Assembly (NCBI GenBank): GCA_937899645.1
Contig: CALCCD010000044.1
Coordinates: forward strand, 1-47,691
Origin: an uncultured cyanobacterium
GTDB lineage: Bacteria > Cyanobacteriota > Cyanobacteriia > Cyanobacteriales > Geitlerinemataceae
Length of the DNA stretch: 47,691 nt
Direction of reading: 5' to 3'
Shown: positions 1 to 47,691 of the stretch, one piece after another
Numbering within the stretch: the stretch's first letter is position 1
Layout of the letters: every line of letters begins with the position of its first letter
Notes under the pieces: model-generated
What the model saw: only the letters and a program-made list of their open reading frames with translations
The model's database searches: none
Told to the model about the DNA's origin: nothing
Program-made: the position numbers and the translations under genes

Positions 1-31
1 CTCGAACAGGGACTCGAACAGGGACTCGAAC
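1..31 (+). repeat. 12-bp tandem repeat (about 2.5 copies) inside the Rpn-like coding tail
   Basis: CTCGAACAGGGA occurs twice in perfect tandem and is followed by CTCGAAC. It encodes LEQG-LEQG-LE. More copies may lie left of the window. In-frame short repeats in the charged C-terminal linker are common in this family and probably arise by replication slippage. Confidence 0.8.
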
Positions 32-192
32 GAGGCCGCGATCGCGAACGGGAAGAAACGGCACGCAGAATGCTGTCTACCGGATTCGATGTCGAGACGG
101 TGTGCGAAATAGCGCAGTTAGACGTGGCAATCGTGCGCGAGCTAGCCGAAGCGATCGCACAAACCCCGGAAGCGGACGATCGCACTCAGTAG
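1..192 (+). CDS. C-terminal fragment of an Rpn / PD-(D/E)XK nuclease-family protein (cut by window edge)
   Basis: Reading from base 1 in frame 1 gives an uninterrupted 63-residue tail ending at TAG 190-192. It begins LEQGLEQGLERGRDRERE, followed by ARRMLSTGFDVETVCEIAQL. A charged LEQG/LERG coiled segment followed by a short helical motif (ML..GFD..TV..I..L) is the usual C-terminus of the Rpn recombination-promoting nuclease / putative transposase families that are abundant in cyanobacteria. The catalytic part lies outside the window, so the family call is inference from the tail only. The stop codon lies 34 bp from the convergent stop of the pentapeptide-repeat gene. Confidence 0.55.
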   Translation, partial: LEQGLEQGLERGRDREREETARRMLSTGFDVETVCEIAQLDVAIVRELAEAIAQTPEADDRTQ

Positions 193-226
193 CTGTCTGG
201 AAGGAAGCACTGCCCGGTGACTGGTG

Positions 227-1171
227 TTACTCAGTCGTTCCGCCCTCAGCCCTGAAGCGATTTGCGCCCTGGATGCAAGTTTGCCGCAGGTCGGCCCCGA
301 TTAGCCTCGCTCCCTCAAAGCAGGTGGCTTTAAAGGCGATCGTGGGATCGACTGTCTCAAACCAGCCGAAGAATCGCATGTCGCGCGTCAGGGTCAGGTG
401 CATTACGTAGAGGCTGGTCAAGACGATCGCGATCGTCAGCACCGCCAGCAGCATCACACCTAAGGCGATCCGCGACGAACCACCAAACATCATGCGCGCC
501 AGGCGGTCGGTCGCAGCGCGATCGAGGTTCGTAAACAGCATGACGAGCACCGATGCCGCCACCAGTCGATAGCCGCCCAGTAGCTCCGCTAGCGAGAACG
601 CAAAGCTTGCCGAAGCCGCGATAACGAGCGCCAGCGTCCAAACGCCCGAGATCGCCCCGACGAGCACTACGAAAGGCATCATCGCGCTTGCCCCCGGCGC
701 GCCTGCCCGCACGATCGCTTCGATGCTGCCCGTCAGCAGCGTTCCGAGCCAGACGATTCCGAGACCTTTGAGCGCGGCCTCGTCCGGTTCTGGCCGCGTC
801 AGCGTCACGGCCCCGGCGATCGCGCCGATAATCGCGCCGATGCCGCCGAGTTGGGGTTGCAGCACGGGATGGTAAGCGTAGGCGATCGCGATCGCCAGTA
901 GCCGCATCGACAGCCCCGCCCAGAGAACCGCCAGCACCAGCACGGCCCAGTAGGCGAGCGCCCAGAGGCCGCTGGGGCCAAACCTCGCCCCGCAAAAGAT
1001 CGCGCCGCTGAGATCGGCTGCACTGAAGTCCGTACCGCGCAGGTCGGCGTCGCGGAAGTCGGCGTTGGGGAGCTTGGCAAATCGCAGATTGACGCCGCGC
1101 AAATCGACACCGCGAAAGTCGGGCGGGGAAAGCTCGCGGCGGCGGCGGATTTCGGCGGTCGAGATCGGCAT
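227..1171 (-). CDS. Pentapeptide-repeat integral membrane protein
   Basis: A 314-residue protein. The ATG at 1171 (MPISTAEI) is preferred over the upstream in-frame start at 1366, because the extra 65 residues are basic, low in homology signal and overlap the lrgA leader. Residues about 18-58 are pentapeptide repeats of the A(D/N)LxX type (DFRGVDLRGVNLRFAKL, DFRDADLRGTDFSAADL). About 200 residues with six or seven hydrophobic segments follow. The protein ends in a short second pentapeptide stretch (CFEGARLIGADL). Related cyanobacterial membrane proteins, as I recall them, carry a longer C-terminal pentapeptide solenoid, so this copy may be shortened at its 3' end. Function is unknown; pentapeptide solenoids form right-handed beta-helices that usually mediate protein contacts. 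Confidence 0.75.
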   Translation of the reverse strand: MPISTAEIRRRRELSPPDFRGVDLRGVNLRFAKLPNADFRDADLRGTDFSAADLSGAIFCGARFGPSGLWALAYWAVLVLAVLWAGLSMRLLAIAIAYAYHPVLQPQLGGIGAIIGAIAGAVTLTRPEPDEAALKGLGIVWLGTLLTGSIEAIVRAGAPGASAMMPFVVLVGAISGVWTLALVIAASASFAFSLAELLGGYRLVAASVLVMLFTNLDRAATDRLARMMFGGSSRIALGVMLLAVLTIAIVLTSLYVMHLTLTRDMRFFGWFETVDPTIAFKATCFEGARLIGADLRQTCIQGANRFRAEGGTTE

Positions 1172-1366
1172 GATTTTGGTAAGGGAAGGCGGGCGAGACG
1201 ATGGGTTGACCGACTCCCATTGTGAAGAACTGCGGGCCGTTGCAACGATCGCGAAGGCGAAGAGGTTACAGAATTTAAGATGCCCGCGACGCCGATCGCG
1301 GACTTGGCTGGACTCGGGTTCGAGCTTGCCACACGGACTTTTTTTGGAGCGATCGCAACCAAACAA

Positions 1367-1735
1367 ATGAACTTTCTCAATGGGATTACAGTACTGCTTC
1401 TCTACGAGCTGGCCGGTGAAGTGACGACGGCTTTTTTACAGCTCCCAGTTCCCGGCCCGGTGATGGGCATGACCTTTCTGTTCTTGACCTTGCTCTTACG
1501 CCACAAAACGCCCACGTCGGTCGGTACGGCGTCTTCGGCGCTGCTCGGTCATTTTTCGCTGCTGTTCGTTCCCGCCGGGGTGGGACTGATCGACCACTTG
1601 GATCGGGTTGCCAACGAGTGGCTGCCGATCGGCTTGACCCTGATGCTGAGCAGCACGATCGCGATGGTTTTCACCGCTGCGACAATGTCGGCGACGACGG
1701 CCCTGCTCTCGAAAAGGAGCGCAAAAAATGTTTAA
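1367..1735 (+). CDS. lrgA: LrgA/CidA-family holin-like membrane protein
   Basis: A 122-residue protein with about four hydrophobic helices. The family signature LPVPGPVMGM lies at about residues 26-35 and LLFVPAGVGL in the middle, which matches CidA/LrgA proteins (110-150 aa). The ATG at 1367 is chosen because it places MNFLNG directly before the first helix; the ORF extends upstream only with non-membrane sequence. The gene overlaps lrgB by 8 bp, so the two are probably translationally coupled. In Gram-positive bacteria LrgAB modulates murein hydrolase activity and metabolite export. The plant chloroplast glycolate/glycerate transporter PLGG1 is an LrgA-LrgB fusion, which makes a photorespiratory metabolite transporter a reasonable alternative role here. 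Confidence 0.85.
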   Translation: MNFLNGITVLLLYELAGEVTTAFLQLPVPGPVMGMTFLFLTLLLRHKTPTSVGTASSALLGHFSLLFVPAGVGLIDHLDRVANEWLPIGLTLMLSSTIAMVFTAATMSATTALLSKRSAKNV

Positions 1736-2450
1736 TTCCGACGCCACAACGATTTGGGTGTATCTGTCCGCCTCGCCGCTGACCGGCATTACCATCACCC
1801 TCGTGGCCTACGGCCTCGCCGATCGGCTGTATACCCGAGCCGATCGCAACCAACTGCTCAATCCGCTGGTTGTTTCCGTCGCGCTGCTGATTGTCTTTCT
1901 CATGGCGACGGACACGTCCTACGAGGCGTACTTCGAGGGCGGACAGTTCGTGCACTTTCTGCTCGGCCCCGCGACCGTGGCCTTGGCCGTACCGCTATAC
2001 GAGCAGATTTCTCGGCTGAGGAAAATTTGGCTGTCCGTGTCGATTTCGCTGGCGCTAGGCGTTACGGTCAGCACGGTGTGTTCGATCGCGATCGCGCGGC
2101 TGCTGGGAGCGAGCGCGCAAACGCAACTGTCGATCGCGCCCAAATCCGTAACGACGCCGGTGGCGATGGCGATTTCCAAACAGATCGGTGGACTGCCGTC
2201 TCTAACGGCAGTTTTGGTGGTGATTACGGGGATTTTTGGCTCGATCGTCGGCCTGCGGCTGCTGCGGCTGATAGGCATCCGCGACGACAGCGTCAAGGGC
2301 ATTGCGATGGGGCTAACCGCGCACGGTCTGGGGACGGCGTCTTCGCTTCAGGTCAGCGCGGAGATGGGAGCGTTTTCCGGATTGGCGATGGCGCTGTCGG
2401 CGCTGTTTGCGTCCGTTCTCGTGCCCTGGATTGTCGGGCTGTTGGGCTAG
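1728..2450 (+). CDS. lrgB: LrgB-family membrane protein
   Basis: A 240-residue, multi-helix membrane protein. The conserved LrgB block LLGPATVALAVPLYEQ sits at about residues 78-93. The family signature SIAPKSVTTPVAMAIS follows at about 135-150, and the C-terminal AHGLGTASS motif is present. The length matches LrgB (about 230 aa). The start ATG at 1728 lies inside the end of lrgA (overlap 1728-1735), indicating one transcript and coupled translation. LrgA and LrgB act together in the cytoplasmic membrane. By analogy with plastid PLGG1 the pair could move glycolate/glycerate, which is inference. The next gene, ppiB, is convergent and has its own terminator. Confidence 0.88.
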   Translation: MFNSDATTIWVYLSASPLTGITITLVAYGLADRLYTRADRNQLLNPLVVSVALLIVFLMATDTSYEAYFEGGQFVHFLLGPATVALAVPLYEQISRLRKIWLSVSISLALGVTVSTVCSIAIARLLGASAQTQLSIAPKSVTTPVAMAISKQIGGLPSLTAVLVVITGIFGSIVGLRLLRLIGIRDDSVKGIAMGLTAHGLGTASSLQVSAEMGAFSGLAMALSALFASVLVPWIVGLLG

Positions 2451-2491
2451 GGCTCGCGTTTTGCTTAACAGCCACCGATGTGCGCCCATTC

Positions 2492-2524
2492 AAAAGCCCC
2501 GCTCTCGTCTCACGAAAGCAGGGC
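2492..2524 (-). terminator. Rho-independent terminator of the cyclophilin gene
   Basis: On the minus strand a 13-bp stem (arms at 2512-2524 and 2496-2508, fully paired if G-U is allowed) closes a 3-nt loop and is followed by TTTT at 2495-2492. It lies 47 bp past the cyclophilin stop and between two convergent genes. Confidence 0.75.
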
Positions 2525-2570
2525 CACGACCTTATTGCAGATCGGCGCGATCGACGCTTTTAAGATCTCT

Positions 2571-2993
2571 CTAGTCCTTAACGACCGTAACCGATTTGAT
2601 TTTGTCGCCTTGGCGGATAGCGTTGACTACGTCCATATCTTCCGTTTTACCAAAGACCGTGTGGACGCCGTCCAGGTGGGGCTGCGGCGAGTGGCACACG
2701 AAGAACTGACTGCCGCCAGTGTTGCGACCGGCGTGGGCCATCGATAGCGAACCCGCCTGGTGCTTGTTGTCGTTGATTTCGCAGTCGATGGTGTAGCCCG
2801 GGCCGCCAGTTCCGGTTCCTTTTGGGCAGCCACCTTGGATCACGAAGTTGGGGATGACGCGGTGGAAGTTCAGGCCGTTGTAGAAGCCGTCTTCGATCAG
2901 CTTGGTGAAGTTGGCGACGGTGTTGGGGGCGGCGTCGTCGAAAAAGGCGATGTTAATCGTCCCTTTATCGGTTTCCATAATGGCTTTGGTCAC
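2571..2993 (-). CDS. ppiB: Cyclophilin-type peptidyl-prolyl cis-trans isomerase
   Basis: A 140-residue single-domain cyclophilin without a signal peptide, so cytoplasmic. It starts with [13 protein letters not shown], typical of the short bacterial B-type. Active-site signatures are visible: [14 protein letters not shown] at about residues 42-55 (catalytic Arg45, Gln53), GSLSMAH and GGSQFF, then [12 protein letters not shown]. The enzyme catalyses cis-trans isomerisation of prolyl bonds during protein folding. The position usually occupied by Trp in eukaryotic cyclophilins is His-Leu here, as in many bacterial PpiB proteins known to bind cyclosporin weakly. It is monocistronic, followed by the terminator at 2492-2524, and divergent from the RNA methyltransferase gene. 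Confidence 0.93.
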
Positions 2994-3177
2994 GGTCGTT
3001 ATCTCTCGCGTGGGTGGGTGTTCTTGCTAAAGCGCGGGAATGGGCGATCGCCCGGCGATCGTTACGATTTTCTGGTAATCGATCGCGGATGCGCTTTAGG
3101 CGACTTATCTTAACGTATTGGTTTCCTGACGTAGGCCCGTTCGGCTGAGCGCTCGACCTATTTTCTCGTTTCGCCCT

Positions 3178-4311
3178 ATGACCCCATCTGCTTCTCGGCC
3201 TTACTTCGCTACCGTTGCCCGAGGTCTCGAGCCGATCGCAGCGCGCGAGTTGCAGGGGCTCGGCGCGAGCGATATCGCCGAAGACTATATGGGCGTGCAT
3301 TTCAGCGGCGATCGCGAGCTGCTTTACCGCGCTAACCTCTGGATGCGAACCAGCTTTCGGATCCTCCAGCCCCTGCGCGAGTTCGGCTGCAACGACGTAC
3401 GGGAACTGTACGACAACGTGAAGGCGATCGCCTGGGAAGACGTTCTTTCGCCAGACAAGACCCTGGCAGTGCGGGCGACGGGCGGCAACGAAGCGCTCAA
3501 CCACACTCACTTCACGGCGCTGAAAGTCAAGGAGGGCATCGTCGATCGCCAGTGGAAGCAGTTCGGCACGCGATCGAGCGTCGATCGCGATCGGCCTGAT
3601 GTAGCAGTGAACCTGCACGTGCATCGCGATCGAGCCGTTCTCAGCCTCGACAGCTCCGGCGACAGCCTGCACCGACGCGGCTATCGTCCGGCGATCGGCG
3701 CTGCCCCGCTCAAGGAAACCCTGGCCGCTGCGCTGTTATCGTTGGCAGACTACGATCCGAGCTTGCCGCTGATCGATCCGATGTGCGGCTCGGGGACGAT
3801 CGCCCTGGAGGCCGGGATGCAGGCGCGCAATATCGCCCCCGGTCTTTCCCGCGAGGAGTTCGGGTTTATGGGCTGGGAGGATTTCGACGCCGATCTGTGG
3901 GATCGCGTTTGCGATGAGGCGATCGCTCAGCAGCGACCCGCCCCCGCGCCGATCTACGCCAGCGATATCGATCCGAGCGTTCTCGGACAGGCGAAATACA
4001 ACGCCGAGCTGTGCGGCCTCGACTCGACGATCGAGCTAGCCGTGCGCGACGTGCGCGACCTGGAAGCACCGAGCGATCGCGGCATTTTGATTTGCAACCC
4101 ACCCTACGGCGAGCGCCTCGGCGAGGTCGAAGAGCTGGGCTACTTCTACAAGCGGTTCGGCGACGTACTCAAGCAGCGCTTTAAAGGCTGGGTGGCCTAT
4201 ATCCTGACGACCAAGCCTCTCTCGAAGCGGGTCGGGCTGCGCGCCGCCAAGCGCTTCGCGATCGACAACGGCGGGCTGGCCTGCACGCTGCTGCGTTACG
4301 AGCTGTACTGA
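3178..4311 (+). CDS. THUMP-domain class I RNA methyltransferase (RlmL N-terminal/UPF0020 type)
   Basis: A 377-residue protein. Residues about 8-160 form a THUMP RNA-binding region (YFATVARGLEPIAARELQ at the start). Residues about 170-377 form the UPF0020 methyltransferase fold. The SAM-binding loop is IDPMCGSGTIALEAG (Asp200 onward), and the catalytic NPPY motif is at 307-310 (NPPYGERLG). NPPY indicates methylation of an exocyclic base nitrogen. In E. coli the equivalent half of RlmL makes m2G2445 in 23S rRNA; this cyanobacterial protein lacks the second RlmK half, as is usual outside enterobacteria. The substrate is inferred, not seen. The ATG at 3178 begins just before the conserved N-terminal beta strand. 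It is transcribed away from ppiB. Confidence 0.85.
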   Translation: MTPSASRPYFATVARGLEPIAARELQGLGASDIAEDYMGVHFSGDRELLYRANLWMRTSFRILQPLREFGCNDVRELYDNVKAIAWEDVLSPDKTLAVRATGGNEALNHTHFTALKVKEGIVDRQWKQFGTRSSVDRDRPDVAVNLHVHRDRAVLSLDSSGDSLHRRGYRPAIGAAPLKETLAAALLSLADYDPSLPLIDPMCGSGTIALEAGMQARNIAPGLSREEFGFMGWEDFDADLWDRVCDEAIAQQRPAPAPIYASDIDPSVLGQAKYNAELCGLDSTIELAVRDVRDLEAPSDRGILICNPPYGERLGEVEELGYFYKRFGDVLKQRFKGWVAYILTTKPLSKRVGLRAAKRFAIDNGGLACTLLRYELY

Positions 4312-4474
4312 TGACCCGATAGCAGCTTTTTTCAGAGCTGACGGTTTTAGCGCGCGCGCGCGGGATTTTTCGCGTTCCGCCCGTGCCACCGACCGCCCGA
4401 AATCGGCTTCTGACAAAGTTTCGAGCATCCTCATCGAAAATTCATAATTTTTGTAACGATGGGCCGGTGTTCTC

Positions 4475-4617
4475 TGCTACACTTTGCCCTGAATGAAGAA
4501 ATAACTCGTGCGCAAGTGCGACTTGGGAACATGTTTCGTTAATTTCCTCATTGCTACGTGATTGGTTAATTGTTTGGTTTTTTGCGGTCGGCCTTGGTGA
4601 AGGTTGGCCGCTTTTTA
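4475..4617 (+). ncRNA. Candidate small RNA or orphan leader between the methyltransferase and DUF4278 genes
   Basis: An extended -10 element TGCTACACT (4475-4483) would start a transcript near 4490. A good rho-independent terminator ends at about 4617, giving an RNA of about 128 nt with no long reading frame. Inside are a small hairpin with a GCAA tetraloop (around 4511-4526) and the near-palindrome GGGAACATGTTTC around 4529-4541. No convincing -35 is seen at normal spacing. The Yfr1 signature ACTCCTCACAC is absent. It could also be a leader whose downstream gene has been lost. Expression data are needed to settle it. Confidence 0.35.
4584..4617 (+). terminator. Rho-independent terminator closing the candidate small RNA
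   Basis: A 10-bp stem (arms 4584-4593 and 4602-4611, three G-U pairs) with an 8-nt loop is followed by TTTTTA. No plus-strand gene ends just upstream (the methyltransferase stops 270 bp earlier), so it most likely terminates a separate short transcript. Confidence 0.7.
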
Positions 4618-4681
4618 TGGCGATCGGTATGCAGAAATTGCAATGGATCGCAGCGCTAAACGATCGTTAAGGTTGGGGAGC

Positions 4682-4710
4682 TTGACACACCACCTTGCTT
4701 TCTGTATAAA
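4682..4710 (+). promoter_or_regulatory. Consensus sigma-70-type promoter of the DUF4278 gene
   Basis: A perfect -35 hexamer TTGACA (4682-4687), a 17-bp spacer and TATAAA (4705-4710) make this the most consensus-like promoter I found in the window. The transcript would start near 4717, giving a 5' leader of about 145 nt before the ATG at 4862. Confidence 0.8.
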
Positions 4711-4771
4711 TAGACACAGAAACGAAATCGTTCATCCCGACAGCGCCGTGCGCTACTGGGACGGAAGTAGC

Positions 4772-4803
4772 GAGATACCTCCCGTTTGACGGGAAAATAT
4801 CTC
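4772..4803 (+). promoter_or_regulatory. Hairpin in the 5' leader of the DUF4278 gene
   Basis: Nested inverted repeats: outer arms GAGATA (4772-4777) and TATCTC (4798-4803), inner arms CCCG (4781-4784) and CGGG (4790-4793) around loop TTTGA. It lies within the predicted leader, 45 nt before a strong Shine-Dalgarno sequence (AAGGAGG, 4848-4854). It may control message stability or translation. It does not match a riboswitch I know. Confidence 0.4.
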
Positions 4804-4861
4804 CGAAGGAACGCGCCTCATTTCTTCAAAGCACAACTTCCCTGTTGAAGGAGGCGAAACT

Positions 4862-5035
4862 ATGAAACTGACCTACCGTGGTGTGGCTTACCAAGAAAAC
4901 GCAGCCCGCGTCGAAGCGCAAACCGTGGAACAAGCGGGTAAATATCGCGGCGTTGAGTTCGCGATCGAACAGCACTCCGCCAAAAGCCCGCATGCCCGCC
5001 AACCGATGAAATATCGTGGCGTAGCCATCGATTAG
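4862..5035 (+). CDS. DUF4278 small protein with two YRGV motifs
   Basis: A 57-residue protein beginning MKLTYRGVAYQ and ending MKYRGVAID. The K-L-x-Y-R-G opening is the hallmark of DUF4278, a short family confined largely to cyanobacteria. Two further YRGV copies (residues about 28-31 and 51-54) make it repetitive. A strong ribosome-binding site (AAGGAGG), a consensus promoter and a clean terminator all flank it, so it is very likely a highly expressed monocistronic gene. There is no membrane segment or cysteine. The function of the family is unknown to me; its expression signals suggest an abundant, perhaps stress-responsive protein, which is inference. Confidence 0.85.
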   Translation: MKLTYRGVAYQENAARVEAQTVEQAGKYRGVEFAIEQHSAKSPHARQPMKYRGVAID

Positions 5036-5118
5036 TCAGCAGTGGCTCGACATCCGCGAGCGAGCCACGACGGCATCTACCACGATCGCGCGGAAATACC
5101 CACTGATAGACACAAATA

Positions 5119-5152
5119 AAGCGCGTTGAGCGATCTAGCTCAGCGCGCTTTT
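5119..5152 (+). terminator. Rho-independent terminator of the DUF4278 gene
   Basis: A 13-bp stem (arms 5119-5131 and 5138-5150, one G-U pair) with loop GATCTA, ending in a short T tract. It lies 83 bp after the DUF4278 stop. The rest of 5036-5352 shows no gene or other signal I can support. Confidence 0.8.
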
Positions 5153-5352
5153 CATATGTTTGAAGTCTGGCTTTGAAGTCTGGCTCTACAGCCATTCGAC
5201 TCAAGGATGAGGCGTGCGGGCTAACCAGCGTTTTCCCAAGCCCGCACTATTCGCTTCGCAAAAGCTCCGCCAACAACTACGCTCAGCGCTCTTTGACTCG
5301 ATCTCACCTTTAAGTAAGACGACTATAAAATTCGGACTCCTGAGGCGATGGA

Positions 5353-7545
5353 CTACACCAGCGCCGCCGCGCGATCGGCCATCGCCTCAGCCGTGATGCC
5401 ATTGAGGCCCATCACCGCCGCAGCGCCCGCCGCCGTTTCGCCGCGCTTCCAGGCGAACATGTCGCGCGGAGCCGTCGATCGCAGCATCACCGGCTCCAGC
5501 ATGGCGCTGGTTCCGCCCGTGACGCCCAGCAGCGCGTCGCCGCCGAACAGCTCGGCGAACTTGGCGTCGTCGATAAAGCCCGTGTCGGCCTCGGAGCAGG
5601 CCTCTGCCGCTACGTCGGTCGGGCGGTAGAGGCGACGCGGGTTGACCACGGCAACGATTTTCGAGCCGATACCTTTCTCGGCCAGAGCGGCGGCGGCTTC
5701 GTAGACCGGGTTCAGCACCATATCGCCAACGACCGCGAACGTTACGACCTTGTCGCCCGCCGTCTCTTGCAGCACGATCGCGCCTTCATCGATCGCCTGG
5801 CGGGTTTGCGCCAGCGTCGTGCGGATCGGCAGCGGCGACTTGCTGGCTGTAATCGTGATGCCCTTGTTGCGCTGACCCAGCGCCCACTCGTAGCAAGCCT
5901 GGATGCCGTTGGCGTCGATCGGGAACAGCGGGAAGATATTGCCGTTGCGCATCATGCCCGCGAAGTAGTTCTCGATTTCGGGGCGCTGGTGCGTCCAGCC
6001 GTTGCGGCCTTGTTCCAGCGCGCCCGCCGTAAACAGGCAGACCGTGGCGGGCGTCGGACGGCGCAGCTCGGCCATCGCTTGAGTCACCGTTTGCCAGATC
6101 GGCAGGCCGTTGATCGCAAACGACTCGTAGGAACACCAGAGCGATCGCGCCCCGAACAGCGCCTGACCCGCCGCCAGACCGGCGCACGCATCTTCACTTA
6201 GCGGCTCGTACACCTGACCGCCGGGACGCTGGAAGTAAGTTTCGTCCACGGTGGGGTGAACGATATTTAGTGCAACGTTGATGTTATTGATGCCCGAGGC
6301 AGCGTTACCGTCGGCGTTGGTGACGACGAAATCCGGGTCGGCTTTACCGACATGGCCGACCAGCTCGCCCATCGCGGTGGTGGCGATTTGCTTGTCGCCG
6401 ATCGCGAACTCGTTCAGCGGCAACGACCCAAGGTCGGGCAGGGCGCGCGTCGATTCGGTCACGGCCACGTCCGAGGCTTTGCCGCCACCGGCGCGGCTGT
6501 AGTTTTCGCGCACCAGTTCCCAAGCGTCCGGCGTCAGCGCCAGCGACTCGAGAGCGTTGGCGATGTAATCCTTCTCGACGGTGTCACCGGGATAAAGGTT
6601 GTGAGACTGCGCGCCACGCTTGTGGACGCCCGCGCCCTTGAGCTGCTTGACGATCAGCACCGTCAGCGTGCCGCCCAGCGCCGACTTGGCCGCTTCGTCC
6701 ACAGCCGTCAGCATCGCTTGGCCGAACTTGAGGCGGGCTTCGGTTCCGAAGCGAGTGCTATCGACGTACGCGCCCTCTTGGTTGGCATCGTCGTAATCTT
6801 TGGCGTCGAGCAGGATGATTTTTTTAAATCCGTTGCCTTCCCAGTAGGCCACCATCTCTTCGTTAGTTTTGGTGGAAACCATGCTGTGGTGCTCTTGGCT
6901 AAAGCCGTTCCAGACCAGCACCGGCAGGAAGTTCGTGACTTCGGGGTAGCTGGTGTTGAAGTGACCGAAGCTACTCGTAATGTAGGGTTCGCCCAGGCCG
7001 CCGTCGCCGATCGTCACGGGGAAGAGCGTGCCGGGGTTGAGCTTCGCGCCGGACATCGCGAAGTGCTGACCCTGACCGAGGGGGCCAGCGGGAGCCAGCA
7101 GGCCGGGGATTTGACCCGACAGGTGGCCGAGAAGACCGTGGGTTTCGCGGAAGCGATCGCAGAGATCCTGCACGGTGTTGATGCCCATATCTTCTAAGGA
7201 CTTATCCAGGAAGACGTTGCTGTAGTAGCCGGGAGCGTGGTGACCGACTTCGGTACAGATATTTTTGTAGCCCAGCATGACCAGCGCGGCGATCGCGTCG
7301 GCGCTGCTGGCAAAACCACCGGGGTGTCCCGAGGCTTTGGCGCTGGTGATTTGGAGCGTCAGGTAGCGCAGCGCGTCGGCGGCGAGCAGGGTTTGGTAGG
7401 CGGCGGCGGGATCGCTGGGATCGGCGATCGCGGTCTGTCCGGCGGCGATCGCGGGGGCTTTGGCGTAGGTCTCAAAGCCGGGGAGCGTCTCGGCGAGGTG
7501 CGTCATCCCCTGACAAAAGGCGGGGGCAGTCGTCGAGCTGGGCAT
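5353..7545 (-). CDS. Transketolase/phosphoketolase-like thiamine-diphosphate enzyme
   Basis: A 730-residue protein. The N-terminal half looks like transketolase: SGHPGGFASS at about residues 72-81, then GPLGQGQHFAMSG, then the thiamine-diphosphate loop GDGGLGE with the expected downstream Asn. The C-terminal half carries GRNGWTHQRPEIENY and PIDANG, which parallel the HNGFSHQDP and PPDAN signatures of phosphoketolase (XFP). This combination resembles the second, atypical phosphoketolase-like protein of cyanobacteria (as I recall, Synechocystis Sll0529) rather than classic XFP or Tkt. A phosphoketolase would split xylulose-5-P or fructose-6-P to acetyl-phosphate; here that activity is inference. 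The upstream inverted repeat at 7605-7638 may be regulatory. The ATG at 7545 gives a normal length for the family. Confidence 0.75.
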   Translation of the reverse strand: MPSSTTAPAFCQGMTHLAETLPGFETYAKAPAIAAGQTAIADPSDPAAAYQTLLAADALRYLTLQITSAKASGHPGGFASSADAIAALVMLGYKNICTEVGHHAPGYYSNVFLDKSLEDMGINTVQDLCDRFRETHGLLGHLSGQIPGLLAPAGPLGQGQHFAMSGAKLNPGTLFPVTIGDGGLGEPYITSSFGHFNTSYPEVTNFLPVLVWNGFSQEHHSMVSTKTNEEMVAYWEGNGFKKIILLDAKDYDDANQEGAYVDSTRFGTEARLKFGQAMLTAVDEAAKSALGGTLTVLIVKQLKGAGVHKRGAQSHNLYPGDTVEKDYIANALESLALTPDAWELVRENYSRAGGGKASDVAVTESTRALPDLGSLPLNEFAIGDKQIATTAMGELVGHVGKADPDFVVTNADGNAASGINNINVALNIVHPTVDETYFQRPGGQVYEPLSEDACAGLAAGQALFGARSLWCSYESFAINGLPIWQTVTQAMAELRRPTPATVCLFTAGALEQGRNGWTHQRPEIENYFAGMMRNGNIFPLFPIDANGIQACYEWALGQRNKGITITASKSPLPIRTTLAQTRQAIDEGAIVLQETAGDKVVTFAVVGDMVLNPVYEAAAALAEKGIGSKIVAVVNPRRLYRPTDVAAEACSEADTGFIDDAKFAELFGGDALLGVTGGTSAMLEPVMLRSTAPRDMFAWKRGETAAGAAAVMGLNGITAEAMADRAAALV

Positions 7546-7604
7546 AGCGATCTCCTCTCTTGGGTTCGGCGGTCAAAAATGTAAGAACATTTTCACATTC
7601 TGAG

Positions 7605-7638
7605 CCCACTAAAACAATACTCGCGTTGCTTTAGTGGG
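7605..7638 (-). promoter_or_regulatory. Inverted repeat upstream of the transketolase-like gene
   Basis: CCCACTAAA (7605-7613) and TTTAGTGGG (7630-7638) are perfect 9-bp arms, with CAA/TTG extending the pairing inward after one mismatch. It lies 60 bp before the ATG at 7545 and 40 bp after the stop of the preceding same-strand gene. No T tract follows on the minus strand, so an operator or leader hairpin fits better than a terminator. Confidence 0.45.
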
Positions 7639-7678
7639 GGGCGCCGTGGGAGTCGTCGCGGGGGTGACGCAATGCAGC

Positions 7679-8947
7679 TCAGCTCTCCGATTTAGCCTCG
7701 AGGTTGGCTTCGAGACTGGCTCCGTTGCCGTCGAACATAATGCCGAGCTTATTGCCGTCCCAGCCCAGCGGGAAGCAGCGCGAGACTTCCAGCAACTGCG
7801 ACTGAGAGTAGCCGCCGTAGGCGAATAGCTCGCGGCGCGGCGGGTCGAAAAAAATGCCCGATCGCACCAGTCGGGTGCGCTCGCTGCCCCACAGGAAAGG
7901 CTGGTCTTCCGGAAAGGGGCGGTATGGGCCGGTCACGCAATTCGAGGTATAGCAGAGAACGGACGACTGGCTCAGGCGGCTCGGTCGCTGACGCGATCGC
8001 CAGTCGGGATGCAGCCGATCGCTCGGGCAGGAAAACAGCAGGTAGTAGCGATCGTTGGCAAAAAACACCTGCGGGCGCTCGACCTTGCCGAAAGCCGATG
8101 CACCCGGTTGCCGCACGCCCTGGAGCATGACGGGCGGCAGTGAGATCCACTCGTCTTCCGGGCGATCGCGCACCGCTACGCCGACACAGGCGCGGTAGCT
8201 CTCGTCGTCGAACTCCGCCGCATCCGCCCCAACAAACAGGTATGTCTTCTGATTGGGTGGATTGAAAAACGACGTGGGGGCAGACTGGCTGCCGGGTCGG
8301 TAGTGCTGCGGGTCGAGCGATAGTGCCGAGTCGCGGACGGTTTCCCACGCTTGCCCGTCTGTCGAAACGGCCAGCGCGATCGAGCGTCGCGTGCCTGTGG
8401 GCGTCTGTTCCCGCCGCGCGTAGTGCATGTAGAACTTGCCGTTGGTAATGCGGGTCGTACCGCTGCCGAAAGTGACATTGCTGGGTGCATTGAGGATCTG
8501 GCCGTCGTAGTGCCAGGTTTCGAGATCTTCCGAGCGGGCGGCATGGATCGATCGCGACGGCTCACCCCAGCGACCGGCAAGGTAATAGAGACGGTAGAAG
8601 CGGTTATCCCAGAGCAGCCAGGGATCGCGCAGCCCGTGATGTCCGTAAATTAAGTCGCGGTTGAAGTGTAGCGACAGCGCGACGCCGGGGGCGCGCAGCT
8701 CTGCGGCCCGCTCGAAGCTCGCCCTGGCCGCTTCGAGGTCGCCCAGCTTCCACCACTGCTGCCCGAGGCGAAACTGGGCTTCGGCGTAGTTCGGTCGCAG
8801 CGCCACGGCCTGCTGGTAGCTGCGTAGTGCCGCCCGCGATCGTCCGCCCGCTTCCAGTGCCTTACCCAAATCGAGGTAGCCCAGCGCCAAATTAGGACTC
8901 GCACGCACGCGATCGCAGAGTTCTTGGAGTTCGGAGGGGTCGGGCAT
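7679..8947 (-). CDS. TPR domain fused to a five-bladed beta-propeller resembling GH43/GH32/GH68 glycosidases
   Basis: A 422-residue protein. Residues about 5-88 are two to three tetratricopeptide repeats (LGYLDLGKALEAGGRSRAAL; AQFRLGQQWWKLGDLEAA). Residues about 100-410 look like a five-bladed propeller: GLRDPWLLWDNRFYRLYY at 105-122 resembles blade 1 of GH43/GH32 enzymes, and KFYMHYARRE and ALAVSTDGQAWE are typical propeller strands. KVERPQVFFANDRYYLLFS (Glu290) plus TGPYRPF strongly recall the general-acid block of GH68 levansucrases. A canonical RDP motif in the middle blades is not obvious, so activity is unproven. No signal peptide, so the propeller would act in the cytoplasm. It lies in the same direction as the transketolase-like gene, 133 bp upstream of it. 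Confidence 0.6.
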   Translation of the reverse strand: MPDPSELQELCDRVRASPNLALGYLDLGKALEAGGRSRAALRSYQQAVALRPNYAEAQFRLGQQWWKLGDLEAARASFERAAELRAPGVALSLHFNRDLIYGHHGLRDPWLLWDNRFYRLYYLAGRWGEPSRSIHAARSEDLETWHYDGQILNAPSNVTFGSGTTRITNGKFYMHYARREQTPTGTRRSIALAVSTDGQAWETVRDSALSLDPQHYRPGSQSAPTSFFNPPNQKTYLFVGADAAEFDDESYRACVGVAVRDRPEDEWISLPPVMLQGVRQPGASAFGKVERPQVFFANDRYYLLFSCPSDRLHPDWRSRQRPSRLSQSSVLCYTSNCVTGPYRPFPEDQPFLWGSERTRLVRSGIFFDPPRRELFAYGGYSQSQLLEVSRCFPLGWDGNKLGIMFDGNGASLEANLEAKSES

Positions 8948-9153
8948 GGCGATACGGATCGGTGCGCACGGCGGTGCGCCCAGGGTATTTCGTGGTTTTC
9001 AGCGTCTAGCCGATAGTTTCAGCCGATCGAGTTGCAAGCCTTGTCGCTGCTAGGATGGACGGGCCTTAAACATCTTGCCAGGAGTTCGGGTGGTTTCGCG
9101 CCTCGGTTACGTGCGTTTTCACCTCGACCCGCTGCCACAGCCACGCATCCCCG

Positions 9154-9411
9154 ATGGCGATCGACTTTTTTCTGATTTACCGCCTGCTGCTGACGGGTCT
9201 ATCGCTCTACAACGTCGTGCGCGTCGCCCGCAGCCTGGCGCAATACAAAACCATGTACGATCGCGTGCCTGGCTGGCTCCGGCGTTTTATCGTCGATCGC
9301 AGCCGCGAACTGTTCGGACGCGCGGCCTACCTACACCGCCGCGACGTGGCGATTAACCTGGCGCTGCTGGCCGTTCTAGTTACCCTGACGATCGCGAGCT
9401 GGCTGGTGTAG
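9154..9411 (+). CDS. Small two-helix membrane protein, function unknown
   Basis: An 85-residue protein with a hydrophobic N-terminus (MAIDFFLIYRLLLTGLSLY) and a C-terminal helix (DVAINLALLAVLVTLTIASWLV) separated by a basic middle region (about residues 25-62, rich in Arg). Topology would put the basic loop in the cytoplasm. I do not recognise the family. Codon use matches its neighbours and the gene fills a gap between divergent and downstream genes, which supports it being real. Its start could be the upstream in-frame region, but the ATG at 9154 precedes the first membrane segment directly. Confidence 0.55.
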   Translation: MAIDFFLIYRLLLTGLSLYNVVRVARSLAQYKTMYDRVPGWLRRFIVDRSRELFGRAAYLHRRDVAINLALLAVLVTLTIASWLV

Positions 9412-9597
9412 CCCCGCGATTCGGGCTGCATGGCCCAAATAAGCCTAGACCGGCAATGCTACGCAATTTGGATGGGGTAAAATTGGCCTACAATTTTTGA
9501 CGTTCTGTCAAGCGAGCGACTGCTTGTCTGCCGGTCGGCAATCGAGTCTCGCGCCCAGTTTCCTCGCCGTTGTGTCGTTTCTTTTTCATAGCGCACC

Positions 9598-10671
9598 ATG
9601 CCCCAAGATCCGTCGCGTTCCGCCACAACGGCCCACTCACCTGCGAGCCGATCGAGCCTCCCAACCAGCCCCGAGAAAAAAATGAAGGGCAAGCCGAGCG
9701 CGAAGAAAAAGAGTCGTTTCGATGCCCTCGACACCCTAGAGATAACCTCGATCGTCGGGGCGGGCGCAGGCATCGTCGTCGCAGCGATTACGCAGCAGTT
9801 CGTCCACTTTGCCCTGCCGCTGACCGTCGCGATGGGCCTGGGAACTGTCAACCGCCAGCGCTTCCAGCAGCGCATGCAAACCCAGTACGTATCTGCCGTC
9901 GGCCAGCTCCAGCAAAGTCTCAAGCTGCTGCCCGACCCGGTCAATCTCGATCCGATGCTGCAACAGGTGGTGAGCCTGGAGCGATCGCAGCGCGACACCG
10001 TCCAGCAGGTTGAAATCCTGCGTCAGGAGCTGCGCCAAACTTCTCGTCCCGAGCAAGTTGCCGCACTGCGCGATGCCGTCGTTACCCTGCAAAGCGATCT
10101 GCGACAAATGCAAGAGTTCACCGGACGCCAGCGCGAACGCGAACGTCACTTGATCGCCCAAATTTCCGAGCTACGTGAGTGGTTCCAGCAGCTTCCGCGC
10201 CACCAGCAGGGCAGCGAGTCCCAGCGCGTCGAAAATGCGATCGCCGTTCTCCAGCGCGAACTGGGCGTCGTTAAAGCTCGCCTTGCACCCCTCGACGACA
10301 CCCGCCTCGAAAACGTCCAGGACAACATCCGCCGCCTCGAAGACCACATTCGCCAGGTTTCCGGCGGCGTCGGCCCGCTCCAGCGTCAGCAGCGCGATAT
10401 CGTCCGCCGCCTGTTTCCCCGCCTAATCGCCACGATTAAGGAGATTCGTCAGCCGGAGCAGCAGCCCGCCCGCAAGGCTGAAATCGATCGCCCGCCCGTA
10501 CCGGAGGTCAACAACGTCCTGCGCGGTTCGAGCCCGCTCGATCGCGCCGCGCCGAGCCCCGATCGCCAGCGTTTGGCCGCATGGCAGGCGCAAGTACAGG
10601 CAAATATGCTGCGCCAACGCCAGCAGCAGCGCAACCAACAGCAGCAGCGCCAGGGCGACACCAGCGTTTAG
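9598..10671 (+). CDS. Membrane-anchored coiled-coil protein, function unknown
   Basis: A 357-residue protein. Residues 1-45 are polar and basic (PTSPEKKMKGKPSAKKKSRF). Residues about 50-85 hold one or two hydrophobic stretches (ITSIVGAGAGIVVAAIT; FALPLTVAMGLGTV). From residue 90 to about 280 the sequence is a long Gln/Arg/Glu-rich coiled coil with heptads of Leu and Val (LQQSLKLL, VVTLQSDLRQMQEF, VIAVLQRELGVVKARL type). The last 40 residues are Gln/Arg-rich low complexity (QRQQQRNQQQQRQ). This architecture suggests a membrane-tethered scaffold; I do not recognise a named family. TACAAT at 9488-9493 could be its -10 element. The ATG at 9598 has no clear ribosome-binding site, so the start is uncertain; the internal ATG at about 9682 is an alternative. 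Confidence 0.65.
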   Translation: MPQDPSRSATTAHSPASRSSLPTSPEKKMKGKPSAKKKSRFDALDTLEITSIVGAGAGIVVAAITQQFVHFALPLTVAMGLGTVNRQRFQQRMQTQYVSAVGQLQQSLKLLPDPVNLDPMLQQVVSLERSQRDTVQQVEILRQELRQTSRPEQVAALRDAVVTLQSDLRQMQEFTGRQRERERHLIAQISELREWFQQLPRHQQGSESQRVENAIAVLQRELGVVKARLAPLDDTRLENVQDNIRRLEDHIRQVSGGVGPLQRQQRDIVRRLFPRLIATIKEIRQPEQQPARKAEIDRPPVPEVNNVLRGSSPLDRAAPSPDRQRLAAWQAQVQANMLRQRQQQRNQQQQRQGDTSV

Positions 10672-10781
10672 AGCGCGCTTGAAAGATTCGGATTTGCCAT
10701 CAGCCCGATCGTGAGACAGGCTCGTGTCCCAGCCCGGTATGTCTCCTCCTCAAGTCGAGTGCCTGTCGCTTTGATGCCGTG

Positions 10782-11243
10782 CTAGTTATTCGATTTGCGG
10801 CGAGCCTCGGCTCCCATACGTCCGCGCGCGATCGGTAACCCCGCACGAGGGACTGACGTCTTGGCCCGCTCGGCTTCAAGCTGCTGGAGTTCGGTGTAGT
10901 CCACCCAGTGGATGCAGTCCACTGGGCAGGTGTCGATTGCCTCTTGAATGATGTCCTCCGAATCGCCGTTTTGATCGGCAACGCGAGCACGACCGAGGTC
11001 GGACTCGATGTAAAACGTGTTGCGCGCAGTCAGAGCGCAGTGCATGCAGCCGATGCAGGTCACTTCATCGACAAAGACGCCCTTCTGCCTAAAAGTGCCA
11101 CCCAGCTCCGGCTCGAAACCGCTGCGATCGGGCGAAGCATCGTGCAACTCTGCGCTCAGCTCCGGCTCGAAACCGCTGCGGCCGTCCGATAGATCGGGCG
11201 CAAACTCCGAAGCGACATCTGGCAAGCGATCGCTCTGAGTCAT
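10782..11243 (-). CDS. Single-cluster 4Fe-4S ferredoxin with repeated N-terminal extension
   Basis: A 153-residue protein; ATG 11243 is chosen over the upstream in-frame start because GAGGAG sits at good distance from it and upstream sequence is not ferredoxin-like. The iron-sulfur domain (residues about 55-115) has CIGCMHC (Cys63, 66, 69) and the distal CPVDC (Cys106, 110), the pattern of a monocluster bacterial-type ferredoxin. The first 50 residues are unusual: the octapeptide RSGFEPEL occurs at 22-29 and 40-47, encoded by a 24-bp direct repeat. The C-terminal 35 residues are basic. It is the last gene of a minus-strand set with Ycf35 (11694-12080) and DUF2997 (12222-12437), a grouping that suggests the three proteins work together. 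A role as electron donor to that machinery is inference. Confidence 0.88.
   Translation of the reverse strand: MTQSDRLPDVASEFAPDLSDGRSGFEPELSAELHDASPDRSGFEPELGGTFRQKGVFVDEVTCIGCMHCALTARNTFYIESDLGRARVADQNGDSEDIIQEAIDTCPVDCIHWVDYTELQQLEAERAKTSVPRAGLPIARGRMGAEARRKSNN
11103..11180 (-). repeat. 24-bp direct repeat inside the ferredoxin gene
   Basis: Identical 24-bp copies at 11103-11126 and 11157-11180 (54 bp apart, in frame), encoding RSGFEPEL plus a flanking residue. Perfect nucleotide identity suggests recent duplication or gene conversion rather than convergent protein selection. Confidence 0.9.
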
Positions 11244-11572
11244 CGTCAAGCTCCTCGTTCTGATATGGCTGTTCTGTCTTGGTATGGCAGTCTGGGAAAG
11301 ACGACAGCAATACGCCACCGCCAGTAGGAACCTGTCGCCTGCGGGTCGCGGCGCGAGCCCGCGAATCTGCAAATGACCGGCTCGGTTTACAAACGAGAAC
11401 CCGAACCTCTCTCTCAAACGGAACTTTCGTCCCGACACGAACTCAAATAATTTGTGCCCGTAAACCAGCCGCGCTCGATACACGGGAAACTCCGGCCTTT
11501 CGTGGCTTCCGTTGGGCGAGCGCTCGACGGCTGACCCAAATATGGGCCTGATGCCAGTGAATGGCTCGCCTT

Positions 11573-11602
11573 AAAAGAAAAGACGCGCGATCGCGCGTCT
11601 TT
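11573..11602 (-). terminator. Rho-independent terminator downstream of Ycf35 copy 1
   Basis: A perfect palindrome (AGACGCGCGATCGCGCGTCT, 11581-11600, extended by AA/TT) followed on the minus strand by TTTTCTTTT. It lies about 90 bp after the Ycf35 stop. It separates Ycf35/DUF2997 from the ferredoxin, which therefore probably also has its own promoter in 11244-11570. I see no gene in 11244-11693. Confidence 0.75.
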
Positions 11603-11693
11603 CGTCCACGTGGCTTGGGGCGATCGACGATCGACTCGCAGCTCGCGCGTAACGGCGGCCCCAGAAAAACAGCGCTACTTAAAATCGCACCAA

Positions 11694-12080
11694 TTACGCG
11701 CCCCAGCGTTGAAGCACCAGGCGAATCGAACCGTCGGCATTTTTGTCCTTTTCGGACACCTGGAAACCCTGCTTCTCGGTTTCCTGCATCACCGTGCTGA
11801 AGGCGTACTGCTGGGTCACTTTGTTGATAAAACGCTCGACCGAGCCGTTTTGCGCCCAATACTGCAGATCTGCAACCAGCTCGTAAGCCGCGCCGTTCCA
11901 AGCAAAACCGATGTCGTAGCCATTGCTCTGTTCGATAACTACGTCTGCGCTCAGAGTCTGGCCGCGATAGCCGCGAACTCGAGCGGGACCTGCTTTCCAA
12001 TCAATATCGAGCGTCGTTAGCGCGCTTTTAAGCGTTGCAAGGTTGCGAATTTTGGTTTTGATATGGCTGAAGTGCGACAT
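11694..12080 (-). CDS. ycf35: Ycf35 / DUF1257 protein, copy 1
   Basis: A 128-residue protein starting MSHFSHIKTKIRNLATLKSAL, the conserved Ycf35 opening. RGYRGQ, a DIGFAWN block and LVADLQYW follow, and the middle WAQNGSVERFINKVTQQYA is also typical. Ycf35 is encoded in many algal plastid genomes and in cyanobacteria; its biochemical role is not established. This copy is more divergent from the plastid consensus than copy 2 (38278-38631) and carries an Asp/Lys-rich C-terminal insert (SEKDKNADGS). It lies between DUF2997 (142 bp upstream) and the ferredoxin gene (451 bp downstream). The shared MSHF start fixes the N-terminus. Confidence 0.9.
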   Translation of the reverse strand: MSHFSHIKTKIRNLATLKSALTTLDIDWKAGPARVRGYRGQTLSADVVIEQSNGYDIGFAWNGAAYELVADLQYWAQNGSVERFINKVTQQYAFSTVMQETEKQGFQVSEKDKNADGSIRLVLQRWGA

Positions 12081-12221
12081 TTGCGTAACTCTTCTTTACT
12101 TATTGAAGGGTTGAGAAACAAAAAACGAAACTCGAAAACTTTTTCTGATGCCAGACTACATCGAGCACGGGCGCTAACTTCGCCGCCCAACCTCAATTTC
12201 CCGACATGCTGCGAATCGAGC

Positions 12222-12437
12222 CTAAGACCAATCGCTTTGGAGCGAGCTGTTGTGGGCGGACTGGCTCGTTTTCGCTTGGGAAGCGGCAAAAAACTCTGAA
12301 GTCTTGTCGCTAGAGAGGACGACGCCCAACTCCGCTTCAAGCGCGGCGGTTAAGTCGGCACAGGATGCACCCTCGATTCCGGTAACTTTCTCGATAACGC
12401 GACCATCCGGATAGATGACAAACTCTAGCGTTTCCAT
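12222..12437 (-). CDS. DUF2997 small protein
   Basis: A 71-residue protein starting METLEFVIYPDGRVIEKVTGIEG, with SCADLTAALEAELG following. This is the DUF2997 pattern, a small family I know mainly as a neighbour of DUF1257/Ycf35 genes. The ATG at 12437 matches the usual MExxEF start; a GTG at 12458 is in frame but adds non-conserved residues. No membrane segment and one conserved Cys in GASCADLT. The last 15 residues are Ser/Gln-rich. Function unknown. The upstream region 12438-12825, shared with the divergent bioU gene, presumably holds promoters for both; I see no further feature in it. Confidence 0.82.
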   Translation of the reverse strand: METLEFVIYPDGRVIEKVTGIEGASCADLTAALEAELGVVLSSDKTSEFFAASQAKTSQSAHNSSLQSDWS

Positions 12438-12825
12438 AAATTCTAACGACTCGGGCACTGTGTCGATATGGACTCAGGAGCGATATGAGTACGGACAAGT
12501 GACCTAAGGCATCAGACTTGCCGCCTGACTTACCCTTAATGTTTCGTACCGAAACTCGATCGAGGTCGCTCCAATAGGTATTAAGTTTGTCGCAAGTTTT
12601 TCGCAGCGTCAAGGCTGTGGTCGCATCGACCGAACGCCGCCAGGATGTGGGTCGGGCATTAGTCGAAGGGGCGATCGCGCGCCGCATGAAGAACTATCTA
12701 GCCGCCCCCGGAAAAAACGAGCGTCGCGAGATAATGTAGCGGCTCGGCGGCACTACGGGCGCTTCAACCGCCAGTATCCAAACCCGGGCCGTCTGGAGAC
12801 CTGTCCGTTTCGTACCCTCGAATCT

Positions 12826-13839
12826 ATGAGCAGCAATCGTTCCACCTCTTTTGACTCCCCCGTTCCCGTTGGCGTCCTCGGCTTTGGCGGGCTCGGCCAA
12901 GCTGCCGCCCGCGTTCTGGCTCCGAAGCGCGAACTGCGTCTCGTGGCGGCAGCGGACGGCAAAGGTTACGCTCGCCGCGTTGCAGGGCTCGATGCCGATA
13001 CCTGCATTAATGTCTACGCCCAGAGCGGGACGGTCGGCGCGATCGAAGCCGGTGGCGTCCTCAGCACTCAGAGCATTCAAGAGCTAATTGAGGCAGCGCC
13101 GGAGGTTCGCGGCTATTTCCTGGCGTTGCCGAACCTGCCAAATACGTTTATGGCCTCGGTGGCGCGGCAGTTTGTCGCTTCGGGCTGGAAAGGTGTCCTC
13201 GTCGACGCGATGAAACGCACCAGCGCTGTCGAGCAGCTCCTGGAGCTACGCAGCGAGCTGGCCGAGGCGGGCATCACCTATCTCACGGGCTGCGGCGCGA
13301 CCCCCGGGCTGTTGACCGCTGCTGCTGCCCTTGCCGCTCAGAGCTACGCGGAAATCCAGGCCGTGGAAATCACTTTCGGGGTCGGTATCGCCAATTGGGA
13401 AGCCTACCGCGCCACGATTCGCGAAGATATCGCCCATATGCCCGGTTACGATGTCGATCGCGCCCGCAACCTCTCCGACGAGGAGGTCGCCGCGCTGCTC
13501 GACACCACTGACGGTCTGATCTCTCTGGAAAATATGGAGCACGCCGACGACATCATGCTGGAGCTGGCGGGCATCGTCGATCGCGATCGCGTCACCGTCG
13601 GCGGCGTCGTCGATACGCGCAATGCCCGAAAACCCCTGAGCACCAACGTGCGCGTCACGGGCCGCACCTTCGAGGGCAAAACTTCCACTCACACCTTTAC
13701 CCTGGGCGACGAAACCAGCATGGCGGCCAACGTTTGCGGCCCTGCCTTCGGATACCTCAAAGCCGGTTTAGAGTTGCACGCTCGCGGCATCTACGGCCTA
13801 TTTACGGCGGCAGAAATTATGCCGAAGTTTGTTCGCTAG
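12826..13839 (+). CDS. bioU: BioU, (S)-8-amino-7-oxononanoate synthase (single-turnover biotin enzyme)
   Basis: A 337-residue protein. The N-terminal Rossmann loop is [17 protein letters not shown] at about residues 15-31. The fold resembles homoserine/saccharopine dehydrogenases, but the sequence fits cyanobacterial BioU (Synechocystis Slr0355). BioU replaces BioA: the side-chain amino group of its own conserved lysine (Lys124 in Synechocystis) is donated to the biotin precursor, so each protein turns over once. The lysine in DAMKRT is residue 130 here; with an N-terminus about six residues longer, it is the likely equivalent. [20 protein letters not shown] is a second conserved block. Misannotation as a generic dehydrogenase is common. 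The gene is divergent from DUF2997 and not clustered with other bio genes, as is usual in cyanobacteria. Confidence 0.78.
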
Positions 13840-14028
13840 GAGCGTTCGCTAGGGGCGATCGCCACCGAGCGCGCGCGATCGCGGCCTTTGTTTCGGCCTT
13901 TCAGCGGGCGATCCCGCCGACGTCATACTGAGACCAGTGCTAGGATCGAACCCACAGCAACCCGCGATTGCAACCCGATCGCCACCGCGCTTCCCCACCT
14001 CTCCGACATTGTTTCCCCAACGCTCAGC

Positions 14029-14397
14029 ATGGCTATGAATCCCGAGAACCTGGTGCAATCGCTGCAAACGGGTCTGCGCGTTACAGTTGGCGCAGCCACT
14101 TCCCTCGTCGAAGGCATCCAAGATCCCGTTAAGCGCGAAGAAGCGATGGCGACTTTCCAGCTCGACTGGGACAGCATGACCGAAAAACTCGCGGAGAAGG
14201 GCGAGGTCGCCGAGCGCGAAGCTCGTGAATTCGTCGAGCAGAACCTTTCCGCACCTACCGCCGCGCCCGATACGCCTGCTAGCTCTCCCTCGCGTCCGCA
14301 GCCTTCTAGCCAGGCGTCGGCTGACCTGCGCGAGCTAACAGACGAGCTGACCGCCTTGCGCGAAGAGCTAGAGCAGCTACGCTCGCAAAAGCAATAA
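14029..14397 (+). CDS. Phasin-like helical protein, function unknown
   Basis: A 122-residue protein. Residues 1-75 are amphipathic helix (NLVQSLQTGLRVTVGAATSL; REEAMATFQLDWDSMTEKLA). A Pro/Ser/Ala-rich linker (about 76-98) and a C-terminal leucine heptad coiled coil (LRELTDELTALREELEQL) follow. The layout resembles phasins and PhaF-like granule-associated proteins, but no signature fixes the family. ATG 14029 is chosen because it starts the helical region; ATG 14035 (MNPEN) is equally possible. A strong terminator follows at 14431-14476. Confidence 0.6.
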   Translation: MAMNPENLVQSLQTGLRVTVGAATSLVEGIQDPVKREEAMATFQLDWDSMTEKLAEKGEVAEREAREFVEQNLSAPTAAPDTPASSPSRPQPSSQASADLRELTDELTALREELEQLRSQKQ

Positions 14398-14430
14398 CGC
14401 ATCCCCAGCGATCGCTAGCTTTTAGACTAA

Positions 14431-14476
14431 GAAAGCGCCCGAAGCTCTGCAAAAGTTGCGAGCTTCGGGCGCTTTC
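14431..14476 (+). terminator. Strong rho-independent-like hairpin after the phasin-like gene
   Basis: Perfect 17-bp arms (14431-14447 and 14460-14476) around a 12-nt loop, ending in CTTTC. It lies 33 bp after the stop codon. The stem reads similarly on both strands, but the minus-strand DUF4327 gene ends 180 bp away. Confidence 0.75.
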
Positions 14477-14654
14477 TCGTCAGAACGAACCGGGAGTGAG
14501 CCATCGTCGGGCTGTGACTAAAGCACTTTTTCCTTTGCCGGTGCAGAAAAAATGACGGTCTTTATCTCACACTCGTACACCGAAACGATCGGAACGCAGA
14601 TGAAGTAAAGCTTTCAGAAAACGGCGATCGGTTCTTAATTTCCGTACTGTAAGA

Positions 14655-14885
14655 TCAGTCACAGCGCCAGAAATCCGATCCCAGCAGGTCGACGATGCGA
14701 TCGCGCAGCAAATGACCGTACTCTTCGAGTTCGCACTCGACCGAATTCCACTCGCGAGCAGGAATATGCTGGCAAAGCGTATAGATCGGCTGATTGCGTC
14801 CGATCTTTCCCGCCGTGACGAGTTCGCAGGCTTCACGGCGAATCGATTCGATGGTGTATCGCGGGACAGTAGTCGTAAAGGTCAC
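14655..14885 (-). CDS. DUF4327 family small protein
   Basis: A 76-residue protein: MTFTTTVPRYTIESIRREAC, then QPIYTLCQHIPAREW, then ELEEYGHLLRDRIVDLLG. This is the DUF4327 pattern, a short cytoplasmic family found essentially in cyanobacteria. The IYTLCQxIPAREW block and the LLRDRIxDLL block are the conserved parts. There are three cysteines, no membrane segment and no known activity. It is monocistronic, with the phasin-like gene's terminator 180 bp beyond its stop. The start ATG at 14885 matches the family's usual length. Confidence 0.85.
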   Translation of the reverse strand: MTFTTTVPRYTIESIRREACELVTAGKIGRNQPIYTLCQHIPAREWNSVECELEEYGHLLRDRIVDLLGSDFWRCD

Positions 14886-15278
14886 AGACGTAGCTCCTAA
14901 TTAATCGCGGACGTTAGTAGATGTGCGAAGCAGCAATGACGCTAGGTCTTGCAGGTGGGCGCTCGATATCTCGGGCTCTTTGATTTGAAGCGCGCATTGA
15001 ATAAAAACCGACTCGCGTGCAGTAGGTCGCAGCGCAAGTGCAAGAAGCTAGCTCGTTTAAACTCTGGCTGTTCTCGAAATTCGTGGTGACCGAGCCAGCA
15101 GAAAGACTCGGTCAAAATTTGCAGCTATCGTGATTAGCCGAGTGCGATGGGTAACGCAAGTATCGCGGAACGAAGAAGTGAGTCCGTGCCGGATACCTCT
15201 AACCCTCTCGGCTATTTAGAACATTCCAACCAAGAACAAGTCTTACGATCGTTCAGTGCTCCTTTCTTGGGAATAGTA

Positions 15279-15292
15279 GTATCACATGATAC
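15279..15292. repeat. Palindrome GTATC-N4-GATAC
   Basis: GTATCACATGATAC: 5-bp arms GTATC and GATAC (6 bp if A/T is included). The same arms recur twice upstream of the second clpC (35737-35748 and 35778-35790), suggesting a shared protein-binding site. It may equally be chance. Confidence 0.4.
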
Positions 15293-15304
15293 AGGGATTG
15301 CACG

Positions 15305-15362
15305 GTATTTTTACATTTGTTTTGGATTGCCGAAACCTCTGGCTTGGCTACTGTAAAAATAC
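15305..15362. repeat. 10-bp inverted repeat GTATTTTTAC / GTAAAAATAC
   Basis: Perfect 10-bp arms at 15305-15314 and 15353-15362 enclose 38 bp containing a smaller GCC...GGC hairpin. It lies 110 bp past the stop of the minus-strand gene at 15472. It could be a terminator-like structure, a degenerate small mobile element or an operator. Confidence 0.45.
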
Positions 15363-15471
15363 GCAATAAATTGCAGAGGGCTGCTCGATAAAGCTGGCTA
15401 GATCTGCGTGAAACGCTAGTTTGAACCCACGTGCGAGGTGCTCGGTTCTGGGTGCGTCGATTTCGAGGCGC

Positions 15472-16467
15472 CTACACGCTCTCGACTCGGTGATACCGAT
15501 GCCTTTCCTGAAGCAAGTACTGGCAAACGCTCGGCCAGTAAGCGCTCGAGAAGTCGATGTAGCTGTAGTCGCAGCGCGCGAGGCAGGTTTCGATACGGCG
15601 ATAGCGGTCGAGCGACCAATCGCAGAGGCTTCTCCAGGTCTGTGGCAAATCCGGGCGGCTGGCGAATTGCTCGGCTTGGAAGCGCTTGGCCGGTATGTAG
15701 TCGCGGAGCCAGAACTCCATAAACTTACGATAGCCACTTTTTTTGAAGATATTGGATGTGGCAAAGTCTGCAGGATGCAAGCCGAAGCTGGCGAGGATAT
15801 CTGCTGGGAAATAGCACAGGCCGCTTTGAGTGTCTTCCTGGAGATCTCGTAGGTGGTTGTAGCACTGATCGAGAGCTCCAAACGCATGCGCGCCGCCGGC
15901 TAGGTCGGGTCTGAGGTCGGGCAATATTTGGAAGAGCGCACCGCCCAGGCGATCGATAGCTCGTTCGTAATCGGCGAGTGACTGAATGCGCAGGTCGTGG
16001 CGATGGTAGCTGGCTATCGCGTGAATATATCTCTGCCACGCTTTAAGGCTGAAGGACTGGCTGCCGGGCGTTCGGCGATCTAACTGCCAAGTGCGCACCA
16101 TTTGCTCGAGCTGAACCCGATACGGAGAACCGACAGGAACCTGACCGCTCGCAAGTGCGGCCTGCCAGTGATGGCAAAACTGTTGAAACCGGTCTGGCCG
16201 ACCGAGGAGCCAGTCTTGCTCGGCCAGACGATCGACCGAGCGAATCCAATGAATGCGGACATACCAACGCCGCTGCACCGTCTCCGGGAAGCGAAGCAAC
16301 CAGGCTACGTTGTCAGCGTCTTTCAGGGCGTCATCGGCGATCGCAGCACCGTCTGAGGAACCACAACAGGCGGCGATTTCCGGGATAGGGACTTCCAACG
16401 GAGGCAGATGCACGAGAAAAGAATCCAGAAAAGACCGAATCAGACGGCAAGCTTCGCTCCCACTCAC
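15472..16467 (-). CDS. Divergent squalene/phytoene synthase family protein
   Basis: About 331 residues from a GTG at 16467; the frame stays open to an ATG at 16626, but those 53 extra residues are basic and not family-like, so the start is uncertain. The head-to-head prenyl synthase fold shows as ADNVAWLLRFPETVQRRWY (about 51-69) leading to the first Asp motif, here DRLAE (79-83) instead of DxxxD. The second motif NHLRDLQED (204-212), followed by TQSGLCYFP, matches the NILRDVGED...YLP block of phytoene synthase. Canonical enzymes condense two prenyl diphosphates using Mg2+ held by both Asp motifs. The weakened first motif suggests altered substrate or lost activity. Cyanobacteria already carry crtB and usually a squalene synthase, so this is probably an extra paralogue. 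It is convergent with nothing and lies downstream of psaJ on the same strand. Confidence 0.7.
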   Translation of the reverse strand: MSGSEACRLIRSFLDSFLVHLPPLEVPIPEIAACCGSSDGAAIADDALKDADNVAWLLRFPETVQRRWYVRIHWIRSVDRLAEQDWLLGRPDRFQQFCHHWQAALASGQVPVGSPYRVQLEQMVRTWQLDRRTPGSQSFSLKAWQRYIHAIASYHRHDLRIQSLADYERAIDRLGGALFQILPDLRPDLAGGAHAFGALDQCYNHLRDLQEDTQSGLCYFPADILASFGLHPADFATSNIFKKSGYRKFMEFWLRDYIPAKRFQAEQFASRPDLPQTWRSLCDWSLDRYRRIETCLARCDYSYIDFSSAYWPSVCQYLLQERHRYHRVESV

Positions 16468-16688
16468 GAGACGAGATGCTCGGCCACGATAACGATTAAA
16501 GCAAATCTCGCTGCGGAGACTCTGGGGGGTCGGCTTCGGTGCGGGTCGCGCCCGGGCAAGTCGATCGGAGGCACAACCGAACACGTAAAAGCAGCCCGGA
16601 TCGCGGGGGATCTGGGCTGCTCTCAATACCGATATTCTCGTTAGTGCCTTGCAAAGGTCGCGCGATTCGGAACCTTTGCGTCGAGCCG

Positions 16689-16814
16689 CTAGAGCGGGTG
16701 GATTAACAGGTCGGGGAAGAAGCGATTGAACTCAATCAGGATTCCCGCCAACACGAAGGTCACGAGCGCAGCTAGCACCGGTGCAGTTGAGAGGTAGGTT
16801 TTTAAGCCGTCCAT
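16689..16814 (-). CDS. psaJ: Photosystem I reaction centre subunit IX
   Basis: A 41-residue protein, [17 protein letters not shown] at the start, with one transmembrane helix ([17 protein letters not shown]) and the conserved ending [10 protein letters not shown]. This is standard PsaJ, the small thylakoid subunit that contacts PsaF and binds chlorophyll/carotenoid at the edge of photosystem I. A GGAG sits about 10 nt before the ATG. It follows psaF by 175 bp on the same strand, the conserved cyanobacterial psaF-psaJ order. Its absence in Gloeobacter helps place the organism among thylakoid-bearing cyanobacteria. Confidence 0.97.
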
Positions 16815-16989
16815 TGTCGAAATTCTCCAGGATGTAAAAGATTGAGGTGCGATCGCAGTCAATTGAGCCAGGGCGCGACTGTCTGGCGCGAGAACTTTCA
16901 CGGAACGAGCGATGGCATGCCCGACCCCACAAGGCAAAGTCGGAGAATGCCGTCTGGAGAAGCGCCACAAGCTTGACTGACAACGGCAA

Positions 16990-17472
16990 TTAGCGCGGCG
17001 AAACCGTAATTTCGTCGTCTTTTGCAAACATCTTGCCGCTTGACGCTTCCTTGAAAGCCAGCACCGGCCAAGCTAGAGCGCTTAGCGAGCACTTGACGGC
17101 CAGGGGCAGATCGATAACGATCTCTTTCATTTCTGGAGACTTATCGCCTGAAATCGCTTGGAGGTAGCTGCGGCCAGCCCAGCCGATAAGGCCCGCAATG
17201 TACAGGAACATCACGCCGGGGATCATAAAGTCTCCCGCACGCTCCCAGCGGCCATCGACGACGAGGTGGGGCAGACCTTCTTCGCCGCAAAGCAGTTGCT
17301 CGCCGTAGAACTCGAAGCGGGCTTTGGCTTGCTCGGTGGTAGCTTGCTCGGCCCGCGCAATGAAAGCGGGGGTATCTTTGCAGGGGGTTAGGGCTCCGAC
17401 GTTTGCAGACGCGGTTGGCGCGAAGCCAAGCCAGAGGCATGCCGTCAGAACCAGCGCCAGTAGTTGTCGCAT
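16990..17472 (-). CDS. psaF: Photosystem I reaction centre subunit III
   Basis: A 160-residue precursor. The ATG at 17472 ([17 protein letters not shown]) starts a signal peptide with probable cleavage after ASA (residue 23), giving mature [14 protein letters not shown], the classic PsaF N-terminus. Two cysteines (LTPC, LLCGEE) are in the expected lumenal region. The membrane helix is around [20 protein letters not shown] and the C-terminus ends [12 protein letters not shown]. PsaF sits on the lumenal side of photosystem I and helps dock plastocyanin or cytochrome c6. An AAGGA precedes the start. The 388-bp region to divergent tsaD presumably holds its light-regulated promoter; I could not identify an exact HLR1 site there. 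Confidence 0.97.
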
Positions 17473-17860
17473 ATGATGATTCCTTGGAATTACAAAAAAC
17501 ACAGGGATTGAAGACTCTTCCCAAACTCCGATGCTTCATTGCCGCAGCATTGTCGCAGAGGTAGAGTGGAAGGCTCGATCGCGCTGTTAAATGTCTGTTT
17601 TTTATCTGTCGCCTGCCGGAGCCGCTTGCTGCTTTAGTTGCCGATCTTGATAAAAAATCACGGGTTATTAAAGCGGTGTGTGCGAACTCTGCCAAACGAA
17701 CGATCGAGGTGAAGGAAGTTCGTTGAGACCGACCATCACAATCAAAGCAAAAAGACCGTAAATATTGCCGTAGAACCCAATGACAGCAAAGGTCTGTCTA
17801 AAATGCTATCACAAAAAAACAGCGTGTTTCGGCGGCTGTTACCCGTCTTGATTTTCTGTT
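17473..17860. promoter_or_regulatory. Divergent psaF / tsaD intergenic region
   Basis: 388 bp without a plausible gene. It must contain the promoters for psaF (minus) and tsaD (plus). I see AT-rich patches but no consensus -35/-10 pair and no exact RpaB-type HLR1 direct repeat. The tsaD-psaF divergent arrangement also occurs in Synechocystis, as I recall. Confidence 0.5.
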
Positions 17861-18907
17861 ATGTCTACTGTCTTAGCGATCGAAACGAGCTGCGATGAAA
17901 CTGCTGTTGCTATTGTCAAAAACCGTGAAGTTTTAAGTAGTATTGTTGCGTCGCAAATTGAGACGCACCGGCTCTACGGCGGCGTCGTGCCGGAGGTGGC
18001 ATCGCGGCAACACTTGGGGTCGATCGGTGCGGCGATCGAGGCGGCGATTGGCGAAGCGGCGATCGCCTGGGATGCGATCGACGGGATCGGTGTCACCTGC
18101 ACGCCCGGACTGGTCGGCGCGCTGATGGTCGGCGTCAGCGCTGCAAAAACCCTGGCGGCGATTCACGACAAGCCGCTGCTGGGCGTTCATCACCTCGAGG
18201 GCCATATCTACGCTTCCTATCTTGCGGAGCCAGACCTCGAGCCGCCGTTTTTGTGCCTGCTCGTTTCTGGCGGTCATACGAGCTTGATTCACGTGCGCGA
18301 CTGTGGCAACTACGAAATTGTCGGCCAGACCTGCGACGATGCGGCGGGCGAGGCGTTCGATAAGGTGGCGCGGCTACTCGGGCTGGCGTATCCTGGCGGC
18401 CCTGCGATCGATCGAGTGGCGCGGGAGGGAAATCCAAAGGCGTTTAAATTCCCTGAAGGTCGTATCAAGCTGCCGGGCGGCGGCTTTCATCCGTACGACT
18501 CCAGCTTTAGCGGCCTGAAGACGGCGGTGCGGCGGACGATCGAGCGGCTACAAGAGGAGAAACCAGATGCGCCGCTGCCCGTTGCCGACCTGGCGGCTAG
18601 CTTCCAGGAAGCGGTGGCGCGGGCGCTGACGAAGCGGGCACTGCGCTGCGCGGAAGACCTTGGTCTGACGAAGATTGCGGTGGGAGGCGGCGTTGCGGCC
18701 AACAGTCGCCTGCGCTCGCGCTTGCAGGAAGGCGTGGCGGAGACTGGGATCGACGTACTGTTTCCGCCGCTGAAATTTTGCACGGATAATGCAGCGATGA
18801 TCGGTTGCGCTGCTGTCGAGCACTTACAGCGCGGCCAGGTATCGCCAATGACGCTGAGCGTGCGATCGCGGCTAGCGCTGTCCGATGTCGGGTCGCTGTA
18901 CGCCTGA
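17861..18907 (+). CDS. tsaD: tRNA N6-adenosine threonylcarbamoyltransferase
   Basis: A 348-residue protein of the Kae1/TsaD family (ASKHA fold). Visible motifs are [17 protein letters not shown] at the start, the metal-binding HLEGH (His111, His115), LVSGGHTSL, and the C-terminal [13 protein letters not shown] and [13 protein letters not shown]. It transfers the threonylcarbamoyl group from TC-AMP to A37 of ANN-decoding tRNAs, working with TsaB, TsaE and TsaC, none of which is in the window. Essential in most bacteria. Full length. It is divergent from psaF and convergent with clpC. Confidence 0.97.
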
Positions 18908-19087
18908 CTGTCAATGACGAGAAACCGGGATTTTGTGAGTCAACTGCACTGAAGTCGATATCGTCAGTCGATATCGCCCCAAAAAAACGGTTTCTGGGAT
19001 CTCGTCTATCGTGTCGCGTGGCTGCGATGACGAAGCGCCCTCCCGTTGTGGTGACGAGAGAGCGCTTGGAGAAATGTCGCGAGAGTG

Positions 19088-19120
19088 AGAAGTCGGGCTT
19101 TTTGAAAAAGTCCGACTTCT
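19088..19120 (-). terminator. Stem-loop at the 3' end of clpC
   Basis: A 15-bp stem (G-U allowed) spanning 19088-19120, with arms beginning AGAAGTCGG and ending CCGACTTCT around a near-absent loop. It lies 13 bp past the clpC stop on the minus strand. There is no clear T tract after it, so it may be a weak terminator, a bidirectional one for tsaD/clpC, or an RNA-stability hairpin. Confidence 0.5.
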
Positions 19121-19132
19121 GGAGATCCGACG

Positions 19133-21604
<2,472 letters not shown>

Positions 21605-21963
21605 GGCATCCTTCCAGTGAACTGTTCCTGAGTCCGGGTTTTACGAGGACTAGCGCGATGGAGCTAGCATAGCAAAGGACTCTGGCGTCCTGCCATGTTA
21701 GGATTCCCACCCCGATCGCGACGGTTCGCGCCACCTGCACGGTCTTCCAAGGGCAGTGCGGCGTCTGTCGCCAATGTTGCAATCTGAGTCAATTCCCGTA
21801 GAAAATTGCGCTCGATCGCCGGGACTGCGGCGGGCGATCCCGGAGACGGCTTAGCGCGAGCGGGAAAGTTTTTTAGGCTGAACCTCGGGCGAAAAATTGT
21901 GGGTAACGGAGAAAATCGTTAAGATTCACGACGTTTGACTTCTCGCTCCTTGACAGTAATCCC

Positions 21964-23469
21964 GTGACTCCCAAACGAATCCTTCTGTGGCAGCGTAACG
22001 AGCTGCGCGTACACGACCGCGAAGACCTCAATCAAGCGCTCGGACTCAATGCGGAGATCGTCCCGCTCTATTGTTTCGATTCGCGCCAGTTCGACCAGAC
22101 TTCGTTTGGGTTCGCGAAAACCGGGGCGCTGCGGGCGCAGTTTCTGCTGGAGAGCGTTGCCGACTTGCGCGCTTCGCTGCGATCGCTCGGTTCAGATCTG
22201 ATCGTGCGTCGAGGCTTGCCGGAAGAGGTCATCCCGCAGCTCGTCGAGGAGTTAAGTATTGACGCGGTCTATTTCCACGAAGAAGTGACATCGGAAGAGC
22301 GCGCTGTGGAAAACGCTGTCGCCAAGGCGCTGCGCGATCGCGAGGTCGCGATCGAGACTTTTTGGGGGGCCACGCTCTACCCTCCCGACTGTCTGCCCTT
22401 CGAGCTGCGCGACCTGCCGGAGGTGTTTACTGCATTCCGCAAGAAGGTCGAGAAGAACGCCGCGATCGAAGCCAGCTTCAAAACGCCGACGAAGCTACCC
22501 GCCCTTCCAGCCGTCGATACGGGCGAATTGCCGACGCTGGCGGACTTGGGCGTAGAGTCCGTCGAAGCAGATTCGCGCGGCGTCCTGCCATTCCAGGGTG
22601 GCGAAACGGCTGGCAAAGCGCGTCTGCAACACTACTTTTGGGATGCAGATCGCCTGCGATCGTACAAGCAAACCCGCAACGGTATGCTCGGTGCGGACTA
22701 TTCCTCGAAGTTCTCGCCCTGGCTGGCGCTGGGCTGTCTGTCGCCGCGCTACATCTATGAGAAGGTGGGGGAATACGAAGCCGATCGCGTCCGCAACGAC
22801 TCGACCTACTGGCTGGTGTTCGAGCTGCTGTGGCGCGACTATTTCCGCTTCGTGTGTGAAAAACACGGCAAGCGTGTCTTCTACGTTTCGGGTCTGCGCG
22901 GCTTGAAAATTGACTGGAAGCAGGACTGGAAGCGCTTCGAGGCGTGGCGTCTGGGAGAGACGGGCTATCCGCTGATCGACGCCAACATGCGCGAGCTGCT
23001 GACGACGGGCTTTATGTCGAATCGCGGTCGCCAGAACGTCGCCAGTTTCCTGACGAAAAACCTGGGAATCGACTGGCGCATGGGCGCGGAATGGTTCGAG
23101 TCGCAGCTCTTAGACTACGACCCGTGCAGCAACTGGGGCAACTGGAATTACACCGCCGGGGTGGGCAACGACGCGCGCGGCTTCCGTTACTTCAATATTC
23201 CCAAGCAGTCGAAGGACTATGACCCCAACGGCGAGTACGTGAAGCACTGGTGTCCGGAACTGAAGCAGCTACCGCGCAAGAAGATCCATCAGCCCTGGAC
23301 GCTCGATCGCGAAGAGCAAAAACGCTGCGGTCTGACGCTGGGGGTGGACTATCCGAATCCGATCGTCGATTTGCAGAAGTCGGTGGCGGCTAACGAGAAG
23401 GTTTACGAGGCGGCGATCGAGCGCTTCGACGCGTCCAAGGGCGCGAACAAGGCGATGCGGCGGCGATAG
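21964..23469 (+). CDS. Cryptochrome DASH (photolyase/cryptochrome family)
   Basis: A 501-residue flavoprotein. The N-terminal photolyase antenna domain begins RILLWQRNELRVHDREDL; the FAD-binding C-terminal domain has QTRNGMLGADYSSKFSPWLA, YWLVFELLWRDYFRF, SNRGRQNVASFL and NWGNWNYTAGVGNDAR, all diagnostic of the DASH class. DASH cryptochromes bind FAD and an antenna cofactor and repair cyclobutane dimers mainly in single-stranded DNA; some also act in light signalling. The start is GTG at 21964, just after a TTGACA-like patch, and immediately precedes the first strand. Length is normal. It is monocistronic and divergent from clpC. Confidence 0.93.
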   Translation: MTPKRILLWQRNELRVHDREDLNQALGLNAEIVPLYCFDSRQFDQTSFGFAKTGALRAQFLLESVADLRASLRSLGSDLIVRRGLPEEVIPQLVEELSIDAVYFHEEVTSEERAVENAVAKALRDREVAIETFWGATLYPPDCLPFELRDLPEVFTAFRKKVEKNAAIEASFKTPTKLPALPAVDTGELPTLADLGVESVEADSRGVLPFQGGETAGKARLQHYFWDADRLRSYKQTRNGMLGADYSSKFSPWLALGCLSPRYIYEKVGEYEADRVRNDSTYWLVFELLWRDYFRFVCEKHGKRVFYVSGLRGLKIDWKQDWKRFEAWRLGETGYPLIDANMRELLTTGFMSNRGRQNVASFLTKNLGIDWRMGAEWFESQLLDYDPCSNWGNWNYTAGVGNDARGFRYFNIPKQSKDYDPNGEYVKHWCPELKQLPRKKIHQPWTLDREEQKRCGLTLGVDYPNPIVDLQKSVAANEKVYEAAIERFDASKGANKAMRRR

Positions 23470-23711
23470 ACAAGCGCGGCAACAGACAGTAGAGAGAAAG
23501 TTCTATATCACCAAATTTCTAAAGCGAGTGGACTTCGAGCGGGATCGAGGTGCCTCGCTCTCGAGTTGGATGCAGTTTTCGATCGCTTTTCAAGCGTAGG
23601 CCGTCGGCAAATGCTGACAGAAGCGCCCCCGTTTCCCGGGATCTACGGTTGTCAGCGGTTCCGTTCGGACGCTACGGTGCGCGTGCCCTTCGTGCAAAGC
23701 TTTCATCTGCC

Positions 23712-25262
23712 ATGTCGCTACGTTCTCTTTTTGTCGAGCAGACGCCACTAAACGCGCTACTCGTTCTTTTGATGGCCTTTGGTCTGCCCGCACTCGTTCG
23801 CGCCGAATCGACCGTGCCGTCTGTGCCAACGACGATCGTCGACATTAGGGCGGACGACCTCGAAGCCGCCGTCCTCGACGAGCTGAACCGGTTGCGCCAA
23901 GACCCAGCGGGCTACGCGGCCTGGCTAGAGACACAGCGGGAGTCTTACAGCGTCGAGCGTGGCAGCTTCGTGCTGCGGCTTCCGGGCGAACAGGCGATCG
24001 GCCTGCGCGAGGGCGTGGCTGCACTGGACGAAGCGATCGCGACCCTCAGCCAGCTCGAAGGCCGCGCGCCGCTGACCCCATCGGCAGCACTGTCCGCTGG
24101 CGTCCAAGATTGGGCGATGGTCATGGGATCGCGCGGTCTGCGCAGCGGAACCGACCACCAGGGCAACGACCAAGGCTTCTACACGCGCAACTACGGCCAG
24201 CGTCGGGGTGAGGGCTTCGGTATCGACAGCTATCAACGCCAGAGCGCCGAGGCGATCGTGATGGCCTGGGCGGTGGGCGATGGCGACCCGACGCGATCGA
24301 TCCGTAACGCCCTGCTCGATCCGGCGTTCCGCGAGATCGGCGTCGGCTGTGCGGCCCACACATCGCGCGAGACGATTTGTTCGATTTCGGTCGCTGAAGA
24401 GTTCGTCGCCAGCGACAGCAGCCCAGCACCCGAGCGCGACGTGCCTCTCGAAACGCCCCTCGAAGCGCCCCGCGAAACAGCCAACATTCTCGAAGACCCC
24501 CAAGAGCCGACCCTAATTGCGACGGGCGATCTGCGAGTGGTGCGCGGCACGAATTTCTCGCCCGCTCCCGCGTCCATTCCCGAACCCGCCTCCGCCCCGG
24601 CGAGCATCAACGGTAACGGTCTGCCCCCCGCCGAGCGCCTGGGCTACAACCTTGAAAATCCGCCCCAGTCGCCTGAGGACAACGCCCGCGCGATCGTTGC
24701 GGAAACAAACCGGATGCGCGCGAATCCTGCTGCCTATGCCGAAGAGCTCGTGGCGCTGCTCGACCGCTACACCGAAGACGGAAAAATCGAACTGCCGGAA
24801 ATCGGCTTTGCGTACGAAACTCACGAGGGTATGGCGGCAGTATACGAAGCGATCGAGGTGCTGCGTGGCACCGACCCGCTGCCGCAGCTCGAACCCGCAA
24901 TCGGACTCGAACTGGCCGCCCTCGACCACGTGGAAGATATCGGCCCTCTGAGTATCCTCGGCCACATCGGTTCGGACGACACGCTGCCGCGCGAACGTGC
25001 CCTGCGGTACGGCGCATTCGATAGCCTCCACGGCGAAAACATCAGCTATCAATACGATCCGCTCAATGTGGCTCAGTGGCATTTGATGATGCTGGTCATC
25101 GACGATGGCGTGCCCGATCGCGGTCACCGCGAAGCCCTGCTCAACCCGAGCTATCAGGTGACGGGCGTCGCCTGCGGTTATCACGCTGGGTTCAACAACA
25201 TGTGCGTGATGACCTACGCCGACGGCTACACGACCGATCGCGGCGCGGCGGCACAGCGATAA
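23712..25262 (+). CDS. Secreted protein with two CAP (SCP/PR-1-like) domains
   Basis: A 516-residue protein from ATG 23712, chosen because it starts a signal peptide (MSLRSLFVEQ, core LNALLVLLMAFGLPALVRA, cleavage near residue 31). The frame is open upstream to 23550, but without signal-like sequence. CAP domain 1 (about residues 50-220) opens with AAVLDELNRLRQDPAGYA. Domain 2 (about 310-505) opens with ARAIVAETNRMRANPAAYA and keeps HGENISY and HREALLNPSYQVTGVACG; domain 1 is more degenerate. They are joined by a Pro/Glu-rich linker with PLETPLEAPRE-like repeats. CAP proteins are extracellular or periplasmic; in bacteria their substrate is generally unknown. The two halves are an old duplication. 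Confidence 0.85.
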   Translation: MSLRSLFVEQTPLNALLVLLMAFGLPALVRAESTVPSVPTTIVDIRADDLEAAVLDELNRLRQDPAGYAAWLETQRESYSVERGSFVLRLPGEQAIGLREGVAALDEAIATLSQLEGRAPLTPSAALSAGVQDWAMVMGSRGLRSGTDHQGNDQGFYTRNYGQRRGEGFGIDSYQRQSAEAIVMAWAVGDGDPTRSIRNALLDPAFREIGVGCAAHTSRETICSISVAEEFVASDSSPAPERDVPLETPLEAPRETANILEDPQEPTLIATGDLRVVRGTNFSPAPASIPEPASAPASINGNGLPPAERLGYNLENPPQSPEDNARAIVAETNRMRANPAAYAEELVALLDRYTEDGKIELPEIGFAYETHEGMAAVYEAIEVLRGTDPLPQLEPAIGLELAALDHVEDIGPLSILGHIGSDDTLPRERALRYGAFDSLHGENISYQYDPLNVAQWHLMMLVIDDGVPDRGHREALLNPSYQVTGVACGYHAGFNNMCVMTYADGYTTDRGAAAQR

Positions 25263-25273
25263 CGTCGCGGCGG

Positions 25274-26734
25274 CTACCGCTCCCCATCTACGACCAGCGA
25301 CACGTTCGGATCGATCGCGCAGGCACGATCGCGATAGGTGTCCGCTAGCTGACCGTTGCCGAGATTGGCGTGACACTGCCCGAGATCCCAGAGGGCGCGG
25401 GCGTGGTTGGGGTCAGTTTCTAGCACTTGCTCGAACGCCCCGATCGCGTCGGCGAGCGCTCGCTGCGCCATGTGGCACTGGCCGAGCTGGTAGGTTGCTT
25501 CCGGATAGTTCGGGTCGAGATCGAGGCAGGCGCGATACGCCTCGATCGCCCCGACAAAATCCCCCGCCGCGTAACACCGATTTCCCCGCTCGAATGGCAC
25601 AGCCGGGAAGCGCTCCAGGTCGCTGTTTTCAAGATTCACCACCTCTTGCAGCGCCGCATCGGGCACGACGTAGGAGTGGGCGAGCCGATCGCGATCGTCG
25701 GTCAGCACATCTGGGAAGGCCATCCCCGCCAGCACCTGCACCGCGAAAATCTCCTGTACCGCCGCCTCGAACCGCAGCAGCGCCACCACCTGCCCGGAGA
25801 CGATGTCCACCACCCAAACGCCACAGTAGCGCTCTGCCTGCTTGGCGATCTCGATGCCGCTGAAGATCGCGCTTTCGCGCACCTGGGAGAGCCCGACAAA
25901 GGCGTAATTCCCCCAGAAACTCAGGCCGCGCGTGAACCCTGGCAAGCAGGCAACATCGGTCAGCTTGCCGGTGGCGAGATCCACCGTCGAGAGTGCGCCG
26001 CGTCCGGACTCCAGCACCCAAAGCCGATCGCGATACCACCGGGGCGAGTGGGGCATCGACAGCCCTTCGACCAAAATGTCATCGGTCGTCACGTCCATCA
26101 ACACGCCACCGGTGGCCTTGCGCTTGCGCCAGCCGGTGGGAGTGTCGGTTTGCCCGAGGGCGGTGGTGTAGCGCGGTTTTCCGTCCCGCAGCGCCAGCCC
26201 GTTGAGGTGGCAGCGATCGCTCAGATCGTAGCCCGTCACGAACGGCGGACGCCAGCGCGGCACGAAGCTGTAGGCGACATCGAGCGTACACAGGCACGAA
26301 AAGCGCGTGTTGATAAACCACAGCTCGTCGCGATGTTCGTTGTGGGCTCTGCCGTAGGCCATCTCGTGAATGTCGATGTCGCCGGTGACGTGAAGGCGAC
26401 GCGGCAAGAAGCAGGCATCGTGGACGCGATTGGGGTGTGCTGGAGCGGGGTCGAGTTTGGCGGCAGCGGCGGGCACGTTGCTCAGCTCCCAGATTTGCGC
26501 TTCGGTACCGATCGCCAGTTTTTCCGCTTTCGCTGCCATGCCCATCGGGCGATCGAACGGGCGAAAGTGCGTATTGAGCTGGCCGCGATCGGCACGCGCC
26601 ACGATCAGTTTATTCGCCTGATATGTCGAAATCGCCACCGACAAACCGCCCCGCTCTAGCAACTCGGGAAACGTGGTGCTGTGGACGCTGCGAAGCGGTT
26701 CGTCGTTGGGGCGCGGCGCGGCGGGGTCAGTCAC
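25274..26734 (-). CDS. TIGR03032-type beta-propeller protein with C-terminal TPRs
   Basis: About 486 residues from a GTG at 26734 (VTDPAAPRPNDEPLRS). An ATG at 26866 is in frame but would include a palindromic intergenic stretch and is less likely. Residues about 20-350 match the TIGR03032 conserved family (FPELLERGGLSVAISTYQAN, RVHDACFLPRRLHVTGDIDIHEMA split over the segment, then FINTRFSCL and LSMPHSPRWY). Residues about 385-480 are three tetratricopeptide repeats (YAAGDFVGAIEAYRACLDLDP; MAQRALADAIGAFEQVLETDP). The function of TIGR03032 is unknown; it is often found near glycan-related genes. No signal peptide. It is divergent from ccdA, with a perfect inverted repeat in the shared promoter region. 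Confidence 0.8.
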   Translation of the reverse strand: MTDPAAPRPNDEPLRSVHSTTFPELLERGGLSVAISTYQANKLIVARADRGQLNTHFRPFDRPMGMAAKAEKLAIGTEAQIWELSNVPAAAAKLDPAPAHPNRVHDACFLPRRLHVTGDIDIHEMAYGRAHNEHRDELWFINTRFSCLCTLDVAYSFVPRWRPPFVTGYDLSDRCHLNGLALRDGKPRYTTALGQTDTPTGWRKRKATGGVLMDVTTDDILVEGLSMPHSPRWYRDRLWVLESGRGALSTVDLATGKLTDVACLPGFTRGLSFWGNYAFVGLSQVRESAIFSGIEIAKQAERYCGVWVVDIVSGQVVALLRFEAAVQEIFAVQVLAGMAFPDVLTDDRDRLAHSYVVPDAALQEVVNLENSDLERFPAVPFERGNRCYAAGDFVGAIEAYRACLDLDPNYPEATYQLGQCHMAQRALADAIGAFEQVLETDPNHARALWDLGQCHANLGNGQLADTYRDRACAIDPNVSLVVDGER

Positions 26735-26827
26735 GATGGAAGGCGGAATAGATCCAACACGGTAGGAGCGTACGGCTGTGCGTCCGATCGATATCGTCTC
26801 GCTGACGGCAACAAACCGGAAACCGAA

Positions 26828-26845
26828 CGTAACAAAAACGTTACG
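26828..26845. promoter_or_regulatory. Inverted repeat CGTAAC-N6-GTTACG between divergent genes
   Basis: Perfect 6-bp arms (26828-26833, 26840-26845) separated by AAAAAC, in the space between the GTG start at 26734 and ccdA at 26923. Size and symmetry fit a dimeric regulator's operator. It also argues that the reading frame above 26734 is not coding. Confidence 0.5.
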
Positions 26846-26922
26846 ATTGAACCACGCATCGCACACTCGAATTTGCTGGTGCTGCGATTGTAGACAACTG
26901 ACGCCGAGCGAACGAGAGACCT

Positions 26923-27672
26923 ATGACGGCCACCTGGTGGGAAGCCCTCCAAACCTGGATTTACGACCTCAGTCAGTGGGCGAACGGCCTGGTCGGCGAG
27001 CAGCTCGCGCACCTGAGCCCGCTGAGTTTCGGTATCGTCCTCGGGGCGGGGCTGCTGACAAGCCTGACGCCCTGCATGCTATCGATGCTGCCGATCGCGG
27101 TGGGCTACATCAGCGGCTACGAGTCCGAAAGCCGCACCGGCGCGTTCGTCCAGTCTTTGTGGTTTGCATTCGGCCTCGCGACGACGCTGGCCGGTCTCGG
27201 CATCGTCGCAGCGCTGTTCGGGCGCGTCTACGGCCAAATCGGTATCGGCCTGCCGATCGCCGTCAGCGCGATCGCTATCCTCATGGGGCTCAACCTGCTC
27301 GAGATCGTCCCGCTCCAGCTCCCCAACCTGGGCGGCACGGACTGGATCTCCGAGGGCTGGCCGCACAGCCTGCGATCGTACTTGCTCGGCCTCACCTTCG
27401 GCTTGGTCGCCTCGCCGTGCAGCACGCCAGTGCTGGCGACGCTGCTGGCCTGGATTACGACCACCGGCGATCCGGTGCTGGGCAGCGGTCTGCTGCTGGC
27501 CTACGCGATCGGCTACGTCCTGCCCCTCGTGGTCGCCGGGTCGTTTGCCGCCGCGATCGAACAATTCTTAGCACTGCGCCAATGGTCGGGCTGGATTACG
27601 CCGATGAGCGGCGCGTTACTGATTGGATTTGGCGTCTTTTCGCTGGTTTCGCGCCTTTCGCCTGCAATTTAA
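26923..27672 (+). CDS. ccdA: CcdA-type thiol-disulfide transmembrane carrier for cytochrome c biogenesis
   Basis: A 249-residue membrane protein with six predicted helices. The two redox cysteines sit in the expected pseudo-symmetric motifs: TSLTPCMLSMLP (Cys51) and ASPCSTPVLA (Cys166). CcdA moves reducing equivalents from stromal/cytoplasmic thioredoxin across the thylakoid membrane to keep apocytochrome haem-binding cysteines reduced (system II, with CcsA and Ccs1/CcsB and a lumenal thioredoxin). The usual cyanobacterial partner ccs1 is not adjacent; efp follows after about 105 bp. ATG 26923 gives an N-terminal lumenal/cytoplasmic tail of normal size. Confidence 0.93.
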   Translation: MTATWWEALQTWIYDLSQWANGLVGEQLAHLSPLSFGIVLGAGLLTSLTPCMLSMLPIAVGYISGYESESRTGAFVQSLWFAFGLATTLAGLGIVAALFGRVYGQIGIGLPIAVSAIAILMGLNLLEIVPLQLPNLGGTDWISEGWPHSLRSYLLGLTFGLVASPCSTPVLATLLAWITTTGDPVLGSGLLLAYAIGYVLPLVVAGSFAAAIEQFLALRQWSGWITPMSGALLIGFGVFSLVSRLSPAI

Positions 27673-27776
27673 CGGCGATTTGCGTGACTTCTCATGGCCT
27701 ACCGCTGCTGCGCTTCGCCCGGTGACGACCGCTGGGAGTAAAATAAGTTGCCTATCATTCAGCGTGAGCCAATCTC

Positions 27777-28337
27777 ATGATCTCCTCGAACGATTTCCGA
27801 ACGGGTACGTCCATCGAACTCGACGGCGCGGTGTGGCGAGTCGTTGAGTTTCTCCACGTCAAACCGGGTAAAGGCTCGGCTTTCGTGCGTACCAAGCTGA
27901 AAAACGCCAAAACCGGAAATATCGTCGAGAAGACCTTCCGCGCTGGAGAGACTGTACCGCAGGCCGTGCTGGAGAAATCCACCATGCAGCACACCTATAA
28001 AGACGGCGACGCCTTCGTGTTCATGGATATGGAGACCTACGAGGAATCCAACCTCAGCCCCGAGCAGATCGGCGAGCAAGGCGTGAAGTATCTCAAAGAG
28101 GAGATGGAAGTGAACGTCCTGACCTGGAACGGCCAGGTGCTCGAAGTCGAGCTGCCCAACGCGATCGTCTTGGAAGTGACGCAAACCGATCCGGGCGTTA
28201 AGGGCGATACGGCGACGGGCGGGACGAAACCCGCGATCGTCGAGACGGGCGCGCAGGTGATGGTGCCGCTGTTTATTTCGATCGGCGAGCGCATCAAGAT
28301 CGACACGCGCAACGACAGCTATCTCGGACGCGAGTAG
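27777..28337 (+). CDS. efp: Translation elongation factor P
   Basis: A 186-residue protein with the three beta-barrel domains of EF-P. It starts [17 protein letters not shown]; the tip loop [10 protein letters not shown] carries Lys32, the position that is post-translationally modified or left bare in different bacteria. The C-terminal block ends YLGRE. EF-P enters the ribosomal E site and relieves stalling at consecutive prolines. The window has proline-rich products (for example AccB, the CAP protein and GcvT). The efp-accB order is conserved in cyanobacteria and many other bacteria. The modifying enzyme is not present here. Confidence 0.97.
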
Positions 28338-28479
28338 CGATCGCACTCCGGTCTGACGGCGGCGTCGGGCGGCGCGAAGTTAAGGCGCAATCGGTTCGCG
28401 TCCGCGCTGCTGTGTTGCTGCCGTACTAACGCGTTTCCGAAGCACGCGTCAGGCAATTATCAAAACCTCGTAAACCACC

Positions 28480-29001
28480 GTGCAACTTAATTTTCAACAG
28501 CTCTGCGACCTGATCGCCGCCCTCGAGCAGACCGACATCACCGAAATCAATATCAAAAGCGACGAACTCGAACTCAGCTTGCGGCGCGGCGCAACGGCAG
28601 GCGAGGCCCCGATCTCGGCCACAGACCTCGCAGCGCTCACCGCCCAGCTCGGTGCGATGGCGGCGGCGGCTCCGGCCCCGATGGCGGCAGTGCCCGTGGC
28701 TCCTGCTCCGATCGCCGCGCCCGTCCCAGCAGAATCGACCCCGCCCCCTGCCGATCCGAAGTGGGTCGAGATTGTCTCGCCGATGGTCGGCACGTTCTAC
28801 AGCGCGCCCGCCCCGACCGAGCCGCCGTTTGTCGAGGCAGGCAACCGCGTCTCCACAGGTCAGACGGTTTGCATCATCGAGGCGATGAAACTGATGAACG
28901 AGGTCGAGGCGGAAGTGGCGGGCGAGATCGTCGAGATTCTCGTGGCCAACGGCGATCCGGTGGAGTTCAACCAGCCGCTGATGCGCGTGATGCCCGGTTA
29001 G
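28480..29001 (+). CDS. accB: Biotin carboxyl carrier protein of acetyl-CoA carboxylase
   Basis: A 173-residue protein starting at GTG 28480 (MQLNFQQLCDLIAALEQTDI). A long Ala/Pro-rich linker (about 60-92) separates the N-terminal dimerisation part from the biotinyl domain, which begins with IVSPMVGTFYSAPAP. The biotin-attachment motif EAMKLMNEV places biotin on Lys137. With AccA, AccC and AccD it makes malonyl-CoA for fatty-acid synthesis. It follows efp by 142 bp, the conserved pair. Biotin for this protein would come from a pathway including the BioU encoded at 12826-13839. Confidence 0.96.
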   Translation: MQLNFQQLCDLIAALEQTDITEINIKSDELELSLRRGATAGEAPISATDLAALTAQLGAMAAAAPAPMAAVPVAPAPIAAPVPAESTPPPADPKWVEIVSPMVGTFYSAPAPTEPPFVEAGNRVSTGQTVCIIEAMKLMNEVEAEVAGEIVEILVANGDPVEFNQPLMRVMPG

Positions 29002-29083
29002 TCCAGCGCTCCGGTTTTGCGACCCGTCTTCCGCTTCGCTTCTCGCTTCGCTTCCGGCCCCGATCGCCGTCCGTCCCCAACCC

Positions 29084-29269
29084 ATGACCGAACTTCCCCG
29101 CCCCGAAATCGACACGATCCTCAAGACTAATACGCTGACGCGCAGTCAGTACTTAGCCCTGATGACCGTTGTCCTCTCCGGTCGCGAGATCGACGACAGC
29201 GACTACCGCGCGATCAATCAAATTTTCGATCGCTTCCGTCTGGGCCGTATCAAAGTTACCGAAAGCTGA
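29084..29269 (+). CDS. Small conserved cyanobacterial protein, function unknown
   Basis: A 61-residue protein: MTELPRPEIDTILKTNTLTR at the start, YLALMTVVLSG, and the end INQIFDRFRLGRIKVTES. It is polar, helical and cytoplasmic. I recognise the pattern as a small protein common in cyanobacteria but know no function. It lies 82 bp after accB on the same strand and may share its transcript. The basic C-terminus (RFRLGRIKV) could contact nucleic acid, which is a guess. Confidence 0.7.
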   Translation: MTELPRPEIDTILKTNTLTRSQYLALMTVVLSGREIDDSDYRAINQIFDRFRLGRIKVTES

Positions 29270-29357
29270 GGGGCAGCGCGATTGCGGCTGGCCGTGCATC
29301 GTCCCGGTATAGAGATATACATATAGAAACACCGCTCTTCATTTCTTTCGTTGCGTC

Positions 29358-30257
29358 ATGTCTTCTAAAAGTGGCCCGCCGCCGATCGTCTATATCCTGA
29401 TTGTCCTCGCCGCGATCGTCGGCGGTCGATGGTTCTTTTCGCGCGGTTCGCTGCCCGTACTGGATGTGAGCAGCAACCCGGACGCGCCGGTTTCATCCAC
29501 CGCGCCGCCGAGTATTCCTCCCGCACCGACACAGGTTCCCAGCGGCACGATCGTTCGCGTACAGGGCTCGACCAGCATGGTGACGCTTAACGCCAACCTA
29601 AAGGCGGGCTTCGAGGCGAAGTTTCCCGGTACGCAGGTCGTCACCGAGGCATCGGGCTCGGGCAAGGGGATCGAAGCGCTGCTGGCCGGACAGGCGGATA
29701 TTGCGGCGTCGTCGCGCCCGCTCTCACCCGACGAAGCGGCCCAGGGGCTGGTTGAAATTCCTGTCGATCTCGACGCGATCGCGATCGTCGTCGGCACGGG
29801 CAATACGAGCGCGGCCTCGCTGACGTCCGAGCAGGTCGTGGGGATTTTCGACGGCAGCATTACGAACTGGTCGCAAGTCGGCGGGCCGGATCTGCCCGTT
29901 CGCGCGATCAACCGCCCGCCGGAGAGCGGCACGCGCGAAGCGTTCCAGTCGATCGTCATGGTCGGGCGCGATTTCGGCACGGGGCCGACGGTTACGACGC
30001 TCGAGCGCGACGCGACAACGCCGATGCTCCGCGCCCTGAGTAATGACGGTATCGGCTACGCGACGGCGGATCAGGTGGTCGATCAGACAACGGTGCGCGT
30101 GGTGGCGATCGACGGCATCACGCCGATGTCCGACAGCTACCCGTTCGCGCGACCGCTGTTCTACGTCTATCGGACGCCGCTGACGCCTAGCGCGTCGGCG
30201 TTTCTGGGCTACGCGTTCTCGCCGGAGGGGCGGCAGCAGGGTTCAGTCGAACCGTAA
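29358..30257 (+). CDS. Membrane-anchored PstS-like phosphate-binding protein
   Basis: A 299-residue protein with an N-terminal membrane anchor (IVYILIVLAAIVGG, about residues 10-23), a Pro/Ser/Thr linker, and a PstS-type periplasmic binding domain from about residue 62. The phosphate-binding loop regions are recognisable: VQGSTSMVTLN near the start of the domain and EASGSGKGIEALLAGQADIAASSR, then NRPPESGTREAF. This is the compact PstS/PBP-like-2 form. No pstC, pstA or pstB genes are nearby, so it is an orphan; it may be a sensor or scavenger rather than a transport subunit. TATACATATAG around 29315 is a possible -10 region. Confidence 0.85.
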   Translation: MSSKSGPPPIVYILIVLAAIVGGRWFFSRGSLPVLDVSSNPDAPVSSTAPPSIPPAPTQVPSGTIVRVQGSTSMVTLNANLKAGFEAKFPGTQVVTEASGSGKGIEALLAGQADIAASSRPLSPDEAAQGLVEIPVDLDAIAIVVGTGNTSAASLTSEQVVGIFDGSITNWSQVGGPDLPVRAINRPPESGTREAFQSIVMVGRDFGTGPTVTTLERDATTPMLRALSNDGIGYATADQVVDQTTVRVVAIDGITPMSDSYPFARPLFYVYRTPLTPSASAFLGYAFSPEGRQQGSVEP

Positions 30258-30379
30258 TGGGCCTCGTTTCCGATCTGCCGATCGACTTCCGTTAAGGCTC
30301 CCAATCGCGGCCGATTGCGATGGGCGATCGACGGAGACTGTGCCGCGATCGCCGCCCTCGGTGTGGCCCGCAATGTGAC

Positions 30380-31870
30380 CTATGATGCGGCCAAATTACG
30401 GCACTGCTGAAAGCGATCGAGACTTTCGAGCAGGGCGGCAATCGCCGACCGCGTCGCGCCAAAAGAAGCATCGGAATGGTTGACGATCAGGCTAAAGGCC
30501 AGGGTCTCGGGCGACTGAGTCGGCTGGCCGGGAGGCGCAAGGTAGCCGGACAGAGCGTAGATTCCCGTCATCGAGCCCGTCTTGGCCCGGACGTTCGCGC
30601 CGCTAGCTAGGGGCTGCCAGGACGCCAGCGTGCCGGATTGGCCTACGGTCGGCAGCGATCGCAAAAATGCTTCGGCTACGGGCGCGGACGCCATGCGTTG
30701 CAGCAGGCTGACGAAAACGTTCGGCGCGATCGAGTTTTGGCGCGACAGGCCCGAGCCATCTTTGATGACGTAGCGATCGCCCGAGAGGCCGAGATCGCGC
30801 TCGAGGATGGCGCGCACCTCTTGCAAGCCCAACTCGCGCGTGGTCTGACGGTGGCGGTTATCTGGGGACTGCGCGCCCAACTGCCGCAGCAGCGCTTCGG
30901 CATAGAGGTTATCGCTGGACTGGTTGACCGTCGCGACCAGCTCGCGCAGGGGAGGCGATCGCCGCTCGGCCACGATCTGCCCCATCCCGAAGGCAGCGCT
31001 GCGGACTGCCGTGGACGCGACATCGAGCCCTAAAGCGGCTAGGGACTCGCGAAAAGCCTCTAGGGCGCGAGCGGACGGGTCGGGCACGGACACGGCCACC
31101 GGCTCGGGCGGCGCACCGGAGATAAGCTGGCCGCGTACGACGATCGTCTCGCTGCGCCAGTCGCGTCCGACTGCGAGCCACTCGGATTCTTCTTGGGATA
31201 CGGACTGAGACTCGTTGCGCACCTGCCAGAAGGCTTTGTCGTCTTCGCGCTCGAATACGATGTCGAGGGCTTGCCCGACGTCGCGCGGCACCAGAGTCAG
31301 CGGGATGGCGTTGCGATCGACGATCGTCGCGTTTACCGGCGCGCCGTACCCGGCCTGGGTGTCTTCCCATTCCCAGTGGGGATCGATAGGGTCGCCCTGA
31401 AAGTAGCCGTCGTCGAGAACGAGGTGGGCGATCTCCGTCCCGTCTGGCAGGCTGGCAACGGTCTCGCGGGCCAGCTCGTTGAGATGGCCGCTAGTTAGCG
31501 TCGGGTCGCCGCGCCCTTTTAGTACCAGGCGATCGCGGTTCCAATACACCTGGGTGGCTGTTTGCCAGTCAGCCCCTAGCTCCAGCAACGCCGCCGCCGT
31601 TGTGAACAGTTTGACATTGGAGGCCGGTACGAAAGCGCGATCGCCGCTGTGTTCGTAGGTCGTCGTACCGTCAAGGGAGGCGAGGGCAACGCCCCAGGTG
31701 CTTTGAGGAGAGATCTCCGCCACCTGGATCGCCTGTTCTAGGTCGCGATCGAGAGCGATCGAGCACTCGGCGATCGCTGCTACTGCCGAGACGCACCAGA
31801 TCGAAGTCGCGCCGATGAGAGCGAACAGACGGCGATAGCTGGCTGACCCGATCTTCCCCGTTATCCTCAT
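30380..31870 (-). CDS. dacB: D-alanyl-D-alanine carboxypeptidase/endopeptidase (PBP4, DacB type)
   Basis: A 496-residue exported protein. ATG 31870 (MRITGKIGSASYRR) starts a signal peptide ending near AAIA-EC at residue 34; longer in-frame starts run into cysH and are rejected. The serine acyl-enzyme motifs of class C low-molecular-weight penicillin-binding proteins are present: SNVK (Ser84, Lys87), SSDN in the middle and KTGS near the C-terminus. The large insert between the first two motifs, as in E. coli PBP4, is present. It trims or cleaves peptidoglycan cross-links in the periplasm. It begins 4 bp after the cysH stop, so the two are probably co-transcribed, although no functional link is known. 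Confidence 0.92.
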   Translation of the reverse strand: MRITGKIGSASYRRLFALIGATSIWCVSAVAAIAECSIALDRDLEQAIQVAEISPQSTWGVALASLDGTTTYEHSGDRAFVPASNVKLFTTAAALLELGADWQTATQVYWNRDRLVLKGRGDPTLTSGHLNELARETVASLPDGTEIAHLVLDDGYFQGDPIDPHWEWEDTQAGYGAPVNATIVDRNAIPLTLVPRDVGQALDIVFEREDDKAFWQVRNESQSVSQEESEWLAVGRDWRSETIVVRGQLISGAPPEPVAVSVPDPSARALEAFRESLAALGLDVASTAVRSAAFGMGQIVAERRSPPLRELVATVNQSSDNLYAEALLRQLGAQSPDNRHRQTTRELGLQEVRAILERDLGLSGDRYVIKDGSGLSRQNSIAPNVFVSLLQRMASAPVAEAFLRSLPTVGQSGTLASWQPLASGANVRAKTGSMTGIYALSGYLAPPGQPTQSPETLAFSLIVNHSDASFGATRSAIAALLESLDRFQQCRNLAAS

Positions 31871-31874
31871 GCCG

Positions 31875-32642
31875 TTACAGCGAACTAGAGTCGAGACTTT
31901 CCGCCTCTTCCGGCGTTTGGGGCAGGTGCAGGCCGCACTCTTGCTTGAGACCCCGAAAGCGCGTATCGCGATCGTGCTCGTCGTCTGCCGAGACCGGGCG
32001 GCTGGAGTGCCAGTCGCCGACGCTGGTGTAGCCGCGCTCGAAAAAGGGATGGTAAGGCAGGTCGAACTCTTGCAGATAGTTGTAGACGTCGCGCGAGTGC
32101 CAGCCGAGGATGGGTAGTACCTTGTGGCGATCGCCCTGAACCCCCACCACGTCAAGGGTCTTGCGGTGGTTGGTTTGCTTGGCGCGCAGCCCCGCCAGCC
32201 ATGCCGTCGCCCCCAGCTCGCGCAGCGCCCGCTGCATCGGCTCGACCTTGCGAATGTAGTCGTAGCGATCGAAGGCTTTAACATCGTTGACCTCCCACAG
32301 CTTGCCGTAGAGCGCTTCCATGCGGGCCGGACTCATCGGCGACTGGTAAACCTCGAGGTTGAGGTTGAGGCGCTCGGAAAGCGACTCGGCAAATCGATAG
32401 GTCTCCGGCGGCAGGTAGCCCGTATCGATCCAGATCACGGGAATGTCCGGCTTTACCTGGGTGACGAGGTGCAGCATCACTGACGCTTGAATTCCGAAAC
32501 TGCTGCTCATCACCAGCCCGTCCCCAAAGGTATCGACCGCCCAGCGGACGATCTCGGTGGCAGAAGCACCGTCGAGGGTACGATTCGCAGCTTGAATGTC
32601 CACGATCGCGCCGTCTACTTTGGAAGCGGTGGTGGCCGTCAT
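31875..32642 (-). CDS. cysH: Phosphoadenosine phosphosulfate (PAPS) reductase
   Basis: A 255-residue enzyme. ATG 32642 ([11 protein letters not shown]) is chosen because the 35 residues upstream do not look like the family. The PP-loop-like [30 protein letters not shown] and the catalytic C-terminal ECGLH (Cys236) identify CysH. The paired Cys-Cys motifs that bind a 4Fe-4S cluster in APS reductases are missing, so the enzyme should use PAPS with thioredoxin as donor. It reduces activated sulfate to sulfite in assimilation. The final Glu/Ser-rich tail after ECGLH is usual. dacB follows in the same operon. Confidence 0.93.
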
Positions 32643-33165
32643 AAAAATTCGGAGAAATTGCTTGGTTGTGGACGGAATTGCGCTCGAAGCGCCACCGATA
32701 GATGCAGGGCAGCACGGTCGCAGCGACCCAAAAACGCAATCAATCAAGATTATCAGGCAATTGCCGTTCCCGTCGTGACGAGCGACGCGGCAAGCAGACC
32801 GAACCAGCGTGCTATCCGAAACGCGCGATTAGCTCGCAGCGATCGCGCCTCCACTCGCGCCCGGGAAGACCGAACGAGCGGGCCTCCTTTCGATCGCGCC
32901 TCGCTCCCGGCCCGATAAGAGTACTCCACGCAAGCCTCGCCCACTATCCGGGATTCGAGCACTGAGCGTCGTCGTTAAATGCCGCCTTCGCGGAGCGAAT
33001 CGTGCGTCACACATACCCGAGCGATTGGCGAGGGCGACGCGACGCGAACGACGGGCTCAGCCTCCGTTAGCGACTTCTGGACAAATGTATTTTTAGAAGT
33101 CTCTAACCGATCGCGGGAGCCGACCCCAAAAGACTGGCCCCCGCGATCGGGCGCAAAGACAGACC
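32643..33165. other. 523-bp region without a supported gene
   Basis: Between the cysH start and the clpC2 stop on the minus strand. Candidate content: a cysH promoter (not recognised) and the 3' hairpin of clpC2 at 33107-33150. The short ORFs here lack family features and are read as chance frames in GC-rich DNA. Confidence 0.5.
33107..33150 (-). terminator. Stem-loop downstream of clpC2
   Basis: Perfect 11-bp arms CCGATCGCGGG (33107-33117) and CCCGCGATCGG (33140-33150). It begins 15 bp past the clpC2 stop on the minus strand. No T tract follows directly, so termination is probable but not certain. Confidence 0.5.
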
Positions 33166-35658
33166 CTAGTAGCCGACGCCCGCCAGTTCCGGCACGTTCG
33201 AGTCAGCCAGCGAACCGCGCGACACCGTGACGTTGCCGTCTTCATCGACGTCGATCGTGGCGGTGTCGCCATCTTCAACGCGGCCGGACAGCAGCGCCTC
33301 GGCCAGAGCGTCTTCGAGCAGGCGCGAGATCGCCCGACGCAGCGGACGCGCCCCATAGGCCGGGTCGAAGCCGTCGGCGACGACGCGCTCTTTGAACCGC
33401 TCGGTCATTTCCAGCGTAATTTCGCGATCGGCCAGACGCTCTTCGACATCTTTAAGCAGGATTTCGGCGATCTGTTGGACTTCGTCGCGCTTGAGCTGCT
33501 GGAAGACGATGATGTCGTCGAGGCGGTTGAGGAACTCGGGGCGGAAGAACTGCTTGAGTTCTTCGTTGACCAGGTTGCGGATGCGGTTGTACTGGGCGTC
33601 TTCGCGATCGTCGTCGAACTCGAAGCCCAGGCCACCGCCGCCTTTTTCGATCGCCCGCGCTCCCAGGTTCGAGGTCAGGATAATCAAGGTGTTCTTGAAG
33701 TCCACCACGCGGCCTTTGGTGTCGCTAAGGCGTCCGTCTTCGAGGATTTGCAGCAGCAGGTTGAAGACATCCGGGTGCGCTTTTTCGATCTCGTCGAACA
33801 GCACCACCGAGTAGGGTTTACGACGCACCGCTTCAGTCAGCTGGCCACCTTCGTCGTAGCCGACGTATCCCGGCGGCGAGCCGATCAGTTTCGAGACCGT
33901 GTAGCGCTCCATATATTCGGACATGTCGAGACGAATCATCGCCTCCTCAGAGCCGAAGAAGTAGTCCGCCAGCGCCTTGGTCAGCTCGGTTTTACCAACG
34001 CCGGTGGGGCCGGAGAAGATAAAGCTAGCGATCGGGCGATTGGGGTTTTTAAGGCCGACGCGGGCGCGGCGAATCGCTTTCGAGACGGCGCGGACGGCGT
34101 CCTCTTGACCGATCAGGCGCTCGTGCAGCGTATCTTCGATGTGCAGCAGTTTTTCCGATTCGGTTTCGGTCACCTTGGTTACCGGGACACCCGTCCAGCT
34201 CGCCACGATGCTGGCGATATCTTCTTCGGTGACGGTTGGCTTGGCGATCGCGCTGGCATCGACACCTTCTGCACCTTCTTCGATCTTCTTACGCAGGTCG
34301 CGCTCGCGATCGCGCAGCTCGGTCGCCAGCTTGAAGTCCTGGGCGTCAACCGCTTGCTCTTTGTCCTTGATGACCTGCTTGATTTCCTTCTTCAGTTCGC
34401 GGCTAGCAGGGAAATTGGTGTAATGACGGATGTGAACGCGCGAACCAGCTTCGTCGATTAGATCGATCGCCTTGTCGGGCAAGAAGCGGTCGTTGATGTA
34501 GCGATCGGCCAGCGATGCTGCCGCTTCGAGGGCTTCGTCGGAAATCGTCAGCTGGTGGTGCTGCTCGTAGCGATCGCGCAAACCCGTAAGGATTTCGATG
34601 GTTTCCTCCACCGTCGGCTCGCCGACCATCACCGGCTGGAAGCGGCGTTCGAGGGCGGCGTCTTTCTCGATGTATTTGCGATACTCATCGAGCGTCGTCG
34701 CGCCGATGCACTGAATCTCGCCGCGCGCCAGGGCGGGCTTCATCAGGTTAGCTGCGTCGAGACCGCCTTCGATGCCACCTGCGCCTGCAAGCGTGTGGAT
34801 CTCGTCGATCGCCAGGATGACGTTTCCGGCAGCTTTGACTTCCGAGAGAATATTTTTCAGGCGCTCTTCAAACTCGCCGCGATAGCGCGTCCCGGCGACC
34901 AGCGTACCCATCTCCAGGCTGATAACCTGCTTGTCGAGCAGACCTTCCGGTACGTCCTGCTGGGCGATGCGCTGCGCGAGACCTTCGGCGATCGCGGTTT
35001 TGCCGATTCCCGGCTCGCCGATCAGTACCGGGTTGTTTTTGGTGCGGCGTCCGAGGATCTGAATCACGCGCTCGGTTTCGTTAGCGCGACCGACCACCGG
35101 GTCGAGCTTGCCGTCGATCGCGGCCTGCGTCCAGTTGGTGCCGAACTCATCGAGAGTCGAAGTTTTGCTGTCTCCGCGCTCCTTGCGCTCGCGACGGCTG
35201 CTACCACCCGCCGTCGAGGTGGCCATCTCGCCCAGCTCGCGCATCACTTGGGTACGCAGCTCGGCGCGATCGACGCCTAGGTTTTCCAGCACCGTCACGG
35301 CGACGCCATTCTCATCGCGGGTCAGCCCGAGCAGGATGTGCTCGGGCGCAATGTAGTTGTTGCCGAGCTGGCGCGACTCTTCGACAGCGTTCTCTAGAAC
35401 GCGCTTGGCTTTCGGCGTGAAGGGAATCTCAGGGGAGGTCAGCCCCGAACCGCGACCGACGATTTGCTCGACTTCCTCACGGGCCTCGTCGCGTGTCACC
35501 TCAAACTTCTCGAGCACCTTGGCGGCAACGTTCCGACCTTCGCCGAGCAAGCCGAGCAGCAGCTGCTCGGTTCCCACCATGTTGTGGCCGAGGCGGCGAG
35601 ACTCCTCCTGTGCGAGCATGACAACGCGGATGGCCTTATCGGTAAACTGTTCGAACAT
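33166..35658 (-). CDS. clpC2: Second ClpC-type Hsp100 chaperone
   Basis: An 830-residue paralogue of the protein at 19133-21604. ATG 35658 ([19 protein letters not shown]) is homologous to the start of the first copy; upstream residues are not conserved. All ClpC parts are present: Clp-N repeats, GEPGIGKT and GPTGVGKT Walker A motifs, a UVR-like middle segment ([17 protein letters not shown]) and the docking tripeptide LGF in [11 protein letters not shown]. Differences cluster in the Clp-N linker ([15 protein letters not shown]), the middle region and the far C-terminus. That pattern suggests different adaptors or substrates. The ClpB-type long middle coiled coil is missing. GTATC palindromes upstream may mark a dedicated regulator. 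The gene symbol is a convenience label. Confidence 0.93.
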
Positions 35659-35733
35659 TGAGATTCGTGTGTGAAGGAAGGGGTTCGGCGGAACGGAGCA
35701 TTGCTCCCGGTTATCGCGTGGTTGGAACGAAAT

Positions 35734-35793
35734 TTGGTATCTAGATACGAGATGCGACGAGCTGACTATGAATTTTTGTATCTCCGATACCAA
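35734..35793 (-). promoter_or_regulatory. Cluster of GTATC/GATAC palindromes upstream of clpC2
   Basis: GTATCTAGATAC (35737-35748) and GTATC-TCC-GATAC (35778-35790) lie 41 bp apart, about 80-130 bp upstream of the clpC2 ATG. The outer bases extend to a larger inverted repeat TTGGTATC (35734-35741) / GATACCAA (35786-35793). Known Clp-regulator sites (CtsR direct repeat, CIRCE) are not seen. It looks like an operator pair for an unidentified dimeric repressor. The rest of 35794-36103 shows nothing I can support. Confidence 0.5.
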
Positions 35794-36103
35794 CAATATT
35801 AATAGATAGACGGCCTGCCTGTGGGTAGTGAGAGCCGTATTTGTGTCGCGAAACGTACACTTGTCGGTGCAGGATTTGCATCGCAGGCGGGCCGTCTCTC
35901 TATGTCCTGGCCGATCGCTGCCGGTTGGGCCTGGGGTTGAGGCCGGGAGTCGTGCCGGATCGGGCCGAAGATCGGGCTAGAGTCGAATTGCGTTAACGAC
36001 TCGCATCGGGGCTGTCGCGGAGCGAGCCGCCGATCGTCCGACTTTGAAACAAGTGCCAAAATTTGCGCGAGATCGCGACGACTGGCTGAGTCGAGCGCCG
36101 CCT

Positions 36104-36634
36104 TCATGCGTAGATGTCGAGATCGAGCACGTAGGTGCCGAGCTTGAGCCGCCCAGACCACAGCTCGTACTCCAGCCGCAGGTGGTTGGGGCGATCGCTA
36201 CGCTCTAGCTCGAAGTTGCGGGTGAAGTTGCGCAGCCGCATGCAATCGCGCGGTTTAGCATCGGCGGTCTCCCGGACGCGATCGGGGCAGTTGAGCCAAT
36301 AGCGGCTAATTCCGTACGTGCCGCGCTCCCACATGTGGCGATAGCTCAGGCCGGTCTTACTTTGCGAGGTGAAGATCGCCCGCGACTCGCCCACCTCGAG
36401 CCACAGCAGGCGGCTGCTCGTTTCTACTGGGGCGGGTTCGCGCTGGCTGCGATCGAAACCGGACGGCGAGCCGGGTACGTCATTGCCAAAGCCGTTCGGC
36501 GGCACGTCGATCAAGATGTGGAACCGCTGGGGCGCGCGCTGGTAAAGCGTAACGAAAGTCTGAAAAGCCGTGCGCACGGGCAAATCGAGGGAAACCACGG
36601 ACAGGCTGGCGGGCAGCCGACGGTGCGTCAACAT
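36104..36634 (-). CDS. Conserved hypothetical protein, probably beta-rich
   Basis: A 176-residue protein. ATG 36634 (MLTHRRLPASLSVVSLDLPV). Alternating hydrophobic strands (FHILIDVPP, SRLLWLEVGESRAIFTS, LRLEYELWSGRLKLGTYVLDLDIY) suggest a beta-sandwich or small barrel, with a Trp/Tyr-rich core and no membrane segment or signal peptide. The codon pattern resembles its neighbours. I do not recognise the family. It is divergent from aroA (168 bp between starts). Confidence 0.6.
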   Translation of the reverse strand: MLTHRRLPASLSVVSLDLPVRTAFQTFVTLYQRAPQRFHILIDVPPNGFGNDVPGSPSGFDRSQREPAPVETSSRLLWLEVGESRAIFTSQSKTGLSYRHMWERGTYGISRYWLNCPDRVRETADAKPRDCMRLRNFTRNFELERSDRPNHLRLEYELWSGRLKLGTYVLDLDIYA

Positions 36635-36741
36635 GTGTTTAATTCAGCGTCGAGCGGGGGATCGGACGGGAAGAATAGATGATGAAGGGAGCAGGCACGG
36701 AATGGCCCTGGGGCGGGGGGGATGGCGCGCCGGACAGCTAA

Positions 36742-36747
36742 TATAAT
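36742..36747 (+). promoter_or_regulatory. Possible -10 element of aroA
   Basis: A perfect TATAAT 56 bp before the aroA ATG. No -35 match at 16-18 bp upstream (the region is G-rich), so it would need an activator or an alternative sigma factor. Confidence 0.4.
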
Positions 36748-36802
36748 TCGTCGGTCGGCTCCGATATCCCGCGCGAACTTCTCTTTAGAAAACTTTCGAT
36801 AT

Positions 36803-38158
36803 ATGTCAACCCCAATCGTAACAGTCGCCTCAAACGAACACCATCAAGATTTGTGCGTCGCGCCGCCTGTCGCTGGGGTCGCGCTGCGCGGGCGGATTCG
36901 CGTTCCGGGCGATAAGTCGATCTCCCACCGGGCGCTGATGCTGGGCGCGATCGCGGCGGGCGAAACGACGATCGAGGGACTACTTCTGGGCGAAGATCCG
37001 CGCAGTACGGCGGCCTGCTTCCGGGCGATGGGCGCACAGATTTCCGAGCTAAATACCGAGCGCGTCACGGTGCGCGGCCTGGGCGAATCGGGGCTGCAAG
37101 AACCGGCGCAAATCCTCGACGCGGGCAACTCCGGCACGACGATGCGGCTGATGTTGGGGCTGCTGGCCTCGCGTCCCGGTGCCTTCTTTGCGGTGACGGG
37201 TGACGGTTCGTTGCGATCGCGCCCGATGTCGCGCGTCATCGATCCGCTGCGATCGATGGGCGCGAAGATATGGGGACGCGACAGCGACGAGTTCGCACCG
37301 CTGGCGGTACGCGGACAGGCGCTGACCGCAACGCGCTACGACTCGCCGATCGCCTCAGCGCAGGTTAAGTCCTGCATCCTGTTGGCCGGGCTCCACACCG
37401 ATGGCCAAACCACCGTCACCGAGCCAGCCAAATCCCGCGATCACAGCGAGCGGATGCTCTCGGCCTTCGGCGCACAGATCGACCTCGACCCAGACACCAA
37501 CGGCGTCACGATTACCGGTGGCGCGACGCTGCAAGGTCAGCACGTGGTCGTTCCCGGCGACATCAGCTCGGCGGCGTTTTGGTTGGTGGCGGCGGCGATC
37601 GTGCCCGGTTCTGACCTGACGATCGAGAACGTCGGCGTCAACCCGACCCGCACCGGCATCCTCGAAGCGCTCGCGCTGATGAACGCCGATATCACCCTGG
37701 AAAATCAGCGCGATGTGGCGGGCGAACCGGTGGCCGATTTGCGCGTGCGCTCTGGCGAGCTGACGGCCTGCGAGCTGGGCGGCGACTTGATTCCCCGCGC
37801 GATCGACGAGATCCCGATTCTGGCGGTGGCGGCGCTGTTCGCCAAGGGCACGACCAAAATTCGCGACGCGGCAGAGCTGCGCGTGAAGGAAAGCGATCGC
37901 CTCGCCGTGATGGCCGCACAGCTTCAGGCGATGGGCGCGACGGTGGCGGAATATCCCGACGGCCTCGATATCGCGGGCGGTGCGACGCTGACCGGCGCGG
38001 AAACCGACAGCCACGACGACCACCGTATTGCCATGAGCCTGGCGATCGCGGCTCTGCGCGCCAGCGGCAAAACGACGATCCATCGCGCGGAGTCGGCATC
38101 GATCTCGTATCCGAACTTTATCGAGACGCTAAAAACTGCGATCGGTGAGGTCAGTTAA
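36803..38158 (+). CDS. aroA: 3-phosphoshikimate 1-carboxyvinyltransferase (EPSP synthase)
   Basis: A 451-residue enzyme from ATG 36803 ([10 protein letters not shown]); the 27 upstream in-frame residues are not family-like. Motifs: [18 protein letters not shown] (GDKS at 36-39), [17 protein letters not shown] (about 108-123), SAQVK (185-189), RDHSE (212-216) and NPTR (280-283). It joins phosphoenolpyruvate to shikimate-3-phosphate in the chorismate pathway. The four sites just listed match the pattern reported for class II EPSP synthases (the CP4-like type), rather than the class I plant/E. coli type. It is convergent with ycf35 copy 2, and the hairpin at 38183-38214 may also serve it. Confidence 0.96.
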
Positions 38159-38182
38159 TCTCGATCGCAACCCGTAAAACAT

Positions 38183-38214
38183 GAAAAAAGCAAGCTCCCG
38201 AGCCAGGAGCTTGC
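38183..38214 (-). terminator. Terminator between convergent aroA and Ycf35 copy 2
   Basis: 9-bp arms GCAAGCTCC (38190-38198) and GGAGCTTGC (38206-38214) with a 7-nt loop. On the minus strand TTTTTT follows (38189-38184), the arrangement of an intrinsic terminator for ycf35. Plus-strand reading has A's before and no T tract after it. Confidence 0.75.
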
Positions 38215-38277
38215 CTTCAGAATTAAGGGGAAAGATAGGAACGTGTAGGGTTTTTTAAGTCCGATTGGGAGTCGCCA

Positions 38278-38631
38278 CTATTTTTGGACGACAAGCTTCA
38301 CGTTCGCATTTTGCAGACCCGGACGGCGAACTTCCGCGAGGGTTTTGTTCACCGCGTATTTTTGGTTGATCGAGTTGATCAGCTCGGTCTGGTTGTGCTT
38401 TTTGGCGACGCCCCAGAGGTCGGCGATCAGGTCGAACGAACCGTCGCTGTTGCGCGACCAGCCGATGTCGTAGTCGCCTTCGAGGACGGCAACGATGTCG
38501 GCGCGGACGCGCTGGCCGTTGTAGCCACGGATGTCCGCTTCGGTTTTGGTTTGGACGCCGAGGTCGCTCAGAGCCGACTTAAGAACGGTCGCGTCGGAGA
38601 TTTTGGTGCGCAGGGTGCTGAAGTGAGACAT
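38278..38631 (-). CDS. ycf35: Ycf35 / DUF1257 protein, copy 2
   Basis: A 117-residue protein: MSHFSTLRTKISDATVLKSAL at the start, RGYNGQRVRADIVAV, YDIGWSRNSDGSFDLIADLWG and QKYAVNKTLAEVRRPGLQNA later. This copy is closer to the plastid-encoded Ycf35 consensus than copy 1. A strong Shine-Dalgarno (AGGAGG, eight bases before ATG 38631) fixes the start and suggests high expression. It follows ycf46 by 142 bp on the same strand, and an intrinsic terminator lies downstream. Function not established; the pairing with the AAA+ protein Ycf46 suggests it is a partner or substrate of that ATPase, which is inference. Confidence 0.93.
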   Translation of the reverse strand: MSHFSTLRTKISDATVLKSALSDLGVQTKTEADIRGYNGQRVRADIVAVLEGDYDIGWSRNSDGSFDLIADLWGVAKKHNQTELINSINQKYAVNKTLAEVRRPGLQNANVKLVVQK

Positions 38632-38773
38632 GGTGAATCCTCCTGGGGGATTGCAAACGCGGGTTGGTGTGTTGGTTTTGGGCGTCCTGAGGGACGCGGG
38701 GGCTGCTAGCCTCACGGCTAGCCTTGGCCTGGGCGATCGTATGGTGAGAGCAGATCGCCCAGGAAAGCTTGTG

Positions 38774-40285
38774 CTACGACTCCATGCGCTGGTAGTCAGC
38801 CATGGAGGCGGCGGCGGGTCGGGCTCGCTGCCGCGCCCAATCTCGCAGTGCCGTTACCTGCTCGGTCATCGTCTTCGACAGCGGCAAGGTGGACTTGACC
38901 GCTGCGATGATATCGAGCTGGGTGAACTCGCGATTTTGGGCGAATGCTTCGTACATCGCCGCGACGATCGCCTGCTCTATCTCGGCTCCGGAGAACCCTT
39001 CGGAGACCTTGGCGAGCTGGTGGAGATTGAAGCGATCGACCTGCGGGCGGCGCTTTTCGAGGTGGATGCGGTAGATATCCTCGCGCTCGTCCACGTTGGG
39101 CAGATCGACGAAGAAGATCTCGTCGAAGCGGCCTTTACGCAGAAACTCTCCAGGCAGGCGATCGACGCGATTGGCCGTCGCCATCACGAATACCGGCGAG
39201 GTTTTCTCCTGCATCCAAGTCAGGAACGAGCCAAAGATGCGGCTGGACGTGCCGCCATCGGAGTCTGCCGAGCCCGCACCGCCCGCAAAAGCTTTGTCGA
39301 TTTCATCGATAAATAAAATCGCCGGAGAAATCGACTCGGCGGTGCGGAGCGCGCTGCGTAGGTTGGCCTCCGATCGCCCGACCGTCGAGCCGTCGTAAAC
39401 GCGACCGATATCCAGACGCAGCAGCGGCAGACCCCAGAGACGCGCCGTCGTCTTGGCGATTAACGACTTGCCGCAGCCGGGAACGCCGAGGATCAGCATC
39501 CCTTTCGGCTGGGGTAGGCCGTACTCGCGAGCCTTTTCGGTGAACGCGTCCGATCTCTGAAACAGCCAGTGCTTGAGTTCCTCGAGGCCGCCGATCGAGT
39601 CGATAGTTTCGTCGTCTTCGATATATTCGAGAATGCCATTGCGCTTGATGAGCTGGCGCTTCTCGGATAAGACGATATCGACCTCGGACTCGGTAAGCTG
39701 GCCGGAGGTGACGCAGGCTTTGCGATAGACCTTCTCGGCTTCGTCTTTGGTCAGACCCAGCGCCGCCTTGAGCAGCTTCTCGCGAGACTCGGCACTCGGA
39801 CGCGGACTGTTGCTATCGAGCAGTTGTGTATTCAGAACGCGATTTAGCTCGCGCATGTCTGGAAGCTGAAAGTCGAGGACGACGATCTCTTTCTCCAGCT
39901 CGGTGGGAATGTTCTGCACCGGCGACATCAGCACGATCGACTTGTCGCTACCTTTGAAGTACGCGACGGCATCGCGCAGAGCGCGGGTGACAGTTGGATT
40001 GTCGAGAAAGGGGTGCAGGTCTTTGAAGATATAGATCCCCGACTCCTTGTGACGCACGACCCAGTCGAGGGCGGCCTCGGGAGAAATCGTATTGTGCGGG
40101 CTGCCGCCCGAAGACTCGTTCACCTCGCGGATGCCCTTCGTCACAGCCCAGGAAAAGACTTTCGGTCGCGAGGGCAGCGTTTTTGCCAAGGCCGCGATCG
40201 ACTGTTCGGCGCGCTCTTCCTCGAAAGTAACGAGGTAAATCAGCGGATATTGAGCTTGGATGAGAACGTTGAGCTCTTCTCTCAT
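38774..40285 (-). CDS. ycf46: Ycf46 AAA+ ATPase
   Basis: A 503-residue protein. Residues 1-190 form the Ycf46-specific N-terminal domain (YLVTFEEERAEQSI; IFKDLHPFLDNP; LMSPVQNIP). Residues about 225-500 form a classical AAA+ module: Walker A GVPGCGKS (267-274), Walker B ILFIDEID (323-330), sensor and arginine-finger region FVMATANRVDRLPGEFLRKGRFDE. Ycf46 is encoded in red-lineage plastids and cyanobacteria; the Synechocystis homologue (Slr0374) has been reported to affect CO2 uptake. It is placed between the RHH regulator gene (108 bp upstream) and ycf35 copy 2 (142 bp downstream), all on the same strand. ATPase activity is very likely; the substrate is unknown. Confidence 0.95.
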   Translation of the reverse strand: MREELNVLIQAQYPLIYLVTFEEERAEQSIAALAKTLPSRPKVFSWAVTKGIREVNESSGGSPHNTISPEAALDWVVRHKESGIYIFKDLHPFLDNPTVTRALRDAVAYFKGSDKSIVLMSPVQNIPTELEKEIVVLDFQLPDMRELNRVLNTQLLDSNSPRPSAESREKLLKAALGLTKDEAEKVYRKACVTSGQLTESEVDIVLSEKRQLIKRNGILEYIEDDETIDSIGGLEELKHWLFQRSDAFTEKAREYGLPQPKGMLILGVPGCGKSLIAKTTARLWGLPLLRLDIGRVYDGSTVGRSEANLRSALRTAESISPAILFIDEIDKAFAGGAGSADSDGGTSSRIFGSFLTWMQEKTSPVFVMATANRVDRLPGEFLRKGRFDEIFFVDLPNVDEREDIYRIHLEKRRPQVDRFNLHQLAKVSEGFSGAEIEQAIVAAMYEAFAQNREFTQLDIIAAVKSTLPLSKTMTEQVTALRDWARQRARPAAASMADYQRMES

Positions 40286-40393
40286 AGGAGCGACCTACCG
40301 GGGAGGACAGCGACGGGCGGAACGGAACTACATAGAGCGTTGCGGCAGAACGAAAGTGGGCGGGTTTAGCAAGTGGAACTAGAGCGAACGGAA

Positions 40394-40741
40394 CTAACAG
40401 GTGACGAGGTTGCCTTCGCCTGCTGAGCGATCGGTTTGCGAGCCGATCGGCAGCTCGTGGGGAACCTCTTCGTCTTCGAGAATGCTGGCTGCGCTGGCAA
40501 CGGAGATCAGTTCGCCATCGCGGATGACGGCGGGCGTCGAACAGTCGGGACAGTGATAAACCCGGTGGTTCTTGCCGACAGCGGCTTCAGCTTCGACGAT
40601 CGCCTCGGGGTGTTCCAAATAAAACAGCAAGGCGCGCTCGGCTAAAGCAGACATCGGCTCGCCATCGACTGCGGCGCGAATCTTGAGATTACGGTGCAGC
40701 TCGGCGGGCAGATATAGCGTGACTTTTTGTTTGTCTGGCAT
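40394..40741 (-). CDS. Ribbon-helix-helix protein with a CPDC zinc-ribbon-like segment
   Basis: A 115-residue protein. Residues about 1-48 are an RHH DNA-binding fold (KVTLYLPAELHRNLKIRAAV followed by MSALAERALLFYLEHPEAI). Residues about 58-75 contain HRVYHCPDCSTPAVI, a half zinc-knuckle. The rest is acidic and the last residue is Cys115. It may regulate the ycf46-ycf35 unit that follows, or act as an antitoxin-like factor; no toxin gene is adjacent. The ATG at 40741 sits before a run of conserved RHH residues. Length is typical for cyanobacterial CopG-like proteins. Confidence 0.75.
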   Translation of the reverse strand: MPDKQKVTLYLPAELHRNLKIRAAVDGEPMSALAERALLFYLEHPEAIVEAEAAVGKNHRVYHCPDCSTPAVIRDGELISVASAASILEDEEVPHELPIGSQTDRSAGEGNLVTC

Positions 40742-40999
40742 TCGTTTCGCGGGTGCTCCGACCCCTGGGTTGAGACTGAATATAGCGATCCTACACGGAA
40801 GGCGTCAAGACGGAATAACGTCATGACGTCAATCTTGTAGCTTTTGTTTACATTTGGGCGAGATCGCAAGGGGAGTCTGCGGGGCGTTGGCTGAGAGAAT
40901 TGCACTCTCCGTGCAGCTCTCGTCGATTTCGCGTCAGAATGTAGGACGATCGCGCTGTTGCCAGATTTATCGAAACGTTTTTACATCGCAGCAATTCTT

Positions 41000-41536
41000 A
41001 TGAGCGGAGCAACGACCGAGAGCCTCTTTAGTACCGAAAATTTCGCCCTGGCGACCCAGTACATGCTCGAATTGGCCGGTGTGTTCGCCGTGCTGGCGAT
41101 TTTGGCCTTTAGCTTCCAGTGGGGCATCCGCTTTCGACTGGTGGGCGTGACGAGCTTTACGTTGGTGCTGGCCGGTGGCCTGTTCGCGCTCAGCATCGTG
41201 CCGTTTACGCCGACGATCGTCGAAGGGGCCGTGTCTTACAGCCTGGTGTTCGACAATGGCGGCTCGCGGCTGGCGATCGCCGTTGCGCCCGAAACCACGC
41301 CGGAAGGGGTTGAAGCGACCCTGCGTCAGGTGGTGCTGAACAAAACCACTTACGGACGTGCCGGTCGCGAGCTGGAGATTCGAGCGCGGACGATCGTTCA
41401 CCCCAGCGAGGACGTTTCGGAAGCGTTGTATCTGGGCCGCGCCGTGCGATCGCTGTCGAGCCTGGAGGACGACGCGATCGATATTCAGCTCGATCCAGCG
41501 GCCTTTGAGAAGCGCGATCGCGTCCTGGCCTTGTAG
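41000..41536 (+). CDS. ycf51: Ycf51 / DUF2518 family membrane protein
   Basis: A 178-residue protein. ATG 41000 (MSGATTESLFSTENF) is preferred to the TTG at 40958. Two N-terminal membrane segments (about residues 22-38 and 48-66) surround the conserved QWGIRFRLVGVTSFTLVLAG. A soluble domain follows (YSLVFDNGGSRLAIAV; VEATLRQVVLNKTTYGR). This matches Ycf51, present in cyanobacteria and some plastids; its function is unknown. It is divergent from the RHH gene and followed after 39 bp by the SanA-like gene on the same strand, which may be co-transcribed. Confidence 0.85.
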   Translation: MSGATTESLFSTENFALATQYMLELAGVFAVLAILAFSFQWGIRFRLVGVTSFTLVLAGGLFALSIVPFTPTIVEGAVSYSLVFDNGGSRLAIAVAPETTPEGVEATLRQVVLNKTTYGRAGRELEIRARTIVHPSEDVSEALYLGRAVRSLSSLEDDAIDIQLDPAAFEKRDRVLAL

Positions 41537-41575
41537 GCGGGCCGTATCGGGAAGCTCGCGAGAGAGCGTTATCAG

Positions 41576-42214
41576 ATGTCGGCCCTACTGAGTGCGGCGG
41601 TTTGGTGGTTGAGTCGGGGCGCGATCGGGGCGGCGATCGCTCTACTGCTGGTCGTTTGGGGGATCGGCTGGCACGTGCGCCACACGACGCGCGCGGTTCG
41701 CTTCGGGCCGGTGGCCGACGTTCCCGCGCAGCCCGTGGCGATCGTCTTCGGGGCGGGCGTCTATGCCGATGGGACGCCGACGCCGATGTTGGCCGATCGC
41801 GTCCGGGCGGGCATCGCGCTCTACCAGGCCGGTAAGGTGGAGCGGCTGCTAATGTCGGGCGATAATCGCGTGCCAGAATATAACGAAGTCGCGGCGATGC
41901 AGAATTTCGCGATCGCGCGGGGCGTACCTGCCGAAGCGATCGCGGTCGATCGCTTCGGGCTTAACACCTTCGCCACCTGCGATCGAGCACGGCGCGAGTT
42001 CGGCATCGATCGCGCAACGCTGGTGACGCAGAACTACCATCTGCCGAGGGCGGTCTATCTTTGCCGCGCGCTGGGTATCGATGCAGTCGGCTTCGGCGTG
42101 CGGGACTGGGGCGTCTACACCTATTCTGGAATGGCTGAATATTCCCTGCGAGAGTCGATCGCCACAGTCAAAGCCTGGTGGCAGGTGCGGCGATCGCCGG
42201 TACGAAAACAATGA
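41576..42214 (+). CDS. SanA/YdcF/ElyC-family (DUF218) membrane-anchored protein
   Basis: A 212-residue protein. An N-terminal helix (AIGAAIALLLVVWGIGW) anchors a periplasmic DUF218 domain from about residue 55: AIVFGAGVYADGTPTPMLADR, LLMSGDNRVPEYNEVAAM, and TLVTQNYHLPRAVYLCRALG. Members of this family (SanA, YdcF, ElyC) influence envelope integrity and antibiotic sensitivity; the fold resembles a Rossmann-like nucleotide-binding domain. The exact reaction is unknown. Its TGA overlaps the ATG of the next gene (ATGA, 42211-42214), implying coupled translation. Confidence 0.85.
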   Translation: MSALLSAAVWWLSRGAIGAAIALLLVVWGIGWHVRHTTRAVRFGPVADVPAQPVAIVFGAGVYADGTPTPMLADRVRAGIALYQAGKVERLLMSGDNRVPEYNEVAAMQNFAIARGVPAEAIAVDRFGLNTFATCDRARREFGIDRATLVTQNYHLPRAVYLCRALGIDAVGFGVRDWGVYTYSGMAEYSLRESIATVKAWWQVRRSPVRKQ

Positions 42215-42705
42215 ACTCTTCTCTGTCTCACCGCGAGGCGCTACATGCGGACTTGCACGCTTGGATCGCCGCGATCGCCACGCCAGACGCGCGCCTCGCC
42301 GGTCATGCGCCCTGTCCGTTCGCCAATCTTGCGAAAAACGTGGCGATCGTCGAAATTGACCTAGAAACTGGCGAAATCGTGCCGCCCGATCGCCCGTTTG
42401 ACGTCATTGTCTACGTGCTACCTGCGGAGCTAGAGCCTGCGGTGCTGCTGGCGCACTGCGATACGCTCAACGTTCGCTACCCGGCGCTGCTGTTTCTCGG
42501 CGATCCGCGCGATCGGCACACGAATATTAACGGCGTTACGACCAACAACGGCAAGCACAACCTCATCCTCTGTCAGCCGAAGGCAAAGCTGCGGGCAGCG
42601 CGGCAGGTGTTGGCCAAGACGGACTATTACCAATATTGGGAGAGCGAATATCTGCGCGAGATCCTCGGGAGCGATTTTGGTGAGGTGGTCGGCGATCGGG
42701 CGTAA
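42211..42705 (+). CDS. Unknown protein translationally coupled to the SanA-like gene
   Basis: A 164-residue soluble protein starting at the ATGA overlap (MNSSLSHREALHADLHAWIA). A CPFANLAKNVAIVEIDLETGE segment near residue 35 faintly recalls DUF1415's CPFA motif. A conserved-looking later part holds LLFLGDPRDRHTNINGV, HNLILCQPKAKLRAA and TDYYQYWESEYL. No membrane segment. I do not recognise a family with confidence. The four-base overlap indicates it is made with the SanA-like protein, so a shared role is plausible. Confidence 0.65.
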   Translation: MNSSLSHREALHADLHAWIAAIATPDARLAGHAPCPFANLAKNVAIVEIDLETGEIVPPDRPFDVIVYVLPAELEPAVLLAHCDTLNVRYPALLFLGDPRDRHTNINGVTTNNGKHNLILCQPKAKLRAARQVLAKTDYYQYWESEYLREILGSDFGEVVGDRA

Positions 42706-42738
42706 AGCGAGGAATTGCGGCGGCTGGCTGACGTTGCC

Positions 42739-43101
42739 TCAGAACAAAATGGCCGGGAGCGATAGGCTCGCGAACAGGAAATTGGCTATCGGCAGCAGCG
42801 TTCCCGCGATCGCTAGTTCGTGGCTGCGAATGTACAGCGCCGACCAGCTCAGTACGATCGACAGCGCGCAGACGATCGGCAGCGTCACGACACTCAGCGC
42901 TAGGGTCACGACGATCGCGCTGTCGCTGGCCCCCGGTGTCTCGAACAGGCGCGGCGTCATCATCACCGGCTCGATCGACAGCACGGCCACAGCCGTCCAG
43001 ACCGTCGAGGCGATCAGCGTAGCGCGCTTAGCAACGGGAAAAGCCACGCAAAGCGCTGTCGAGGCGATCGGGGTAGAACGTTTAGCAACGGGAAAAGCCA
43101 C
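42739..43101 (-). CDS. Putative small three-helix membrane protein with duplicated N-terminus
   Basis: A 120-residue frame rich in hydrophobic residues, with three predicted helices (LIASTVWTAVAVLSIEPVMM; AIVVTLALSVVTLPIVCAL with SIVLSWSALYI; GTLLPIANFLFASLSL). The first 34 residues are two copies of a 17-18-residue unit (AFPVAKRSTPIAST and AFPVAKRATLIAST), from a 54-bp tandem duplication. The frame starts at GTG 43101, and the inner copy provides a second GTG at about 43047 that was probably the original start. The hydrophobic pattern supports a real gene, but no family is recognised. Confidence 0.5.
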   Translation of the reverse strand: MAFPVAKRSTPIASTALCVAFPVAKRATLIASTVWTAVAVLSIEPVMMTPRLFETPGASDSAIVVTLALSVVTLPIVCALSIVLSWSALYIRSHELAIAGTLLPIANFLFASLSLPAILF

Positions 43102-43103
43102 GC
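43004..43103. repeat. 54-bp tandem duplication at the 5' end of the small membrane protein gene
   Basis: Two copies with a period of 54 bp, starting at 43004 and 43058. They are identical over the GTCGAGGCGATC start and the long TTTAGCAACGGG-containing end, with a few differences between. The period is 18 codons, so the frame is preserved. Confidence 0.85.
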
Positions 43104-43224
43104 AAGATATCGGTCGTAACTGAATCTAAGTTTAGTCGCTGCGATCGACAGCGATCGCGGATGTGCAGCACGAAGCATAAGCTTACCCCACGAACTTGCT
43201 GGCGGGGCTTTTCAATGTGTTGCG

Positions 43225-44418
43225 CTACCGACTCCGACGATAGAAGGGCTTTTTCACGACGGTGGCGGGGTGAGTTTTGCCGCGAATCTCCACCTCGACG
43301 GTCGTGCCGACTTTCGCGAACTCTACGGGAACGTAGGCCAACGCGATCGGAACGCCGAGGGTTTGCGACGGCGCGCCGCTAGTGACGACGCCGACGCGAT
43401 CGCCATCGGCCAGCACCGGGTAGCCGTGGCGGGCGATGTGGCGTCCCTGCATCTGGAGGCCGACGAGGCGACGATCGACGCCCTTTTCCTGCTGCGCCTC
43501 GAGTGCCGATCGCCCGATGTAGTCTGCCTGCTTGTCGCTGTGGACGACCCACTTGAGGCCCGCTTCCAGGGGGGTGGTATCGCGATCGATATCGCTGCCG
43601 TAGAGCGCCATCGCCGCCTCTAGCCGCAGCGTATCGCGCGCGCCGAGGCCGCAGGGCGTCACGCCCGCCTCCAGTAGCGTCTGCCAGAGCAGCTTGCCGA
43701 TATGCGCCTCGACCATAATCTCGAAGCCGTCCTCGCCGGTGTAGCCCGTACGCGCTACGAAGGCGGCTTGGCCGGAAATTGTCGTCTCGCAGTGGCCGAA
43801 GGCGGAAATCTCGCTGAGGTCGGCGAGGGTCAGGGTCTGGACGGCGGCGGCGGCGTTGGGGCCTTGAACGGCGATTAGGGCGTGGGAGTCGGTGAGATCG
43901 GCGAGCGTCACGTCGCTGTCGAGGTGGGACTCGATCCAGGCGCGATCGCCCGCGCAGGTTCCGGCATTGACGATCGCGACGACGCAGCGATCGCCGCCGG
44001 GATCGCTGCCGCAGTCGTAAACGATGAGGTCATCGATAATACCGCCATGCTCGTCGAGCAACACCGTATATTGAGCGCGACCGGGCGTTAGGCGATCGAG
44101 GTCGGAGGGAACGAGTTTCTGGAGTTGGGCGATCGCGCCTTTGCCGGTGATGGTGAACTTGCCCATATGGGAAATATCAAACATCCCCGCCGCCGTGCGG
44201 ACGGCCTCGTGCTCGGCGCGAATCCCGGTGAACTGGACCGGCATCAGCCACCCGGAAAACGGCGTGAACTTGGCTCCGACTTCGGCGCACAGACTGTGGA
44301 GCGGCGTCTGTTTGGGGGTCGGGTCGGGCGCGGCTTTAGGAGCAAATTTCTGGGGCGCGTCGTCGGCGGGGATCGCCTCAGATTTCGTGGGTTCGGAGGA
44401 GTCGATCGATCCGGTCAC
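43225..44418 (-). CDS. gcvT: Glycine cleavage system T protein (aminomethyltransferase)
   Basis: A 397-residue protein from GTG 44418. The enzyme core starts at about residue 38 (TPLHSLCAEVGAKFTPFSGW) and continues with GMFDISHMGKFTITG, YTVLLDEHGGIIDDLIVY, ARTGYTGEDGFEIM and the C-terminal YRRSR. It transfers the aminomethyl group to tetrahydrofolate, releasing ammonia; in cyanobacteria it works with GcvP, GcvH and Lpd in photorespiratory glycine breakdown. The first 37 residues are an unusual Pro/Ala/Lys extension (FAPKAAPDPTPKQTP) not expected in the family; an internal start near residue 38 is possible but no Met/Val stands out. It is divergent from dusA. Confidence 0.95.
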   Translation of the reverse strand: MTGSIDSSEPTKSEAIPADDAPQKFAPKAAPDPTPKQTPLHSLCAEVGAKFTPFSGWLMPVQFTGIRAEHEAVRTAAGMFDISHMGKFTITGKGAIAQLQKLVPSDLDRLTPGRAQYTVLLDEHGGIIDDLIVYDCGSDPGGDRCVVAIVNAGTCAGDRAWIESHLDSDVTLADLTDSHALIAVQGPNAAAAVQTLTLADLSEISAFGHCETTISGQAAFVARTGYTGEDGFEIMVEAHIGKLLWQTLLEAGVTPCGLGARDTLRLEAAMALYGSDIDRDTTPLEAGLKWVVHSDKQADYIGRSALEAQQEKGVDRRLVGLQMQGRHIARHGYPVLADGDRVGVVTSGAPSQTLGVPIALAYVPVEFAKVGTTVEVEIRGKTHPATVVKKPFYRRSR

Positions 44419-44595
44419 GGGTGGTAATATCCATAGAAATAGCGCGAAAAATATCGCAACTTAAAAACAAGATACACCGAAACTTACTGGGCAATTCCGC
44501 CTGACGATTTACGGCTCGCGATCCCGCCGACTCCGGTTAGAGTCACTGCGAACGAGCCACTCACTGCCACCGCCTCCCGACCTTCAGCACAATCT

Positions 44596-45678
44596 ATGAG
44601 CCGTTCCGCTTCTGCTACCTTGTCCGACCCCGCTCCAACCCCGGAACGTGTCGGTCAGGGCAACCCCCTGAGCATCGCGCCGATGATGGATCGCACCGAT
44701 CGGCACTTTCGCTACTTCGTTCGGCAGATTACGAAGCAGACGCTGCTCTACACGGAGATGATCGTCACCAATGCGGTGATCCACGGCGATCGCGCAAAAC
44801 TCATCGGTTTTTCGCCCGAGGAAAAACCCCTGGCGCTCCAGCTCGGCGGCGACAACCCCACGGAGCTGGCTGAGTGCGCCCGCATCGCTGAGGGGATGGG
44901 CTATGACGAGGTGAACCTCAACATCGGCTGTCCGAGCGATCGCGTCAAATCCGGTAATTTCGGCGCGTGCCTGATGCTCCAGCCCCAGCGCGTCGCCCAG
45001 GCTGTCGAAGCGATGCAGCGCGCCGTCAAGATTCCCGTCACCGTCAAACACCGCATCGGCGTGGACGAGCGCGACGACTATAACGATATGGCCGCTTTCG
45101 TCCGCACCGTTGCCGACGCGGGCTGCAAGCGCTTCACCGTCCACGCCCGCAAGGCGTGGCTCCAGGGCTTGAGCCCCAAGGAAAACCGCAACGTGCCGCC
45201 CCTGCGCTACGACGACGTGTACCGGCTCAAGCGCGAGTTTCCCGACCTGTTTGTCGAAATCAACGGTGGCATCCAGACCCTCGATGCGGCCAGCGAGCAT
45301 TTGCGCCACGTCGATGCGGTGATGATCGGGCGTGCGGCCTACGACAATCCGTATCTGCTGGCGGACGCCGATCGCGTCATTTACGGCGACGATCGCGAGC
45401 CGATTTCCCGCGCCGAAGTGGTTGAGAATATGCTGGGCTATTGCGATCTCTGGCTCGCCCAAGGTTTCAAGCTGGGCTCGATTACGCGGCATATGCTGCA
45501 ACTATTCGCCGGGCAGCCCGGAACCAAAGCCTGGAAGCGCTACCTGAGCGAGCACGTCTACGTACCCGGAGCCGATGCCAGCGTCCTCAAGGCCGCGCTG
45601 GGGCAAGTGCTGCCGGAGCCGATGTCCGCGCCGGTCGACGATCGTGCGGCTTCAGAAGACCGCCTCGATCGAAACTAG
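44596..45678 (+). CDS. dusA: tRNA-dihydrouridine(20/20a) synthase DusA
   Basis: A 360-residue flavoenzyme with a TIM barrel. Diagnostic blocks are SIAPMMDRTDRHFRYF, LNIGCPSDRVKSGNFGACL (conserved Cys112) and the DusA-specific HARKAWLQGLSPKENR. The C-terminal helical RNA-binding domain includes HMLQLFAGQPGTKAWKRYL. It reduces U20/U20a in the tRNA D-loop using FMN and NADPH. The ATG at 44596 adds about 20 Ser/Pro-rich residues before the barrel. Two bases after its stop the SDR gene begins, so dusA, the SDR and trmH form a likely operon. Confidence 0.95.
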   Translation: MSRSASATLSDPAPTPERVGQGNPLSIAPMMDRTDRHFRYFVRQITKQTLLYTEMIVTNAVIHGDRAKLIGFSPEEKPLALQLGGDNPTELAECARIAEGMGYDEVNLNIGCPSDRVKSGNFGACLMLQPQRVAQAVEAMQRAVKIPVTVKHRIGVDERDDYNDMAAFVRTVADAGCKRFTVHARKAWLQGLSPKENRNVPPLRYDDVYRLKREFPDLFVEINGGIQTLDAASEHLRHVDAVMIGRAAYDNPYLLADADRVIYGDDREPISRAEVVENMLGYCDLWLAQGFKLGSITRHMLQLFAGQPGTKAWKRYLSEHVYVPGADASVLKAALGQVLPEPMSAPVDDRAASEDRLDRN

Positions 45679-45680
45679 CC

Positions 45681-46457
45681 ATGCCCCAATTCGGCTCTAA
45701 CGCCCAAGTTTTTGTGGTCGGCGCGACGGGCGGTATCGGTTTCGGATTCGTGCGTCACCTGCTCGCCGATGCCAACGTCGGGCGCGTCTTTGCGACCTAC
45801 CGCGATCGCGACCGCGCCGCCGAGCTGTTCGCGCTTCAGGCCGAGGCGGGCGATCGTCTGGTGTGCCTCGCCTGCGACCCGACGATCGAGGCCAACGTCG
45901 TCGCTGCAATCGAGCGCATCGCCGAGCGAACCGACCGCCTCCACGCGATCGTCAACTGCGTCGGCATGCTCCACGAAGACTCGCCGACGCTGCCCGTCTC
46001 GCCGGAAAAGAGCCTGCGCCACATCGATCGCGATCGGCTGCTGCGCTACTTTGAAGTCAACAGCGTTCCCACCGTCCTGCTCGCCAAACACGTGCAGAAC
46101 TTGCTCAAGCACCCCGAGACCAGCACCTTCGCGACGATCTCGGCCAAGGTGGGCAGCATCGGCGACAACCGGCTTGGAGGCTGGTACGGCTACCGTGCCT
46201 CGAAGGCCGCGCTGAATATGCTCGTCCGCAACGTGGCGATCGAGCTGGGGCGCACCCGTCCGAACGCGATCGTCGTCGCGCTGCATCCCGGCACGACCGA
46301 CACCGGTCTCTCGCAGCCATTCCAAAGCAACGTCGCCCCCGAGAAGCTGTTCTCGATCGACCGCACCGTGACGCAACTACTCGACGCGATCGCCGGGTTA
46401 ACGAAAGCTGACAGCGGTGAATTTTTCTCTTGGGACGGCACGCGCTTACCTTGGTAG
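45681..46457 (+). CDS. Short-chain dehydrogenase/reductase (C-factor-like)
   Basis: A 258-residue Rossmann protein. The cofactor loop is GATGGIGFG (14-22), the NNAG-equivalent is VNCVG (about 91-95), and the catalytic set is Ser about 154, Tyr171 and Lys175 (YRASKAALNM). ALHPGTTDTGLSQPF is typical of the C-factor-like SDR group. The cofactor is probably NADP(H), judging by Arg residues after the second strand (TYRDRDRA). The substrate cannot be named. The gene follows dusA by 2 bp and precedes trmH by 32 bp, which suggests co-transcription without proving a shared pathway. Confidence 0.88.
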   Translation: MPQFGSNAQVFVVGATGGIGFGFVRHLLADANVGRVFATYRDRDRAAELFALQAEAGDRLVCLACDPTIEANVVAAIERIAERTDRLHAIVNCVGMLHEDSPTLPVSPEKSLRHIDRDRLLRYFEVNSVPTVLLAKHVQNLLKHPETSTFATISAKVGSIGDNRLGGWYGYRASKAALNMLVRNVAIELGRTRPNAIVVALHPGTTDTGLSQPFQSNVAPEKLFSIDRTVTQLLDAIAGLTKADSGEFFSWDGTRLPW

Positions 46458-46489
46458 ACTTGCGCCGACCGCGCGACCGAGATGCATCT

Positions 46490-47269
46490 ATGCTCACCAG
46501 CCTGCAAAACCCGCTCATCAAAGACCTTCGCAAGCTGCAAAAAGCGAAGTACCGCCATCAGATCGATCGCTTGCTGATCGAAGGAACCCACGCGATCGAG
46601 GAAGCCCACCGCGCCCACTATCCGCTCGAGACGGTCTGCGCCACGGAAGCCTGGATCGATCGCCACCCGATCCTGACCAGTACGCTGGAGTTCTACGCCG
46701 ATCGCTTCGAGCGTGTCGGCGAGGCGGCGCTGGCTTCGATCGCCACGACCAACAGTCCCGACGGCATCATCGCCACAGCTCCCAGGTCGCGCAACCGCCC
46801 GCCGGTCTTCTCGATAGAAGGCGTCGGCCTCGCCCTCGACACGCTGCAAGATCCTGGCAATCTGGGCACGATCGTGCGATCGGCGGTCGGGTCGGGTGCG
46901 TCGGGGCTGTGGCTGAGTCAGAACTGCGTCGATATCGATAACCCCAAGGTGCTGCGAGCGTCGGCGGGGGCGTGGTTTCGGTTGCCGATGGCGACGGGGC
47001 TGGATTTGACGGAGACGATCGCGTCGGCAAAGGCGGTGGGCGCGCGGATCGTGGCGACGAGCACGGACGCGGAGGTCAGCTACTGGGACTACGACTGGCG
47101 GCAACCGTCATTGATTTTGTTGGGCAGCGAGGGAATGGGGCTACGTCCGGAGCTGGCGGCGCTAGCGGATGTGAGCGTCAGAATTCCGATCGAGCCGGGG
47201 ATCGAATCGTTAAACGCGGCGATCGCAGCGTCGCTGTTGATGTTCGAGGCGCGACGGCAGCGGGGTTAG
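46490..47269 (+). CDS. TrmH/SpoU-family RNA 2'-O-methyltransferase
   Basis: A 259-residue SPOUT enzyme from ATG 46490 (MLTSLQNPLIKDLRKLQKAK). The N-terminal substrate-binding domain covers about residues 1-95. The knotted SAM-binding domain has LDTLQDPGNLGTIVRSA (motif 1, catalytic Arg), LILLGSEGMGLRPEL (motif 2) and IPIEPGIESLNAAIAASLLM (motif 3). This layout is typical of 23S rRNA Gm/Um methyltransferases of the RlmB/TsnR type; the exact site is unknown. The longer in-frame start at 46430 lies inside the SDR gene and is rejected. The stop overlaps the stop of the convergent HAT gene. Confidence 0.92.
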   Translation: MLTSLQNPLIKDLRKLQKAKYRHQIDRLLIEGTHAIEEAHRAHYPLETVCATEAWIDRHPILTSTLEFYADRFERVGEAALASIATTNSPDGIIATAPRSRNRPPVFSIEGVGLALDTLQDPGNLGTIVRSAVGSGASGLWLSQNCVDIDNPKVLRASAGAWFRLPMATGLDLTETIASAKAVGARIVATSTDAEVSYWDYDWRQPSLILLGSEGMGLRPELAALADVSVRIPIEPGIESLNAAIAASLLMFEARRQRG

Positions 47270-47691
47270 CGGTAGCGTTTGGCGGCGGCGGCAAGTCGCT
47301 CGGCTTCGCGATGGTTGCCCCGATCTCGCTCGAATTGGCCCCAGGCTTCCCAATACGTTGGGTTGCGGGGCTGCAATTGACGAGTAATGGTGTCGTAGCA
47401 GGCACGTAGTTTTTCTGGGTCGCCCGTTGCAGTTTCGTTGCGAATCCAAAGGTCGATCGTTCCCAGATCGCTCGGCTTCAGTCGCAGCGCCCGTTGATAG
47501 AGCGGTCGCGCTTTCTCGTGTTCGCCACACTTTGCTTCCATCACCGCCCAGGCTTGCCAAGTGGGGGCATGTTTCGGGTCGGCTTTCGTCCCCCGCTCGA
47601 ACAGCTCGCGGGCTTTGTCTCGGTTCCCCGCTTTCTCTTCCATCACCGCCCAGGCTTGCCAAGTGGGGGCATGTTTCGGGTCGGCTTTCGT
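47266..47691 (-). CDS. HAT/TPR-repeat protein (C-terminal part; start outside window)
   Basis: 142 codons up to the window edge, ending at TAA 47268-47266. The sequence is a chain of 34-residue helical repeats of the form TWQAWAVME...G..DKARELFERG. Aromatic WQxWA and ARxLFxRG positions are those of half-a-tetratricopeptide (HAT) repeats. HAT proteins often bind RNA; the plastid proteins HCF107/Mbb1, which stabilise photosynthetic mRNAs, share this fold, so an RNA-binding role is a reasonable guess. Two adjacent repeats are almost identical at DNA level (102-bp period), and more copies probably continue to the right. An internal Met at 47646 is not the true start. Confidence 0.8.
   Translation of the reverse strand, partial: TKADPKHAPTWQAWAVMEEKAGNRDKARELFERGTKADPKHAPTWQAWAVMEAKCGEHEKARPLYQRALRLKPSDLGTIDLWIRNETATGDPEKLRACYDTITRQLQPRNPTYWEAWGQFERDRGNHREAERLAAAAKRYR
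47537..47691. repeat. 102-bp tandem repeat within the HAT gene
   Basis: The 53-bp blocks at 47537-47589 and 47639-47691 are identical and spaced by exactly 102 bp (34 codons, one HAT unit). The right edge of the window falls inside the repeat. Such identity means recent expansion or gene conversion, and also a risk of assembly collapse. Confidence 0.9.

Follow-up and report, generated by a model that had tools for sequence, protein, structure and literature searches.

Ycf35 and Ycf46 are retained in many plastid genomes without a known biochemical role, and a cyanobacterial locus encoding both raises the question of whether they belong to separate pathways or to one system. The window analyzed here is the whole 47,691-nt stretch of contig CALCCD010000044.1 (GCA_937899645.1, forward strand) from an uncultured cyanobacterium of the Geitlerinemataceae. 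A cluster oriented on the negative strand encodes a 71-aa DUF2997 protein (12222 to 12437; Pfam PF11211, E=7.5e-20), a 128-aa DUF1257/Ycf35 protein of type A, or copy 1 (11694 to 12080; PF06868, E=5.4e-43), and a 153-aa Fed7-type ferredoxin (10782 to 11243; PF13370 (Fer4_13), E=2.8e-17). The five cysteines of this ferredoxin (C63, C66, C69, C106, and C110) have spacing identical to those of published Fed7 (C53, C56, C59, C96, and C100). A second cluster on the same strand encodes an slr0373-family stress protein (40394 to 40741), the 503-aa slr0374-type AAA+ ATPase Ycf46 (38774 to 40285; PF00004 (AAA), E=1.9e-28), and a 117-aa DUF1257 protein of type B, or copy 2 (38278 to 38631; PF06868, E=3.4e-23), which is of slr0376 type by synteny. 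The clusters are separated by 26.6 kb, so that Ycf46, DUF1257, and DUF2997 do not form a single operon in the window; the single-operon arrangement is seen elsewhere.

The Pfam matches bear out a first-pass annotation of the window, which had recognized two Ycf35 paralogues, one grouped with DUF2997 and a ferredoxin and the other with Ycf46; the two types form separate clades in the DUF1257 tree, where the window type B is represented by an identical copy (L231). The label of RHH regulator that the same annotation gave to the gene at 40394 to 40741 is weak, because the RHH_5 match (14.4 bits, E=0.031) misses the curated Pfam cut-off of 26, whereas the NF052617 equivalog identifies the product above its own cut-off (148 bits, cut-off 100) as an "slr0373 family blue light stress response protein".

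Among 40 Cyanobacteriia genomes sampled, DUF1257 copy 1 adjoins DUF2997 in all 40 and copy 2 adjoins Ycf46 in all 39 that possess it, placing each grouping far beyond chance. The remaining genome (G095) lacks both the canonical Ycf46 and DUF1257B. Both clusters are found on one contig in 21/40 genomes, at separations from 26.6 kb in the window genome up to 3.8 Mb; the distance is not conserved, which rules out any significance for the nearness of the clusters, and the 26.6-kb spacing is an accident of this genome.

Beyond these canonical loci, the three core families are repeatedly found in one operon. In Myxococcota regions reached from DUF2997, Ycf46, DUF1257, and DUF2997 lie on one strand in 38/40, with the order Ycf46>DUF1257>DUF2997 in 36 of those 38. 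The Planctomycetota regions, reached in the same manner, contain all three genes on one strand in 30/36, ordered Ycf46>DUF1257>DUF2997 in 18 and DUF1257>DUF2997>Ycf46 in 12. Starting from Ycf46, DUF1257 and/or DUF2997 are nearby in 27/56 non-cyanobacterial genome loci and 39/80 viral loci, always on the Ycf46 strand, and neither gene was found near the other 29/56 and 41/80. Contig ends do not explain these partnerless loci, since, of the loci flanked on each side by 3.5 kb, only 18/33 non-cyanobacterial and 35/59 viral ones have a partner. Four Bacillota regions included Ycf46 in one and the complete trio in none; a locus of Sporomusa sp. KB1 reached via Ycf46 carries Hsp70, DUF1257, Ycf46, DUF2997, and radical-SAM genes end to end. 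A Treponema plasmid and two cyanophages encode DUF1257 with no Ycf46 match within the stretches read. DUF1257-DUF2997 fusions occur. Three apparent long fusions (L033, L038, and L046) were set aside as they resemble over-long frames in GC-rich DNA. All three core families are listed in PHROGs as being of unknown function.

The united arrangement also occurs in cyanobacterial genomes, where extra DUF1257 loci carry Ycf46, DUF1257, and DUF2997 together in 9/13 cases, as do 7/8 plasmid loci read; in one accessory locus (L023) DUF2997 is on the opposite strand. Within one family of relatives of the cyanobacteria, 9/38 genomes encode DUF2997, and all nine belong to the 10 that also encode Ycf46 (Fisher p=6e-8). 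Members of the phylum that do not photosynthesize (L032 to L046) encode DUF1257 without Ycf46 and DUF2997 in 10/11 loci read, and DUF2997 without Ycf46 and DUF1257 in 4/4. A splitting of the genes peculiar to Cyanobacteriia is therefore ruled out, as these relatives also keep them apart.

Neighborhood co-occurrence of the three families is far above chance, with one operon shared by distant phyla and phages. This co-occurrence and the shared operon make a one-system reading with paralogous Ycf35 subunits well motivated, as is the proposal of one machine with exchangeable Ycf35 subunits; neither cyanobacterial cluster is new in itself. The two clusters present in nearly all cyanobacteria sampled look like separated halves of one remodeling machine that stays undivided in phages, in some archaea, and in many bacteria of other groups. 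We consider it slightly favored that one protein-remodeling AAA+ machine has Ycf46, DUF1257, and DUF2997 as its subunits and is dispersed into two halves in Cyanobacteriia. Counting against this reading are the roughly half of sampled Ycf46 loci without a nearby partner, the incomplete Bacillota regions, the separately placed DUF1257 and DUF2997 genes of non-photosynthetic relatives, and the reported mainly monocistronic transcription of slr0376.

The strongest alternative, which we nevertheless regard as rather unlikely, is that the clusters are two independent cyanobacterial stress systems sharing only a DUF1257 domain, the operon elsewhere no longer mirroring a cyanobacterial complex. Fed7 and its small partners would then act in a ferredoxin-glutaredoxin-thioredoxin network, and Ycf46 with slr0373 and slr0376 would regulate CO2 use. 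The large distance between the clusters in most genomes carrying both on one contig, the separate clades of DUF1257 types A and B, and the dispersed genes of non-photosynthetic relatives are consistent with independence. The published roles of the two clusters also differ. However, their induction overlaps, since fed7 on the one hand and slr0373, slr0374, and slr0376 on the other are all reported to be induced by iron shortage, by high light, and when inorganic carbon is low. The three-gene operons of Myxococcota, Planctomycetota, phages, and cyanobacterial plasmids, and the joint absence of Ycf46 and DUF1257B from one genome, likewise argue against independence.

If the three proteins do assemble into one machine, Ycf46 would be its motor, combining an N-terminal part that lacks Walker A with an active AAA+ module. 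Across 216 aligned Ycf46 sequences, the Walker A residues G267, G270, G272, and K273 are present in 216/216 and S274 in 214/216, Walker B D327 and E328 are present in 216/216, and arginines R383 and R386, which we take to be arginine fingers, are present in 214/216 and 216/216, respectively. The N-terminal part resembles AAA domains weakly (47% probability in profile comparison) and is perhaps a degenerate AAA domain. The small partner subunits, DUF1257 and DUF2997, would choose or hold the substrate. In DUF2997, the sole cysteine (C26) and G12 are invariant in 65 aligned sequences. The AlphaFold2 model of DUF1257 type A has a mean pLDDT of 87.5; a Foldseek search with it returned nothing informative (best E=0.12), and a VIA search gave a best Z of 6.1, to AMPK/KA1-type domains, which is within background and from which no function is inferred. 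The model of DUF2997 alone (mean pLDDT 74.5, pTM 0.48) is too weak for a fold search, and comparison with PDB sequences gave weak copper-protein matches alone (E=0.037 at best). An alignment had hinted that DUF1257 and DUF2997 are homologous, an idea ruled out by profile comparison (0.8% probability).

The genes accompanying the core differ from lineage to lineage: Cyanobacteriia have Fed7, phages and some bacteria an NrdG-like radical-SAM protein, accessory modules Hsp70/GrpE, and Myxococcota an FHA-coiled-coil protein. Fe-S partners recur but are unrelated in kind, which weighs against the one-machine reading, and the Fed7 type was found, among the loci scanned, only in canonical Cyanobacteriia loci. 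An NrdG-like gene is near 24/38 viral core loci versus 0/42 other viral loci, counts that include near-copies, and near 11/39 genome core loci versus 2/41 others. This enrichment, the invariant C26, and a radical-SAM gene near DUF2997 in 5/36 Planctomycetota loci, two without Ycf46 in the stretch, would fit a core that is a radical-SAM/Fe-S enzyme system, in which DUF2997 serves the NrdG-like enzyme as carrier or substrate while the AAA+ protein only activates or recycles that enzyme. We find this improbable: the gene was not found near 37/38 Myxococcota and 28/31 Planctomycetota loci with Ycf46, and its product could be a standard NrdG (phrog_626). Hsp70 is near 12/163 core loci versus 0/83 others, loci that are not independent because 8/12 come from the phylum of the window.

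Under the remodeling-machine reading, such lineage-dependent genes would target or monitor the machine. In Cyanobacteriia, slr0373-Ycf46-DUF1257B would be the stress-induced motor half and DUF2997-DUF1257A-Fed7, SigD-dependent in Synechocystis, the adaptor half, both putatively responsive to high light and to a shortage of iron or inorganic carbon; Fed7, which is reported to bind a DnaJ protein, might link the adaptor half with Hsp70 and with the redox state of the cell. A broader form, which we advance tentatively and as rather unlikely, is a widespread AAA+ machine of bacteria, Hodarchaeota, phages, and plastids (Ycf46/Ycf35) with a lineage-swapped Fe-S partner, which with Hsp70 would remodel stress- or iron-sensitive complexes, the cyanobacterial motor pairing with two Ycf35 adaptors. 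The operon shared by distant phyla gives a tangible starting point for Ycf35 and Ycf46 in plastids and reduces the question to whether the trio co-purify and what is remodeled. A shared system would also provide a setting for Fed7, whose loss is reported to make cells vulnerable to oxidative stress, metals, and limiting iron, and help account for the DUF2997-DUF1257 pair in some cyanophages; it would also draw attention to an AAA+ system carried by phages and plasmids.

That the core is instead a mobile conflict or phage-defense module, two pieces of which were domesticated by Cyanobacteriia, is very improbable: it is found on plasmids and viral contigs, accessory modules adjoin FGE-sulfatase, HEPN, WD40, and pentapeptide proteins, and the AAA part of Ycf46 resembles IetA of a defense system (E=1.3e-25), but an anti-phage function is unsupported by PADLOC, which had no match for DUF1257 or DUF2997, conservation in Cyanobacteriia is deep (type A in 40/40), and phages carry the core themselves, unlike a defense island.

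Compared with known systems, Ycf46 shares a related AAA part with the ATPase of IetAS, an anti-phage system with IetS as its second gene, but the match is limited to that part (profile positions 112-345 of 374; Ycf46 residues 250-485) and does not cover the whole profile. The C-terminal part of Ycf46 has its best solved-structure matches in Cdc48 chains and shares Walker A, Walker B, and conserved arginines with Cdc48/VCP-type AAA+ remodelers, from which the system differs in its weakly AAA-like N-terminal part without Walker A and in small partners without a solved-structure relative at E<0.03. DnaJ-Fer proteins of green algae, plants, and Thaumarchaeota join a ferredoxin to a J domain, paralleling the Fed7-DnaJ contact, although their descriptions, where consulted, include no DUF1257, DUF2997, or Ycf46. 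The Synechocystis slr0373-slr0374(Ycf46)-slr0376 operon matches the window in gene order, with Ycf46 between an slr0373-family gene and a small third gene, and type B is a candidate counterpart of slr0376 judging from its position and its length (slr0376 is tabulated at 116 aa in PMC2823733); the operon differs in that its descriptions, in the portions consulted, draw no tie to DUF2997 or fed7. The closest counterpart of the first cluster is fed7 "cluster g" (DUF2997, ycf35, fed7), published as conserved in cyanobacteria in the consulted part of PMC4284462, with DUF2997, DUF1257/Ycf35, and a bacterial-type ferredoxin in identical order, although that description does not connect it with Ycf46. 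Calling this locus an undescribed system is therefore a misfit for the two cyanobacterial clusters, both already published. Neither a recurrent Ycf46-DUF1257-DUF2997 operon nor a machine of these proteins was found described in the literature searched; both cyanobacterial clusters are known, and what appears to be new is the wider single-operon pattern of Ycf46, DUF1257, and DUF2997.

Both clusters lie on the minus strand of the window, at the positions and in the gene order that the first-pass annotation had claimed for them. The first consists of genes encoding DUF2997 (12222-12437), a type A DUF1257/Ycf35 protein (11694-12080) and a ferredoxin (10782-11243), separated by intergenic gaps of 141 and 450 bases; all five cysteines of Synechocystis Fed7 are present in this ferredoxin with identical spacing. 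The second consists of an slr0373-family gene (40394-40741), Ycf46 (38774-40285) and a type B DUF1257 gene (38278-38631), spaced 108 and 142 bases apart. The slr0373-family product had been read as an RHH regulator, however its RHH match falls under the Pfam cut-off and it is a member of the NCBI slr0373 blue-light stress family. A DUF2518 protein is encoded next to it on the opposite strand (40958-41536, plus strand).

Beyond these two clusters the three core genes are repeatedly found side by side, all counts taking related genomes as separate. Extra DUF1257 copies in cyanobacterial genomes have DUF2997 and a Ycf46-family ATPase alongside in 9 of the 13 loci read, although in one of these nine complete loci (L023) DUF2997 is on the opposite strand, and all three genes are present in seven of eight plasmid loci read. 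The Ycf46 match extends into the N-terminal part of the protein in 25 of 28 hits (exceptions L063, L065 and L066), indicating that these neighbours are not merely any AAA protein. Of the best 80 loci in a genome scan with the Ycf46 alignment, 56 are outside cyanobacteria, with DUF1257 near 23, DUF2997 near 27, either near 27 and neither near 29; all 54 partner hits in these loci share the strand of Ycf46, two of them more than 3 kb away and the other 52 within that distance. Among the best 80 loci of the viral scan, DUF1257 and/or DUF2997 are near 39 and neither is near 41, and a stricter cut leaves DUF1257 in 36 of the best 80 genome loci and 35 of the best 80 viral loci. The partnerless Ycf46 loci, about half, may belong to other complexes or have their partners elsewhere in the genome.

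Prochlorococcus phages P-SSM2 (L067 4802-5381) and P-SSM7 (L068 4847-5384) carry DUF2997 and DUF1257 as two overlapping genes whose only annotation is as hypothetical proteins (T4-GC 174/175); the P-SSM7 pair is immediately ahead of psbA, with a ferredoxin gene near. On the Treponema plasmid pTRESU01, a DUF1257 gene (L061 7001-7408) lies among the sheath, baseplate and tail genes of a contractile-tail cluster; the stretches read contain neither a Ycf46 nor a DUF2997 hit.

A reverse test took DUF2997 as the entry point, independent of Ycf46 as a query. DUF2997 was identified in 49 of 188 Myxococcota genomes, and the 40 regions, none of which comes from any of 30 genomes catalogued in the Ycf46 scan, contain DUF1257 in all 40 and Ycf46 in 38, with the order Ycf46, DUF1257, DUF2997 in 36; one of the two regions lacking Ycf46 (L266) is truncated by a contig end. 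DUF2997 is present in 31 of 199 Planctomycetota genomes, where 36 regions contain DUF1257 in 34 and Ycf46 in 31. All three genes are on one strand in 38 of the 40 Myxococcota and 30 of the 36 Planctomycetota regions, against a chance, by our estimate, of about 1/400 that a given gene falls within any one 14 kb stretch if the genome is 6 Mb long, and the proposed co-occurrence of these families is therefore upheld. DUF2997 is found in 6 of 299 Bacillota genomes, and the four regions read, two of which are hits barely above the cut-off, contain Ycf46 in one, DUF1257 in two and all three genes in none, unlike the Sporomusa locus L130, reached via Ycf46, in which all three are present.

Within the phylum, 98 genomes were sampled, comprising 40 Cyanobacteriia and 58 others. 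By distances between profile matches, type A DUF1257 is within 320 bases of DUF2997 in all 40 Cyanobacteriia genomes, and type B is present in 39, each with canonical Ycf46 within 520 bases (39/39); the sole genome without type B (G095) lacks canonical Ycf46 too. Both clusters are on one contig in 21 of the 40, separated by 26.6 kb to 3.8 Mb. At least one additional Ycf46-family protein, of 43-46% identity, is encoded in all 40. The second family member of the window's own genome is 45% identical (G000:C15:57446-58903; L315 about 6402-7964), and its relative in another sampled genome (G002) has one small downstream neighbour in common. The DUF1257 tree places types A and B in separate supported sets, its deep branches lacking resolution and the bootstrap not settled. 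In one cyanobacterium (L027 6602-8275), a 557-residue open frame carries a type B domain close to its C-terminus.

In a family of cyanobacterial relatives (f20), Ycf46 is found in 10 of 38 genomes and DUF2997 in nine, all nine within those ten (p=6e-8); the Pfam profile detects no DUF1257 in the 38, and a custom profile marks one weak copy (L047). In other phylum members, which we take to be non-photosynthetic, 10 of 11 DUF1257 loci lack Ycf46 and DUF2997 in the stretch read, and all four further DUF2997 loci lack the other genes (L032-L046). Dispersal is thus not peculiar to Cyanobacteriia, and the idea of a splitting special to that class is rejected on these loci. Among 14 named control genomes, DUF1257 and DUF2997 are absent except in Synechococcus elongatus.

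Across 216 aligned Ycf46-family sequences, the residues of both Walker motifs, A and B, are retained in the C-terminal part, as are two arginines. The N-terminal part is without a Walker A; the two residues of a near-invariant Glu pair are present in 215 and 212 sequences, and an Asp is likewise present in 215. Its resemblance to the AAA part is weak (P=2e-4, probability 47%), and it may be a degenerate AAA domain. DUF1257 is confidently modelled as an alpha-beta protein with no clear PDB relative. DUF2997, with one invariant glycine and one invariant cysteine, is modelled with lower certainty as two strands and one helix. Fusions of the two on a Nostoc plasmid, in a Brevibacillus genome (the DUF1257 half weak, 30 bits) and on a viral contig favour direct contact between them.

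Partner genes vary. An NrdG-like radical-SAM gene (PF13353; phrog_626) is near 39 of 187 loci and goes with the core. With the core counted within 7 kb, so that totals differ slightly from those of the Ycf46 scan, it is near 24 of 38 viral core loci, a count inflated by near-copies, versus 0 of 42 viral loci without DUF1257/DUF2997 (p=6e-11), and near 11 of 39 genome core loci versus 2 of 41 without the core (p=0.006). Hsp70-like genes are near 12 of 163 core loci versus 0 of 83 others (p=0.01), eight of the twelve being in the window's phylum and not independent, and GrpE-like genes are near eight loci. In Sporomusa (L130), the genes for Hsp70, DUF1257, Ycf46, DUF2997 and the radical-SAM protein follow directly on one another. 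In Myxococcota, an FHA-coiled-coil protein is encoded upstream in 33 of 40 loci by clustering and 31 of 38 by profile, its Pfam FHA domain confirmed in one representative, and DUF2997 is followed, in 19 of the 40 loci (L235-L274) by clustering, by a gene for a protein of about 260 residues that has no Pfam match, a profile of which finds it in 29 of the 38 with Ycf46. Accessory cyanobacterial modules also contain FGE-sulfatase, WD40, pentapeptide and HEPN proteins.

The simplest account of the repeated operons, the fusions, the nested occurrence and the one joint loss is that Ycf46, DUF1257 and DUF2997 form one machine, a reading we hold by a narrow balance of probability. Ycf46 would act as an ATP-driven remodeller served by DUF1257 and DUF2997 in the role of adaptors or small subunits, and the two cyanobacterial DUF1257 paralogues would allow a single stress-induced motor to take a second, Fed7-linked adaptor set; we infer the assembly, redox gating and substrate of such a machine. 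Both cyanobacterial operons are reported to react to low inorganic carbon, to high light and to low iron (PMC4284462, PMC7496141, PMC7283877). A widespread Ycf46-DUF1257-DUF2997 machine with a lineage-dependent Fe-S partner is a speculative extension that we consider improbable. Confidence in both readings was slightly lowered by the dispersed genes in other phylum members. The reported contact between Fed7 and a DnaJ protein, together with the Hsp70/GrpE genes of other modules, is suggestive of a link to the Hsp70 system.

No description of a joint Ycf46-Ycf35-DUF2997 system was found in the literature searched, where most subscription journals are absent. The first-pass annotation had proposed a candidate for an undescribed system, but both cyanobacterial clusters are already published (PMC4284462; PMC7496141, PMC7283877), and neither is therefore new. 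DUF2997-ycf35-fed7 is the cyanobacteria-conserved 'cluster g'; induction of fed7 is reported under iron starvation, in high light and at low inorganic carbon, loss of the gene lessens tolerance to oxidative stress, metal stress and iron limitation, and Fed7 binds the DnaJ-like Sll1384 in a two-hybrid test (PMC4284462). The genes ssl1263, fed7 and ycf35 are listed as SigD-dependent (PMC8875361). The second cluster corresponds to the slr0373-slr0374(Ycf46)-slr0376 operon, the identification of slr0376 with type B DUF1257 resting on gene order and length. Stimuli reported for this operon are blue light, high light, iron deficiency, low inorganic carbon and other stresses (PMC7496141, PMC7283877), the slr0376 transcript is reported as mainly monocistronic (PMC7283877), and Jiang et al. 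2015 is cited for a function of Ycf46 in the use of CO2 (PMC7496141, PMC7283877).
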